Assembly: GCA_947178445.1 (NCBI GenBank)
Contig: CAMWYJ010000023.1
Span: 1 to 46,688, forward strand
DNA from: an uncultured Clostridium sp.
Lineage (GTDB): Bacteria > Bacillota > Clostridia > Lachnospirales > Lachnospiraceae
DNA length: 46,688 bases
Direction: 5' to 3'
Shown in pieces: positions 1 to 46,688 of the stretch; the first letter of the stretch is position 1; the number at the start of each line of letters is the position of its first letter. Under the pieces are notes generated by a model. That model was not told where the DNA came from and made no database searches. It saw nothing but the letters and a program-made list of their open reading frames with translations. The translations under genes were made by a program, and so were the position numbers.

Positions 1-1
1 G

Positions 2-67
2 AGCAAAGTAGATAAGTGTGATGTATGCCTGAGTCCAATTGATGTAGGAAACAGGACAGAAAATTAG
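2..67 (+). CDS. C-terminal end of an upstream gene (partial)
   Basis: An open frame runs from the window edge to a TAG stop and encodes 21 residues ending in NRTEN. The frame is open and reads like protein, with two cysteines in the pattern CDVC. It is too short to identify. It could also be a chance open frame, because only 21 codons are available. Confidence 0.35.
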   Translation, partial: SKVDKCDVCLSPIDVGNRTEN

Positions 68-123
68 AATTGCATAAAATATGCATTATTGGTAGAATAG
101 ATTGGATGTTTAAATGGTGAATG

Positions 124-158
124 CTAAGTACAATTATGGGAAAAGCCATTGTACTTAG
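124..158 (+). promoter_or_regulatory. Perfect 11-bp inverted repeat just upstream of the EAL gene
   Basis: CTAAGTACAAT (124-134) and ATTGTACTTAG (148-158) are exact reverse complements with a 13-nt spacer. The repeat ends about 6 nt before the AGAGGT ribosome site of the EAL gene. No T-run follows, so it is not a standard terminator. It could be an operator or a hairpin in the 5' leader. Confidence 0.5.
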
Positions 159-175
159 GATAGCAGAGGTACTAT

Positions 176-2083
176 ATGAATATACAGATTCAGTGTTGCG
201 GACTATTTGTTTTGGTGATAATTTTATATTTTTATTTACGGCAGAAGTCCGTTGGTTTGAAAACAGAACAATTTTTTAAGTGGATGCTGGTCATCACATG
301 TGTGAGCCTTTCACTGGATGTGTTGTCTGTTTTGGCAATTGTCAACCGGACAGCGTTACCGGGATTACTTGTTGAGGCAGTATGCAAAGCATATATCACT
401 ACTCTGGTCTGGGCACCCTGTTTCGGTCTTCTTTATGTATGTACAGACCTGTTTTCAGGAAAAAAGTATCAGAGACTGATAATCATATATTCGGCGCTCG
501 CAGTGGTAGGTACTGTTCTTATCATTATATCAAAAATTGAGTATTTCCATGAAGACAGGGAAGTATACACCCATGGACAAAGTATCAATTATACATATGT
601 GTTTGCATTTTTTTATGTGGTTTGTATAGTATACATGGTGCTTCACTATGAAGAGCGGATAAATCCAAGAAGGCGCCAGGCAGTGCTTGCATGGATGGCA
701 GTCTGGTTTGCAGCATCGCTGATCCAACTGTTTCACAGGGAGCTTTTGGTCATAGGATTTGCAAGTGCACTGGGAATGATGATTCTTTTTTTTGAACTGG
801 AAAATCCGGAGGCTTACATTGACAAAGGGACAGGTGCGTTTAACCTGCACACCCTGCATGAATATATATGGCAGCTATACCAGAGAAAAGAGACTTTTAG
901 TATGCTTGCTATTTATTTAGAGCCGGATCAGGACAGTAATGTGGATGTTGGGCAGCTTGACGGTGCAATGCTTTCCATGGTGGATTACCTGGAAAAAACA
1001 AAGGGTGCAAAGGTTTTTAAAAATGTAGAGAGAGAGCTGATTGTGCTCTATGAGAATGCAGAACAGTTAAAGGATGCGTTTGAAAATATCAGTAAGCGTT
1101 TTAGCAGTGTATGGAATGAATATAGCAATGTACATAAACCGGTGAAGGTAATACCGTTTTATATATTAATGCCGGACAGCCATGTGGCAGAAAATGCCGA
1201 GGATATCTTTGACCTGATGCGTTATTACAGGATGAAAGAGATTGACCTGTCAGCCGAGCGTATGATTCAAATTGACCAGTCCCTGGCTGAAGAGCGCAGA
1301 GAACGAAAAAAAATAGAACGGATGATTGTACATGCTTTAGAGGAGGACCGGATGGAGGTTTTTTTGCAGCCGATTTATTCTACGGAAAAGAAGTCTTTCG
1401 TATCGGCAGAAGCATTGGTCCGTTTGCAGACAAGGAGGGGAGAATATCTTCCGCCTGCGAAATTTATTCCTGTGGCAGAGGAAAGTGGTCTGATTGCCAG
1501 GATTGGTGAGCGTGTATTTGATAAAACCTGCGAATTTATTAAAAAGTATGATATTGAACAATATGGTATCAAATATGTTGAGGTGAATCTGTCAGCGAGA
1601 CAGTGTGAAAGTCCAGAATTACCGGAAATATATAAGAGTATTATGGAAAAACATAAATTAAATCCGGGCTGTATTAATTTAGAGGTGACAGAGTCTGTAG
1701 GGATTCAGAGGAAAGAGCAGGTTGTAAAGAATATGCAGTCATTGATCGACTATGGTGTAACCTTTTCTTTGGATGATTTTGGAAATGGGCAGTCAAATCT
1801 TAACTATATTGTAGATATGCCAGTACATATTGTAAAATTTGACAAGGATATGACACAGGCATATTTCAATAATGAAAAAGCCAGATTTGTATTGGAAGCA
1901 GCAATCCACATGATACATGGCATGAAGTTAGAAATGGTATCAGAGGGAGTAGAGACGGAAGAGCAGCTTCAGGGAATGACAAAGCTTGGCATACAGTATA
2001 TTCAGGGATATTATTTTTCAAGACCTCTGCAGATGTCTGAATTTCTGGAATTTGTGAAAGAATGGAATTTAGGAGATCGATAA
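176..2083 (+). CDS. Membrane EAL-domain protein (c-di-GMP phosphodiesterase)
   Basis: A 635-aa protein. The N-terminal ~215 residues hold about seven hydrophobic segments, giving a membrane sensor region. A central part (about 215-370) sits where a GGDEF domain would be but shows no GGDEF motif, so it is degenerate. The C-terminal EAL domain (about 385-630) keeps the signature EALVRL (E412), the VTES glutamate segment, the DDFGNG loop (D533, D534), a lysine in VKFDKD and the QGYYFSRP end. These are the metal-binding and catalytic residues of active EAL enzymes, so hydrolysis of c-di-GMP to pGpG at the membrane is likely. Start ATG 176 has AGAGGT 5 nt upstream. Ligand unknown. Confidence 0.9.
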   Translation: MNIQIQCCGLFVLVIILYFYLRQKSVGLKTEQFFKWMLVITCVSLSLDVLSVLAIVNRTALPGLLVEAVCKAYITTLVWAPCFGLLYVCTDLFSGKKYQRLIIIYSALAVVGTVLIIISKIEYFHEDREVYTHGQSINYTYVFAFFYVVCIVYMVLHYEERINPRRRQAVLAWMAVWFAASLIQLFHRELLVIGFASALGMMILFFELENPEAYIDKGTGAFNLHTLHEYIWQLYQRKETFSMLAIYLEPDQDSNVDVGQLDGAMLSMVDYLEKTKGAKVFKNVERELIVLYENAEQLKDAFENISKRFSSVWNEYSNVHKPVKVIPFYILMPDSHVAENAEDIFDLMRYYRMKEIDLSAERMIQIDQSLAEERRERKKIERMIVHALEEDRMEVFLQPIYSTEKKSFVSAEALVRLQTRRGEYLPPAKFIPVAEESGLIARIGERVFDKTCEFIKKYDIEQYGIKYVEVNLSARQCESPELPEIYKSIMEKHKLNPGCINLEVTESVGIQRKEQVVKNMQSLIDYGVTFSLDDFGNGQSNLNYIVDMPVHIVKFDKDMTQAYFNNEKARFVLEAAIHMIHGMKLEMVSEGVETEEQLQGMTKLGIQYIQGYYFSRPLQMSEFLEFVKEWNLGDR

Positions 2084-2194
2084 GAGAATATCCATATGAT
2101 AATGAATTGCGCTGATGCGCAAGCAGGTCATCAAGTTTCTTTGAAAATTGGTGACATATGATATAATATATTATGAGGTAGAAAGAAGAACAAG

Positions 2195-3229
2195 ATGAAA
2201 TTATCAGATTTTTATTACGATCTGCCGCAGGAACTGATTGCGCAGGATCCGTTGGAAAAGCGAAGTGATTCAAGGCTTATGGTTGTAGGCCGGGAGGATG
2301 GCAGTATCTGCCATAGACATTTTTATGATATTCTGAATTATGTAAACCAGGGGGACTGTCTGGTCATTAATGACACAAAGGTTATTCCTGCTCGTCTTAT
2401 GGGAGTAAAAGAGGAGACAGGAGCTTCCATTGAGGTTTTGCTATTAAAGCGGAGAGAAGAGAAGGTGTGGGAGACCCTTGTAAAACCGGGAAAAAAGGCA
2501 AGACAGGGGGCGAGAATCTCTTTTGGGGATGGACTGCTTGTGGGTGAAGTAACTGATATTGTAGAGGATGGAAACCGATTGATTTCCTTTGAATATGAGG
2601 GGATTTGGGAAGAGCTTTTAGACAGGCTTGGTCAGATGCCGTTGCCACCATATATTACACATCAATTAAAGGACCGTAACCGCTATCAGACTGTGTATGC
2701 AAAGCATGAGGGTTCTGCCGCAGCACCGACAGCGGGACTTCATTTTACGGAGGAATTATTACAGCAGATTACAGATAAAGGCGTAGAGATTGCTCGTGTG
2801 ACATTACATGTCGGTCTTGGAACTTTTCGTCCGGTGAAAGTGGACAATATATCAGAACATCATATGCATTCGGAGTTTTATATTGTGGAGAAGGAGGAGG
2901 CTGCTAAGATCAATGCGGCAAAGGCAAGAGGGAATCAGGTGATTTCGGTTGGAACCACCAGCACAAGAACAGTGGAATCTGTAGCGGACGAAAATGGAGT
3001 GGTTCATGCCGGAAGCGGCTTTACGGATATATTTATCTATCCGGGTTATGAGTTCAGGGTAATTGATTCCCTGATTACAAATTTTCATCTGCCGGAATCT
3101 ACATTGTTAATGCTGGTATCGGCATTTTCTACAAGGGAAAAAATGCTGCATGCTTATGAGGTGGCGGTAAAGGAACAATACCGGTTCTTTTCGTTTGGAG
3201 ATGCGATGCTGATACGAAAAAATCTCTAA
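2195..3229 (+). CDS. queA: S-adenosylmethionine:tRNA ribosyltransferase-isomerase QueA
   Basis: A 344-aa cytoplasmic enzyme that moves the ribosyl part of SAM onto preQ1 in tRNA to make epoxyqueuosine, a late step in queuosine synthesis. The sequence is full length for QueA. It shows the start [15 protein letters not shown], the segment [13 protein letters not shown], the [10 protein letters not shown] block and the [14 protein letters not shown] ending. An AT-rich region with a possible TATAAT at 2162-2167 lies upstream. The gene is convergent with the symporter: their stop codons are only about 5 nt apart and no terminator fits between them. No tgt, queG or other queuosine gene is in the window. 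Confidence 0.97.
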
Positions 3230-3234
3230 AAGGG

Positions 3235-4548
3235 TTACAGCGCCAGATCTTTTGTTGTAATTTCCCTTTGCAGCAGCCAGATACATAACAGATTTGGAAT
3301 TGCCATTAAGAGATTCAGTAAGTCTGATAATTCCCAGACAAAGCTTAGTGACATGACAGCACCCAGATATATAAATACGATATAGATAATCTGGTATAGT
3401 TTAGTTCCTTTTCCGTGAAAGAGATAATCGATACAGCATTCGCCATAGTAGCACCAGCCCAGGATTGTTGAGAAGGCGAATAAGATCAGGGAAATGGAAA
3501 GAATCTGAATGCCAAAGGCGGGAAGATGGGAAAAGGCAGCAAAGCAGAGCCGGTCGGAGGAAAGGGCGGTAAAGTCTGCCGGAAAGTGAAGCATGCTGCT
3601 GACAATGACGATTCCAGTTATGGAACACATGACAACAGTGTCCCAAAAGGGTCCCGTCATGGACACAAGCCCTTGTTTTACAGGTGAAGGAGAACTTGTG
3701 GCGGCTGCCATTATAGGAATGGAGCCAAGTCCTGCTTCATTTGTGAATAATCCTTTGGATATTCCGGTGCGGAGGGCGATGATGACGTTAGTGCCCGCAA
3801 TACCGCCGGCCAGGGATTTGGAAGAAAAGGCAGACTGAGTGATAAGGCAAAGAGCCGAAAACAGATATTTTCTGTTTAAAATTAGCAGATAACCACAGCC
3901 TGTCAGATAAAACAAGCTCATAAAGGGAACGAGTTTTGTGCATACCCTTGAAATCTGTCGGATACCGCCGAGCATGACGGTTCCGGCAAGAAGAGAAGCG
4001 GTTATTCCAATCCAATGGGAAGAAAGGTTATAAAGCTCTTGGATACCGCACCGGATGGAGTTAGCCTGTACACTGCTGCCAATTCCAAAAGAGGCAAAAA
4101 GGGTGAAAAAAGCAAATGCTTTAGCCAGTTTTTTCATATGCAAGGCATTTTCTAATACATACATAGGACCACCGGTGTACCCTTTTATAGCATCGGTTTT
4201 TCTAAATTTAACGGCAAGAAAGCTTTCTGCATAACAGGTTGCAATGCCAAAGAGTCCGGTAAGCCAGCACCAAAATACAGCACCTGGCCCTCCGATGGAG
4301 ATCGCAGTGGAGATACCGATGATGTTGCCGGTGCCAAGTGTTGCTGCTAATGCAGTGGCAAGAGATGCCAAAGGAGAAATTCCTTTGGCAGAGGATTCTT
4401 TGGCAGAGAGGCTTAAACGGATTGCTTTTGGCAACATTTTTTGTATAAAACCAAGCCGAAACGTGAAATAGAGATGGGTTCCAAACAGTAAAAAGATTAT
4501 AGGAGCATTCCAGAGGAAATGATTAACGAAGTGAATGTATTTTTGCAA
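3235..4548 (-). CDS. Sodium:alanine/glycine symporter (AGCS family)
   Basis: A 437-aa polytopic membrane protein with about 10-11 hydrophobic segments. Family marks include the GTGNIIGISTAISIGGPGA block, the segment GGPMYVLENAL and FTNEAGLGSIPI. AGCS proteins import alanine or glycine with sodium; exact substrate cannot be read here. The start is TTG at 4548, supported by AAGGAG 9 nt upstream and by the absence of a better ATG. It is a little shorter than typical AGCS members (450-480 aa). It is a single gene transcribed towards queA. Confidence 0.92.
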   Translation of the reverse strand: MQKYIHFVNHFLWNAPIIFLLFGTHLYFTFRLGFIQKMLPKAIRLSLSAKESSAKGISPLASLATALAATLGTGNIIGISTAISIGGPGAVFWCWLTGLFGIATCYAESFLAVKFRKTDAIKGYTGGPMYVLENALHMKKLAKAFAFFTLFASFGIGSSVQANSIRCGIQELYNLSSHWIGITASLLAGTVMLGGIRQISRVCTKLVPFMSLFYLTGCGYLLILNRKYLFSALCLITQSAFSSKSLAGGIAGTNVIIALRTGISKGLFTNEAGLGSIPIMAAATSSPSPVKQGLVSMTGPFWDTVVMCSITGIVIVSSMLHFPADFTALSSDRLCFAAFSHLPAFGIQILSISLILFAFSTILGWCYYGECCIDYLFHGKGTKLYQIIYIVFIYLGAVMSLSFVWELSDLLNLLMAIPNLLCIWLLQREITTKDLAL

Positions 4549-4630
4549 GATAGGTAACTCCTTTCCGGCAGGTTACATAGTAAATGATATATCATATGAG
4601 AGAAAAAGTCGGATTATACATAGCTTTTAA

Positions 4631-4650
4631 AGTCTGGAATGCGCCAGACT
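4631..4650. promoter_or_regulatory. Inverted repeat in the symporter-pta intergenic region
   Basis: AGTCTGG (4631-4637) and CCAGACT (4644-4650) form an exact 7-bp inverted repeat with a 6-nt loop. It lies between the divergent symporter and pta, about 95 nt upstream of the pta promoter. A second 12-bp palindrome, ATGATATATCAT, is at 4584-4595, close to the symporter start. Function is unknown; either could be an operator. Confidence 0.35.
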
Positions 4651-4745
4651 GCAAAGAGATATCCGTTGAATGAAATATAAAAAAATGATTTGGAGCATTG
4701 TACCAAAAAAAAGACAAAAAATGTGCTGTTTTTGTAAAAAAATTG

Positions 4746-4773
4746 TTGAGAAATTTAAATAAATTTATATAAT
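4746..4773 (+). promoter_or_regulatory. Predicted sigma-A promoter of pta
   Basis: TTGAGA (4746-4751), a 16-nt spacer and TATAAT (4768-4773) lie about 43 nt before the pta start codon. The match to the vegetative consensus is good. Confidence 0.65.
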
Positions 4774-4815
4774 AGTATATAGGACAAGATTGATAACAGA
4801 TGGAGGTTATGTATA

Positions 4816-5799
4816 ATGTATGGTTTTGGGCAGTTGATTGATATTCTTAAGAAAAATCCAAAGAAGATTGTGCTGACAGAAGGAACGGATTCCCGTATTT
4901 TAGAGGCATCATCCAGACTTTTGGCAAGTAATTTCTTACATCCGATTTTGATTGGGAATCCTCAGGAGGTTTATGATGCAGCGGAGGAGAGTGGTTATAA
5001 TATCCGTGGTTCCGAGATTATAGATCCGAATGATTTTGGAGAGATGGATAAGATGATAGAGCTATTCTGTGAGCTTCGTAAGAGTAAGGGAATGACACCG
5101 GAAGAGGCAAAGAAATATGTGTACCAGAATAACTATTTCGGAACGATGCTTGTGAAGATGGGTTATGCAGATGCGTTGCTTGGGGGTGCGACCTATTCAA
5201 CCGCAGATACCGTAAGACCTGCATTGCAGCTTATTAAGACAAAGCCGGAGAATAAGATTGTTTCTTCCTGCTTCATTTTAGTAAGACCTTCTGCGACAGG
5301 TGGAAATGAAGTACTTGCTATGGGTGATTGTTCCATTAATATCAAGCCAAATGCAGAAGAACTTTCTGAGATTGCAGAGGAGACAATCCGTTGTGCACAA
5401 AGATTCGGTATTGATCCAAAGGTAGCATTTCTAAGCTATTCTACGCTTGGTTCTGGTGCCGGTGAGGATGTAGATAAGATGAAAAAGGCAGCTGAGCTTA
5501 CAAAGGAGAGATGTCCGGATGTTCCGATTGAAGGAGAGATTCAGTTTGATGCAGCGGTTTCTCCGAGAGTTGCAAAGAAAAAATGTCCGGATTCAGAGGT
5601 GGGAGGACATGCAAATACTTTTATTTTCCCAGATATAAATGCTGGAAACATTGGCTATAAAATCGCACAGAGAATGGGTAATTTCGAAGCATATGGTCCG
5701 ATTTTATTAGGACTGAATTCTCCGATTAATGATTTGTCCCGTGGATGTACTGCAGCAGAGGTATATTCGATGGCGATTATCACAGCGGCACTCGCATAG
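4816..5799 (+). CDS. pta: Phosphate acetyltransferase
   Basis: A 327-aa cytoplasmic enzyme that interconverts acetyl-CoA and acetyl phosphate, used with acetate kinase to make ATP in fermenting bacteria. The length fits the short Pta class without the N-terminal regulatory domain. Visible family segments are PKKIVLTEGTDSRILEAS, DALLGGATYSTADTVRP, GDCSINIKPNAEELSEIA, the GEIQFDAAVSP segment and FIFPDINAGNIGYKIAQR. Start ATG 4816 follows TGGAGGT. The gene is alone: ackA, often adjacent, is not in this window. A strong hairpin terminator follows. Confidence 0.96.
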   Translation: MYGFGQLIDILKKNPKKIVLTEGTDSRILEASSRLLASNFLHPILIGNPQEVYDAAEESGYNIRGSEIIDPNDFGEMDKMIELFCELRKSKGMTPEEAKKYVYQNNYFGTMLVKMGYADALLGGATYSTADTVRPALQLIKTKPENKIVSSCFILVRPSATGGNEVLAMGDCSINIKPNAEELSEIAEETIRCAQRFGIDPKVAFLSYSTLGSGAGEDVDKMKKAAELTKERCPDVPIEGEIQFDAAVSPRVAKKKCPDSEVGGHANTFIFPDINAGNIGYKIAQRMGNFEAYGPILLGLNSPINDLSRGCTAAEVYSMAIITAALA

Positions 5800-5833
5800 A
5801 ATTTTGGGTAGTTAGAATATAAGAAAAAAGCAG

Positions 5834-5868
5834 AATGGCTGTTACATGAGAATGTGGCAGCCATTTTT
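5834..5868. terminator. Rho-independent terminator after pta
   Basis: A 14-bp stem (5834-5847 with 5852-5865, two G-U pairs) closes a GAGA tetraloop and is followed by a T-run. The left flank is A-rich, so it may also stop transcripts from the opposite strand. Confidence 0.85.
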
Positions 5869-5967
5869 GAATTACACACAGGATAAAACAGTGAAAGTGT
5901 TCTTTGTGTGGGTATTGTTCATTTTATGAAGAAAAAATGGTAAGCGTTTTGCAATTACCTGTTTTGT

Positions 5968-6456
5968 CTATATTTCTGTATGGGAGAAAAGGTCAGTTCC
6001 ATCTAATACAGCTTCTACAAGGAGATTGTCCTCGTATCGGAGTTTTAATGAAAAAAACGGATGTTCGTTAAGTAGAAGTTTAAAGAAGATTTTATCGCCT
6101 GTCCAGATTGGAAGAGAAGCAATCTCATTTTTTGAAATCCATTCTAATGTGCCTTCCTCACAATCACAAAGATTGCCGGAAAAATCATCAGAGGTATACA
6201 GGCACATATACTCTGTCTGGCATTGGTTACTCATAAAGGTAATGATTCCACGGAATTTCCAGGAATGCAGGGTGAGACCAGTTTCTTCATACACTTCCCG
6301 TAAAAGACACTCCTCCGGGGATTCATTTTCTTCAAAATGACCGCCGACACCAATCCATTTGTCCTTATTAATATCCTTTTCTTTTTTGGTACGATGTAAC
6401 ATTAAATACTTTTCGTCTTTTTCTATATAACAAAGTGTGGTTAAATTTGATCTCAT
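5968..6456 (-). CDS. NUDIX hydrolase (MutT / 8-oxo-dGTP diphosphatase-like)
   Basis: A 162-aa protein with a complete Nudix box: glycine of GGHFEEN, then REVYEETGL, fitting GX5EX7REUXEEXGU at about residues 38-60. The family hydrolyses nucleoside diphosphates linked to another group; the opening TTLCYIEKDEKYLMLHR and general form resemble the 8-oxo-dGTP diphosphatase type, but the substrate is uncertain. Start ATG 6456 is preceded by AGGGGA at a normal distance. Single gene, convergent with pta. Confidence 0.9.
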   Translation of the reverse strand: MRSNLTTLCYIEKDEKYLMLHRTKKEKDINKDKWIGVGGHFEENESPEECLLREVYEETGLTLHSWKFRGIITFMSNQCQTEYMCLYTSDDFSGNLCDCEEGTLEWISKNEIASLPIWTGDKIFFKLLLNEHPFFSLKLRYEDNLLVEAVLDGTDLFSHTEI

Positions 6457-6698
6457 ATAAATTTCCCCTTCTGTATTATGTATATGTCTGATATTGATAT
6501 CTTATCAGAAAGGAGAGAAAAAAGCCAGTTTTTGGTGGGCAAGCCGGTCATTGTCTAAAAGATTCAGACGGCACAATATCATAAAGTGCTGTTTGGGGTT
6601 GCAAATATGCAAAATTATGATAAAATAGAATATAAGTTCGGAACATATGTTCTAATTTTGGATAAAATACAGACAGTGGATTGATATTGGAGGATGGA

Positions 6699-8183
6699 AT
6701 GGTCGTAATTGAGGATTTAACTTTGGAAGAGAAACTTACGATACTGTCAGATGCGGCAAAGTATGATGTGGCATGTACTTCGAGTGGTGTGGACCGGAAG
6801 GGAGAGAGCAATGGTATTGGGAATACTGTTGCCTGTGGTATCTGTCACAGCTTTGCAGCCGATGGAAGATGCATCTCTCTTCTTAAAATTCTATATACAA
6901 ATGAATGTATCTATGACTGTAAATATTGTGTGAACCGTATTTCGAATGATACACTGCGCACATCTTTCACACCGGAGGAGATTTGTGACCTGACACTTCA
7001 GTTTTACCGGCGCAATTACATAGAGGGATTGTTTCTAAGCTCTGGCATACGGAAGAATCCTACGCAGACGATGGAAGAGATTTATATCGCATTGAGATTA
7101 TTGAGGGAGAAACATCATTTTAATGGTTATATCCATGTGAAGGCAATCCCGGGAGCAGATCCGCAGGTGATTGAGCTTGTAGGATATCTGGCGGATCGCA
7201 TGAGTACGAACTTAGAGCTGCCTACAGCAGACGGACTGAAGGAACTGGCACCGAACAAGACAAGAAGGGCAATTTTGTCACCATTGCGTCAGATACAGCA
7301 GGGAATTGGAATGGGACAGCAAAGCGGAATTCATATGATTGGGAAAAACAGCGGGAAGGACCGTTCGTTATTTTTAGATAGAGATACTACCAAGAAAAAA
7401 GAGGACGGATGGAAACTTTCAAAGATAGGGAAGATTGATGCTTCCCAAAAAAAAGAGATGCTTTTAAAAAACACGGATGCAGGGGTACCTCAATTAAATC
7501 TTCCTGTTGTCTCAAAATCGTCTTTTGTTCCAGCAGGACAAAGTACACAGATGATTGTGGGAGCAACACCGGAGAATGATTACCAGATTTTGACGGTTGC
7601 GGAGGCTTTATACAGGAAGTTTGATTTAAAGAGAGTGTTTTACTCTGCTTATGTTGCGCTGAATGAAGATGAAAAGCTTCCGGCAGTCGGAACAAAGCCG
7701 CCGCTGCTGCGGGAACATAGATTGTATCAGGCGGACTGGCTGTTGCGGTTTTATGGGTTTGAGGCTGGTGAGCTTTTATCGGAGGAGAAACCTAATTTTA
7801 ATGTTTATATCGATCCAAAGTGCGAGTGGGCAATCCGGCATTTAGAATATTTTCCTGTAGAGGTTCAGACGGCTTCCTACCAGATGCTTTTGAGAGTTCC
7901 GGGAATCGGTGTAAAATCTGCCAGAAGAATCGTTGGTGCGAGGGTAAGTACAAAGCTTGATTTTGATGGACTTAGGCGGATTGGAGTTGTATTAAAGAGA
8001 GCGCATTATTTTATTACCTGTAATGGAAAGATGATGTATCAGACAAAGATAGAAGAGGACTATATTACAAGGCGGATATTAGAGCTGGATCAGCGTAAGA
8101 ATTGGGAACTGGATTATGATGTAACATTTAAGCAGTTATCCTTATTTGATGACAGTATGCCGCTGGCAGAGCAGCGTATGTAG
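6699..8183 (+). CDS. Putative DNA modification/repair radical SAM protein
   Basis: A 494-aa protein resembling the radical SAM family genetically linked to uracil-DNA glycosylase-type proteins. The cluster motif CX3CX2C is C70, C74 and C77 in ECIYDCKYC. The C-terminus holds a helix-hairpin-helix motif (LLRVPGIGVKSARRI), consistent with nucleic-acid binding. Between about residues 200 and 275 there is a lysine-rich, low-complexity stretch that seems longer than usual. I place the start at ATG 6699 because GGAGG ends 5 nt upstream; an upstream TTG at 6681 in frame is less likely. The next gene starts 10 nt after the stop, so the two are co-transcribed. The reaction is not known. Confidence 0.88.
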   Translation: MVVIEDLTLEEKLTILSDAAKYDVACTSSGVDRKGESNGIGNTVACGICHSFAADGRCISLLKILYTNECIYDCKYCVNRISNDTLRTSFTPEEICDLTLQFYRRNYIEGLFLSSGIRKNPTQTMEEIYIALRLLREKHHFNGYIHVKAIPGADPQVIELVGYLADRMSTNLELPTADGLKELAPNKTRRAILSPLRQIQQGIGMGQQSGIHMIGKNSGKDRSLFLDRDTTKKKEDGWKLSKIGKIDASQKKEMLLKNTDAGVPQLNLPVVSKSSFVPAGQSTQMIVGATPENDYQILTVAEALYRKFDLKRVFYSAYVALNEDEKLPAVGTKPPLLREHRLYQADWLLRFYGFEAGELLSEEKPNFNVYIDPKCEWAIRHLEYFPVEVQTASYQMLLRVPGIGVKSARRIVGARVSTKLDFDGLRRIGVVLKRAHYFITCNGKMMYQTKIEEDYITRRILELDQRKNWELDYDVTFKQLSLFDDSMPLAEQRM

Positions 8184-8193
8184 GAGGGAATGT

Positions 8194-8961
8194 ATGAGGA
8201 ACAGGATATGCTTTTTGTGTGAAGATACACCGGATGGTGTATTTACGGCAATTTATGATATATGGGCAGCGAGGATTTTAAGAGACGAGTTTTTTGTCCG
8301 GGTAGACCGGCAGCATGCCATACAGTTATTTGTAGATTATGAATATATAAAGACAGATATAGATAAAGCATTAAAGGTAATCCGGTCATTGCGGCAGAAG
8401 ATTGGACCAGAGGTATGTGACTGGGTTTACCATGCAGCATTATCCTATGAGGAGGACAAGGTAGATTGTATTTATGATTTTTTGAAACTTGCGTTTCGGT
8501 ATGGGACGAAGGTGACAAAGATGCATGGAGAAAGTACGGTATGCCGTATGTATGAGTTAGAAAGGAATGTTGGAAACGAGACGCATATGTTTTGCCAGTT
8601 TATCCGTTTTCGTGAATCACAGGAGGGGATTTTGATATCGAGGATTAATCCAAAGAACCAAGTGCTCCCCCTGCTGGCGGAGCATTTTTCTGATAGATTT
8701 TTGAACGAAGATTTTGTCATATTAGATGAAAACTATCAAATGGGACTGTTTCATCCAAGGAAAATGGATTGGTATCTTGCACCACTGCAAAGGGATGTAT
8801 TAGAGCACTTATGGGAAAGGGGGCAGTCTGCTCAATATGAAAGGCTTTGGAGAACATTTTTTCAAAACATTGGGATTGCAGAAAGGAGCAATTATCAGTG
8901 CCAGCGTAATATGTGTGCAATTCGGTATCGGGATTACATGACAGAATTCCATGGGGCATAG
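8194..8961 (+). CDS. TIGR03915-type 'probable DNA metabolism protein'
   Basis: A 255-aa protein paired with the upstream radical SAM gene. It opens with CFLCEDTPDGVFTAIYDIW, which is typical of the family that in some bacteria is fused to a uracil-DNA glycosylase domain. Here the protein ends without a glycosylase domain. Start ATG 8194 is set by AGGAGGG just upstream; an earlier in-frame ATG at 8146 lies inside the preceding gene and is unlikely. The pairing implies action on the same nucleic-acid substrate, but no biochemical role is established. Confidence 0.85.
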   Translation: MRNRICFLCEDTPDGVFTAIYDIWAARILRDEFFVRVDRQHAIQLFVDYEYIKTDIDKALKVIRSLRQKIGPEVCDWVYHAALSYEEDKVDCIYDFLKLAFRYGTKVTKMHGESTVCRMYELERNVGNETHMFCQFIRFRESQEGILISRINPKNQVLPLLAEHFSDRFLNEDFVILDENYQMGLFHPRKMDWYLAPLQRDVLEHLWERGQSAQYERLWRTFFQNIGIAERSNYQCQRNMCAIRYRDYMTEFHGA

Positions 8962-9135
8962 CCTTATGAGCGGTTGAATGGATTATGATATACAATTGAA
9001 TAGGTAAAGAAAAAAGTGATTTTAATTATTCATATTTATGTAAAAATAGAATATATTTTAGTAAGATAGAAATGTTGTATTTATCTAAATACACAAAAAA
9101 CACTGTTGAATTTGCATAAAAAAGAACTAGGATTG

Positions 9136-9164
9136 TTGAAAAATACCAAAAAATATAGTACAAT
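9136..9164 (+). promoter_or_regulatory. Predicted sigma-A promoter of the 76-aa protein gene
   Basis: TTGAAA (9136-9141), 17 nt, TACAAT (9159-9164). It lies about 48 nt before ATG 9212. The surrounding 8962-9205 interval is very AT-rich and holds no other clear gene. Confidence 0.6.
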
Positions 9165-9211
9165 ATGCACATACCAAAGATTTACGTACAATATGTAAAG
9201 GGGGAATGCTT

Positions 9212-9442
9212 ATGGCACTATTTGGTAAAAAAGAGATTAAGAATTATATTGTATTTGATCCTTATACAGAGGAGGCTGTAGCTGTATGCACAACCCCTGA
9301 AGTGAAGCAGATTTTACAAGTGCAGCCAAGGGCAAAGTTTCTGGAGTGTTCACAGTTTGAAATTTACAAGTATAAAGAACATAGAATACTGCCAGAAGAT
9401 GTGAAATTGCGTGGACTTTTAGAGGCAAAAGATATAAGATAA
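9212..9442 (+). CDS. Small conserved-looking hypothetical protein (76 aa)
   Basis: A small soluble protein with no signal peptide or membrane segment. It reads MALFGKKEIKNYIVFDP at the start and has mixed charged and hydrophobic content compatible with a small alpha/beta fold. Start ATG 9212 is preferred over ATG 9206 because AAAGGGGG ends at 9204, giving 7 nt spacing to 9212 but only 1 nt to 9206. It has its own promoter and its own terminator, so it is a monocistronic unit and very likely real. I do not recognise the family. Confidence 0.75.
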   Translation: MALFGKKEIKNYIVFDPYTEEAVAVCTTPEVKQILQVQPRAKFLECSQFEIYKYKEHRILPEDVKLRGLLEAKDIR

Positions 9443-9465
9443 TAATATTATTGCTATAATGTCAG

Positions 9466-9491
9466 GGACACATCATGGATGTGTCCTTTTT
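9466..9491 (+). terminator. Rho-independent terminator after the 76-aa protein gene
   Basis: GGACACATC (9466-9474) and GATGTGTCC (9478-9486) form a perfect 9-bp stem followed by TTTTT. Confidence 0.9.
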
Positions 9492-9659
9492 CTGTATTTG
9501 TGATATAATGTCACCAACCGAAGTGAAACGAGGTTGAATGGATTGCGATAATAATCCAAAGCTCAAGTCCATAAAGGAGTGTGGATGAGTCTGGCAATGT
9601 CATTTAATATATAGAAGTGGGAACGCAATAGCAGGTAATAAGTGGAAAGGATAAAAGAA

Positions 9660-12329
9660 ATGAAGAGACTGGCTGCGGGAATTCTTGCCCATGTAGATGC
9701 AGGAAAAACTACCTTATCAGAGAGTTTGTTATTTCATAGCGGAATGATTAAACAAATGGGTCGTGTGGATGCACAAAATGCATTTTTGGACACAGAAGAA
9801 TTAGAACGTGCAAGGGGGATCACTATTTTTTCAAAGCAGGCTGTTATGAAAATGGATGATGCAGTGATTACTCTGGTAGATACACCGGGACATGTGGATT
9901 TTTCTGCTGAAATGGAACGCTCTCTTTGGATTATGGATTATGCGATTTTAGTGATTAGTGGTGCAGATGGAATTCAGGGACACACTTTAACCCTATGGCG
10001 GCTACTGGAACGATATAAAATTCCGGTTTTTTTGTTTATAAATAAGATGGATCAGCCGGGAACAGAACAGAATGCATTATTAGCGGAATTGCAAAACCAT
10101 TTCGGCAGTGGATGTGTGGATTTTACAGATACACAAACGGAAGTATTTATAGAACAGATTGCAGTATGTGATGAACAGCTTATGGAGGAGTACTTAGAAG
10201 GCGGAGATATTACAGTTGAACAGATACAGGAATTAATTGCACAGCGCAAGGTATTTCCGTGTTATTTTGGCTCTGCATTGAAGGATGAGGGTGTGGAAGC
10301 ATTTTTGCAGGGTTTTTTGATGTATACAACGGAAAGGGGAAAATTAATAAAGCTTCCTGCAAAATCAAACCGGAATGAAGGAAGTAAAATACAAGATACA
10401 AGTGGCGACTCCATGTTAAATATGCAGCAAAGCTTTGGCGCAAGAGTATTTAAGATTGCAAGAGATGCACAGGGCAACAGGCTTACGTACATGAAGGTTA
10501 CAAGCGGTGTATTAAAAATTAAGGATATGGTGGTGAAATATAACAGAGGAAAAACAGAGTGGGAAGAAAAGAATAACCAGATCCGTATTTATTCCGGTGA
10601 GCACTTTGAAGTGGTACAAAAGGCAGAGGCAGGATGTGTCTGTGCGGTGACAGGACTTACAAAGACAAGACCGGGTGACGGATTAGGCTGTGAGAACCAG
10701 GCAGAGCTTCCGGTTTTGGAACCGGTACTTACGTATTCTGTGGAACTGCCGGAAGATGTGGATGCAGCAGTTATGCTTCCAAAGCTTTTGGAATTAGAGG
10801 AAGAAGAGCCGGAACTTCATGTAATCTGGGTGGAAGAGACGAAATCCATTCAGATTTCCATGATGGGTGAGGTACAGATTGAAATTCTTACAAAATTGAT
10901 TTTGGAACGCTATGGCATCTGTGTAAAATTTGATAAAGGAGATATCGTATATAAAGAAACGATTCGAAATACGGTGGAAGGTGTGGGACATTTTGAACCA
11001 TTGCGGCATTATGCAGAGGTGCATCTGCTGTTAGAGCCAGGAGAGCCTGGCAGTGGAATGCAGTTTATGGCTGATTGCAGTGAGGATGTGTTGAGCAAAA
11101 ACTGGCAGCGGTTGATTCTTACCCATTTAGAGGAGCGGGAGCATATAGGTGTTCTAACCGGTTCGGCTTTGACGGATATGCGTATTACAGTTGTTTCGGG
11201 ACGTGCACACACAAAGCATACCGAGGGAGGAGATTTCCGGCAGGCAACCTATCGGGCAGTGCGGCAGGGACTTATGCAGGCAGACAGCGTATTATTAGAG
11301 CCATATTATGATTTCAGAATGGAACTGCCTATGGAAATGGTGGGACGTGCTATGTATGATATAGAAAATATGTCAGGAACAGTAAACCCGCCACAGATAG
11401 AAGGGGAAATGGCAGTTCTTACCGGAAATGCCCCGGTTGCGACTATGCGGGATTACCAGATTGCGCTGAGTTCCTATACCAGAGGAACGGGAAGCCTTCT
11501 TTGTACTTTGAAGGGATATGATGTGTGCCACAATTTTGAAGAAGTGGTAACTGCAATGAAATACAATGCTGAGGAGGATATGGAGAATCTCTCATCTTCT
11601 GTATTTTGTTCTCATGGTGCAGGCTTTATTGTTCCATGGAACCAGGTGAAGGATTATATGCACGTGGAGAGCTGGTTAGAGAACTCTCACAGAGAAAAGC
11701 AGGAAGAAGAGTATTATGCAAACGCATTGAATAATATAGAGCATCAAAAAGCAGAGCCTGTGGAGTATTCCATTGATGAAGAACAGATCCAGGCAATCCT
11801 TAATCGGACCTTTCATGCGAATGAAAATACAAAGAAACAATGGAAACGGCATTCGAACCCTTTACCCGTTGTAACTGGTAAAAGGCAGCCAAAACCCAAA
11901 TATTCAGAAAAATATATGATAGTAGATGGATATAATATTGTACACGCATGGGAGGATTTAAAATGTCTTGTGGAGGATAACTTAGATGGTGCAAGGATGA
12001 GGCTTTTGGATATTCTTTCCAACTATCAGGCAGTTACAAAGTTAGAAACTATTGTGGTATTTGATGCCTATAAGGTAAAGGGAAATCTTGGTGAAATGTT
12101 TGATTATCACAATGTTCATGTCGTATATACAAAGGAGGCAGAGACGGCTGATGCATATATTGAGAAATTAACTCATGAAATATCGAAAGATTATCAGGTC
12201 ATAGTGGCGACTTCTGATGGATTAGTGCAGTTGATTACAAGAGGAAATAATTGTACTGTGATGTCAGCCAGGGAGCTTAAAGAAGATATTGAGCGGATAA
12301 ATGACAGCATTCGCAATTATCTCTCCTAA
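9660..12329 (+). CDS. TetM/EF-G-like translation GTPase fused to a C-terminal YacP/Rae1-like NYN domain
   Basis: An 889-aa protein. Residues 1 to about 640 match the ribosomal-protection (TetM/TetO-like) branch of EF-G proteins: G1 GILAHVDAGKTTLSES, switch segment ERARGITIFSKQA, G3 DTPGHVDFSAEMERSL, G4 NKMD, then beta-barrel and domain IV/V-like segments. A charged linker (about 650-750) leads to an NYN domain (about 750-889) with KYMIVDGYNIVHAW, VVFDAYKVKG, YTKEAETADAYIE, VATSDGLVQ and MSARELKED, the pattern of YacP. The acidic residues D756, D802, E828, D831 and D853 are present, so nuclease activity is possible. YacP of Bacillus subtilis is Rae1, a ribosome A-site endoribonuclease (known). 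Start ATG 9660 has AAAGG 9 nt upstream; GTG 9642 is an alternative. Tetracycline resistance cannot be inferred. Confidence 0.9.
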   Translation: MKRLAAGILAHVDAGKTTLSESLLFHSGMIKQMGRVDAQNAFLDTEELERARGITIFSKQAVMKMDDAVITLVDTPGHVDFSAEMERSLWIMDYAILVISGADGIQGHTLTLWRLLERYKIPVFLFINKMDQPGTEQNALLAELQNHFGSGCVDFTDTQTEVFIEQIAVCDEQLMEEYLEGGDITVEQIQELIAQRKVFPCYFGSALKDEGVEAFLQGFLMYTTERGKLIKLPAKSNRNEGSKIQDTSGDSMLNMQQSFGARVFKIARDAQGNRLTYMKVTSGVLKIKDMVVKYNRGKTEWEEKNNQIRIYSGEHFEVVQKAEAGCVCAVTGLTKTRPGDGLGCENQAELPVLEPVLTYSVELPEDVDAAVMLPKLLELEEEEPELHVIWVEETKSIQISMMGEVQIEILTKLILERYGICVKFDKGDIVYKETIRNTVEGVGHFEPLRHYAEVHLLLEPGEPGSGMQFMADCSEDVLSKNWQRLILTHLEEREHIGVLTGSALTDMRITVVSGRAHTKHTEGGDFRQATYRAVRQGLMQADSVLLEPYYDFRMELPMEMVGRAMYDIENMSGTVNPPQIEGEMAVLTGNAPVATMRDYQIALSSYTRGTGSLLCTLKGYDVCHNFEEVVTAMKYNAEEDMENLSSSVFCSHGAGFIVPWNQVKDYMHVESWLENSHREKQEEEYYANALNNIEHQKAEPVEYSIDEEQIQAILNRTFHANENTKKQWKRHSNPLPVVTGKRQPKPKYSEKYMIVDGYNIVHAWEDLKCLVEDNLDGARMRLLDILSNYQAVTKLETIVVFDAYKVKGNLGEMFDYHNVHVVYTKEAETADAYIEKLTHEISKDYQVIVATSDGLVQLITRGNNCTVMSARELKEDIERINDSIRNYLS

Positions 12330-12344
12330 AGCATTTTTAATGAG

Positions 12345-12372
12345 TTGACAAAAAGTAGGAATACATTATAAT
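12345..12372 (+). promoter_or_regulatory. Predicted sigma-A promoter of the chemoreceptor gene
   Basis: TTGACA (12345-12350), 16 nt, TATAAT (12367-12372): both hexamers are perfect. This is a vegetative promoter and not a flagellar sigma-28 type. Confidence 0.8.
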
Positions 12373-12435
12373 GAAGTAATAGTGAATAGTATTATTGGTA
12401 TATTTCAATTTAGGAAAGAGCGAGGATGAAGAATA

Positions 12436-14133
12436 ATGGAGAAGAAAACATCAAACTTAAATTCTATCAAAACAAGGATTTGTGCATTAGTCGTTGTAGT
12501 TATTGCCATAGCGGGAGTTTTGATGATTGTACTGTATTCGCCGAATTCAAAGAAACAGCTTTTGAATATGTCACAGAATTATCTGGAAGACTTGGCATAT
12601 GCTTATGGAGATGAGCTTGATTTGGCAATTCACGATTCCGGAGTGGATGTCGTATTAGAGGCAGATTATTTAAAAGGTCTGTTGGAAGGTGTAGGACTTA
12701 CCGGTATTGAGTCGAGTTATGTATATGCAGTTTCGGCAGAAGGAATAATGTTATATCATCCCACACCGGAAAAAATTGGTGAACCGGTTGAAAATGAAGT
12801 GGTGAAAGGTATTGTAGCGGATATTGAGGCAGGGAAGAAGCCGGAAAATGGTGTAGTGTCATATGAGTTTAAAGGTGCAATTAAATATGCTGCAGTGTAT
12901 ACGAATGAAGCATGTGATTATATCCTTGTAGTAACCACAGACGAGGATGAGCTGTTAAAGCCAATTGCAACCCTTAATAAGGTTGGTATTGTTGGTCTGC
13001 TTATAACGATTGTGATTTGTGGATTTATTGGGTATATGGTTGCAGGCATTTTAGTAAAGCCGATCAACTTGATTACAGAATTGATTGGAAAAATTTCAGA
13101 TATGGATTTTACAGCAGATGCAAGGCAGGCGATGCTTGATGTGCGCAAGGATGAGACTGGTAAAATGAATGAAGCACTGGGAATATTACGAAGTGAGCTT
13201 GGCAGGGTTGTAGATTTGATCAAGCATCAAAGCAATGAGCTGGTAGAATCTGCAGATAACCTGAATGTTGGAGCATCTGAGACTGCAACTACAATGGAGC
13301 AGGTTGAAAATGCAGTAAATGATATTGCCATGGGAGCAGCGAATCAGGCAGAAGAAACTGCACGGGCAAATGAAAATGTCACTGTTATGGGTGAAATGGT
13401 AAGTGAGACGAACAAAGAGGTTGAGAACCTGATGCAGTATTCCAGAGAAGTTCAGAAATCCAGTGAGGTTGCACAGAGTATTCTTAATAGTCTTGAAGAG
13501 GTGAACGCGAATGTAGAGCGGTATGTTGAAATGATTGCGGAGCAGACACAGGTTACCAATGATTCAGCAGTACGGATTGGTGAGGCTACGAAGATGATTG
13601 CAGATATTGCAACCCAGACGAATCTGCTATCCTTAAATGCTTCCATCGAGGCAGCAAGGGCAGGTGAACAGGGAAGAGGATTTGCTGTTGTAGCTTCGGA
13701 AATCCAGAATCTGGCAGAGCAGTCTAATGCATCTGCAACAGAGATTGGTAAAATTATCGAGACCTTGAAGAGTGATTCTGAGGCTGCTGTTGAGACAATG
13801 AATCAGGTGCGTGAGATTATCCGTGAGCAGAGTAATCAGATGTCGAAGACCGATGAAGCATTTGCTAAGATAAAATCAGGTATTAATGATTCTGTAGAAG
13901 GAATTAATCAGATTTCCATTAAGACAAAACGATTGGATGAGGCAAGAACCGAAGTGGTGGATGTTGTTCATGATTTGACGGCAATCGCAGAAGAGAATGC
14001 TGCTGGAGCCCAGGAGACTTCCGCATCTGTAACGGAGGTTTCTAGCATTGTGACAGGTATCTCAGAAAAAGCCAGCCATTTGAGAAAGATTGCAGAACAG
14101 TTAGATGAGGAGATGAACATCTTTAAGATGTAG
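12436..14133 (+). CDS. Methyl-accepting chemotaxis protein
   Basis: A 565-aa transmembrane chemoreceptor. TM1 is about residues 15-35, followed by a short extracellular Cache-like sensor (about 40-175, with [21 protein letters not shown]), TM2 (about 185-212), a HAMP linker and a long coiled-coil signalling domain. The hairpin tip that binds CheA/CheW is present in [20 protein letters not shown] with [16 protein letters not shown]. The gene has its own consensus promoter and starts at ATG 12436 about 10 nt after GAGG. The ligand cannot be read from sequence. No other che gene is in the window. Confidence 0.95.
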
Positions 14134-14180
14134 AATAAAGCATTTAAGAGAGGCTTTTGCGTTCTGCTTTGTTTTCCGGC

Positions 14181-14771
14181 TTATCCCCGTAGAGCCTGAT
14201 AAAGCCTGGCGATTGGAAGTCCTACTACATTGTTGTAATCACCATGGATTTTTTTAATATGAACGGCAAATGGTCCCTGGATGCCATATGCGCCTGCTTT
14301 GTCTAGTGGATCGCCAGTAGCAATGTACTTTTTGAGTTCGTAGTCTGAGATTGGATAAAAGGTGACATCTGTTTTTTCGTGGAGAAGATAGGTCTGTTTT
14401 TCCCCATTGGATTTCAATATGATGGCAATACCGGTATATACCTGATGGGTGCGGTCGGATAGCATTTTGAGCATGTCAAAGGCCTCCTGTTCATCTGCCG
14501 GCTTTAAAAGCACCTCTTTGTCATAGTATACAATTGTGTCAGCGCCGATCACCATAAAATCTTTTCCCTTATATTCGGATTTTATCCGCTGATACACATC
14601 ATTTGCTTTTAAGAAAGCAAGCTTTTCGACTAACTTATCCGGTGCTGCTTCCTCTACTGCCTCATCAGCATTTGAGGGAATTACCGTGAATTCAAAACCA
14701 GCCTGTTTTAAAAGGTCGGAGCGTCTCGGGGAAGCAGAGGCAAGTATGATTGGAATTTGTTTGTTATACAT
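14181..14771 (-). CDS. maf: Maf-family nucleoside triphosphate pyrophosphatase
   Basis: A 196-aa cytoplasmic enzyme of the Maf/HAM1 group, which hydrolyses non-canonical or certain canonical NTPs (dTTP/UTP type) to monophosphates. Family marks are ILASASPRRSDLLKQAGFEF at the N-terminus, VIGADTIVYYDKEVLLKP and the ending DKAGAYGIQGPFAVHIKKI. Start ATG 14771 follows AGGAGG by 6 nt. It faces the chemoreceptor gene, with a 47-nt gap that holds only a weak hairpin. Confidence 0.93.
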   Translation of the reverse strand: MYNKQIPIILASASPRRSDLLKQAGFEFTVIPSNADEAVEEAAPDKLVEKLAFLKANDVYQRIKSEYKGKDFMVIGADTIVYYDKEVLLKPADEQEAFDMLKMLSDRTHQVYTGIAIILKSNGEKQTYLLHEKTDVTFYPISDYELKKYIATGDPLDKAGAYGIQGPFAVHIKKIHGDYNNVVGLPIARLYQALRG

Positions 14772-14890
14772 AGGAAACCTCCTTCATATCTCTATTTTTT
14801 AGGCAATTGCAAAGTGCAATCTACTCCTTTTTTGTCACACAATATAGTGTGTAAGTTAAGGCAGTCTCTTAATTATTCATAGAACAGAAA

Positions 14891-16159
14891 TTATGTATTA
14901 TCTGGATTTTCAACCTTTTGAATGGAAGCGGTTGCAAGATCATTTGCAGTGATTTTTTCGTTGCTATACCGTGCCTTTTGATAAATACCGGTTAGATCAC
15001 AGATATCTTCGTTGTAAAGTGTGGCTATTTGGTTTTCAAGCTCTGCGGAGGTATCGCTTTTTTTGTGTTTTAACCGTTTATATTGGCGGATTTTTGTGCG
15101 ATAAGCGCGGCGTATCTGGGCAGAGGGGGATTGGTCAAAAAAAGCTTTGATTGTTTCTTTTACAGAGACAGAGCTGGTTTTGATTGAAATACGTTCCTCT
15201 TTCGTATCTAAGGTCAGAACGACATCAGCATCCTCTACATATCGGTTCATATAGGTTTTGATGAAATCAGATAATATACGGTATAATATGTAAAGGAGGA
15301 ATGCAAAAACGAGTACCTTAACGATGCCAGTCGTAATTTCGGCAAGCAGGGAGGGTTCTACCATTTCCTGGAAGGACTCGTAGAAATTCTCCTCCTGTTC
15401 GATGGGTTCTTCCGGGGGAGTTTTTGTGTTTCTTGCTGTAAGTGCACGTAATACTGCAACGATATACATGACAGCATGCACAAGAAAACGTAAAATCCGC
15501 AGTAAAAAATCCCCTAAATCCTGCACGAGAAAATCCAATTCAAACAGATGAAAAAAGAGACAGATTAATACAAATACCAGTAAAAAAATTCCAAATAAAG
15601 AAGAATTGGTTAACATAATTTTTTTTGTTGGAAGAGAAGTGGTATTGCCGGGTTTGGATAATAGTTTTTCCAGACCGGTAATAAAATAGCGGACAAAATG
15701 AAGCGAGACGATTCCAAGCCCGATGTAGTATGAAGCTTTTGTAAGTAAAGCTTGATGGCTGGCGTTCGAAATGGTATAGGTCAGCAATATAAATGCAAAT
15801 AAAAGCAGCGGAATATCTTTATATGGTGGAACACCGCCTATTGTCCAGACATGGATATTGCGAAGTGTCTCAAACACAATCAGTGTAAGATAAAGATAGC
15901 GGTAATATGGGGAGGGAACCGGTATCAGAAAAACCGGAATCAGGAGTAACGCATGCAGTATTATGTAAACAAATAGATTGAAACAATATCGCTCATATAA
16001 TGCCATGACGATTAGAAAGAATGGAATACCGATCAGATACCATGGTGCTGTCACACCACCTGCATATATGGTTAATACAATAAGGAAAATAAGCAGATAG
16101 GTAAGGGAAAAAGTAGCGATTCTGCTTATTTGTTTATAGAGAGTAAGATTATATTTCAT
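14891..16159 (-). CDS. Membrane protein with DUF4129-like C-terminus (MoxR operon)
   Basis: A 422-aa protein. The first ~240 residues hold about six to seven hydrophobic segments, then one more near residue 290. The cytoplasmic C-terminal tail (about 300-422) has SPSAQIRRAYRTKIRQYKRL and ends like the DUF4129 tails found next to MoxR and DUF58 proteins; this assignment is by context and weak resemblance. Start ATG 16159 is chosen because GGGAGG lies 9 nt upstream; the longer open frame overlaps the DUF58 coding region and is not needed. It overlaps the preceding gene by 11 nt, which points to translational coupling. Confidence 0.7.
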   Translation of the reverse strand: MKYNLTLYKQISRIATFSLTYLLIFLIVLTIYAGGVTAPWYLIGIPFFLIVMALYERYCFNLFVYIILHALLLIPVFLIPVPSPYYRYLYLTLIVFETLRNIHVWTIGGVPPYKDIPLLLFAFILLTYTISNASHQALLTKASYYIGLGIVSLHFVRYFITGLEKLLSKPGNTTSLPTKKIMLTNSSLFGIFLLVFVLICLFFHLFELDFLVQDLGDFLLRILRFLVHAVMYIVAVLRALTARNTKTPPEEPIEQEENFYESFQEMVEPSLLAEITTGIVKVLVFAFLLYILYRILSDFIKTYMNRYVEDADVVLTLDTKEERISIKTSSVSVKETIKAFFDQSPSAQIRRAYRTKIRQYKRLKHKKSDTSAELENQIATLYNEDICDLTGIYQKARYSNEKITANDLATASIQKVENPDNT

Positions 16160-17333
16160 CTGGTAAAACCTCCCATAAATAAATGTTGTGAAGCGGTAAA
16201 TACTGATATCTGTCGTTATCTTTTGTGGATGTTGGTTGCGCTGCATAAAATTCATTCTTTGCAAAATTTTCCGGTTTGTCCGGACAGACAAAATACATAG
16301 AGTATCCTTCCTGCTGTCTGGCATGATATGCAAGCAACAGGTCCTGTTTCCGGTAGTTTGATACAACCACATAAGATACACCGCTCATTTGCCCGGTAAA
16401 TGCACTTTGTGAGCCTTCAAAATAATCTAAAATATTACTGAGGCTATCTGTAATATTTACTCTTGCCAATGCTTCGCAAAGTGTCTTTACGTGTTCGTTC
16501 CCGGATCCCATTTCTGTTGTGACAGAAAGACCGGTAACAATATCCGGGGCGTTTGATAAAAGCTGCAGGGCAAAGTGCTGTTTATTCATAGATTCGATGA
16601 GAGTGGCACATAATTTTACGATATATTCTCTCGTTTGGTCTTTGTGAATCATGGTATGGGTGTCGAAATTTGCAATAAGCACTACGGATGTGGTCTGGGT
16701 ATCAAAATAGGTGTTTACCATAAGTGCCTGCTGTTTTGCACTGGATTTCCAGTTAATATAGCGCATTTCATCAGAAGTGGTATAATTGCGGATTCCACGG
16801 AAGGATAAGGGATCTGCATAAAGATTCTTTGTAAGGATATCTCCAATCAAGGTCTTTGTGAGCTGCAATTCCTTTCTGCCATATAAGGTATCCGAAAATA
16901 CATAAAGTGCGCAGTGGTTAGAGAGATTACAGCCTCCGGAACGCCGGAAAAACATGTCATTAACCACCATATTTATTGTGTCAATGGTAAAATATCCCCG
17001 TTTGGTAGTGGTAAAGGTAAGGGAACGCTTTACCTGCTGGTTTCCCAAAATGGAAAAGACATCATTACGGTAGTAATAGTCTGATACAGCGCTGTTTTCT
17101 GTTGTCTGATGCAGAAAAGTTCTGGATGTTTTGAATTTGACATATAACACTGGCAGCGGGAGTCGTTTTTTATTTGTAAGTTCAATAAAAAGATCTACAG
17201 AGTCTCCTATTTTTGCATGTGTTTTACTAAAGGAAATATTAGCGGATAAGTTGTCTGTCCAGTGTTTTGAAAAATAGATTGCCTGCGACAGATAAAGAAT
17301 AATCGCTAATAGTATAATAATCAATGCCTGCAT
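16149..17333 (-). CDS. DUF58 domain-containing protein
   Basis: A 394-aa protein with one N-terminal membrane segment (QALIIILLAIILYLSQAIYF), a beta-rich region of about 180 residues, then the DUF58 core with YTTSDEMRYINWKSSAKQQ at about residues 195-215, and a VWA-like C-terminal part. DUF58 proteins are partners of MoxR ATPases; the molecular job is not known. Start ATG 17333 has AAGGAGG about 8 nt upstream; the longer frame to 17513 would overlap moxR and lacks support. Second gene of a three-gene operon. Confidence 0.9.
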   Translation of the reverse strand: MQALIIILLAIILYLSQAIYFSKHWTDNLSANISFSKTHAKIGDSVDLFIELTNKKRLPLPVLYVKFKTSRTFLHQTTENSAVSDYYYRNDVFSILGNQQVKRSLTFTTTKRGYFTIDTINMVVNDMFFRRSGGCNLSNHCALYVFSDTLYGRKELQLTKTLIGDILTKNLYADPLSFRGIRNYTTSDEMRYINWKSSAKQQALMVNTYFDTQTTSVVLIANFDTHTMIHKDQTREYIVKLCATLIESMNKQHFALQLLSNAPDIVTGLSVTTEMGSGNEHVKTLCEALARVNITDSLSNILDYFEGSQSAFTGQMSGVSYVVVSNYRKQDLLLAYHARQQEGYSMYFVCPDKPENFAKNEFYAAQPTSTKDNDRYQYLPLHNIYLWEVLPDEI

Positions 17334-17395
17334 GGCAGCTCCTCCTTGTAGTGTATGCCTCTTTGCGCTTAAATGTAAGGATAGAAAAATCAGGT

Positions 17396-18349
17396 TTAGT
17401 TTGCAAAGTTTTCTGTAGGAACCGGAACAGTGGATAAAATATCTTTCATGATGGTGGATGCAAGTTCCGTAACACCGGCACCATGAAAGGTTAATATACG
17501 GTGTGAAAAACAAGGTGTTGCAAGGTATTTCACATCTTCGGGAATCACGTAGCTTCTCTTTTGCAAATATGCGTAGGCCTGGGAAAGCCGCATGAGGGCT
17601 AATGTTCCTCGCGGGGTCACGCCCATGGCAAGCTGGTCGTGGTTCCTCGTTGCCTGTACGATGGAAACAATGTATTTCTTTACATCCTCATGGATGAAAA
17701 TCTGCATAACATCCTCCCTTGCAGCCGTAATATCTGACAGGGAACAGACAGGCTGCAACGAATCAAGCGGGTTTTCTGTTAGAAAACGGTTTAAAATACA
17801 AAGTTCTTCTGTTTCTGTCGGAAAGCCAAGGGAAAGCTGTAGGGCAAACCGGTCAAGCTGTGCTTCCGGGAGTGGAAATGTTCCTGCTGTTTCAATGGGA
17901 TTTTCTGTGGCGATTAGAAAAAACGGGTTTGGAAGCTTTCGTGTGATGCCATCCGTGGTAACCTGTTCCTCTGCCATAGCTTCTAACAGGCAGGATTGGG
18001 TTCTTGGGGTTGCCCGGTTGATTTCATCTGCCAAAAATATATTGGTAAAAACAGGACCGGACATAAATTCAAATTCATGATTTTTCTGGTTGTAAACGTT
18101 TAATCCTGTTACATCAGACGGCAGGAGATCCGGTGTAAACTGAACCCGTTTGTAAGTGCCGTTGATGGAGGCAGCAAGCGATTTGGCAAGCATTGTTTTA
18201 CCGGTTCCCGGCATATCTTCCAGTAATACATGCCCTTTTGCAAGCAAAGCTGTAAGTAATAGAACGATTGTGTCAGATTTGCCAACGATTACATGCTCCA
18301 TGTTATCCTTTAATGCAAGGATTTTTTTGTAGTCAGATGTAAATTTCAT
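17396..18349 (-). CDS. MoxR-family AAA+ ATPase
   Basis: A 317-aa ATPase. Walker A is GTGKTMLAKSLA in LLEDMPGTGKT (about residues 41-55), Walker B is IFLADEINR, followed by ATPRTQSCLLEAMAEEQVT, sensor 1 in IATENPIE and sensor 2 region TPRGTLALMRLSQAYA. MoxR proteins act as chaperone-like ATPases that help mature or activate partner complexes, usually through VWA or DUF58 proteins. Start ATG 18349 follows AAAGGGGA. It is the first gene of the moxR-DUF58-DUF4129-like operon and is divergent from a transglutaminase gene that in many genomes sits inside this operon. Confidence 0.95.
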   Translation of the reverse strand: MKFTSDYKKILALKDNMEHVIVGKSDTIVLLLTALLAKGHVLLEDMPGTGKTMLAKSLAASINGTYKRVQFTPDLLPSDVTGLNVYNQKNHEFEFMSGPVFTNIFLADEINRATPRTQSCLLEAMAEEQVTTDGITRKLPNPFFLIATENPIETAGTFPLPEAQLDRFALQLSLGFPTETEELCILNRFLTENPLDSLQPVCSLSDITAAREDVMQIFIHEDVKKYIVSIVQATRNHDQLAMGVTPRGTLALMRLSQAYAYLQKRSYVIPEDVKYLATPCFSHRILTFHGAGVTELASTIMKDILSTVPVPTENFAN

Positions 18350-18625
18350 AGTCAGTCCCCTTTGTATATATAATGTAAAGTATGCACATGCAAATAAATT
18401 CTGCATGGCGGGAATATTTCTACAAATATTTTAAAACATTAAAATAGGGTTTGCAAGGAGAAACTATCAATGTTACAATGGAAATTCGATAGGAGCTACT
18501 GTCCATACTCTGGGTGGATGTTTGTTTTGTATGCCACATGATATCCGTTACCTTAAAAAGTCTGAATAGTAGCAGTAGGGAAGAAGTATTGTATTAGGTG
18601 TATTAGGATTATATAGGAGCATAGG

Positions 18626-19735
18626 ATGGGAAAAAGAATAGGTGTATTTATAGGAATATTTATAGCAGCATTTGTTGTAATGGCTGCTTATCAAAAGGTG
18701 CCGGCTTTTCAGGAAAAGATTGCTTCGTTGACAGAAGAGAATTTCAATGAGGAGAATATTTATTCTTTGCTGACGGAGATTTCAAATCGTCTGGATGAAG
18801 AAATTTTAAATGGATCGGATTCTTTTACAATCTATTTAAAAGATATGGATATAAATGAAATTAATCAGATTAATTCTTCGTTGGATGGTGTCTTTGGAAG
18901 TGGGGAAAGCTATCAGCAGATAGGCATGATTGGAAGTACATATAAAAAAGTGAAGATCACAATTAAGAAAACGCCCAATTATTATGCTTATGCAGCTTAT
19001 ATTGGAAAACAGGAAATACCGGATACAGAGACGAAAGCGCAGGAAATATATACGGTAATTAAGGAGATATTAGATACGCAGATAACAGAGCAGATGTCAG
19101 ATTATGAAAAAGAGCTTGTGCTGCATGACTATCTGACGACACATTGTGTGTATAGTGATGTGGTGGATCAACAGCCAGAGAGTGATATTTATCGTGCATA
19201 TGGTGCGCTGGTAAACAAGGATGCGGTTTGTAATGGCTATGCAGAGGCCATGCAGCTTTTGCTGATGTGTGCAGGCGTAAATACAAAATTTGTCGTCGGA
19301 ACGGCAGATGGGGTTGACCATGCGTGGAATCTTGTAGAAATAGATGGGAAATGGTATCATTTAGATACCACATGGGACGATCCCACACCGGATCAGGCAG
19401 AGGATACGATTCATCCGTATTTCAATGTGACGGATGAGATCATGGAGCAAAGTCATAGCTGGCAGAAGGAAAATTATCCGAAGGCAGATGATATGACATA
19501 TAATTATTATATGCAAAATGGTTCCTATTTTAAGGATTTTATGTTTTATAAGGATTGTGCATATATACAGTTGGTCACAAATGGTGAAAAACGGTATGAG
19601 GCTGTGATTGAAAATTATTATCCGGATAAAGAAGATATGCAGTTTCTTTTTGAAAATAATTATAGATATAATAGTATTAGCTGGCAGTCTTTTGGAGAAG
19701 GAGCATATAATGTTCTGGTACTGAGAGGAGAGTAA
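18626..19735 (+). CDS. Secreted/anchored transglutaminase-like protein
   Basis: A 369-aa protein with an N-terminal membrane segment (about residues 5-22) that acts as a signal anchor. The transglutaminase core runs about residues 130-260 and has an intact triad: C202 in VCNGYAEAMQ, H232 in VDHAWNLV and D247 in HLDTTWDDP. This papain-like fold in bacteria usually cuts or remodels peptides, often at the cell wall; the true substrate is unknown. The 277-nt divergent region to moxR carries the promoters. The DUF1700 gene starts 2 nt after its stop, so the two are translated together. Confidence 0.88.
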   Translation: MGKRIGVFIGIFIAAFVVMAAYQKVPAFQEKIASLTEENFNEENIYSLLTEISNRLDEEILNGSDSFTIYLKDMDINEINQINSSLDGVFGSGESYQQIGMIGSTYKKVKITIKKTPNYYAYAAYIGKQEIPDTETKAQEIYTVIKEILDTQITEQMSDYEKELVLHDYLTTHCVYSDVVDQQPESDIYRAYGALVNKDAVCNGYAEAMQLLLMCAGVNTKFVVGTADGVDHAWNLVEIDGKWYHLDTTWDDPTPDQAEDTIHPYFNVTDEIMEQSHSWQKENYPKADDMTYNYYMQNGSYFKDFMFYKDCAYIQLVTNGEKRYEAVIENYYPDKEDMQFLFENNYRYNSISWQSFGEGAYNVLVLRGE

Positions 19736-19737
19736 AG

Positions 19738-20235
19738 ATGACAAAACAGGAATTTTTAAATGAACTGAAAGAGGCTCTTATAGGTGAGGTAACACCAGAA
19801 GCAATGATGGATTCTTACAGATATTATAATTCTTATATTGATGAGTATGTACGGAAGGGAAAAAGTGAAGAGGAAGTAATTGAAACGCTTGGGAAACCTG
19901 CATTGATTGCCCGTTCTATCATTGCTGCCCAGACCGGAGAGCGTGTGGCTGACGTTGAATTCACTGAAGACGGCAGGGAGAGAAAGATATGGCGAAAAGA
20001 ACGGGCAAATACATATTCAAGCGGGCAGGAGCAATCCTTCAGATATAAGGAGTTTCATTTTGATCCGGGAGCATGGTACGCAAAGATCATATATGCATTG
20101 ATCATCATTTTGCTGGTTGTCCTTGTATTCTGTATTTTGAAGGGTGTTATATGGGTATTTATTACCTTTGGCATTCCGATTCTGATTTTGCTTGGTATCA
20201 TTTATCTGATCATGTATTTTACAGGAAACAGGTGA
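19738..20235 (+). CDS. HAAS/DUF1700 membrane protein
   Basis: A 165-aa protein. Residues 1-65 form a helical HAAS-type signalling module (MTKQEFLNELKEAL, then YNSYIDEYVRKGKSEEE and LGKPALIARSIIA). The C-terminal ~60 residues are two hydrophobic helices. HAAS domains often pair with PadR or other regulators, but none is adjacent here. It is tightly linked to the transglutaminase gene (2-nt gap). Function unknown. Confidence 0.8.
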   Translation: MTKQEFLNELKEALIGEVTPEAMMDSYRYYNSYIDEYVRKGKSEEEVIETLGKPALIARSIIAAQTGERVADVEFTEDGRERKIWRKERANTYSSGQEQSFRYKEFHFDPGAWYAKIIYALIIILLVVLVFCILKGVIWVFITFGIPILILLGIIYLIMYFTGNR

Positions 20236-20320
20236 TGGAATGTTTATAATGTTTGATTTGACGGCAATGAAATATCGTATGAATAGAAACGGGCAATTCA
20301 GAAAAAAATAAAAAAAGTGC

Positions 20321-20349
20321 TTGACATTTTTAGGGAATTTTAATATACT
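20321..20349 (+). promoter_or_regulatory. Strong sigma-A promoter of the tRNA operon
   Basis: TTGACA (20321-20326), 17 nt, TATACT (20344-20349). It lies 23 nt before the first tRNA, as expected for a stable-RNA unit. Confidence 0.88.
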
Positions 20350-20372
20350 AACATTCGTGTCGAGTGCACAAT

Positions 20373-20445
20373 GGAATCTTAGCTCAGCTGGGAGAGCATC
20401 TGCCTTACAAGCAGAGGGTCACAGGTTCGAGCCCTGTAGGTTCCA
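20373..20445 (+). tRNA. tRNA-Val (anticodon TAC)
   Basis: A 73-nt cloverleaf: acceptor GGAATCT with AGGTTCC, D-stem GCTC/GAGC, anticodon stem TCTGC/GCAGA with loop CTTACAA (anticodon TAC), and T-arm ACAGG/CCTGT with TTCGAGC. All stems pair (one G-T in the acceptor). The CCA end is not encoded. Confidence 0.97.
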
Positions 20446-20450
20446 TTTAT

Positions 20451-20524
20451 GGCGGAATAGCTCAGTTGGCTAGAGCATACGGTTCATACCCGTAGTGTCG
20501 AGAGTTCAAATCTCCCTTCCGCTA
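20451..20524 (+). tRNA. tRNA-Met (elongator, anticodon CAT)
   Basis: A 74-nt cloverleaf, 5 nt after tRNA-Val. Anticodon stem TACGG/CCGTA holds loop TTCATAC (anticodon CAT). D-stem is GCTC/GAGC. There are two odd pairs: G1-T72 in the acceptor and A50-C64 in the T-stem. It lacks the three G-C pairs of initiator tRNA and does not look like tRNA-Ile2, so elongator Met is the best call. CCA is not encoded. Confidence 0.93.
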
Positions 20525-20528
20525 CTTG

Positions 20529-20554
20529 GGAAGTCAGTGATGACTTCCTTTTTT
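20529..20554 (+). terminator. Terminator of the tRNA operon
   Basis: GGAAGTCA (20529-20536), loop GTGA, TGACTTCC (20541-20548), then TTTTTT. Perfect 8-bp stem. Confidence 0.93.
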
Positions 20555-20644
20555 AGTGACAGAATAAGAAATGAATGGTATAGTATTTTCTGGAAATAAT
20601 GATAGGAAAGTACTATGTTTTATAGAGGTGTCAGGAGGTAACAT

Positions 20645-23554
20645 ATGAACGTGAACAATTATACAGTGTTAAAGGAAGAGTATATTGAGGAGATGAATGG
20701 AACAGCATATCTGCTTTCCCATGATAAGACGAAGGCAAGAGTAATGCTTGTGAAAAATGATGATACGAACAAGGTGTTTACGATTGGGTTCCGTACCCCA
20801 CCGGCAAATGATACAGGTGTTCCGCATATTATTGAACATTCCGTTCTTTGTGGTTCTAGAAAATTTCCAGTGAAAGATCCGTTTGTGGAGCTTGCGAAGG
20901 GTTCCCTTAATACCTTTTTAAATGCCATGACGTATCCGGACAAGACGGTATATCCGATTGCATCCGTAAATGACAAGGATTTCCACAATCTTATGAACGT
21001 TTATTTAGATGCTGTTTTTTATCCGGATATTTATTCAAATGACAAGATTTTAAAACAGGAAGGCTGGCATTTTCACCTGGAGAACGCAGAGGATGACCTG
21101 ACCTATAATGGTGTCGTATATAATGAGATGAAGGGTGTTTATTCTTCGGCGGATTCCCAACTTGCACAGGCAGTACAGCGGGCACTGTATCCGGATACCA
21201 CCTATGGCTGCGATTCCGGTGGTGATCCCAAAAGCATTCCGGAGCTTACCTATGAAGATTTTTTAGATTTTCATAAAAAGTACTATCATCCTTCTAATAG
21301 CTATATTTACCTGTATGGTGATGTGGATATGGAAAAAGAGCTTGCCTTTATTGATGAGGAGTATCTGAGTGATTTCGATTATTTAAAAGTGGATTCCGAA
21401 ATTCATTTACAGGCAGATTTTGAAAAGGCAAAGGAGGTCACAGTTTTTTATCCGTTGTCTGATGCAGAGGAGGAGGAAAATAATACCTATTTGAGCTATA
21501 ATACGGTAATTGGCAACAGCCTAAACCGTACCTTAAATCTCGCATTCTGCATTCTGGATTATGTAATGATCGATGTACCGGGAGCACCTGTTAAAAAAGC
21601 TTTGGTGGATGCGGGAATCAGCAGTGATGTGTACAGCTCTTATGATGACAGCATGTATCAGCCATTTTATGGTATTGTGGCAAAGGGATGTAAAACAGAG
21701 GACAAAGAGCGTTTCGTATCGGTCATTGAGAAGACACTTTCCGACATGGTTGAAAACGGATTGGAAGAGAAAGTATTAAGGGCGGCTATTAATCATTTTG
21801 AATTCAAGCTCCGGGAGGCAAATTACGGAAGATATCCAAAGGGGCTTATGTATGGTTTACAGGCATTTAATAGTTGGCTCTATGAGGATGACGAACCGTT
21901 TATGTATTTAAAATACATTGATATTTTTGAGTTTTTAAAGGCACAGGTGGGAACGGATTATTTCACCAATATATTAAGGGAATATGTATTAGGCAATTCT
22001 CATAAGGCGGTTGTAGTGGCAGTGCCAAAGAAGGGATTAAATAAAGAAAATGATATGCAGACAGCAAAGAAGCTTGCAGAATATAAGGCATCTTTGTCAA
22101 AAGAAGAGATTGCTGCATTTGTTGCAAAGACAAAGGAGCTTTTGGATTATCAGTCAGAATCGACACCGGAGGAAAAATTACTGACCATCCCATTGTTAGA
22201 GCTTTCGGATATCGGGAAAGAGGCATATAAGCTTAAGAATGAAGAGGATATAGTAGCGGATGTCAGACTTTTAAAGCATGATATTTTCACCAATGGAATT
22301 GACTATGTGACCTACCATTTTGATCTGACGCATGTGTCGATGGAGCTTATGCCATATATTTCATTGCTGACTGCGCTTTATAAAGAGGTGGATACAGACC
22401 GCAGGGATTACAGAAGCCTTTCAAATGAGATTGATTTAAAAACTGGTGGTGTTGGAACTACCGTTGCCGTAATGGGGGTAAAGAAGGAAAAGGGAGAATA
22501 TGCAGCAAGTCTTGACGTGAAAACAAAAGTGTTGCATGAGAATCTTCCGGATGCATTGGCACTTATGGAGGAAATTGTATTTACCTCCCATATTACAGAT
22601 AAGAAGAGAATGAAAGAACTGGTTGCAGAGATTTATTCTCAGTTAAAAGAAAGCATACAGGAAGGTGGTCATATTGCGATGGCAAACCGGGCATCATCCT
22701 ATTTTTCAAAGGCAGCATATTTAAAGGAAATGATAGAGGGTATTACCTTTTATGAATTTATTGCAAAATTAAATAAAGATTTTGAAGCCCGGTATGAGGA
22801 GACTTGTGAAAAGCTTAGATTGTTACTACATGCTTTTGCAAAGAAGGAAAATCTGTTTATTTCGTATACTGGTAAAGAAGATATCCGGGATTCCTTAGAA
22901 GTAGCAATTACATCAATGGAGAAATATTTAAATGATGACACCTCGGATATGGTAACACAGCAATTTGATTTACGGGCAAAGAATGAGGGCTTTAAGACAT
23001 CAAGCAAGGTGCAGTATGCGGCAGTGGCTGGTAATTTTATAGAAAAGGGACTTAAGTTTACAGGTGCGCTGCATGTTTTACAGATCGTCTTTTCCTATGA
23101 TTATCTATGGGTAAATGTGCGGGTAAAAGGTGGTGCATATGGCTGCATGTGTTCTTTTGCCCAGACAGGTGATTCCTATTTTACCTCCTACCGTGATCCA
23201 AATCTTGCAAGAACTTATAGCATTTACGAACAGGCGGTAGAATATGTGAAAAATTTCACAGTATCGGATCGTGATATGGTAAAATATATCATTGGAACGA
23301 TTGCAAAGTTGGATGCTCCATTGACTCCCGCAGCGGACGGAAGACAGAGTGATCTGATGCATCAGGCAGGAATTACACAGGAAGAATTGGAAAAAATCCG
23401 ACAGGAGGTATTATCCTGTGACAAAGAAAAAATCCGTGCATTGGTACCTTATTTAGAAGCAATTTTTGCGGAGGATTATCGGAGTGCATTAGGAGATGAA
23501 GATGTGATTGAGAGAGAAAAAGGGCTGTTCAAAGAAATAAAGGCATTTGCGTAA
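20645..23554 (+). CDS. M16C zinc peptidase (insulinase family, PreP-like)
   Basis: A 969-aa protein, full length for the presequence-protease branch. The inverted zinc site is H61-I-I-E64-H65 in GVPHIIEHSVLCGSRKF; the third ligand is E161 in NEMKGVYSS. The chain is built of four M16 repeats; the second half has GGAYGCMCSFAQTG with no zinc motif, as usual. There is no signal peptide, so it likely degrades peptides in the cytoplasm. Start ATG 20645 follows CAGGAGGT. It directly follows the tRNA terminator and is its own transcription unit. Confidence 0.95.
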   Translation: MNVNNYTVLKEEYIEEMNGTAYLLSHDKTKARVMLVKNDDTNKVFTIGFRTPPANDTGVPHIIEHSVLCGSRKFPVKDPFVELAKGSLNTFLNAMTYPDKTVYPIASVNDKDFHNLMNVYLDAVFYPDIYSNDKILKQEGWHFHLENAEDDLTYNGVVYNEMKGVYSSADSQLAQAVQRALYPDTTYGCDSGGDPKSIPELTYEDFLDFHKKYYHPSNSYIYLYGDVDMEKELAFIDEEYLSDFDYLKVDSEIHLQADFEKAKEVTVFYPLSDAEEEENNTYLSYNTVIGNSLNRTLNLAFCILDYVMIDVPGAPVKKALVDAGISSDVYSSYDDSMYQPFYGIVAKGCKTEDKERFVSVIEKTLSDMVENGLEEKVLRAAINHFEFKLREANYGRYPKGLMYGLQAFNSWLYEDDEPFMYLKYIDIFEFLKAQVGTDYFTNILREYVLGNSHKAVVVAVPKKGLNKENDMQTAKKLAEYKASLSKEEIAAFVAKTKELLDYQSESTPEEKLLTIPLLELSDIGKEAYKLKNEEDIVADVRLLKHDIFTNGIDYVTYHFDLTHVSMELMPYISLLTALYKEVDTDRRDYRSLSNEIDLKTGGVGTTVAVMGVKKEKGEYAASLDVKTKVLHENLPDALALMEEIVFTSHITDKKRMKELVAEIYSQLKESIQEGGHIAMANRASSYFSKAAYLKEMIEGITFYEFIAKLNKDFEARYEETCEKLRLLLHAFAKKENLFISYTGKEDIRDSLEVAITSMEKYLNDDTSDMVTQQFDLRAKNEGFKTSSKVQYAAVAGNFIEKGLKFTGALHVLQIVFSYDYLWVNVRVKGGAYGCMCSFAQTGDSYFTSYRDPNLARTYSIYEQAVEYVKNFTVSDRDMVKYIIGTIAKLDAPLTPAADGRQSDLMHQAGITQEELEKIRQEVLSCDKEKIRALVPYLEAIFAEDYRSALGDEDVIEREKGLFKEIKAFA

Positions 23555-23656
23555 TTGACAGGGAAAAGGAAAAATTACATTCTTTGCAACACTTTCTGAC
23601 TTTTTGAACACTTATATCATATAATGCCAAAAAGGAAAATGCGAGGAGGAATTACC

Positions 23657-24826
23657 ATGATAAAAAGAGAGAACAAAAGAAGAATCAGACACAATAAGCT
23701 GTTTGCCGGATTGTTTGCAGCAGCAATGGTATGTACTGGTATGGCAGGCTGTGGAAATGCAAAAAGTGAAAGTCTATTGTCAAACAGCTACGAAACGGCT
23801 TCCTATGCGAATGAAACTGCAGGTTATGATGCTGCGGCATATGATTCTGCACCGGCGGCTGATTATGAAATGGAAGCGAAAGAAGACTTCGCAGACAGTG
23901 ATTATGGCTTAGAGGAAAATATCGCAGAGGCAGAAGGCGCTTCTTCATCTAATACAGTGTCTGGTGCAAAGGAGCAGAGTACTGCGCAGAGTGTTGGAAA
24001 ACAGGATAGTAAGAAGATTATCAAACGGTATAATTATTCTTATGAAACAGAGAGGTTTGATGAGGCGCAGGCATATTTAAAACAGCAGATTGATGCATAT
24101 GATGGATATATTTCCTCCTCTGAGGTTTATGGTTCCGGTAGACGGTCTTTATATCTGACAGCCAGAATTCCGGCGGAAAACAGCGACCAGTTTGTGGGGC
24201 AGCTTGGCAGCCTTGGAACGATGGTGAGCCAGTCAGAATCAGCAGAGGATATTACGCTTCAATATACAGATACAGAGAGCCGTATTGCATCCTTAAAGAC
24301 GGAGCAGGAGCGTCTGCTTGCCTTGCTTGATAAGGCAGATTCCTTAGAGACTATTGTGACATTGGAGGATCGGCTTACAGAGGTTCGTTACGAGCTTGAA
24401 AATTATGAATCTCAGAGAAAGCTTTATGACGATTTGGTTACCTATAGCACTGTAACCATTACGTTAGAGGAAGTGACTTATACGGTGGAAGTGGATGACA
24501 GTACATTTCTTACAAGAATAACGACTGGTCTGGAAAAATCTTTCCGTGACATCCGTAATGGATTTGGGAACTTTTTGGTGGGACTAATCGTGGCACTTCC
24601 ATATCTAGCTATATGGGGCTTTATCATATTTTTAATTGTTTGGATTATCAGAAGCCTTATCAAAAGACAGAAACGTAAACGGCTTTTGAAAAAGGAGAAA
24701 GAAAAAGAGGATGTTACCGGACCTGAAGCGGTTTTGTCCTTGGATGATGCAAAGGAAGAGCAACCGTCCTTTATTGCGGAGGATATAGAAAAAGAAGAAT
24801 CTGGGAAAGAGAATACACAGGAATAG
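23657..24826 (+). CDS. DUF4349 lipoprotein
   Basis: A 389-aa lipoprotein. The signal peptide is followed by the lipobox GMAGC (about residue 33), a low-complexity Ala/Tyr/Glu/Ser-rich stretch to about residue 125, the DUF4349 domain (KIIKRYNYSYETERFDEAQA through DLVTYSTVTITLEE) with an internal coiled coil, and a C-terminal membrane segment (about 310-335) ending in a charged cytoplasmic tail. Both ends are therefore membrane-linked. Start ATG 23657 has GAGGAGG upstream; an earlier ATG at 23624 lacks a ribosome site. Function of DUF4349 is not known. era begins 34 nt later. Confidence 0.87.
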   Translation: MIKRENKRRIRHNKLFAGLFAAAMVCTGMAGCGNAKSESLLSNSYETASYANETAGYDAAAYDSAPAADYEMEAKEDFADSDYGLEENIAEAEGASSSNTVSGAKEQSTAQSVGKQDSKKIIKRYNYSYETERFDEAQAYLKQQIDAYDGYISSSEVYGSGRRSLYLTARIPAENSDQFVGQLGSLGTMVSQSESAEDITLQYTDTESRIASLKTEQERLLALLDKADSLETIVTLEDRLTEVRYELENYESQRKLYDDLVTYSTVTITLEEVTYTVEVDDSTFLTRITTGLEKSFRDIRNGFGNFLVGLIVALPYLAIWGFIIFLIVWIIRSLIKRQKRKRLLKKEKEKEDVTGPEAVLSLDDAKEEQPSFIAEDIEKEESGKENTQE

Positions 24827-24860
24827 GAAAAACGGTTTTTTAGCTTCAGGAGGAGGATAA

Positions 24861-25757
24861 GTGTTTAAGTCAGGATTTGTAACAATTATTGGAAGACCGA
24901 ATGTAGGAAAGTCAACACTGATGAACCATTTAATCGGACAAAAAATCGCCATAACGAGCAAAAAGGCTCAAACCACAAGGAACCGCATACAAACTGTATA
25001 CACCGGGGAGGAGGGACAGATTGTGTTCCTCGATACCCCGGGTATCAACCGGGCGAAAAATAAGCTTGGTGAATATATGTTAAGTACGGCGGAAAATACA
25101 TTAAAGGAAGTGGATGTGATTTTGTGGCTGGTGGAACCGACTACTTTTATTGGAGCGGGGGAACAGTACATTGTGGAGAAGCTTTTGAAAGTTTCGACAC
25201 CGGTGATCCTTGTAATAAACAAAATTGATACAGTAGAAGAGGAAGCGGTATTCAAAGCAATTGAAACATATAAAGAAGTTTGTGACTTTAAGGCGATTAT
25301 TCCGGTGGCAGCATTGAAGGACAAAAATACGGATGAATTGCTCAAGACAATTTTTTCTTATTTAGAGGAAGGACCGCAGTATTATGATGCGGATACGATT
25401 ACAGATCAGCCGGAGCGGGCTATTGTGGCAGAAATCATAAGAGAAAAATCTCTTCGATGTCTTGACAAAGAGGTTCCACATGGGATTGCGGTAGTGATTG
25501 ACCGGATGAAAGACCGGGAAACCGGAAATATCGTAGATATTGATGCAACTATTATCTGTGAAAGAAATTCCCATAAAGGGATTATTATTGGTAAGCAGGG
25601 AACGATGCTTAAAAAGATTGGAACCCAGGCAAGGAGAGATATCGAAAATCTGCTGGATACGAAGGTAAACCTGAAACTATGGGTAAAGGTGAAAAAGGAT
25701 TGGAGAGACAGTGAATTTCTACTTAAGAATTATGGCTATAAGGATATCGATTATTAG
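24861..25757 (+). CDS. era: GTPase Era
   Basis: A 298-aa essential GTPase that helps mature 16S rRNA and assemble the 30S subunit. G1 is GRPNVGKSTLMN, G3 DTPG, G4 NKID, followed by the KH domain with GIIIGKQGTMLKKIG. Start is GTG 24861, supported by AGGAGGA 7 nt upstream. recO follows 61 nt after the stop, a conserved order in Firmicutes (era-recO-glyS), here interrupted by one small lipoprotein gene. Confidence 0.98.
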   Translation: MFKSGFVTIIGRPNVGKSTLMNHLIGQKIAITSKKAQTTRNRIQTVYTGEEGQIVFLDTPGINRAKNKLGEYMLSTAENTLKEVDVILWLVEPTTFIGAGEQYIVEKLLKVSTPVILVINKIDTVEEEAVFKAIETYKEVCDFKAIIPVAALKDKNTDELLKTIFSYLEEGPQYYDADTITDQPERAIVAEIIREKSLRCLDKEVPHGIAVVIDRMKDRETGNIVDIDATIICERNSHKGIIIGKQGTMLKKIGTQARRDIENLLDTKVNLKLWVKVKKDWRDSEFLLKNYGYKDIDY

Positions 25758-25818
25758 GGAAGCGATAAGAGGCAAGGGCTCAATGTGTTTCAAGATAACG
25801 GACAGGGGGCAGTAGGGG

Positions 25819-26559
25819 ATGCGTGATAAAATAGAGCTTACCGGAATGGTGCTTTCTAGTACGCTGGTGGGTGATTATGACAAGCGGTTAGTGATTCTTA
25901 CAAAAGAACGTGGTAAGATTACTGCTTTTGCACGTGGGGCGAGAAAGCCGAATAGTCCGTTTCTGGGAATCAGCGAGCCTTTTAATTTTGCAGTGTTCAC
26001 AGTACTAGAGGGTTTTGATGCTTACCGTCTAATCGGCGCAGATGTAAAGGAATATTTTCTTGAAGTAAAGAATGATATTGAGGGAATCTGCTATGGTACA
26101 TATTTTTGTGATGTGCTGGAATATCTTTGTGTAGAAGGTGTGGGAGATGTCAATATGCTGAATTTATTATATATGACATTAAAGGCATTGATAAAAAAAG
26201 AGATTCCAAATCCGTTGGTCCGGAGAATCTTTGAACTGAAGGTTCTGGCTTATGATGGTGAGGCAATGGCGGCATTTTCCTGTGCAAATTGTGGGAATAC
26301 AAAGGTAGTGGCTTTTTATATGGCAGCGAATGGCTTCCTTTGTGAAGAGTGTGTCAAAAAAGCCGGGAATGTTTTGATGATTTCGCAGTCTGCTGTCTAT
26401 ACAGTGCAATATGTACTTTCTGAAGCGGTGAATAAGATATATACATTTCAGCTTTCAGAAGAGGTATGGCGGGAATTTGATGAGGTTGTGGGGCGATATT
26501 TTGAACACCAGATACCAAAAAAATTCAACTCTTTAGAAATTCTTGCTGCTTTGTCTTGA
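25819..26559 (+). CDS. recO: DNA repair protein RecO
   Basis: A 246-aa protein of the RecFOR recombination-mediator pathway, which loads RecA onto SSB-coated DNA. It shows an N-terminal OB fold (IELTGMVLSSTLVGDYDKRL through ITAFARGARKP) and a zinc-binding pair, CANC at about residue 155 and CEEC about 20 residues later. Length and order next to era agree. Confidence 0.96.
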   Translation: MRDKIELTGMVLSSTLVGDYDKRLVILTKERGKITAFARGARKPNSPFLGISEPFNFAVFTVLEGFDAYRLIGADVKEYFLEVKNDIEGICYGTYFCDVLEYLCVEGVGDVNMLNLLYMTLKALIKKEIPNPLVRRIFELKVLAYDGEAMAAFSCANCGNTKVVAFYMAANGFLCEECVKKAGNVLMISQSAVYTVQYVLSEAVNKIYTFQLSEEVWREFDEVVGRYFEHQIPKKFNSLEILAALS

Positions 26560-26780
26560 AATATTATCTATTTGTGTGTAAAATGTATTCGTCCTTGTAG
26601 TGTCACATTAAAAATGCATATACGAAATAATGGGATGGAAAATTTACAGAGAACGATTTGGGATGTAAAGGGTGATAGAAAAAAGAAAGAAAGGAAAGAT
26701 TGCAGACACATACTTTCACCCGTTGTGTTTGTGAATCAAATGGACAGGGGAACTTGTTCGCTTGAGATTCGGTGCAGATC

Positions 26781-27353
26781 ATGAAGAAAATTCAGTTAAT
26801 AATGTTTTTTGTGGCATTTATCTGTCTGCTTACAGGCTGCAGTATGGATGCAAAGAAGTATGACAAGAATACATTGGTGGTAAAAAGGAATGGCTCTATA
26901 GTGGAGATTGCAGTGGAGGATTTCAAGGACTCTTCGATACAAGCCGGGGATTTGGAAGCCTACATTGATGAACAGATTGAAGATTATAATGGAGAGAATG
27001 GAAAGCTGGTTAAAAAATCATATATTGATACAGAGGATATGAGTAAAGTGAAGCTTGTGCTCAACTATAAGGATATGGAAAGCTTTAATGGATTTAATTT
27101 GTTAGAGTGTACATTAGATGCTTATGAGAATGTAAAGGAAGAGGATTTGGAGGGAGACTTTACTTCTGCAGATGGAAAGAATATATCTTACACAAAGCTT
27201 TCCGGGACAGAAAAAGCAGATGTTCTGATTCTTTCTGAGGCAACGGATGTCGTAGTAAAGGGTGACATTTTATATTATAATGACCAGGTTAGTGTAAAAG
27301 ATGGAGTCGTGACCACAAGCGGTGAAGGAAAGGCAATCATTATTTTTAAATAG
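26781..27353 (+). CDS. Hypothetical lipoprotein
   Basis: A 190-aa secreted lipoprotein with signal peptide and lipobox LLTGC (cysteine near residue 20). The mature part is acidic and has no motif I recognise. Start ATG 26781 was chosen over a GTG at 26772; the ribosome site is weak in either case. It sits between recO and glyS, about 35 nt before glyS, so it may be co-transcribed with glyS. The 221 nt before it hold no clear gene. Confidence 0.7.
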
Positions 27354-27388
27354 TAATAAAATATAATAAAAAGGCAGGTTTAGTAATT

Positions 27389-28786
27389 ATGGAAAAAACA
27401 ATGGATAAGATTGTAGCATTGGCAAAAGCGAGAGGTTTTGTGTACCCGGGTTCAGAAATCTATGGTGGATTGGCAAATACATGGGATTACGGAAATCTTG
27501 GTGTTGAGCTTAAGAACAATGTTAAAAAGGCATGGTGGAAAAAGTTTATTCAGGAAAATCCTTATAATGTAGGTGTGGATTGTGCGATTTTAATGAATCC
27601 GCAGACCTGGGTTGCATCAGGACATTTGGGAAGTTTTTCAGACCCTTTGATGGATTGTAAAGAGTGTCACGAGAGATTTCGTGCAGATAAAATTATTGAA
27701 GATTATATGGAAGACAAGGGAATTACGATAGAAGGTTCTGTGGATGCGTGGTCGCATGAGAAGATGGCAGAATATATCGAAAAAAATGAAATTTGCTGTC
27801 CAACCTGTGGAAAGAGGAATTTTACAGATATCCGTGAGTTCAATCTTATGTTTAAAACATTCCAGGGTGTAACGGAAGATGCAAAAAATACAATCTATTT
27901 AAGACCAGAGACAGCGCAGGGTATTTTCGTTAATTTTAAGAATGTGCAGAGAACCTCCAGAAAGAAAATACCGTTTGGAATTGGGCAGATTGGTAAGTCG
28001 TTCCGGAATGAGATTACACCAGGTAATTTTACATTCCGTACAAGAGAATTTGAGCAGATGGAGCTGGAATTTTTCTGTGAACCGGATACCGATTTAGAAT
28101 GGTTTGCATATTGGAAGCAGTTTTGTATTGACTGGCTTAAGGATCTTGGCATGAATCAGGAGGAGACCAGATACAGGGATCATGATAAAGAGGAGCTTTC
28201 TTTTTATAGCAAAGCGACCACAGATATTGAATACCTGTTTCCATTTGGCTGGGGTGAACTTTGGGGAATTGCGGACCGGACCGATTATGATCTTACCCAG
28301 CATCAAAATACATCCGGTGAGCCGATGGAATACTTTGACGATACAAAGAACACAAAGTATATTCCATATGTTATTGAACCATCGCTTGGTGCAGACCGTG
28401 TTACTTTGGCATTTTTGTGTTCCGCTTATGATGAGGAGAATATTGGAACAGAGGAGAAACCGGATATGCGTACAGTTCTTCATTTCCATCCGGCATTAGC
28501 TCCGGTTAAGATTGGTGTATTGCCATTATCTAAGAAACTGAATGAGGGTGCCGAAAAGATATTTACCGAGCTTTCTAAAACCTATAACTGTGAGTTTGAT
28601 GACCGGGGAAATATCGGTAAGCGTTATAGAAGACAGGATGAGATTGGTACTCCGTTTTGTGTAACCTATGATTTTGAATCAGATGAGGATGGAGCAGTAA
28701 CTGTCCGAGACCGTGACACCATGGAACAGGAGAGAATTAAGATTGAGGATTTGAAGACTTATTTCGAGAGGAAGTTTGAATATTAA
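27389..28786 (+). CDS. glyS: Glycyl-tRNA synthetase (single-chain type)
   Basis: A 465-aa class II aminoacyl-tRNA synthetase that charges tRNA-Gly. This is the eukaryote/archaea-like homodimeric form and not the alpha2-beta2 form. Visible segments are [19 protein letters not shown] at the start, a zinc site with CKEC and CPTC, motif 2 around [13 protein letters not shown], and [10 protein letters not shown] in motif 3. No T-box leader fits in the 35 nt before the start. A bidirectional terminator follows. Confidence 0.97.
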
Positions 28787-28802
28787 TCCCCTTTACACAC
28801 AA

Positions 28803-28844
28803 AAAAAAGATGTGTCTTAAGCTTTCGCAGACACATCTTTTTTT
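28803..28844. terminator. Bidirectional terminator between glyS and the PocR gene
   Basis: A-run plus GATGTGTCT (to 28817) pairs with AGACACATC plus T-run (28829-28844), with an 11-nt loop. The A-T flanks allow termination in both directions, fitting the convergent genes. Confidence 0.92.
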
Positions 28845-28853
28845 GTTGTGTAA

Positions 28854-29639
28854 TTACTGCTGTCTTGCACGATGTTCTAGATCTTTGATTGCTTCTGTAA
28901 GTGTTTTCAAAGACTGTTTGATGGATTTATTGATTTCTCCGGAATTAATTGCCAGTTTGCCGACTTCAGCAGCGACAACCGCGAAACCACGACCGAACTC
29001 GCCGGCTCTTGCTGCCTCGATTGAAGCATTGAGGGAAAGGATATTCTGCTTGCTCTCAATCTTATCGAGCTGTTGCGACTTTTCGTTGATTTCATTGATT
29101 AATCCGGCAGCTTTTTCGATATCGTCATCCAGACAGTCAATCTTGCTCTCATCCTGTAGTGCTTTGTAATTGGCGTTAACGATTAGATTTACGATGTCAC
29201 CGAGTAACTGTGCTGCTGCCTTGATAGAATGTTCTGAGCGGACAGGAACCAAACGGAGGGCAGCAATATATTCGTCAGGATCAATCCCCAACTCTACAGC
29301 GATTGAACGGAACTTTTCTTCATCGGGTTCTGCTGGAAGAACCTGTCCACCGATGATTGCACCGACTTTCTCGCCATTTACGATGATGTCACGGCTGAAA
29401 TCCATTAAACCAGCATGACAGTAATAAGTTCCTGTGCACTCTGCATCACATTTGGCACAGCGGCTAAGTCCTTCTTCACTGCCTCTTGTATACTTGATAC
29501 AGAAGTCATTAAAATTAATATCTTTTGTGAAGTATTCTCCATTGGAATCAACTCCGATTGTAGCAAGTCCGGTTGCATCGGACCAATCCTGCATTAATTC
29601 CTCTAGTTCTGTTACATTAACAAAATCTCTAATATCCAT
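28854..29639 (-). CDS. Soluble PocR-domain chemoreceptor-like protein
   Basis: A 261-aa protein with no membrane segment. Residues about 5-165 match the PocR sensory domain, with a cysteine set in [23 protein letters not shown] and [10 protein letters not shown] that may bind a ligand or metal. Residues about 180-261 hold only the tip of a chemoreceptor signalling hairpin ([30 protein letters not shown]). The methylation helices of normal receptors are missing, so it may signal to CheA/CheW without adaptation. Start ATG 29639 avoids a hydrophobic upstream extension that would begin before the ribosome site. PocR itself senses 1,2-propanediol in Salmonella (known); the ligand here is unknown. 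Confidence 0.85.
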
Positions 29640-29763
29640 AACCCCATTTATCCTTTCATATAATTTAGGTAATATTGTATTTATTATATATAATGTACGA
29701 AAAAAAAGCAATAGCGATAGAAAAAACAGTTGGTGCAATATGCTGATATTTTATCAAATTAAC

Positions 29764-29791
29764 ATAATATGGTTTGTATAATGTTACACAA
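29764..29791 (-). promoter_or_regulatory. Predicted promoter of the PocR-domain gene
   Basis: On the minus strand: TTGTGT (29791-29786), 16 nt, TATTAT (29769-29764). The -35 box is overlapped by a 15-bp palindrome. Confidence 0.5.
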
Positions 29792-29798
29792 TGTGTAA
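29784..29798. promoter_or_regulatory. 15-bp perfect palindrome over the PocR gene promoter
   Basis: TTACACAATGTGTAA has 7-bp arms around a single central A. It covers the -35 region of the predicted PocR gene promoter, a good position for a repressor. No known operator is matched with confidence; it is distantly like Rex-type sites but does not fit them. Confidence 0.55.
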
Positions 29799-29849
29799 TG
29801 AATATCCAAAAAAGTCTTGTAAAATATAAGAAAAAGTTTAATTTAGTGG

Positions 29850-29878
29850 TTGACATAAATGGTAAGCTTTGTTATTAT
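29850..29878 (+). promoter_or_regulatory. Predicted sigma-A promoter of the NlpC/P60 gene
   Basis: TTGACA (29850-29855), 17 nt, TATTAT (29873-29878). About 65 nt before the start codon. With the PocR gene promoter, the WalR-like box and the palindrome, this explains the 305-nt gap 29640-29944. Confidence 0.8.
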
Positions 29879-29895
29879 TAACTTGTTGGTAATTT

Positions 29896-29912
29896 TGTAA
29901 CAATTTTGTAAC
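29896..29912 (+). promoter_or_regulatory. WalR-like box before the wall hydrolase gene
   Basis: Direct repeat TGTAAC-N5-TGTAAC, an exact fit to the WalR (YycF) consensus TGTWAH-N5-TGTWAH. It lies about 18 nt after the -10 box, hence downstream of the expected transcription start. WalRK controls cell-wall hydrolase genes in Firmicutes (known). The position suggests repression, which is inference. Confidence 0.6.
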
Positions 29913-29944
29913 AAATTTTTACGAGTATGAAAAAGAGGTATAAT

Positions 29945-31270
29945 ATGAAAAAGAACATAGCGAGATGTTCGGTATTAGCAGTTGCGGCTATGTCGCTTAT
30001 GTTAGGTGGAACATCTTACAACGCAAGTGTAAAGGATCAAGTAACAAAGGCTCCGGTTGTTGTTGGTAAGGCAATTGAGAATAGCGTTGCAGCAGCAGAT
30101 GATTTTTCAAAGGGAACTGCTGTTAAGAAGGAAGAGGCTGTTGTTGCTGAGAATACGAAAGTAGCAGACGAGCAGGCAGAAACGCAGACGGAAGAGACTC
30201 CGATATCGTATGAGATTGAAGAGAAGGCTGCTAAGGTTGAGAGTAAGCAGGTTGTTGCTAACATCGACAGTTATCTGAATATTCGCTCAGAAGCTTCAGA
30301 AGAGGCTGATGTTGTTGGTAAATTCTATACAGGTAATGTAGGCTCTATTGTTGAAAAAGGAGATGAGTGGTCCTTAGTATCTTCTGGTAATGCCTATGGT
30401 TATGTAAAAAATGATTATTTACTTTTTGGCTCAGAGGCTGAAAGCTACATAGAGAATAACTGTGATCAGATAGCAAAGGTGACTGCGGAGACGTTGAATG
30501 TGCGTGCCGAAGAGTCTACAGAAAGTAAGGTCGTTTCCCAATCAGATGAAGGAGATGCATTTACGATTCTTGGAAAAGAAGGCGACTGGATTAAGGTTGC
30601 GGCTTCTGAGGATACAGTAGGATATGTATCAAAGGATTATGTATATATTGATTATGTATATGAGACTGCAGTGACAATTGAAGAGGAGCAGGCAGCTCTT
30701 GCAGCAGAGGCGGCTGCTGAAGATACAGATTCAGCAGATACTACAGCACAGGTACCGGAGACACCGGAAGCTCCTGCAACAACAGAAGTAGCTCCGAAGC
30801 AGGAAACACCGGCAACCACTGAGGCACCAAAGAAACAGAAGGAAACAGTAAATTCTGTTGATGTAAGTGTTTCAGATCAGAATTCGTCTTCTGAGACAGT
30901 TGGTCAGGATTCTGTGAGTACAACAGGTCAGCAGATTGCAGATTATGCAGTTCAGTTTGTAGGAAATCCTTATGTATATGGTGGGACAAGCCTGACAAAG
31001 GGAGCAGATTGTTCCGGGTTTGTTCAGTCTGTGTATAAGAATTTTGGATATTCATTGCCAAGAGTTGCTGCCGACCAGGCAGGTGCTGGCAAGAAAGTAA
31101 GTACGAAGAATCTACAGCCGGGAGATTTGTTATTCTATCATAATTTCGGACATGTTGCTATCTATATTGGTGGCGGTCAAATTGTACATGCAAGCAACGA
31201 AAAGACAGGAATCAAGATTTCGAATTATGATTATTCACCGATTAACAAGGCAGTTCGAATTGTAGAGTAA
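29945..31270 (+). CDS. Secreted SH3-NlpC/P60 peptidoglycan hydrolase
   Basis: A 441-aa exported protein. A signal peptide covers about residues 1-28. Two bacterial SH3 repeats follow (YLNIRSEASEEADVVGKFY; TLNVRAEESTESKVVSQSD), then a Thr/Pro/Glu-rich linker (about 245-325) and a C-terminal NlpC/P60 domain with catalytic C356 in GADCSGFVQS, H403 in GHVAIYIGG and H415 in VHASN. Such enzymes cut the gamma-D-Glu-mDAP bond in peptidoglycan stem peptides. Start ATG 29945 follows AAAGAGG; another in-frame ATG at 29927 is inside that ribosome-site area. Its promoter carries a WalR-like box, and a strong terminator follows. Confidence 0.95.
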   Translation: MKKNIARCSVLAVAAMSLMLGGTSYNASVKDQVTKAPVVVGKAIENSVAAADDFSKGTAVKKEEAVVAENTKVADEQAETQTEETPISYEIEEKAAKVESKQVVANIDSYLNIRSEASEEADVVGKFYTGNVGSIVEKGDEWSLVSSGNAYGYVKNDYLLFGSEAESYIENNCDQIAKVTAETLNVRAEESTESKVVSQSDEGDAFTILGKEGDWIKVAASEDTVGYVSKDYVYIDYVYETAVTIEEEQAALAAEAAAEDTDSADTTAQVPETPEAPATTEVAPKQETPATTEAPKKQKETVNSVDVSVSDQNSSSETVGQDSVSTTGQQIADYAVQFVGNPYVYGGTSLTKGADCSGFVQSVYKNFGYSLPRVAADQAGAGKKVSTKNLQPGDLLFYHNFGHVAIYIGGGQIVHASNEKTGIKISNYDYSPINKAVRIVE

Positions 31271-31284
31271 TCAATGGATTTATG

Positions 31285-31314
31285 GGCTATCAGGAAACTG
31301 ATAGCCTTTTTTTT
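31285..31314 (+). terminator. Terminator of the NlpC/P60 gene
   Basis: GGCTATCAG (31285-31293), GAAA loop, CTGATAGCC (31298-31306), then eight T. Perfect 9-bp stem. Confidence 0.95.
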
Positions 31315-31476
31315 GTTTTTTATTTTATAAGTTTATTTTACTAATTTTTGAGTCTTTGACATCTATTAAGTTGATGACATTGCCGGATAAGCAGGTGGCT
31401 CTGATTGAGAAACCTAACAAAAAATAATGAACTTTTTCTTTTTTTATGAAACAATATAAGTGAAGGCTTGTGTTAG

Positions 31477-31505
31477 TGTAACAATTATTACAAAATCGTT
31501 ATACT
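31477..31505 (+). promoter_or_regulatory. Control region of the ECF sigma operon
   Basis: A near-perfect 16-bp palindrome TGTAACAATTATTACA (31477-31492; one mismatched pair) sits just upstream of TATACT (31500-31505), where a -35 box would be. TGTAAC also equals the -35 motif of some ECF promoters, with CGTT at 31497, though the 14-nt spacing is shorter than the usual 16-17. It could therefore be a repressor site or a self-recognised ECF promoter. Confidence 0.4.
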
Positions 31506-31540
31506 GAAGTTCTATTATGACGTCAAATATGGAGAAAAAC

Positions 31541-32059
31541 ATGCATTTAAACATTTTTGAAGAACTCATAGAAAAACATGGAAAGGATATTTATTCCTTT
31601 TGCGTTTATCTTACAAGAAATAAAAATGATGCAGAGGATTTGTATCAGCAGACTTTTTTAACTGCTATGGAAAAGGATGAGATGGATCAGGTAAGAAATC
31701 CCAAGTCGTATTTCATTACTATAGCGGTCAATCTTTGGAATAATCAAAAGCGAAAATTTCTGTGGAGAAAGAAAAAGGCAGATATTGTTTATTTTCAGGA
31801 TAATCATCTCGAGCGGCTTGCAGACTATGCACAGACCGTGGAAGAGCAGGTATTACGGCAGGAAGAAATTGAAACGGTAAGAAGGTGTGTAATGGAGCTT
31901 CCGGATAAAATGCGAATCGTAATTATATTATATTACAAGGAAAATATGACAGTAGATGAAATTGCCGCTGTGTTAAAAATACCTTCTGGTACAGTGAAAA
32001 GCAGAATGCATCAGGCTAAAAATAAAATAAAAGAGAGGTTGATGAATGATGGAAGATAG
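31541..32059 (+). CDS. ECF-type RNA polymerase sigma factor
   Basis: A 172-aa sigma-70 family factor. Region 2 shows FCVYLTRNKNDAEDLYQQTF, and region 4 shows LPDKMRIVIILYYKENMTVD followed by EIAAVLKIPSGTVKSRMHQA, a helix-turn-helix. Start ATG 31541 is preferred because GGAG lies 6 nt upstream; in-frame ATG codons at 31517 and 31529 have poorer ribosome sites. The next gene overlaps its end by 14 nt, the classic sigma/anti-sigma arrangement, so it should direct RNA polymerase to a small regulon in response to an envelope signal. Confidence 0.93.
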   Translation: MHLNIFEELIEKHGKDIYSFCVYLTRNKNDAEDLYQQTFLTAMEKDEMDQVRNPKSYFITIAVNLWNNQKRKFLWRKKKADIVYFQDNHLERLADYAQTVEEQVLRQEEIETVRRCVMELPDKMRIVIILYYKENMTVDEIAAVLKIPSGTVKSRMHQAKNKIKERLMNDGR

Positions 32060-32873
32060 GATTGATATTTTGATTGAAAAGTCGCTGCAATTCGATTTTG
32101 AACCTGATAAGGAAATCAATGAAAGGATACTTGGATGTGCAAATCACAGGAGAAAGAACGGAGTACTATTCCATTTGCCAAGAGTAGCTGTAGCAGCCAT
32201 TGCAATCATCTGTATGGGCTCTGTAGGGGTATATGCTGCAACCAATATTATCAAGAAGGTATTTATTACGGATCATTCTATTTCAGTAGGAAATTCGGAA
32301 TACGTGGATGATGCAGTAATCGCTTTGCCGGAGGAGGATGTCAAAACTGAGAACGTTGGGCATGAAGAAGGCGGTGAAAATGTAAAATGGATTTCTAAGG
32401 ATGTGCAGGTTGTAAATGATTATGCAACAAATACGTATTATAAGTATAAGGATTATAAGACTGCATTACAGGATGCCGGGTTTGATAATTGGTTTGGTAC
32501 GTCTTATGAAAACACAGAAAATGTAATCTATGTTGTTACAGAAACAGAGGCTACCGTAGATCGCTGTATTAATGCAGACTTCTCATACGGCGAGGGAAGC
32601 TTTCATGTATGCGAAGAGATTATGACAGGAAATATAGCAGAAGATGTGGCACATAGTATCAAGATTGAGAACACGAATAACAAGAGAGATTACACATCTG
32701 CATCCGGTCAGGTCTTTACTTTGGTAGATCAGATTACAGCTGATGGAGCGGAACAAAAAATAATGACTTTTGTTATGGTGGCATATGATGATTACTTTGG
32801 ATATATAGCTTTTGAGAATCTGAAGGATGAGGAAATTTATAAGATTCTTGATACAGTGGAGATTCACCATTAA
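32046..32873 (+). CDS. Putative membrane anti-sigma factor
   Basis: A 275-aa single-pass protein: a cytoplasmic N-terminus (about residues 1-50), one membrane segment (VAVAAIAIICMGSVGVYAA, about 52-70), and an extracytoplasmic domain of about 200 residues that ends in a DUF4367-like segment. The layout and the 14-nt overlap with the sigma gene argue for an anti-sigma factor that holds the sigma at the membrane. No zinc-binding HXXXCXXC motif is present, so it is not of the ZAS type. Confidence 0.8.
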   Translation: MMEDRIDILIEKSLQFDFEPDKEINERILGCANHRRKNGVLFHLPRVAVAAIAIICMGSVGVYAATNIIKKVFITDHSISVGNSEYVDDAVIALPEEDVKTENVGHEEGGENVKWISKDVQVVNDYATNTYYKYKDYKTALQDAGFDNWFGTSYENTENVIYVVTETEATVDRCINADFSYGEGSFHVCEEIMTGNIAEDVAHSIKIENTNNKRDYTSASGQVFTLVDQITADGAEQKIMTFVMVAYDDYFGYIAFENLKDEEIYKILDTVEIHH

Positions 32874-32908
32874 GCAAAATTGGTTACAGGAGAAAAAGGG
32901 GAGAGAGC

Positions 32909-34255
32909 ATGAACAAGAAAAAAGTATTGATTGGATTACTCGTTATTTGTGTATTTATTTGTTTGCTGGGTATACTTTCGATAAAAAATTATATTGATAA
33001 AGTTCCTAAACTTACAGTGAAAGAGCTTGGAAGTGTAGAAGTGGGACAAACTCTTGAGTTGTCGGATATGGTTGACAGTGAATGTAAGGGAGATTATCGG
33101 CTTGCCTTGGCAATCGATTCGGAAATTGCTGATGCCAAGGTGAGCCAAGATAAGCAGTCACTTTTTGTTGGAAGCAGTCCCGGAACAATCAGAGTAATGA
33201 TTACCGGATATGGCGGGGTTGCAGAGCTTATTTCCGAAGAGACTGTCATTCGTGTAGAGAGAAAGACAGATTCGCTTTCAGAAGCCGGGTCCATTATCCA
33301 TACGACAAGTTTTTCGCTATCAATTTATGATACATATAAGCTTCAGGATGATGAAAGCTCGGAGAATGAAAAGTACTTTGAACGGGAGAATCCTGAGACT
33401 GTCCTCTTTGTTTATGATGCAGTGGCAGGAAATGCAAGTTTGAAAGCGAATGTAGAGTTTTACAAATCGATGCTGGCAGAGTCCTATGAAATTTCAGATA
33501 GCGGAATAAAAGCTTTGGAATCTCCGATAACCAATCATGACAAGTGCTATTATCTGACATGGGAATATGAAAAAGATAACCATAATTGTACTGCTGTTAG
33601 TTATATCATCTATGAAGAAGATACAATACTTGTTTTGACCGAAACCAGCTATAACATTGATGAGAAGTCTATGAAGGAAGAATTGCTTGAAATGGCACAG
33701 ACTGTAAATTATACAGGTGATTATCATTTGCCGGAAGAGAGTGAATACCCATTTACCATAGAAAATGAATTTATCCGTGTAACTGTGAATGAAGGATACA
33801 ATAGTCCACAGGCTGCTGATGTAAGAGCGGAGAGTCAGAATTCCTATATTACTGATTCAGAGATGATAGTGATTCGGTATGCAGAAGCTGATGATTATGA
33901 TAAGGGTATGCTTTCAAAATTCATGGTAGAGTATTTAAATGATCAGGAGGCAGCGATTGGTGAACAGGCTGAGCATGCATATCAGAAATTTCAGATTGGT
34001 GATGTGTTTAAGGATTCATCACTTGAAGAGGTAAAGCTTGGAGAAATCTGGACGGATCTGTCTGATGAAAGCCTTTCTGGTTTAACGGCATATAAGATTC
34101 ATGCGTATAGTAAAGAGGCAAATTATAATACGGATAAATACTATGTTGAAATCGATAATCACAAATTCTGTATAGGTATCTCGTATCCTTTTGATGATGA
34201 AGATACGATGGCTGAGCTGTACCAATTGTTTTATGAAGTTGAATTTCTTCCATAA
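32909..34255 (+). CDS. Membrane-anchored exported protein of unknown function
   Basis: A 448-aa protein with an N-terminal signal anchor (VLIGLLVICVFICLLGILSI, about residues 5-24). Residues about 34-120 look like a small beta-sandwich/Ig-like domain (KLTVKELGSVEVGQTLELS). Two related acidic beta-rich parts follow (about 130-270 and 280-448), each with a repeated YEISD / FTIENEFIRV-style layout. No catalytic motif was found. It starts 35 nt after the anti-sigma gene with GGGGAGAG upstream and is likely the third gene of the operon. It could be a sensor or a target of the sigma system. Confidence 0.7.
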   Translation: MNKKKVLIGLLVICVFICLLGILSIKNYIDKVPKLTVKELGSVEVGQTLELSDMVDSECKGDYRLALAIDSEIADAKVSQDKQSLFVGSSPGTIRVMITGYGGVAELISEETVIRVERKTDSLSEAGSIIHTTSFSLSIYDTYKLQDDESSENEKYFERENPETVLFVYDAVAGNASLKANVEFYKSMLAESYEISDSGIKALESPITNHDKCYYLTWEYEKDNHNCTAVSYIIYEEDTILVLTETSYNIDEKSMKEELLEMAQTVNYTGDYHLPEESEYPFTIENEFIRVTVNEGYNSPQAADVRAESQNSYITDSEMIVIRYAEADDYDKGMLSKFMVEYLNDQEAAIGEQAEHAYQKFQIGDVFKDSSLEEVKLGEIWTDLSDESLSGLTAYKIHAYSKEANYNTDKYYVEIDNHKFCIGISYPFDDEDTMAELYQLFYEVEFLP

Positions 34256-34274
34256 TAATAAAAATTTCTTATCT

Positions 34275-35765
34275 TCAAGGTTTTGCTATCGTTTCATATA
34301 ACACATTAATTGCATCGTCACTTTCACATGGGATATCTGGATCCACCAGATTGCTGAGATTGTTCCGGTCAACACGGAAAAATTCCTTCGTTGAAATCTG
34401 CATAAACAGCTGCGAATTTGGCAGCTTGAACCCGGCAACATCACCATAGCTATTGGGCGTATTGCCGGGTGCTTCACCAATCAATGTACCAATGTGATTA
34501 TCCTTCACATACTGTGGAAATAACATGGCAGAGCTAAAAGAATTCGCAGAGGTCAAAATATAAACCTCGCCATCAAAGGTCAGGTCATTATATCTGTCAT
34601 TTTCGACTATAGTATTTTTAAAAGGGATCCTAAACCACCCAAATCTCCACTCATATTCTCCCGAATTCCATGTATCTACATCCAGATATCGGATAAACTC
34701 ATCCGCCACGAGTGAGCTGCCGCCGCCATTTGCACGCAAATCAACTGCAACGTTGCCAATCTGCTTTTCCTTCATCTCAGTAAACATTTCCTTTAAGCAA
34801 GCCCTGTACTCATCATTATACTCACAGGAATTTAAGGTGAGAATTGCCACACTCTTTTCCTCATCAATTTCATAATATACAAATGGTGTGTTGTCTCCCT
34901 GTGTTTCTTCAATCCGGTTATACTCCACATATTCATCATATAGCAGGAAATCCTCCGCATAATATGTATAGTCTTCCCTTTCCCCGTTCTCCGACTCATA
35001 GGTATAAATGATACCTTCATCAACAGAGAAACCAATATACTGCAATCCCTCCCTAGTTGAAAGGTCATTCTTTAATCTTCTTAGCTGCCAGCTTTCCACC
35101 TCATAGCTGTAGGCATCTTGTGTCTGTTTGAGCAAAGCCTCCAGCTCTATTCCATTTATTGCCGTCAATACACAATTTTCTTCGTTGAAATGATGTATAT
35201 CCTTCATATAGTGCGGTTCTTCCAAATTAAGCATCACGTAGGAATGTCCATCCCTCAATACCGAAAATATATATTCTATATTCTGGCACAGTTCACAGAC
35301 AGTTATACGGTCCGTCTCATTCAGCTTTGTCAGTACCATATCATAACGTTCCTGTACCTCCAACGGTACATTTCCGTAAAATGCAGGGTGCAGCTTGTCA
35401 AGATAATACATTGCATATTCCAAATCTTCCTTTGCTTCCGCCATGGTCAGCACAGTATCTGCCGGCTGCGAATAATAGGAAACATTTCCCTTAAGGTAAA
35501 TGCTGTTCCAGTACGGATTGCAGTAATTACCCAATACCGAAACCACAATTACAAACAGGCTTGATATTGCCAGAACAATTCTCCCTCCACGCTTCTTGAC
35601 CGCTATTTTCAAGCAAAAAATAAAGGATAGGGCAAAGGCTGCGCACAACAATATCGTCATATAGTGGGGAATCTGTATAAGAAATACACTTGCAGGAACA
35701 ATAGCTATTGCTAATAGCCCTAGGATAATATGAATAGTAATGCATAATCGTTTTTTGAGGTTCAT
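34275..35765 (-). CDS. Membrane-anchored S41-family serine peptidase
   Basis: A 496-aa protein. Three N-terminal hydrophobic segments (about residues 8-30, 35-52, 60-80) anchor a C-terminal peptidase. The S41 core has VAVDLRANGGGSSLVADEF and ILTSANSFSSAMLFPQYVK, which includes the nucleophile serine, then GEAPGNTPNSYGD. The lysine of the usual Ser-Lys dyad is probably QYVKDN. No PDZ domain is obvious, so it resembles tricorn-core/CtpA-like peptidases that lack PDZ. Start ATG 35765 has AGGAGAACC upstream. It is convergent with the preceding gene (19-nt gap). Confidence 0.85.
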   Translation of the reverse strand: MNLKKRLCITIHIILGLLAIAIVPASVFLIQIPHYMTILLCAAFALSFIFCLKIAVKKRGGRIVLAISSLFVIVVSVLGNYCNPYWNSIYLKGNVSYYSQPADTVLTMAEAKEDLEYAMYYLDKLHPAFYGNVPLEVQERYDMVLTKLNETDRITVCELCQNIEYIFSVLRDGHSYVMLNLEEPHYMKDIHHFNEENCVLTAINGIELEALLKQTQDAYSYEVESWQLRRLKNDLSTREGLQYIGFSVDEGIIYTYESENGEREDYTYYAEDFLLYDEYVEYNRIEETQGDNTPFVYYEIDEEKSVAILTLNSCEYNDEYRACLKEMFTEMKEKQIGNVAVDLRANGGGSSLVADEFIRYLDVDTWNSGEYEWRFGWFRIPFKNTIVENDRYNDLTFDGEVYILTSANSFSSAMLFPQYVKDNHIGTLIGEAPGNTPNSYGDVAGFKLPNSQLFMQISTKEFFRVDRNNLSNLVDPDIPCESDDAINVLYETIAKP

Positions 35766-35962
35766 CTTATAGGTTCTCCTTATTGTATGTATTTTAAATT
35801 CAATTTCCGGTTGTCTCTTTTAATGCTGTTATTGTCTAAGTAGATTATATCACAGATTTTCCAATGCTGCTGATCATTCTCTGCACTTCTTCTTTTACTA
35901 CTAAAAATATATATACAGAGAAGGATCCCCTTAAATACAAAATATTCCAGATGATTCTTATT

Positions 35963-36427
35963 TTAACCGTTGCCCACGATGTTATCCTGTTCAAGTTCTC
36001 TCAGTCTTTTATTGATCATTTTTGCTTCATTTCGGTTAAACAGATAGAAGCAAAACCAGATTACCATGAAAATACCACATGAGCACAAAAATTGCAGGAC
36101 GGTATAGATTATTCGATCCGGATAAAAAGGAATCCAGCCTAAATAAATACCGACAGGATAGAAAACACCCATTCCGACACAAAAATGTATGATTATTTTC
36201 AAAAATCCGGAAGGACGGTCAAATTGATAGACAACCGCTGTGCCACCACAGGCAATGCCTACAATCATGGCACCGATAGACTGCCTTGCAAAATCTTTGA
36301 ATATTTGCATCAATAAATCTTCTCCACCCCAAACGAAGTAGGATAAACACATAATCACAAAAAAAGTACAGCCAATAGAAATACCATATAAAATATACGT
36401 AATCACTAATTTAACAGTATGTTTCAT
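35963..36427 (-). CDS. DUF3021 membrane protein
   Basis: A 154-aa protein with four hydrophobic helices and a short charged C-terminal tail (FNRNEAKMINKRLRELEQDN). It begins in TAATG, with a 1-nt overlap with the stop of the LytTR gene, so the two are translated together. DUF3021 proteins are commonly adjacent to LytTR regulators. In streptococcal LytTR systems (HdrRM, BrsRM) the membrane partner restrains the regulator (known there); the same role here is inference. Confidence 0.85.
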   Translation of the reverse strand: MKHTVKLVITYILYGISIGCTFFVIMCLSYFVWGGEDLLMQIFKDFARQSIGAMIVGIACGGTAVVYQFDRPSGFLKIIIHFCVGMGVFYPVGIYLGWIPFYPDRIIYTVLQFLCSCGIFMVIWFCFYLFNRNEAKMINKRLRELEQDNIVGNG

Positions 36428-36873
36428 TATAATCCCAACCTTTCCTTGAAACCTTTGCGAAAACTTCTGGAAATGTAATCCGTGACCCCATTTTTCATTA
36501 CCAGCTCCATTGTTCCATTGAAACTTGCTTCTACATGATTGATTTGGTTGATATTAGCAATCGCTGATTTCGAAATACGTACAAAGCAAATATCAAGTAT
36601 GTTTTCCAATTCGTACAGGGGTTTATCTAATATATATCTGTTTCCCCGTATATCGTAACAGACGATTTCCCTGCCTTCGGTACGTACCAGTGATATGTCT
36701 TCCGGTTTGATAAAATAAGTTTTTTTATCTTTTGCTGCAATTAAGGTCAGAAAAATTCTATTTTCTTTTTCCAGCATAGAAATAATTTCTGCAATCGTCC
36801 TGGTCATTTTGTTTATATGAAGAACTGCATATGGCTCTTTATAATCTGCACTAATTTTGCATTCAACTTTCAT
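36427..36873 (-). CDS. LytTR DNA-binding regulator
   Basis: A 148-aa protein. Residues about 45-148 form a LytTR DNA-binding domain (YFIKPEDISLVRTEGREIV, then VRISKSAIANINQINHVE and SRSFRKGFKERLGL). There is no receiver domain, so it is not a standard response regulator. Start ATG 36873 follows GGAAGGAGG; a longer frame to 36933 lacks support. It is divergent from the ABC exporter genes 171 nt away and is the most likely regulator of them. Confidence 0.9.
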   Translation of the reverse strand: MKVECKISADYKEPYAVLHINKMTRTIAEIISMLEKENRIFLTLIAAKDKKTYFIKPEDISLVRTEGREIVCYDIRGNRYILDKPLYELENILDICFVRISKSAIANINQINHVEASFNGTMELVMKNGVTDYISRSFRKGFKERLGL

Positions 36874-36926
36874 AGATGGACCTCCTTCCACAATTATTAT
36901 AGCACGATTAAACAGCAAATGTGTGC

Positions 36927-36942
36927 ATTTCAAACATGAAAT
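36927..36942. promoter_or_regulatory. Candidate operator between LytTR and the ABC exporter
   Basis: ATTTCA-AACA-TGAAAT, a perfect 6-bp inverted repeat with a 4-nt centre, in the middle of the divergent region. Promoters here are weak by eye: TATTATAAAAT at 37004-37014 is the best -10 for the exporter. LytTR proteins usually bind direct repeats, so this may serve another factor. Confidence 0.4.
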
Positions 36943-37044
36943 CCGACCTCTTGCACATCATGGACTGCCACTTCCTCAAACCCTGTTGTTTACTGTCAAA
37001 ACCTATTATAAAATGGCAATATCATAAAAATAGGAGGGATTATT

Positions 37045-37818
37045 ATGTCACAGGCAATTGTACAGGTGGAAAATCTGAATTTGGCATATAAAAGTCTGCA
37101 TGCGGTTTCCAATGTCTCGTTCTCTGTGAAAGCCGGAGAGATTTTGGCTGTTATTGGGCAAAACGGCTCTGGAAAGACTTCTACTGTGGAGTGTGTAGAG
37201 GGATTACGAAAACCAGACAGTGGTTTGATTCGGGTTTTTGGAAAAGACCCTTGGACACACCGCAGTGAAGTATATAAGGAAATGGGAGTTCAGCTGCAGG
37301 AGGCGGAATATTTCTCGAAGATCAGAGTGGAGGAACTATGCAGATTATTTGCCAGTTTTTACGAAAGACCAGTCGATTGGAATTTGTTACTGACACAAAT
37401 GGGGCTTGATGAAAAAAGAAAACGTCCGATTCACAAACTGTCTGGCGGAGAGAAACAACGATTATCTATTTTGCTTTCCCTTATAGGACGTCCGAAACTT
37501 TTAGTGTTGGATGAATTAACGACAGGGCTTGACCCGGAGGCGAGACAGAATATGTGGATTAGCTTTGAGAATATAAGGAAAGGCGGCGTAGCTATTATTA
37601 TGGTTTCCCACTATCTGGACGAGGTAGAAGTCCTTGCAGACAAAATCCTCTATTTAGAAAAAGGCAAACAGCAATTCTTTGGAACGAAGCAGGATTTTCG
37701 GGAGTATGTAAAAAATCGGCTTTCCAGTGATGAATGGCAGGAAAATTTATCATTGGAAAAACTTTACTTAATGATAGCACCCCAAACAACAGGACTTACG
37801 ATGGAGGGAATATTATGA
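37045..37818 (+). CDS. ABC transporter ATP-binding protein
   Basis: A 257-aa ATPase. Walker A is GQNGSGKTSTVE, the signature is LSGGEKQRLSILL, Walker B LLVLDELTTGLDPEARQ, and the switch histidine is in MVSHYLDEVE. It is of the exporter class that pairs with ABC-2 type permeases; drug or peptide export is typical. Start ATG 37045 follows AGGAGGG. Its stop overlaps the permease start (ATGA, 4 nt). Confidence 0.95.
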   Translation: MSQAIVQVENLNLAYKSLHAVSNVSFSVKAGEILAVIGQNGSGKTSTVECVEGLRKPDSGLIRVFGKDPWTHRSEVYKEMGVQLQEAEYFSKIRVEELCRLFASFYERPVDWNLLLTQMGLDEKRKRPIHKLSGGEKQRLSILLSLIGRPKLLVLDELTTGLDPEARQNMWISFENIRKGGVAIIMVSHYLDEVEVLADKILYLEKGKQQFFGTKQDFREYVKNRLSSDEWQENLSLEKLYLMIAPQTTGLTMEGIL

Positions 37819-38567
37819 AAGGATTTACGGCGATATGCAAAATAGAACTACAGTTGTTTACACGAGATTTCTTTAGCTTTTTCTTTGCTCTTGTGTTTCC
37901 TGTATTAATGCTTCTTTTATTTGGCGGCATCTATGGAAATGCACCGATTTATGAAGGGGCAGATGTTGGAATGATGGATATTTCTGTACCAGCCTACGCT
38001 GTCATGGTAATAGGGGTAATCGGTTTAATGTCCCTGCCTCTGACATTGTCAGGTTATAAAGAGAAAAAAATCTATAAGAGATTTGATGCTACACCGGTTG
38101 GAAAGAAGAGTATCATGTTAGCACAAGTATTTGTCAATCTTATCATGACACTCATAGGAATTTCAATCTTATTAATAGTTGGAAGGCTTCTTTACCATAT
38201 ACAGATGAAAGGTGCTTTTCTTTCCATTTGCGTAAGTATGTTGTTTTCCATAGCGGCTATATTTTCCATGGGATTTCTTTTTACGGCTATCGGGCGGGAT
38301 TTAAAGAGTACAACTTTGCTTTGTTATCTTGTTTATTTCGCCATGCTGTTCCTGTCTGGTGCGACAATGCCAGATATGCTGTTTCCCGATACTATTAAAA
38401 AAATCTCTGACTTTTTACCAATGACCTATGCGGTTGATTTAATGCAGGGGGTTTTTGCAGGAGACAGTCTTAGTCTGCATGGAACGGAATTACTTATTCT
38501 TGGGATAGTGGCGGTGATATGCACTGCTGTCGGGGCTGTTTTATATAGGAAGAAAGACTGGACGTAA
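37815..38567 (+). CDS. ABC-2 type permease
   Basis: A 250-aa membrane protein with six hydrophobic helices in the ABC-2 pattern: FFSFFFALVFPVLMLLLFGG near the start, and the conserved YFAMLFLSGATMP region before the last helices. Start ATG 37815 overlaps the ATPase stop and has GGAGGG upstream. Together with the ATPase it makes a complete exporter. The substrate is not evident. The 281 nt after it hold no clear gene, apart from a 32-codon frame at 38654-38752. Confidence 0.92.
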   Translation: MKGFTAICKIELQLFTRDFFSFFFALVFPVLMLLLFGGIYGNAPIYEGADVGMMDISVPAYAVMVIGVIGLMSLPLTLSGYKEKKIYKRFDATPVGKKSIMLAQVFVNLIMTLIGISILLIVGRLLYHIQMKGAFLSICVSMLFSIAAIFSMGFLFTAIGRDLKSTTLLCYLVYFAMLFLSGATMPDMLFPDTIKKISDFLPMTYAVDLMQGVFAGDSLSLHGTELLILGIVAVICTAVGAVLYRKKDWT

Positions 38568-38848
38568 AGCACAAGGAAGCCGGTGAACTTGAGAGATGGT
38601 TTGTGTTGTGGGAAAAGCATACATTTTGAAAACACATAATGGAGACTATTTAATGACCTATATTAAGGATGGTAAGACATGCTGGATAAAGAGAAACAGG
38701 TATATGGAAAAATATAGAAAAATGTCTAAAAATTTGAAAAAAACATTTTAAATTTTATGTAATATGTGCTATAATAATTAACAGACTGCGGACAGGTTAT
38801 TGAATTTGTCCTGGTACAATTATCAAACACTTAGGAGGTATGAAACAA

Positions 38849-41482
38849 ATGGCAAACAAATGGGTGTATATGTTCAGTGAAGGTGACATGAGCATGCGCA
38901 ATCTGCTTGGTGGTAAGGGTGCAAACCTTGCTGAGATGACTGGCATTGGTCTTCCGGTACCACAAGGTTTTACTATTACGACAGAGGCTTGTACACAGTA
39001 TTATGAGGATGGTCGTAAGATTAATGATGAGATTATGGCACAGGCTATGGAAGGTGTTAAAAAGATGGAGGAGATCAACGGCAAGAAGTTCGGTGATCAT
39101 CAAAATCCATTGCTGGTATCAGTTCGTTCTGGTGCTAGAGCATCTATGCCGGGTATGATGGATACTATTTTGAACTTAGGTTTGAATGATGAAGTAGTAG
39201 AAGCTATGATTGCTGGTAATTCAGATCCAAAGTTTGAGCGTTTTGTATATGATTCTTATAGACGTTTCATTCAGATGTTCTCTGATGTCGTTATGGAAGT
39301 TGGTAAGAAGTATTTTGAGCAGCTCATTGATAAAATGAAAGAGGAGAAGGGTGTTAAGTATGATGTAGAGCTCACTGCTGCTGATTTAAAGACATTAGCA
39401 GAGCAGTTTAAGGCTGAATACAAGAGCCAGTTAGGTACAGACTTCCCTTCTGATCCTGTAGAGCAGTTGAAATTAGCAATTGAGGCTGTATTCCGTTCAT
39501 GGGATAACCCACGTGCTAACGTATACAGAAGAGATAATGATATTCCTTATTCATGGGGTACTGCAGTTAATGTAATGCCTATGGTATTTGGTAACTTGAA
39601 TGATGAGTCTGGTACTGGTGTAGCATTTACCCGTGATCCAGCTACCGGTGAGAAGAAGCTTATGGGCGAGTTCCTTAAGAATGCACAGGGTGAGGACGTA
39701 GTTGCCGGTGTTCGTACACCAATGCCTATCGCACAGATGGAGCAGGAATTCCCAGAGGCATATGATGAGTTTATTAAGGTTTGTGATATTCTTGAGAACC
39801 ACTATCATGACATGCAGGATATGGAATTTACAGTAGAGAACAAGAAGCTTTACATGTTGCAGTGCCGTAACGGTAAGAGAACTGCACAGGCAGCTCTTAA
39901 GATTGCATGTGACCTTGTTGATGAGGGACATAAGACAGAAGAAGAGGCAGTTGTTATGATTGATCCTCGTAACTTAGATACACTTCTTCATCCTCAGTTT
40001 GATGCAGCAGCTTTAAAGAGTGCTACACCACTTGGAAAAGGTCTTGGCGCTTCGCCTGGTGCAGCTTGTGGTAAGGTTGTATTTACCGCTGATGATGCAG
40101 TTGCATGGAAAGAAAAAGGAGAGAGAGTTGTATTAGTTCGTCTTGAGACATCTCCAGAAGATATTACAGGTATGAAGGCTTCACAGGGTATCCTGACAGT
40201 TCGTGGTGGTATGACATCACATGCTGCAGTAGTTGCCCGTGGTATGGGTACCTGCTGTGTATCTGGTTGTGGTGACATCAATATGGATGAAGAGAACAAG
40301 CAGTTTACATTAGCTGGCAAGACCTTTAAAGAGGGCGATTATATCTCAATTGATGGTACAACAGGTAACATCTATGAAGGTGATATCAAGACAGTTGACG
40401 CTTCTATTGCTGGTGAGTTTGGTCGTGTTATGGCTTGGGCAGATAAGTATAGAAAGTTAAAGGTTCGTACCAATGCAGATACACCTGCAGATACAGCGAA
40501 GGCTGTTGAGTTAGGTGCTGAAGGTATTGGACTTTGCCGTACAGAGCATATGTTCTTTGGTGAGGATAGAATTCCAAAATTCCGCCGCATGATTCTTTCT
40601 GATACAGTAGAGCAGAGAGAAGAGGCATTGAAGGCAATCGGTGAATTCCAGAAGGCTGACTTTAAGGCTATGTACAAGACTCTCGATGGAATGCCAATGG
40701 TAGTTCGTTTCTTAGATCCACCACTTCATGAGTTTGTTCCTACAGAGGAAGAGGATATTAAGGCATTAGCTGCTGATATGGGAATTACCGTAGAGGAAGT
40801 TAAGGCAAAATGTGATTCCCTTCACGAGTTCAACCCTATGATGGGACATCGTGGATGCCGTCTTGCTGTAACTTATCCGGAAATCGCCAAGATGCAGACA
40901 AGAGCTGTTATGGAAGCTGCAATCGAGGTTGCAGAAGAGACTGGTAAGGCTATCGTTCCTGAAATCATGATTCCGCTTGTTGGCGAGGAGAAAGAGCTTA
41001 AGTTTGTTAAGGATGTTGTTGTAGAGACAGCTGACTTAGTTAAGAAAGAGAAGAATTCTGATATCAAGTATCAGGTAGGTACTATGATTGAGATTCCAAG
41101 AGCTGCTCTTACCGCTGACCAGATTGCGAAGGATGCTGAGTTCTTCTGCTTCGGTACGAATGACCTTACACAGATGACATTTGGATTCTCTCGTGATGAT
41201 GCTGGTAAGTTCTTAGATTCTTACTATGATACAAAGATTTATGAGAATGATCCGTTTGCGAAATTAGATCAGACTGGTGTAGGCCAGTTGATTCAGATGG
41301 CAGTTGAGAAGGGACGTTCCGTTCGTCCAAACCTTGAGTTAGGTATCTGTGGTGAGCATGGAGGAGATCCATCTTCTATCGAGTTCTGCCATAAGGTAGG
41401 TCTTAACTATGTGTCATGTTCTCCATTCCGTGTACCTATTGCAAGATTAGCTGCTGCACAGGCTGCAATCAATGATAAGTAG
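38849..41482 (+). CDS. ppdK: Pyruvate phosphate dikinase
   Basis: An 877-aa enzyme that interconverts pyruvate + ATP + Pi and PEP + AMP + PPi, a common PEP-handling route in anaerobes. It has the N-terminal ATP-grasp part (NLLGGKGANLAEMTGIGLPV), the phosphohistidine site GGMTSHAAVVARGMGTCCVSG-type with H458, and the PEP/pyruvate barrel with EHMFFGEDRIP, FGTNDLTQMTFG and the active cysteine in ICGEHGGDPSS. Start ATG 38849 is preferred: AGGAGGT touches ATG 38840 but sits about 9 nt from 38849. Codon use is biased to a narrow set, unlike its neighbours, as expected of a highly expressed gene. A TATAAT lies at 38770-38775. Confidence 0.97.
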   Translation: MANKWVYMFSEGDMSMRNLLGGKGANLAEMTGIGLPVPQGFTITTEACTQYYEDGRKINDEIMAQAMEGVKKMEEINGKKFGDHQNPLLVSVRSGARASMPGMMDTILNLGLNDEVVEAMIAGNSDPKFERFVYDSYRRFIQMFSDVVMEVGKKYFEQLIDKMKEEKGVKYDVELTAADLKTLAEQFKAEYKSQLGTDFPSDPVEQLKLAIEAVFRSWDNPRANVYRRDNDIPYSWGTAVNVMPMVFGNLNDESGTGVAFTRDPATGEKKLMGEFLKNAQGEDVVAGVRTPMPIAQMEQEFPEAYDEFIKVCDILENHYHDMQDMEFTVENKKLYMLQCRNGKRTAQAALKIACDLVDEGHKTEEEAVVMIDPRNLDTLLHPQFDAAALKSATPLGKGLGASPGAACGKVVFTADDAVAWKEKGERVVLVRLETSPEDITGMKASQGILTVRGGMTSHAAVVARGMGTCCVSGCGDINMDEENKQFTLAGKTFKEGDYISIDGTTGNIYEGDIKTVDASIAGEFGRVMAWADKYRKLKVRTNADTPADTAKAVELGAEGIGLCRTEHMFFGEDRIPKFRRMILSDTVEQREEALKAIGEFQKADFKAMYKTLDGMPMVVRFLDPPLHEFVPTEEEDIKALAADMGITVEEVKAKCDSLHEFNPMMGHRGCRLAVTYPEIAKMQTRAVMEAAIEVAEETGKAIVPEIMIPLVGEEKELKFVKDVVVETADLVKKEKNSDIKYQVGTMIEIPRAALTADQIAKDAEFFCFGTNDLTQMTFGFSRDDAGKFLDSYYDTKIYENDPFAKLDQTGVGQLIQMAVEKGRSVRPNLELGICGEHGGDPSSIEFCHKVGLNYVSCSPFRVPIARLAAAQAAINDK

Positions 41483-41517
41483 GATAGAGATTGAAATGAA
41501 GATTGATTAATTAACCG

Positions 41518-41553
41518 ACTCCTCGTATGTCTAATGATGTACGGGGAGTTTTG
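41518..41553 (+). terminator. Terminator of ppdK
   Basis: ACTCCTCGTA (41518-41527) pairs with TACGGGGAGT (41540-41549, one G-T) with T-rich sequence after it. A further T-run is at 41557-41563. Confidence 0.75.
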
Positions 41554-41622
41554 CTGTTTTTTTCCAGGAATGCTATAGCAAGCGGATAAACAGTCTGTTT
41601 TATTTATTTCCGCAAGCAAGAA

Positions 41623-41740
41623 GCCAAGTGACCGTTTGCAGACATTTGGCGACTGCTGATAGGGTCAAATACCCCGCCCCTTGGGGCGTTTCAAAATTGA
41701 TGCTCCGCTGTTTACGGCGAGGTCTTTGACTGTTTTGAAA
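41623..41740 (+). ncRNA. Structured leader (pseudoknot-like) upstream of the HHIIP gene
   Basis: Several paired elements lie within 120 nt. GCCAAGTG (41623-41630) pairs with CATTTGGC (41643-41650, one G-T). CGCCCCTTGGGGCG (41675-41688) is a hairpin. GTCAAA (41664-41669) can pair with TTTGAC (41725-41730), and TTTCAAAA (41689-41696) with TTTTGAAA (41733-41740); these last two pairings cross, as in a pseudoknot. The GC content of the hairpin core is clearly above the local average. It ends 26 nt before the start codon. It may be a cis-acting RNA or a leader carried by a mobile element; I do not recognise a named RNA family. Confidence 0.5.
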
Positions 41741-41766
41741 AAGGATGTCTGTAGGGAGGATGTGTC

Positions 41767-42741
41767 ATGTATGAATTAAAAAAGGATAACGTAAAGATAT
41801 TAGGCGAACAGAGGGAAACGGTTAGGTTCAAAAGTGTACGGGCTAATGTTCAATGTGTCAGGAATAAAGAGCTTATGCCGAACACGCTGCCTGATTTATT
41901 ACAGAAGAAAAGGGTAGCAGATATTATCCAGTATGCAAAGGAAGATGCGCCTATGCCCGAAAGTCTTCCGGGTATATTGACCGGATTAAAGAGACATCAT
42001 ATTATACCGGACTCTATTTTACAAAGCTTTTGGAATAAGGTTTCTGAAAATGCGGTCAAATCGGAGGAAGATAAAAAATTATTTGAAAGAATGAAAAATA
42101 TGGCATTTCACGTACACAAGAGACGTTATGCAGAAGATCGTAAAATTATAAGGGATGAGATCCGTTTGATGGATGAAATGCGAGAGTATGGTCAGATTTA
42201 TTCTGCGGATAGTGAAATGCAAAAGGCAGACAGAGGGAATTTGTCAGGTCATAATATGGAGGAAATAGATGAAGAAGATTTGCGGAGTATGTTTGTCTGG
42301 ATGCCGGGGAATATTGTGATTGGACCAGCACAGCGGCAATTGGAGCCCGGTAATACGTTAGACCGGGAGGCTATGTTAGTCGCCGGAAAGGACAGCATGA
42401 AGACACAGGAGTTGTATGCATGGATGCTGCAATATATTCAATGTGATGTTTTTGATAAGCACGAAAGAATTTCTGAATTGCTGACGGAACATATGGAATC
42501 GCCATATGTTAATGATATGGAAGTGGGAAAATTCGTAAAAAAGGGAATTAGAAAAGTGCCGCCGAGTAAGTATAGACCGTGGATGTTAGATATTAGGGAG
42601 GGGTGTGATGGAGAAAAATGGTTATTGGAAGATGCTCTTACAAGTATAAGGAAAATGAGAGACAATGTAGAAGATGAAAGGCTTGCCTCGTTGCTGGATT
42701 CAAAGGAACAGGAATTTAGAGAAAGATTGGGAAGGATTTGA
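41767..42741 (+). CDS. Hypothetical protein with HHIIP motif (nuclease-like?)
   Basis: A 324-aa soluble, highly charged protein with no signal peptide. The most striking segment is LKRHHIIPDSILQSFWNKV (H77-H78), reminiscent of His-Me-finger/HNH nucleases and polymorphic-toxin nuclease domains, in which an H-H pair carries the catalysis. A second marked segment is WMPGNIVIGP (from W178). The C-terminal third is helical and acidic-basic. No trafficking domain and no adjacent immunity gene is visible. Start ATG 41767 follows GGGAGG. I do not recognise the family; nuclease function is a guess from one motif. Confidence 0.7.
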   Translation: MYELKKDNVKILGEQRETVRFKSVRANVQCVRNKELMPNTLPDLLQKKRVADIIQYAKEDAPMPESLPGILTGLKRHHIIPDSILQSFWNKVSENAVKSEEDKKLFERMKNMAFHVHKRRYAEDRKIIRDEIRLMDEMREYGQIYSADSEMQKADRGNLSGHNMEEIDEEDLRSMFVWMPGNIVIGPAQRQLEPGNTLDREAMLVAGKDSMKTQELYAWMLQYIQCDVFDKHERISELLTEHMESPYVNDMEVGKFVKKGIRKVPPSKYRPWMLDIREGCDGEKWLLEDALTSIRKMRDNVEDERLASLLDSKEQEFRERLGRI

Positions 42742-42839
42742 AGGATTATTACCAGGATAAAAGGAACATTCAAGATAAACATAAATTCCAAAAGATTAAG
42801 ATATTTTATGAAATCAGGCGAGTCGATAAAAACAAAAAT

Positions 42840-42887
42840 TCCTCTGCAAAGCTCATATCTGGATTGTTCCTGCAGAGGGACTTTTTG
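42840..42887 (+). terminator. Terminator-like hairpin after the HHIIP gene
   Basis: TCCTCTGCA (42840-42848) pairs with TGCAGAGGGA (42871-42880) around a 22-nt loop, followed by CTTTTTG. It closes the unit before the ZIP gene. Confidence 0.7.
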
Positions 42888-42943
42888 TTAAACACCTTTT
42901 ATCGAATCATACATAAACTAGTTAATAAGGACGGAAACGGAAT

Positions 42944-42961
42944 GTTCTACAAAATTAGAAC
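42944..42961. promoter_or_regulatory. Inverted repeat upstream of the ZIP transporter gene
   Basis: GTTCTA-CAAAAT-TAGAAC, perfect 6-bp arms, ending 6 nt before the AGGAG ribosome site. It could be a metal-regulator operator or a small hairpin affecting translation. It does not match the Fur, Zur or MntR consensus sites I know. Confidence 0.4.
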
Positions 42962-42981
42962 TTCTGGCAGGAGCGTTTTAT

Positions 42982-43773
42982 TTGATAAATTGGTTTATTC
43001 ATTTACATCCGGTCGGGCAGGGGCTGCTAGCTACATTATTTACTTATAGTGTTACCATGTTAGGGGCAGCTCTGGTATTCTTTTTTAAATCTGTGAACCA
43101 GAAATTGATGGATCTAATGATGGGGTTTGCGGCAGGTGTCATGATTGCTGCTTCTTACTGGTCTTTGTTAAATCCGGCGATTGAGCTTTCAAAGGAGCTT
43201 GGGAGAAATCCGGCATTACATGCTGCGGCCGGTTTTGCCGGCGGAGGGGTATTTATTATGTTGTCGGATTACCTGCTAAATAGAAAAAAATCATGTAAAG
43301 ACAGGGGAGAGGGATGGCTGCGGTGTGTTTTGGTAAGTACTGCGGTTACGATACATAACATACCGGAAGGGATGGCTGTAGGTGTGGCATTTGGAAGTGC
43401 TGCCACTTCTGGAGGAGGAGCTTCTCTTGTCGGGGCTGTGATGCTGGCTGTGGGTATTGGTATACAGAATTTTCCGGAGGGAACTTGTGTAGCAATGCCG
43501 TTAAGAAGAGAGGGCATGAGCCGGTTTAAAAGTTTTTTGATCGGGCAGTTTTCCGGACTTGTGGAACCGATAGCAGGCGTGATAGGGGTATTATTTGCTC
43601 TTAAAGTACAGATGATTCTGCCGCTTGTATTATCCTTTTCTGCCGGAGCAATGATTTCCGTTGTTTGCTCAGAACTGGTTCCAGAATCCTTTAAAGATAA
43701 CAAAATTCTTGCCACGGCAGGTGTTATGACCGGTTTTGTGGTTATGATGGTATTGGATGTAGTCCTGGGATAA
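42982..43773 (+). CDS. ZIP-family divalent metal transporter (ZupT-like)
   Basis: A 263-aa membrane protein with eight hydrophobic helices. ZIP signatures are HNIPEGMAVGVAFG in helix 4 and QNFPEGTCVAMPL in helix 5, the metal-coordinating H and E residues of zinc/iron importers. The start is TTG 42982, with GGCAGGAG 8-9 nt upstream; no ATG in frame gives a better match. Metal choice (Zn, Fe, Mn) is not readable. Single gene. Confidence 0.93.
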   Translation: MINWFIHLHPVGQGLLATLFTYSVTMLGAALVFFFKSVNQKLMDLMMGFAAGVMIAASYWSLLNPAIELSKELGRNPALHAAAGFAGGGVFIMLSDYLLNRKKSCKDRGEGWLRCVLVSTAVTIHNIPEGMAVGVAFGSAATSGGGASLVGAVMLAVGIGIQNFPEGTCVAMPLRREGMSRFKSFLIGQFSGLVEPIAGVIGVLFALKVQMILPLVLSFSAGAMISVVCSELVPESFKDNKILATAGVMTGFVVMMVLDVVLG

Positions 43774-43960
43774 AGAGCAGTCTCCAAAGCTGCTCCCGAA
43801 TCATTTATCCATATGGTTTTATAGCAATCTGTTTTACAGACCAGTCAGCATGTTTTTTTGCCTGTTTTTATGAACCTTTTCCTAAGCCGCAACAATATAA
43901 TAGTAGAATGTATAGGGAAGGTTTGCAAATGCAAGACAGCGGGAAAAGGAGGATAAGGAT

Positions 43961-44320
43961 ATGGGATGCTTAGGAAATATACTTTGGATTATTTTTGGAG
44001 GAGCAGAGGGGGCATTGGCATGGCTTTTATATGGCTGCCTGTGGTCGATTACAATCGTGGGAATTCCAATCGGAAGGCAGTGTTTTAAATATGCCGGGCT
44101 GACACTATTTCCCTTTGGAAAAGATGTAGATTATGGTGGAGGCAATATGTCGTTGATTGCGAATGTAATCTGGATGATTATAACAGGAATTCCAATGGCG
44201 GTTGCACATTTTTTAACAGGCTGTGCATTGTGTGTTACCATAATTGGGATACCGTTTGGTCTGCAGCATTTTAAACTGGCAAAGCTTGCATTGATGCCAT
44301 TTGGAACAAGGGTACATTAG
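43961..44320 (+). CDS. YccF-domain inner membrane protein
   Basis: A 119-aa protein made of two YccF repeats: GCLGNILWIIFGGAEGALAW and IVGIPIGRQCFKYAGLTLFP, then a matching second copy with IIGIPFGLQHFKLAKLALMP. About four hydrophobic segments. The family is widespread; function unknown. Start ATG 43961 follows AAAGGAGG. A TATAAT-like box lies near 43895. Confidence 0.9.
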   Translation: MGCLGNILWIIFGGAEGALAWLLYGCLWSITIVGIPIGRQCFKYAGLTLFPFGKDVDYGGGNMSLIANVIWMIITGIPMAVAHFLTGCALCVTIIGIPFGLQHFKLAKLALMPFGTRVH

Positions 44321-44338
44321 GTCTTGAAAAAACGCAGA

Positions 44339-44367
44339 TTGACGGTTTTACGGATAATTGATATACT
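44339..44367 (+). promoter_or_regulatory. Predicted sigma-A promoter of purE
   Basis: TTGACG (44339-44344), 17 nt, TATACT (44362-44367). It lies about 197 nt before purE, which implies a long 5' leader. Confidence 0.75.
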
Positions 44368-44374
44368 AAGGAGA

Positions 44375-44564
44375 CCAGTATTCTATATTTAAGATATTTC
44401 CCTGACAGGAGAAAGAAGCAGTAATCCCTGCCTGGTCTGCACAGTGGTCTGGTGGTGAGGCGCCTTCTCCACAGAAAGAAAACCATGGCTTGATTCCATG
44501 CTTTACTTGAATATAAGCATATCAGGCAGCTGCCTGATAAATAAATACAAGAAAGGATACGATT
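44375..44564 (+). promoter_or_regulatory. Long structured 5' leader of purE with a 20-bp palindrome
   Basis: From the expected transcription start to the purE start codon there are about 190 nt without a gene. GGAGAA (44408-44413) can pair with TTCTCC (44465-44470) around smaller hairpins (GCAG/CTGC; GCCT/AGGC). CATGG/CCATG makes another near 44483-44500. TATCAGGCAGCTGCCTGATA (44520-44539) is a perfect 20-bp palindrome 25 nt before the start. There is no T-run, so it is not a simple terminator. It does not match the purine, ZTP, PRPP or THF riboswitch cores I know. It could be a protein-binding operator or an unknown RNA switch. Confidence 0.55.
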
Positions 44565-45053
44565 ATGAAAGCTGCAATTATTATGGGTTCTACCAGCGAT
44601 TTATCAAAAGTAGAGCCGGCTGTAGAAATTTTAAAAAAATATGGTGTTGAGGTAAATGTTAGATGTTTGTCTGCACACAGGGCACATGAGGGACTTTCTA
44701 AATTTATTGAGGAGACAAATAATGATGGAACAGAGGTAATTATTACGGCTGCAGGAATGGCGGCTGCTTTGCCTGGTGTTGTGGCATCCCAGACTGTTCT
44801 TCCGGTCATTGGTGTCCCCCTTTCAGGCTCTGTGTTAGATGGTATGGATGCATTGATGTCTATTGTTCAGATGCCATCCGGAATTCCGGTTGCAACAGTT
44901 GCGATCAATGGCAGCAAAAATGCTGCTTATCTGGCACTCCAGATTATGGCAGTTCAGCATGATGAGATTAAGGAAAAGCTTCTTACAGAACGTAAGGAGA
45001 TGGAAGAAGCTGCAATGAAGGCAAATAATGAGGTAATTGCGAAGTTTCAGTAA
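44565..45053 (+). CDS. purE: N5-carboxyaminoimidazole ribonucleotide mutase PurE
   Basis: A 162-aa class I PurE that converts N5-CAIR to CAIR in purine synthesis. The phosphate-binding loop IIMGSTSDL, the SAHRAHEGL segment with the catalytic histidine and the GMAAALPGVVASQTVLPVIG block are intact. Start ATG 44565 follows AAGAAAGGA. purK is not adjacent. purC lies convergent, so the two purine genes are not in one operon here. Confidence 0.97.
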   Translation: MKAAIIMGSTSDLSKVEPAVEILKKYGVEVNVRCLSAHRAHEGLSKFIEETNNDGTEVIITAAGMAAALPGVVASQTVLPVIGVPLSGSVLDGMDALMSIVQMPSGIPVATVAINGSKNAAYLALQIMAVQHDEIKEKLLTERKEMEEAAMKANNEVIAKFQ

Positions 45054-45095
45054 AATGGTTATACATGATGTAGAAACAGAAAGTCAGAAAAATAA

Positions 45096-45126
45096 CGGTG
45101 CAGATTTATGCTGCACCGCTATTTTT
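45096..45126. terminator. Bidirectional terminator between purE and purC
   Basis: CGGTGCAG (45096-45103) and CTGCACCG (45111-45118) form a perfect 8-bp stem. A T-rich tail follows on the plus strand and an A-rich flank precedes it, so it serves both convergent genes. Confidence 0.88.
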
Positions 45127-45175
45127 CTATGGGCAATGGGAAAGACAGATATGCCCATTTGCTTAATATGTCCGG

Positions 45176-46051
45176 TTATCCTAATTTCTCGCCGGTCAAT
45201 AATTCATATGCCTCCAGATATTTATCAATAGTTTTTTGGGCAATTTCTGCAGGAAGTTCCCAGTCGTGATTTCCTTCGTTATCTTTTAACCAGTCGCGGG
45301 CAAACTGCTTGTCAAAGGATGGTTGTCCGTGTCCGGCTTCATACCCCTTTGCCGGCCAGAAACGGGAAGAATCAGGAGTCAGCATTTCGTCGCCTAAGAC
45401 AATATTGCCATCTTCATCTAACCCAAATTCAAATTTGGTATCAGCAATGATGATTCCACGTTGAAAAGCGTAATCCGCACATTTTTTATATAGAGCGATG
45501 GTGTAATCACAGAGTTTTTTAGCATATTCCTGACCTTTTCCCGGAAACTGTTTTTCTAATACTTCAACGCTTTGTTCAAAGGAGATATTTTCATCGTGGT
45601 CGCCAATCTCAGCCTTTGTAGAAGGGGTATAGATTGGTTCAGGAAGCTTGTCAGATTCTTTTAATCCCGCTGGTAATGTAATCCCACAGACAGTTCCGTT
45701 TTTCTTGTAGCTTGCCCAGCCGCTGCCGGTGATATAGCCGCGTACAATACATTCAATAGGGAGCATTTGAAGCTTTTTACACATCATGCTGTTGCCGTCA
45801 TATTTTTCCTGTTGGAAAAACGCAGGCATATCCTTTACATCTGCAGAAATCATATGGTTTGGAAGGATATCAGAGGTCATATCAAACCAAAATTTTGACA
45901 TTTGGGTTAAAACAGTTCCTTTTTTATGTATGATATTCTTTAAAATCACATCAAAACAACTGATACGGTCTGTTGCAACCATAATCAGGCTGTCGCCATT
46001 GTCATAAATTTCACGTACTTTACCTTCCTTGATAGGTTTTGGTTCATTCAT
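45176..46051 (-). CDS. purC: SAICAR synthase (phosphoribosylaminoimidazole-succinocarboxamide synthase)
   Basis: A 291-aa enzyme that joins aspartate to CAIR using ATP, the step right after PurE. It shows EGKVREIYDNGDSLIMVATD, RISCFDV, ECIVRGYITGSGWASYKK, IADTKFEFGLDEDG and TPDSSRFWPAKGYE. The length (about 290-300 aa) matches the longer PurC type. It reads towards purE and shares its terminator. Confidence 0.97.
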   Translation of the reverse strand: MNEPKPIKEGKVREIYDNGDSLIMVATDRISCFDVILKNIIHKKGTVLTQMSKFWFDMTSDILPNHMISADVKDMPAFFQQEKYDGNSMMCKKLQMLPIECIVRGYITGSGWASYKKNGTVCGITLPAGLKESDKLPEPIYTPSTKAEIGDHDENISFEQSVEVLEKQFPGKGQEYAKKLCDYTIALYKKCADYAFQRGIIIADTKFEFGLDEDGNIVLGDEMLTPDSSRFWPAKGYEAGHGQPSFDKQFARDWLKDNEGNHDWELPAEIAQKTIDKYLEAYELLTGEKLG

Positions 46052-46141
46052 TGTAAATACCTCACAATCTACATTTTCTTGAGAAAACCTGCAGCTATAA
46101 GTGAAAAACGTTTGGCAGGATTTCGTATTTGTTTCCTGTCT

Positions 46142-46170
46142 AGCATAGTAGATTTTGTGGTAAAAATCAA
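46142..46170 (-). promoter_or_regulatory. Predicted sigma-A promoter of purC
   Basis: On the minus strand: TTGATT (46170-46165), 17 nt, TATGCT (46147-46142), about 91 nt before the purC start. It accounts for part of the 305-nt gap 46052-46356. Confidence 0.6.
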
Positions 46171-46264
46171 GAGCTAAAGAAAAATAGTTAAGTGTGTTTT
46201 CAAAATATATGTGATAAAGATAGCGAGAGCCTGTAACACATTTACAAACAAAAAAATAAAAACA

Positions 46265-46293
46265 TTGTATTAAAAACTAAAAAATGTTATAAT
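46265..46293 (+). promoter_or_regulatory. Predicted sigma-A promoter of the second chemoreceptor gene
   Basis: TTGTAT (46265-46270), 17 nt, TATAAT (46288-46293), about 64 nt before ATG 46357. It accounts for the other part of the gap 46052-46356. Confidence 0.7.
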
Positions 46294-46356
46294 CTATAGA
46301 ACTTCAGACAAATTTTACATGATGTAAGCAAATACGACAGTCCAGGGGGAGGAATT

Positions 46357-46688
46357 ATGAAAAAAGGGTTTAAGATTACAACGAAGATTATTTTAATGGT
46401 GCTATTTCCGCTTTTGTTTATAGCGATAATGGGAATTATTATGGCTGGAAGCAATCAGGAAAAGACAGCTTATAAGCTGATTGAAGAAAATCTACAGGCG
46501 GTTGCATTAAATGTAGACAGTTTGTATCGTGTTTATGCAGAAGGTGATTATTTATATGAAGAAGGAATTTTGAAAAAAGGTGATGAGAATCTTTCTGAGA
46601 ATTATGATTTGATTGACCGGATTAAAAAAGAATCCGATTTGGAGGTTACTTTATTCTGGGGAAATGAGAGAGCGATTACCACAGTACC
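46357..46688 (+). CDS. Probable methyl-accepting chemotaxis protein (5' part, runs off the window)
   Basis: 110 codons are visible. The N-terminus (MKKGFKITTKIILMVLFPLL) has a positively charged start and one membrane helix, followed by NLQAVALNVDSLYRVYAEGD, the opening of a Cache-type sensor. This matches chemoreceptors with an extracellular Cache domain. GGGGGAGG sits just before ATG 46357. The signalling domain lies outside the window, so a Cache histidine kinase or diguanylate cyclase is also possible. Confidence 0.75.
   Translation, partial: MKKGFKITTKIILMVLFPLLFIAIMGIIMAGSNQEKTAYKLIEENLQAVALNVDSLYRVYAEGDYLYEEGILKKGDENLSENYDLIDRIKKESDLEVTLFWGNERAITTV

Follow-up and report, generated by a model that had tools for sequence, protein, structure and literature searches.

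A translational GTPase fused to a Rae1-type NYN nuclease domain in Lachnospiraceae: a possible GTPase-delivered A-site mRNA endonuclease

The fused gene and its domains

The window, i.e., the whole stretch of DNA analysed, comprises 46,688 nucleotides of contig CAMWYJ010000023.1 from an uncultured Clostridium sp. of the family Lachnospiraceae, and all the features described below lie on its forward strand. The gene under study occupies positions 9660..12329 and forms a single uninterrupted frame ending at 12329, which may start either from GTG 9642, giving a protein of 895 aa, or from ATG 9660, giving one of 889 aa; the latter start is the likelier, since several relatives within the genus begin at the equivalent MKR. 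An initial annotation, made from the sequence alone, had placed an EF-G/TetM-type GTPase and a YacP/Rae1-type NYN domain on one chain, and Pfam confirms this arrangement, with EF-G domains I–V followed by NYN_YacP. The G domain (GTP_EFTU, residues 5–221; 9672..10322) contains the P-loop AHVDAGKTT, the switch II motif DTPGH with H78, and NKMD. Next come domains II (residues 260–342) and III (residues 354–424), together spanning 10437..10931, domain IV (residues 428–541; 10941..11282), and domain V (EFG_C, residues 544–624; 11289..11531). According to Pfam and the alignment, domains I–V are EF-G-like and their GTPase motifs are intact, as in Tet ribosomal protection proteins; H78 and the other motifs are invariant in all 23 fused proteins aligned (24 fused rows minus L077, which has a large insertion). 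Domain V is followed by a conserved tail (residues 625–670; 11532..11669; consensus SVFCxHGAGFxVxWxxVxxYMH), the end point of most unfused relatives, and by a variable linker (residues 671–748; 11670..11903) predicted in part with low pLDDT. The linker includes a partly conserved helix (residues 707–719), and E709, I713, and T717 are nearly invariant in the alignment of the 23 fused proteins.

The NYN_YacP domain (PF05991; residues 753–886; 11916..12317) is matched with an E value of 1.1e-44 and a score of 152.8 bits, far over the cut-off of 24.6, and this part of the protein aligns with the solved Bacillus subtilis YacP chains 5mq8 and 5mq9 (E 2.6e-21), with which it has in common the NYN core and the conserved acids. 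The acidic residues named in the initial annotation, D756, D802, D831, and D853, are found at those positions and, together with N759 and T851, are invariant in 23/23 fused proteins, the window's included, as well as in 15/15 stand-alone YacP proteins (a set that leaves out L078, L079, and further stand-alone loci). The genome, 90% complete and in 165 contigs, contains one PF05991 match, the fused gene itself; a separate yacP, a point that the initial annotation had proposed to check, was thus not found. It also holds two other genes with an EF-G domain IV.

The gene neighbourhood points to no partner. When up to five genes per side were clustered, any one neighbour was shared by at most 7 of the 24 fused loci; the cluster shared by seven appears to code for an ABC ATPase and lies at scattered positions. 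A putative leader ORF upstream of the gene (9537-9587), with a Shine–Dalgarno-like GAGG, was rejected as well, since inspection by eye revealed no counterpart upstream of the gene in genus relatives.

Predicted structure

An AlphaFold2 model of the fused protein, built from 16 sequences (the window protein and related loci), has a mean pLDDT of 79.7 and a pTM of 0.62, the latter value meaning that the relative placement of the modules is not fixed by the model. Values of pLDDT below 50 are found in segments 34–56, 227–256, 695–706, 718–747, and 855–862. Alternating strands and helices are predicted for residues 751–888, where ten-residue pLDDT means range from 79 to 93, except for 64 at 801–810, 56 at 851–860, and 70 at 861–870; the model is therefore less reliable around D802 and D853. 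The structural check proposed for the C-terminus was thus borne out as regards the strand–helix pattern, but the best 50 Foldseek matches listed for the whole model comprised EF-G-type chains and no PIN/NYN structure, so the assignment of an NYN fold rests on the sequence together with the predicted alternation of strands and helices.

The GTPase forms a clade beside the Tet proteins

Two trees, built from 56 and 69 proteins (quick searches with SH-aLRT support only and long-branch warnings for two rows; L099 is present only in the larger tree), separate three groups: EF-G (support 100), the Tet group (96 and 95), and the clade of the fused protein (98), which accordingly lies outside both EF-G and the known Tet group. 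The latter is represented by six rows, TetM, TetO, TetW, TetB(P), an OtrA-like Rhizobium protein, and a Paenibacillus protein. When the tree is rooted on EF-G, the clade of the fused protein is sister to the Tet group. The initial annotation had called the GTPase ribosomal-protection-type, and this has to be corrected: on the sequence comparisons, it is a member of a separate group of translational GTPases and not a Tet protein proper. Its suspicion that a label of tetracycline resistance would be wrong was in turn supported by the position in the tree, the score of the NCBIfam model tet_protect (414 bits, below the cut-off of 775), and the domain IV tip.

The fused protein shares domains I–V, the GTPase motifs, and a sister-group relationship with Tet(M), Tet(O), Tet(W), TetB(P), and the OtrA-like proteins, but differs from them in the motifs of its own clade (GHxEPLxHYAEV, mostly KHTxGGDF, and the SxFC tail) and in the added nuclease domain. 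At the tip of its domain IV, a position which we take to touch the decoding centre, AHTKHTEGGDF (residues 516–526; 11205..11237) replaces SPxSTxADF of the Tet proteins (TetM residues 508–516), with lysine 519 opposite TetM proline 509 when the alignment is read by eye. SPxSTxADF is found in 0/55 clade members vs five of the six Tet-group rows, the exception being the Paenibacillus protein (L106). All 23 fused proteins carry KHTxGGDF; in the unfused clade rows KHTxGGD is kept in 24 of 32, while the remaining eight differ, with E, V, or Q in place of the lysine. Identity of the fused protein to Tet proteins is 29–33%, close to that to EF-G, and among the plasmid records it amounts to 42–53% within the clade, 31–33% to TetB(P), and ca. 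30% to EF-G and TetM/O.

Clade members bear database names of either TetM/TetW/TetO/TetS family resistance proteins or translation factor GTPase family proteins, and the former name is probably wrong. EF-G2 of Bacteroides thetaiotaomicron is presumably a different protein, having no nuclease domain. It provides a precedent for a Tet name given to a protein titled as a translation factor, the molecule in 7uvp and 8dmf being named TetQ. Moreover, for plasmid records of L. salivarius that contain an unfused clade member, adjacent accessions bearing an identical source label carry tet(M) (H99/H139 and H100/H140), which hints, without proving it, that the unfused gene alone gives no useful resistance.

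Distribution of fused and separate forms

A YacP domain was found in 135 of 150 genomes representing one genome per genus of the window's family, and in none of the remaining 15. In 119 of the 150 genera the best YacP match lies in an open frame long enough for the fusion (840 aa or longer), the fused state being read fully in 24 genes, the window's included, and elsewhere inferred from frame length. The other 16 YacP-bearing family genomes have frames of 174–271 aa (12 genomes, some with the frame at a contig end) or 516–735 aa (four genomes). Within the genus, 18/18 genomes, the window's own included, match the fused protein, some of the matches being cut or in pieces. The gene is mostly single-copy in the family, where it is widespread and not a recent acquisition, and it has the look of a household gene rather than of the tetracycline-resistance gene that it is called in some records. 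Named fused relatives come mostly from Lachnospiraceae and other Clostridia among the best 80 loci listed, most of which are EF-G.

Frames of fused size are also found in other families of the window's order. Among 246 genomes of the order, 77 carry a fused-type gene, 27 an unfused GTPase, 109 YacP only, and 33 neither; 72 of the 77 fused-type genes are frames of at least 848 aa and five are cut, broken, or short, a YacP match being present in 75 of the genomes concerned. Of the 27 genomes with an unfused GTPase, 26 (all but G161, which is 77% complete) also have a separate YacP, its frame measuring 171–226 aa, compared with YacP in 109 of 142 order genomes that have no GTPase; the nuclease evidently does not need the GTPase. 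In the family, the unfused GTPase was found in five of nine tested genomes with YacP of stand-alone size (in G099 only at a contig end) vs 0/15 genomes devoid of YacP; two of the four that have a stand-alone YacP but no GTPase are 67% and 87% complete. This test left out G095 and G128, with matches at contig ends, and the four genomes with frames of 516–735 aa, and G042 was counted apart. The co-occurrence of GTPase and YacP gives Fisher p values of 0.018 for the order and 0.003 for the family, without correction for kinship. In Bacilli (the class of Neobacillus cucumis) domain IV with the tail is matched in 39 of 299 genomes, in no frame longer than 709 aa, and no association with YacP was found, the GTPase being present in 37 of 286 YacP-bearing vs two of 13 YacP-less genomes. 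The rule that the GTPase needs YacP is thus supported in the window's order but not in Bacilli. A strict either/or between fused and free YacP was also rejected, as G316 and G342 carry both forms, and G170 and G199 have a second match.

Origin of the fusion

The unfused relatives indicate how the fused protein is composed: 21 of 25 align up to window residue 668–671, at the start of the linker, and the other four end at 648, 658, 667, and 678, so that the fused protein corresponds to an unfused GTPase extended by the linker and the NYN domain. Where the unfused GTPase and YacP can be compared on one contig (G338, G329, and G308), they lie far apart, and in G042 they are adjoining separate frames. 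The fused proteins form one supported group (99 in the 56-protein tree and 97 in the 69-protein tree), which also includes the split copy of G042. Nested within this group is an unfused clade (98) comprising proteins from two Bifidobacterium genomes, Collinsella, an L. salivarius plasmid, and two Bacilli genomes. YacP was not found in the Bifidobacterium and Bacilli genomes concerned (G390, G391, G602, and G673), Collinsella has a weaker YacP match, and in L. salivarius the search covered the plasmid only. It follows from the genomes in which YacP was not found that the GTPase can be useful on its own and kept without the nuclease. The simplest history suggested by these trees is probably a single fusion and a later transfer with loss of the nuclease in one clade, although fusion may have taken place more than once. 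A tree of the NYN domain, considered for dating the fusion, was too poorly resolved, with four of 35 inner branches starred.

Conservation and decay of the Rae1 tail

Among 14 sequences of the genus (L242, which is cut, L245, and fragments being left out) mean pairwise identity is the highest in domain IV (0.80) and the NYN domain (0.77), followed by the G domain and the conserved tail (0.65), domains II, III, and V (0.61–0.62), and the linker (0.45). In the wider set of 23 fused proteins domain IV again ranks the highest (0.69), while the values for the NYN domain (0.56) and the G domain (0.58) are about equal, and the excess conservation of the nuclease is therefore limited to the genus.

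Stand-alone YacP proteins are ca. 170–200 aa long and have a conserved C-terminal tail, unlike the window's domain, which is fused to the GTPase and has lost the tail. Each position of the tail motif N.L..E..R is kept in 15/15 stand-alone proteins, whereas in the fused proteins the four positions are kept in 13, 16, 14, and 10 of 23; similarly, the arginine of GAxRxSA is present in 15/15 and 10/23, respectively. The motif is missing from the window protein and from 14 genus relatives whose C-terminus could be read; several fused proteins retain it. Suppressors in B. subtilis rae1 read as loss of function include R166P and a deletion of nucleotides 469–473 (PMC6613710), and R166 aligns one residue past the conserved arginine of the tail. 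Loss of the tail after fusion is what would be expected if the GTPase had taken over docking.

Relation to described fusions

The architecture as such is not new. According to the passage dealing with these proteins in Atkinson 2015 (PMC4342817), the Tet proteins in ten species of Clostridiales have acquired an RNase domain of the YacP-like NYN type, which may amount to a new resistance mechanism. The window gene, having the same architecture, almost surely belongs to the type described in that passage. The initial annotation was right in suspecting that relatives exist; the fusion was already in print, with a role in resistance only guessed at in that passage. There the fusions were placed in the Tet subfamily and considered as possibly acting in resistance, while here they appear as a separate clade, common in one family and devoid of the Tet tip, with the fused gene as the only YacP found in the genome and with a split counterpart in relatives. 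What is added is thus the distribution, the clade, the split forms, the history, and the conservation pattern. No further paper combining YacP/NYN with a ribosomal protection protein or a translational GTPase was found among those listed in a search of mainly open-access literature.

Possible mode of action

The passages in other papers that mention B. subtilis Rae1 describe it as a translation-dependent endoribonuclease cutting mRNA in the A site. With close to an even chance of being right, the fused protein may combine in one chain a translational GTPase and such a Rae1-type nuclease, which would cut mRNA in dependence on the ribosome, with the GTPase docking at the A site and either delivering the nuclease or gating its action. 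Somewhat more tentatively, GTP binding and hydrolysis could decide when and on which ribosomes the Rae1 domain cuts A-site mRNA, making this a normal surveillance route in most genera of the family. These proposals are favoured by the domains, the intact catalytic residues, the clade, the distribution, the decay of the tail, and the presence of tmRNA in the source genome. In such a scheme the GTPase in its GTP form would enter the A site when a ribosome has paused, its domain IV extending with the KHTxGGDF tip as far as the decoding centre, and docking would bring the tethered NYN domain to the ribosome. Hydrolysis of GTP would make domain IV withdraw, letting the NYN domain on its flexible linker cut the A-site mRNA, and tmRNA rescue and decay would deal with the truncated mRNA that remains. 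Stand-alone Rae1 may depend in part on its own C-terminal tail for docking, a task that the GTPase would take over. A-site binding, the order of events, cleavage, the docking role of the tail, and the link to rescue are what we infer here, and the two steps presuppose that domain IV and the nuclease could not share the A site. RelE-family toxins presumably have an unrelated fold and act in a toxin–antitoxin context. As A-site endonucleases, judging from the passages that mention them, they would share with the fused protein the act of cutting A-site mRNA.

Several observations speak against delivery of the nuclease by the GTPase: the nested nuclease-free clade, YacP occurring without the GTPase, the missing association in Bacilli, and genomes with both forms of YacP, but also an NYN domain whose conservation across the wider set of 23 does not exceed that of the G domain, the tails kept by several fused proteins, and the lack of conserved neighbours at the fused loci. 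Some of them fit an alternative, rather unlikely on balance, in which the two parts have independent jobs, the GTPase performing a function of its own (e.g., the relief of pauses, a role that EF-G paralogues may have) and the Rae1 domain only riding along or being kept at a fixed dosage. Retention of the GTPase in the two Bifidobacterium and two Bacilli genomes without a YacP found, the many genomes with YacP and no GTPase, the missing association in Bacilli, and the long, variable linker are all in keeping with it; on the other hand, it does not readily account for the fused size being retained in 119 of 150 family genera, the co-occurrence of GTPase and YacP in the order and family, and the less strict conservation of the Rae1 tail in fused proteins.

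Protection from tetracycline or another A-site drug or toxin, with the GTPase dislodging the inhibitor and the nuclease clearing the stalled mRNA, is an unlikely explanation, close to the suggestion made in the cited passage of Atkinson 2015 (PMC4342817). The EF-G/TetM fold and the sister relationship with the Tet group rather than with EF-G are compatible with it, and in Bacillus toyonensis a 'TetM' encoded on the chromosome is reported to be an intrinsic tetracycline resistance gene (PMC5209696), unfused clade members being found in genomes of the class Bacilli. A primer-based search for that gene gave a best match with six mismatches among 233 loci and one match with three mismatches among 398 genomes. 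The Tet tip missing from all clade members, the tet_protect score below the cut-off, an identity to Tet proteins no higher than about that to EF-G, and a presence in most family genera that is anything but sporadic argue against protection.

It is improbable that the protein is a maturation factor of ribosomes or stable RNA, with the GTPase docking on subunits and the NYN domain trimming rRNA or tRNA. EF-G-type factors work on 70S ribosomes, and although YacP-like NYN domains were first proposed to act in rRNA and tRNA maturation (a prediction cited in the passage of PMC4342817), B. subtilis Rae1 has since been described as an mRNA nuclease. Defence systems do include ribosome-linked nucleases, but an anti-phage or stress shut-off device cutting mRNA on attacked ribosomes is very improbable, given that PADLOC gave no match, no defence family was found among the ten window neighbours scanned, neighbours are not shared across the 24 loci, and the gene is widespread in the family and mostly single-copy.

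Significance

Clade members carrying names of resistance proteins affect resistome counts. Even if the two domains turn out to do separate jobs, they mark a widespread group of translational GTPases for which no description of function was found in the literature searched. The decay of the tail hints at a way in which nucleases of the Rae1 type can be recruited to their ribosome. If delivery by the GTPase is true, the fused protein would be an energy-consuming machine that cuts mRNA on the ribosome with timing set by a GTPase, and its gene would offer a way into the study of mRNA quality control in bacteria like the Lachnospiraceae.

Upstream region of the fused gene

The gene coding for the fused GTPase–NYN_YacP protein (9660–12329, plus strand) is preceded in the window by two genes at 6681–8961 with overlapping frames, coding for a DUF4130 protein and a radical-SAM-like protein that scores under the Pfam threshold; in all likelihood their linkage is nothing out of the ordinary. 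Within the 5' leader, the fused gene has a 16-codon ORF (9537–9587) with a GAGG Shine-Dalgarno-like site, for which inspection by eye showed no counterpart in relatives from the window's genus.

Variant forms and related records

At one locus (L079, genome G042), the GTPase (711 aa) and the NYN domain (190 aa) are encoded in separate neighbouring frames, an arrangement representing either a natural split or a frameshift. At another (L077, genome G130), the fused protein is 1,076 aa long, with a very long, glycine/serine-rich linker and an NYN domain interrupted by an insertion.

Two unannotated faecal records named 'Bacteriophage sp.', MT835563.1 and MT835514.1 (matches H41 and H42), match the fused protein from end to end at 50–51% identity and could be bacterial contigs filed under the wrong heading. 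As for the unfused GTPase, in plasmid pHN3 of Ligilactobacillus salivarius (locus L187, 5403–7920) its gene adjoins rpsN, coding for the 30S protein S14, and a gene for a putative metal homeostasis protein.

Between the structure entries 7uvp/8dmf, a chain bearing the molecule name TetQ has the title Bacteroides thetaiotaomicron EF-G2 in an entry of identical sequence; this discrepancy is a precedent for Tet names of doubtful validity.
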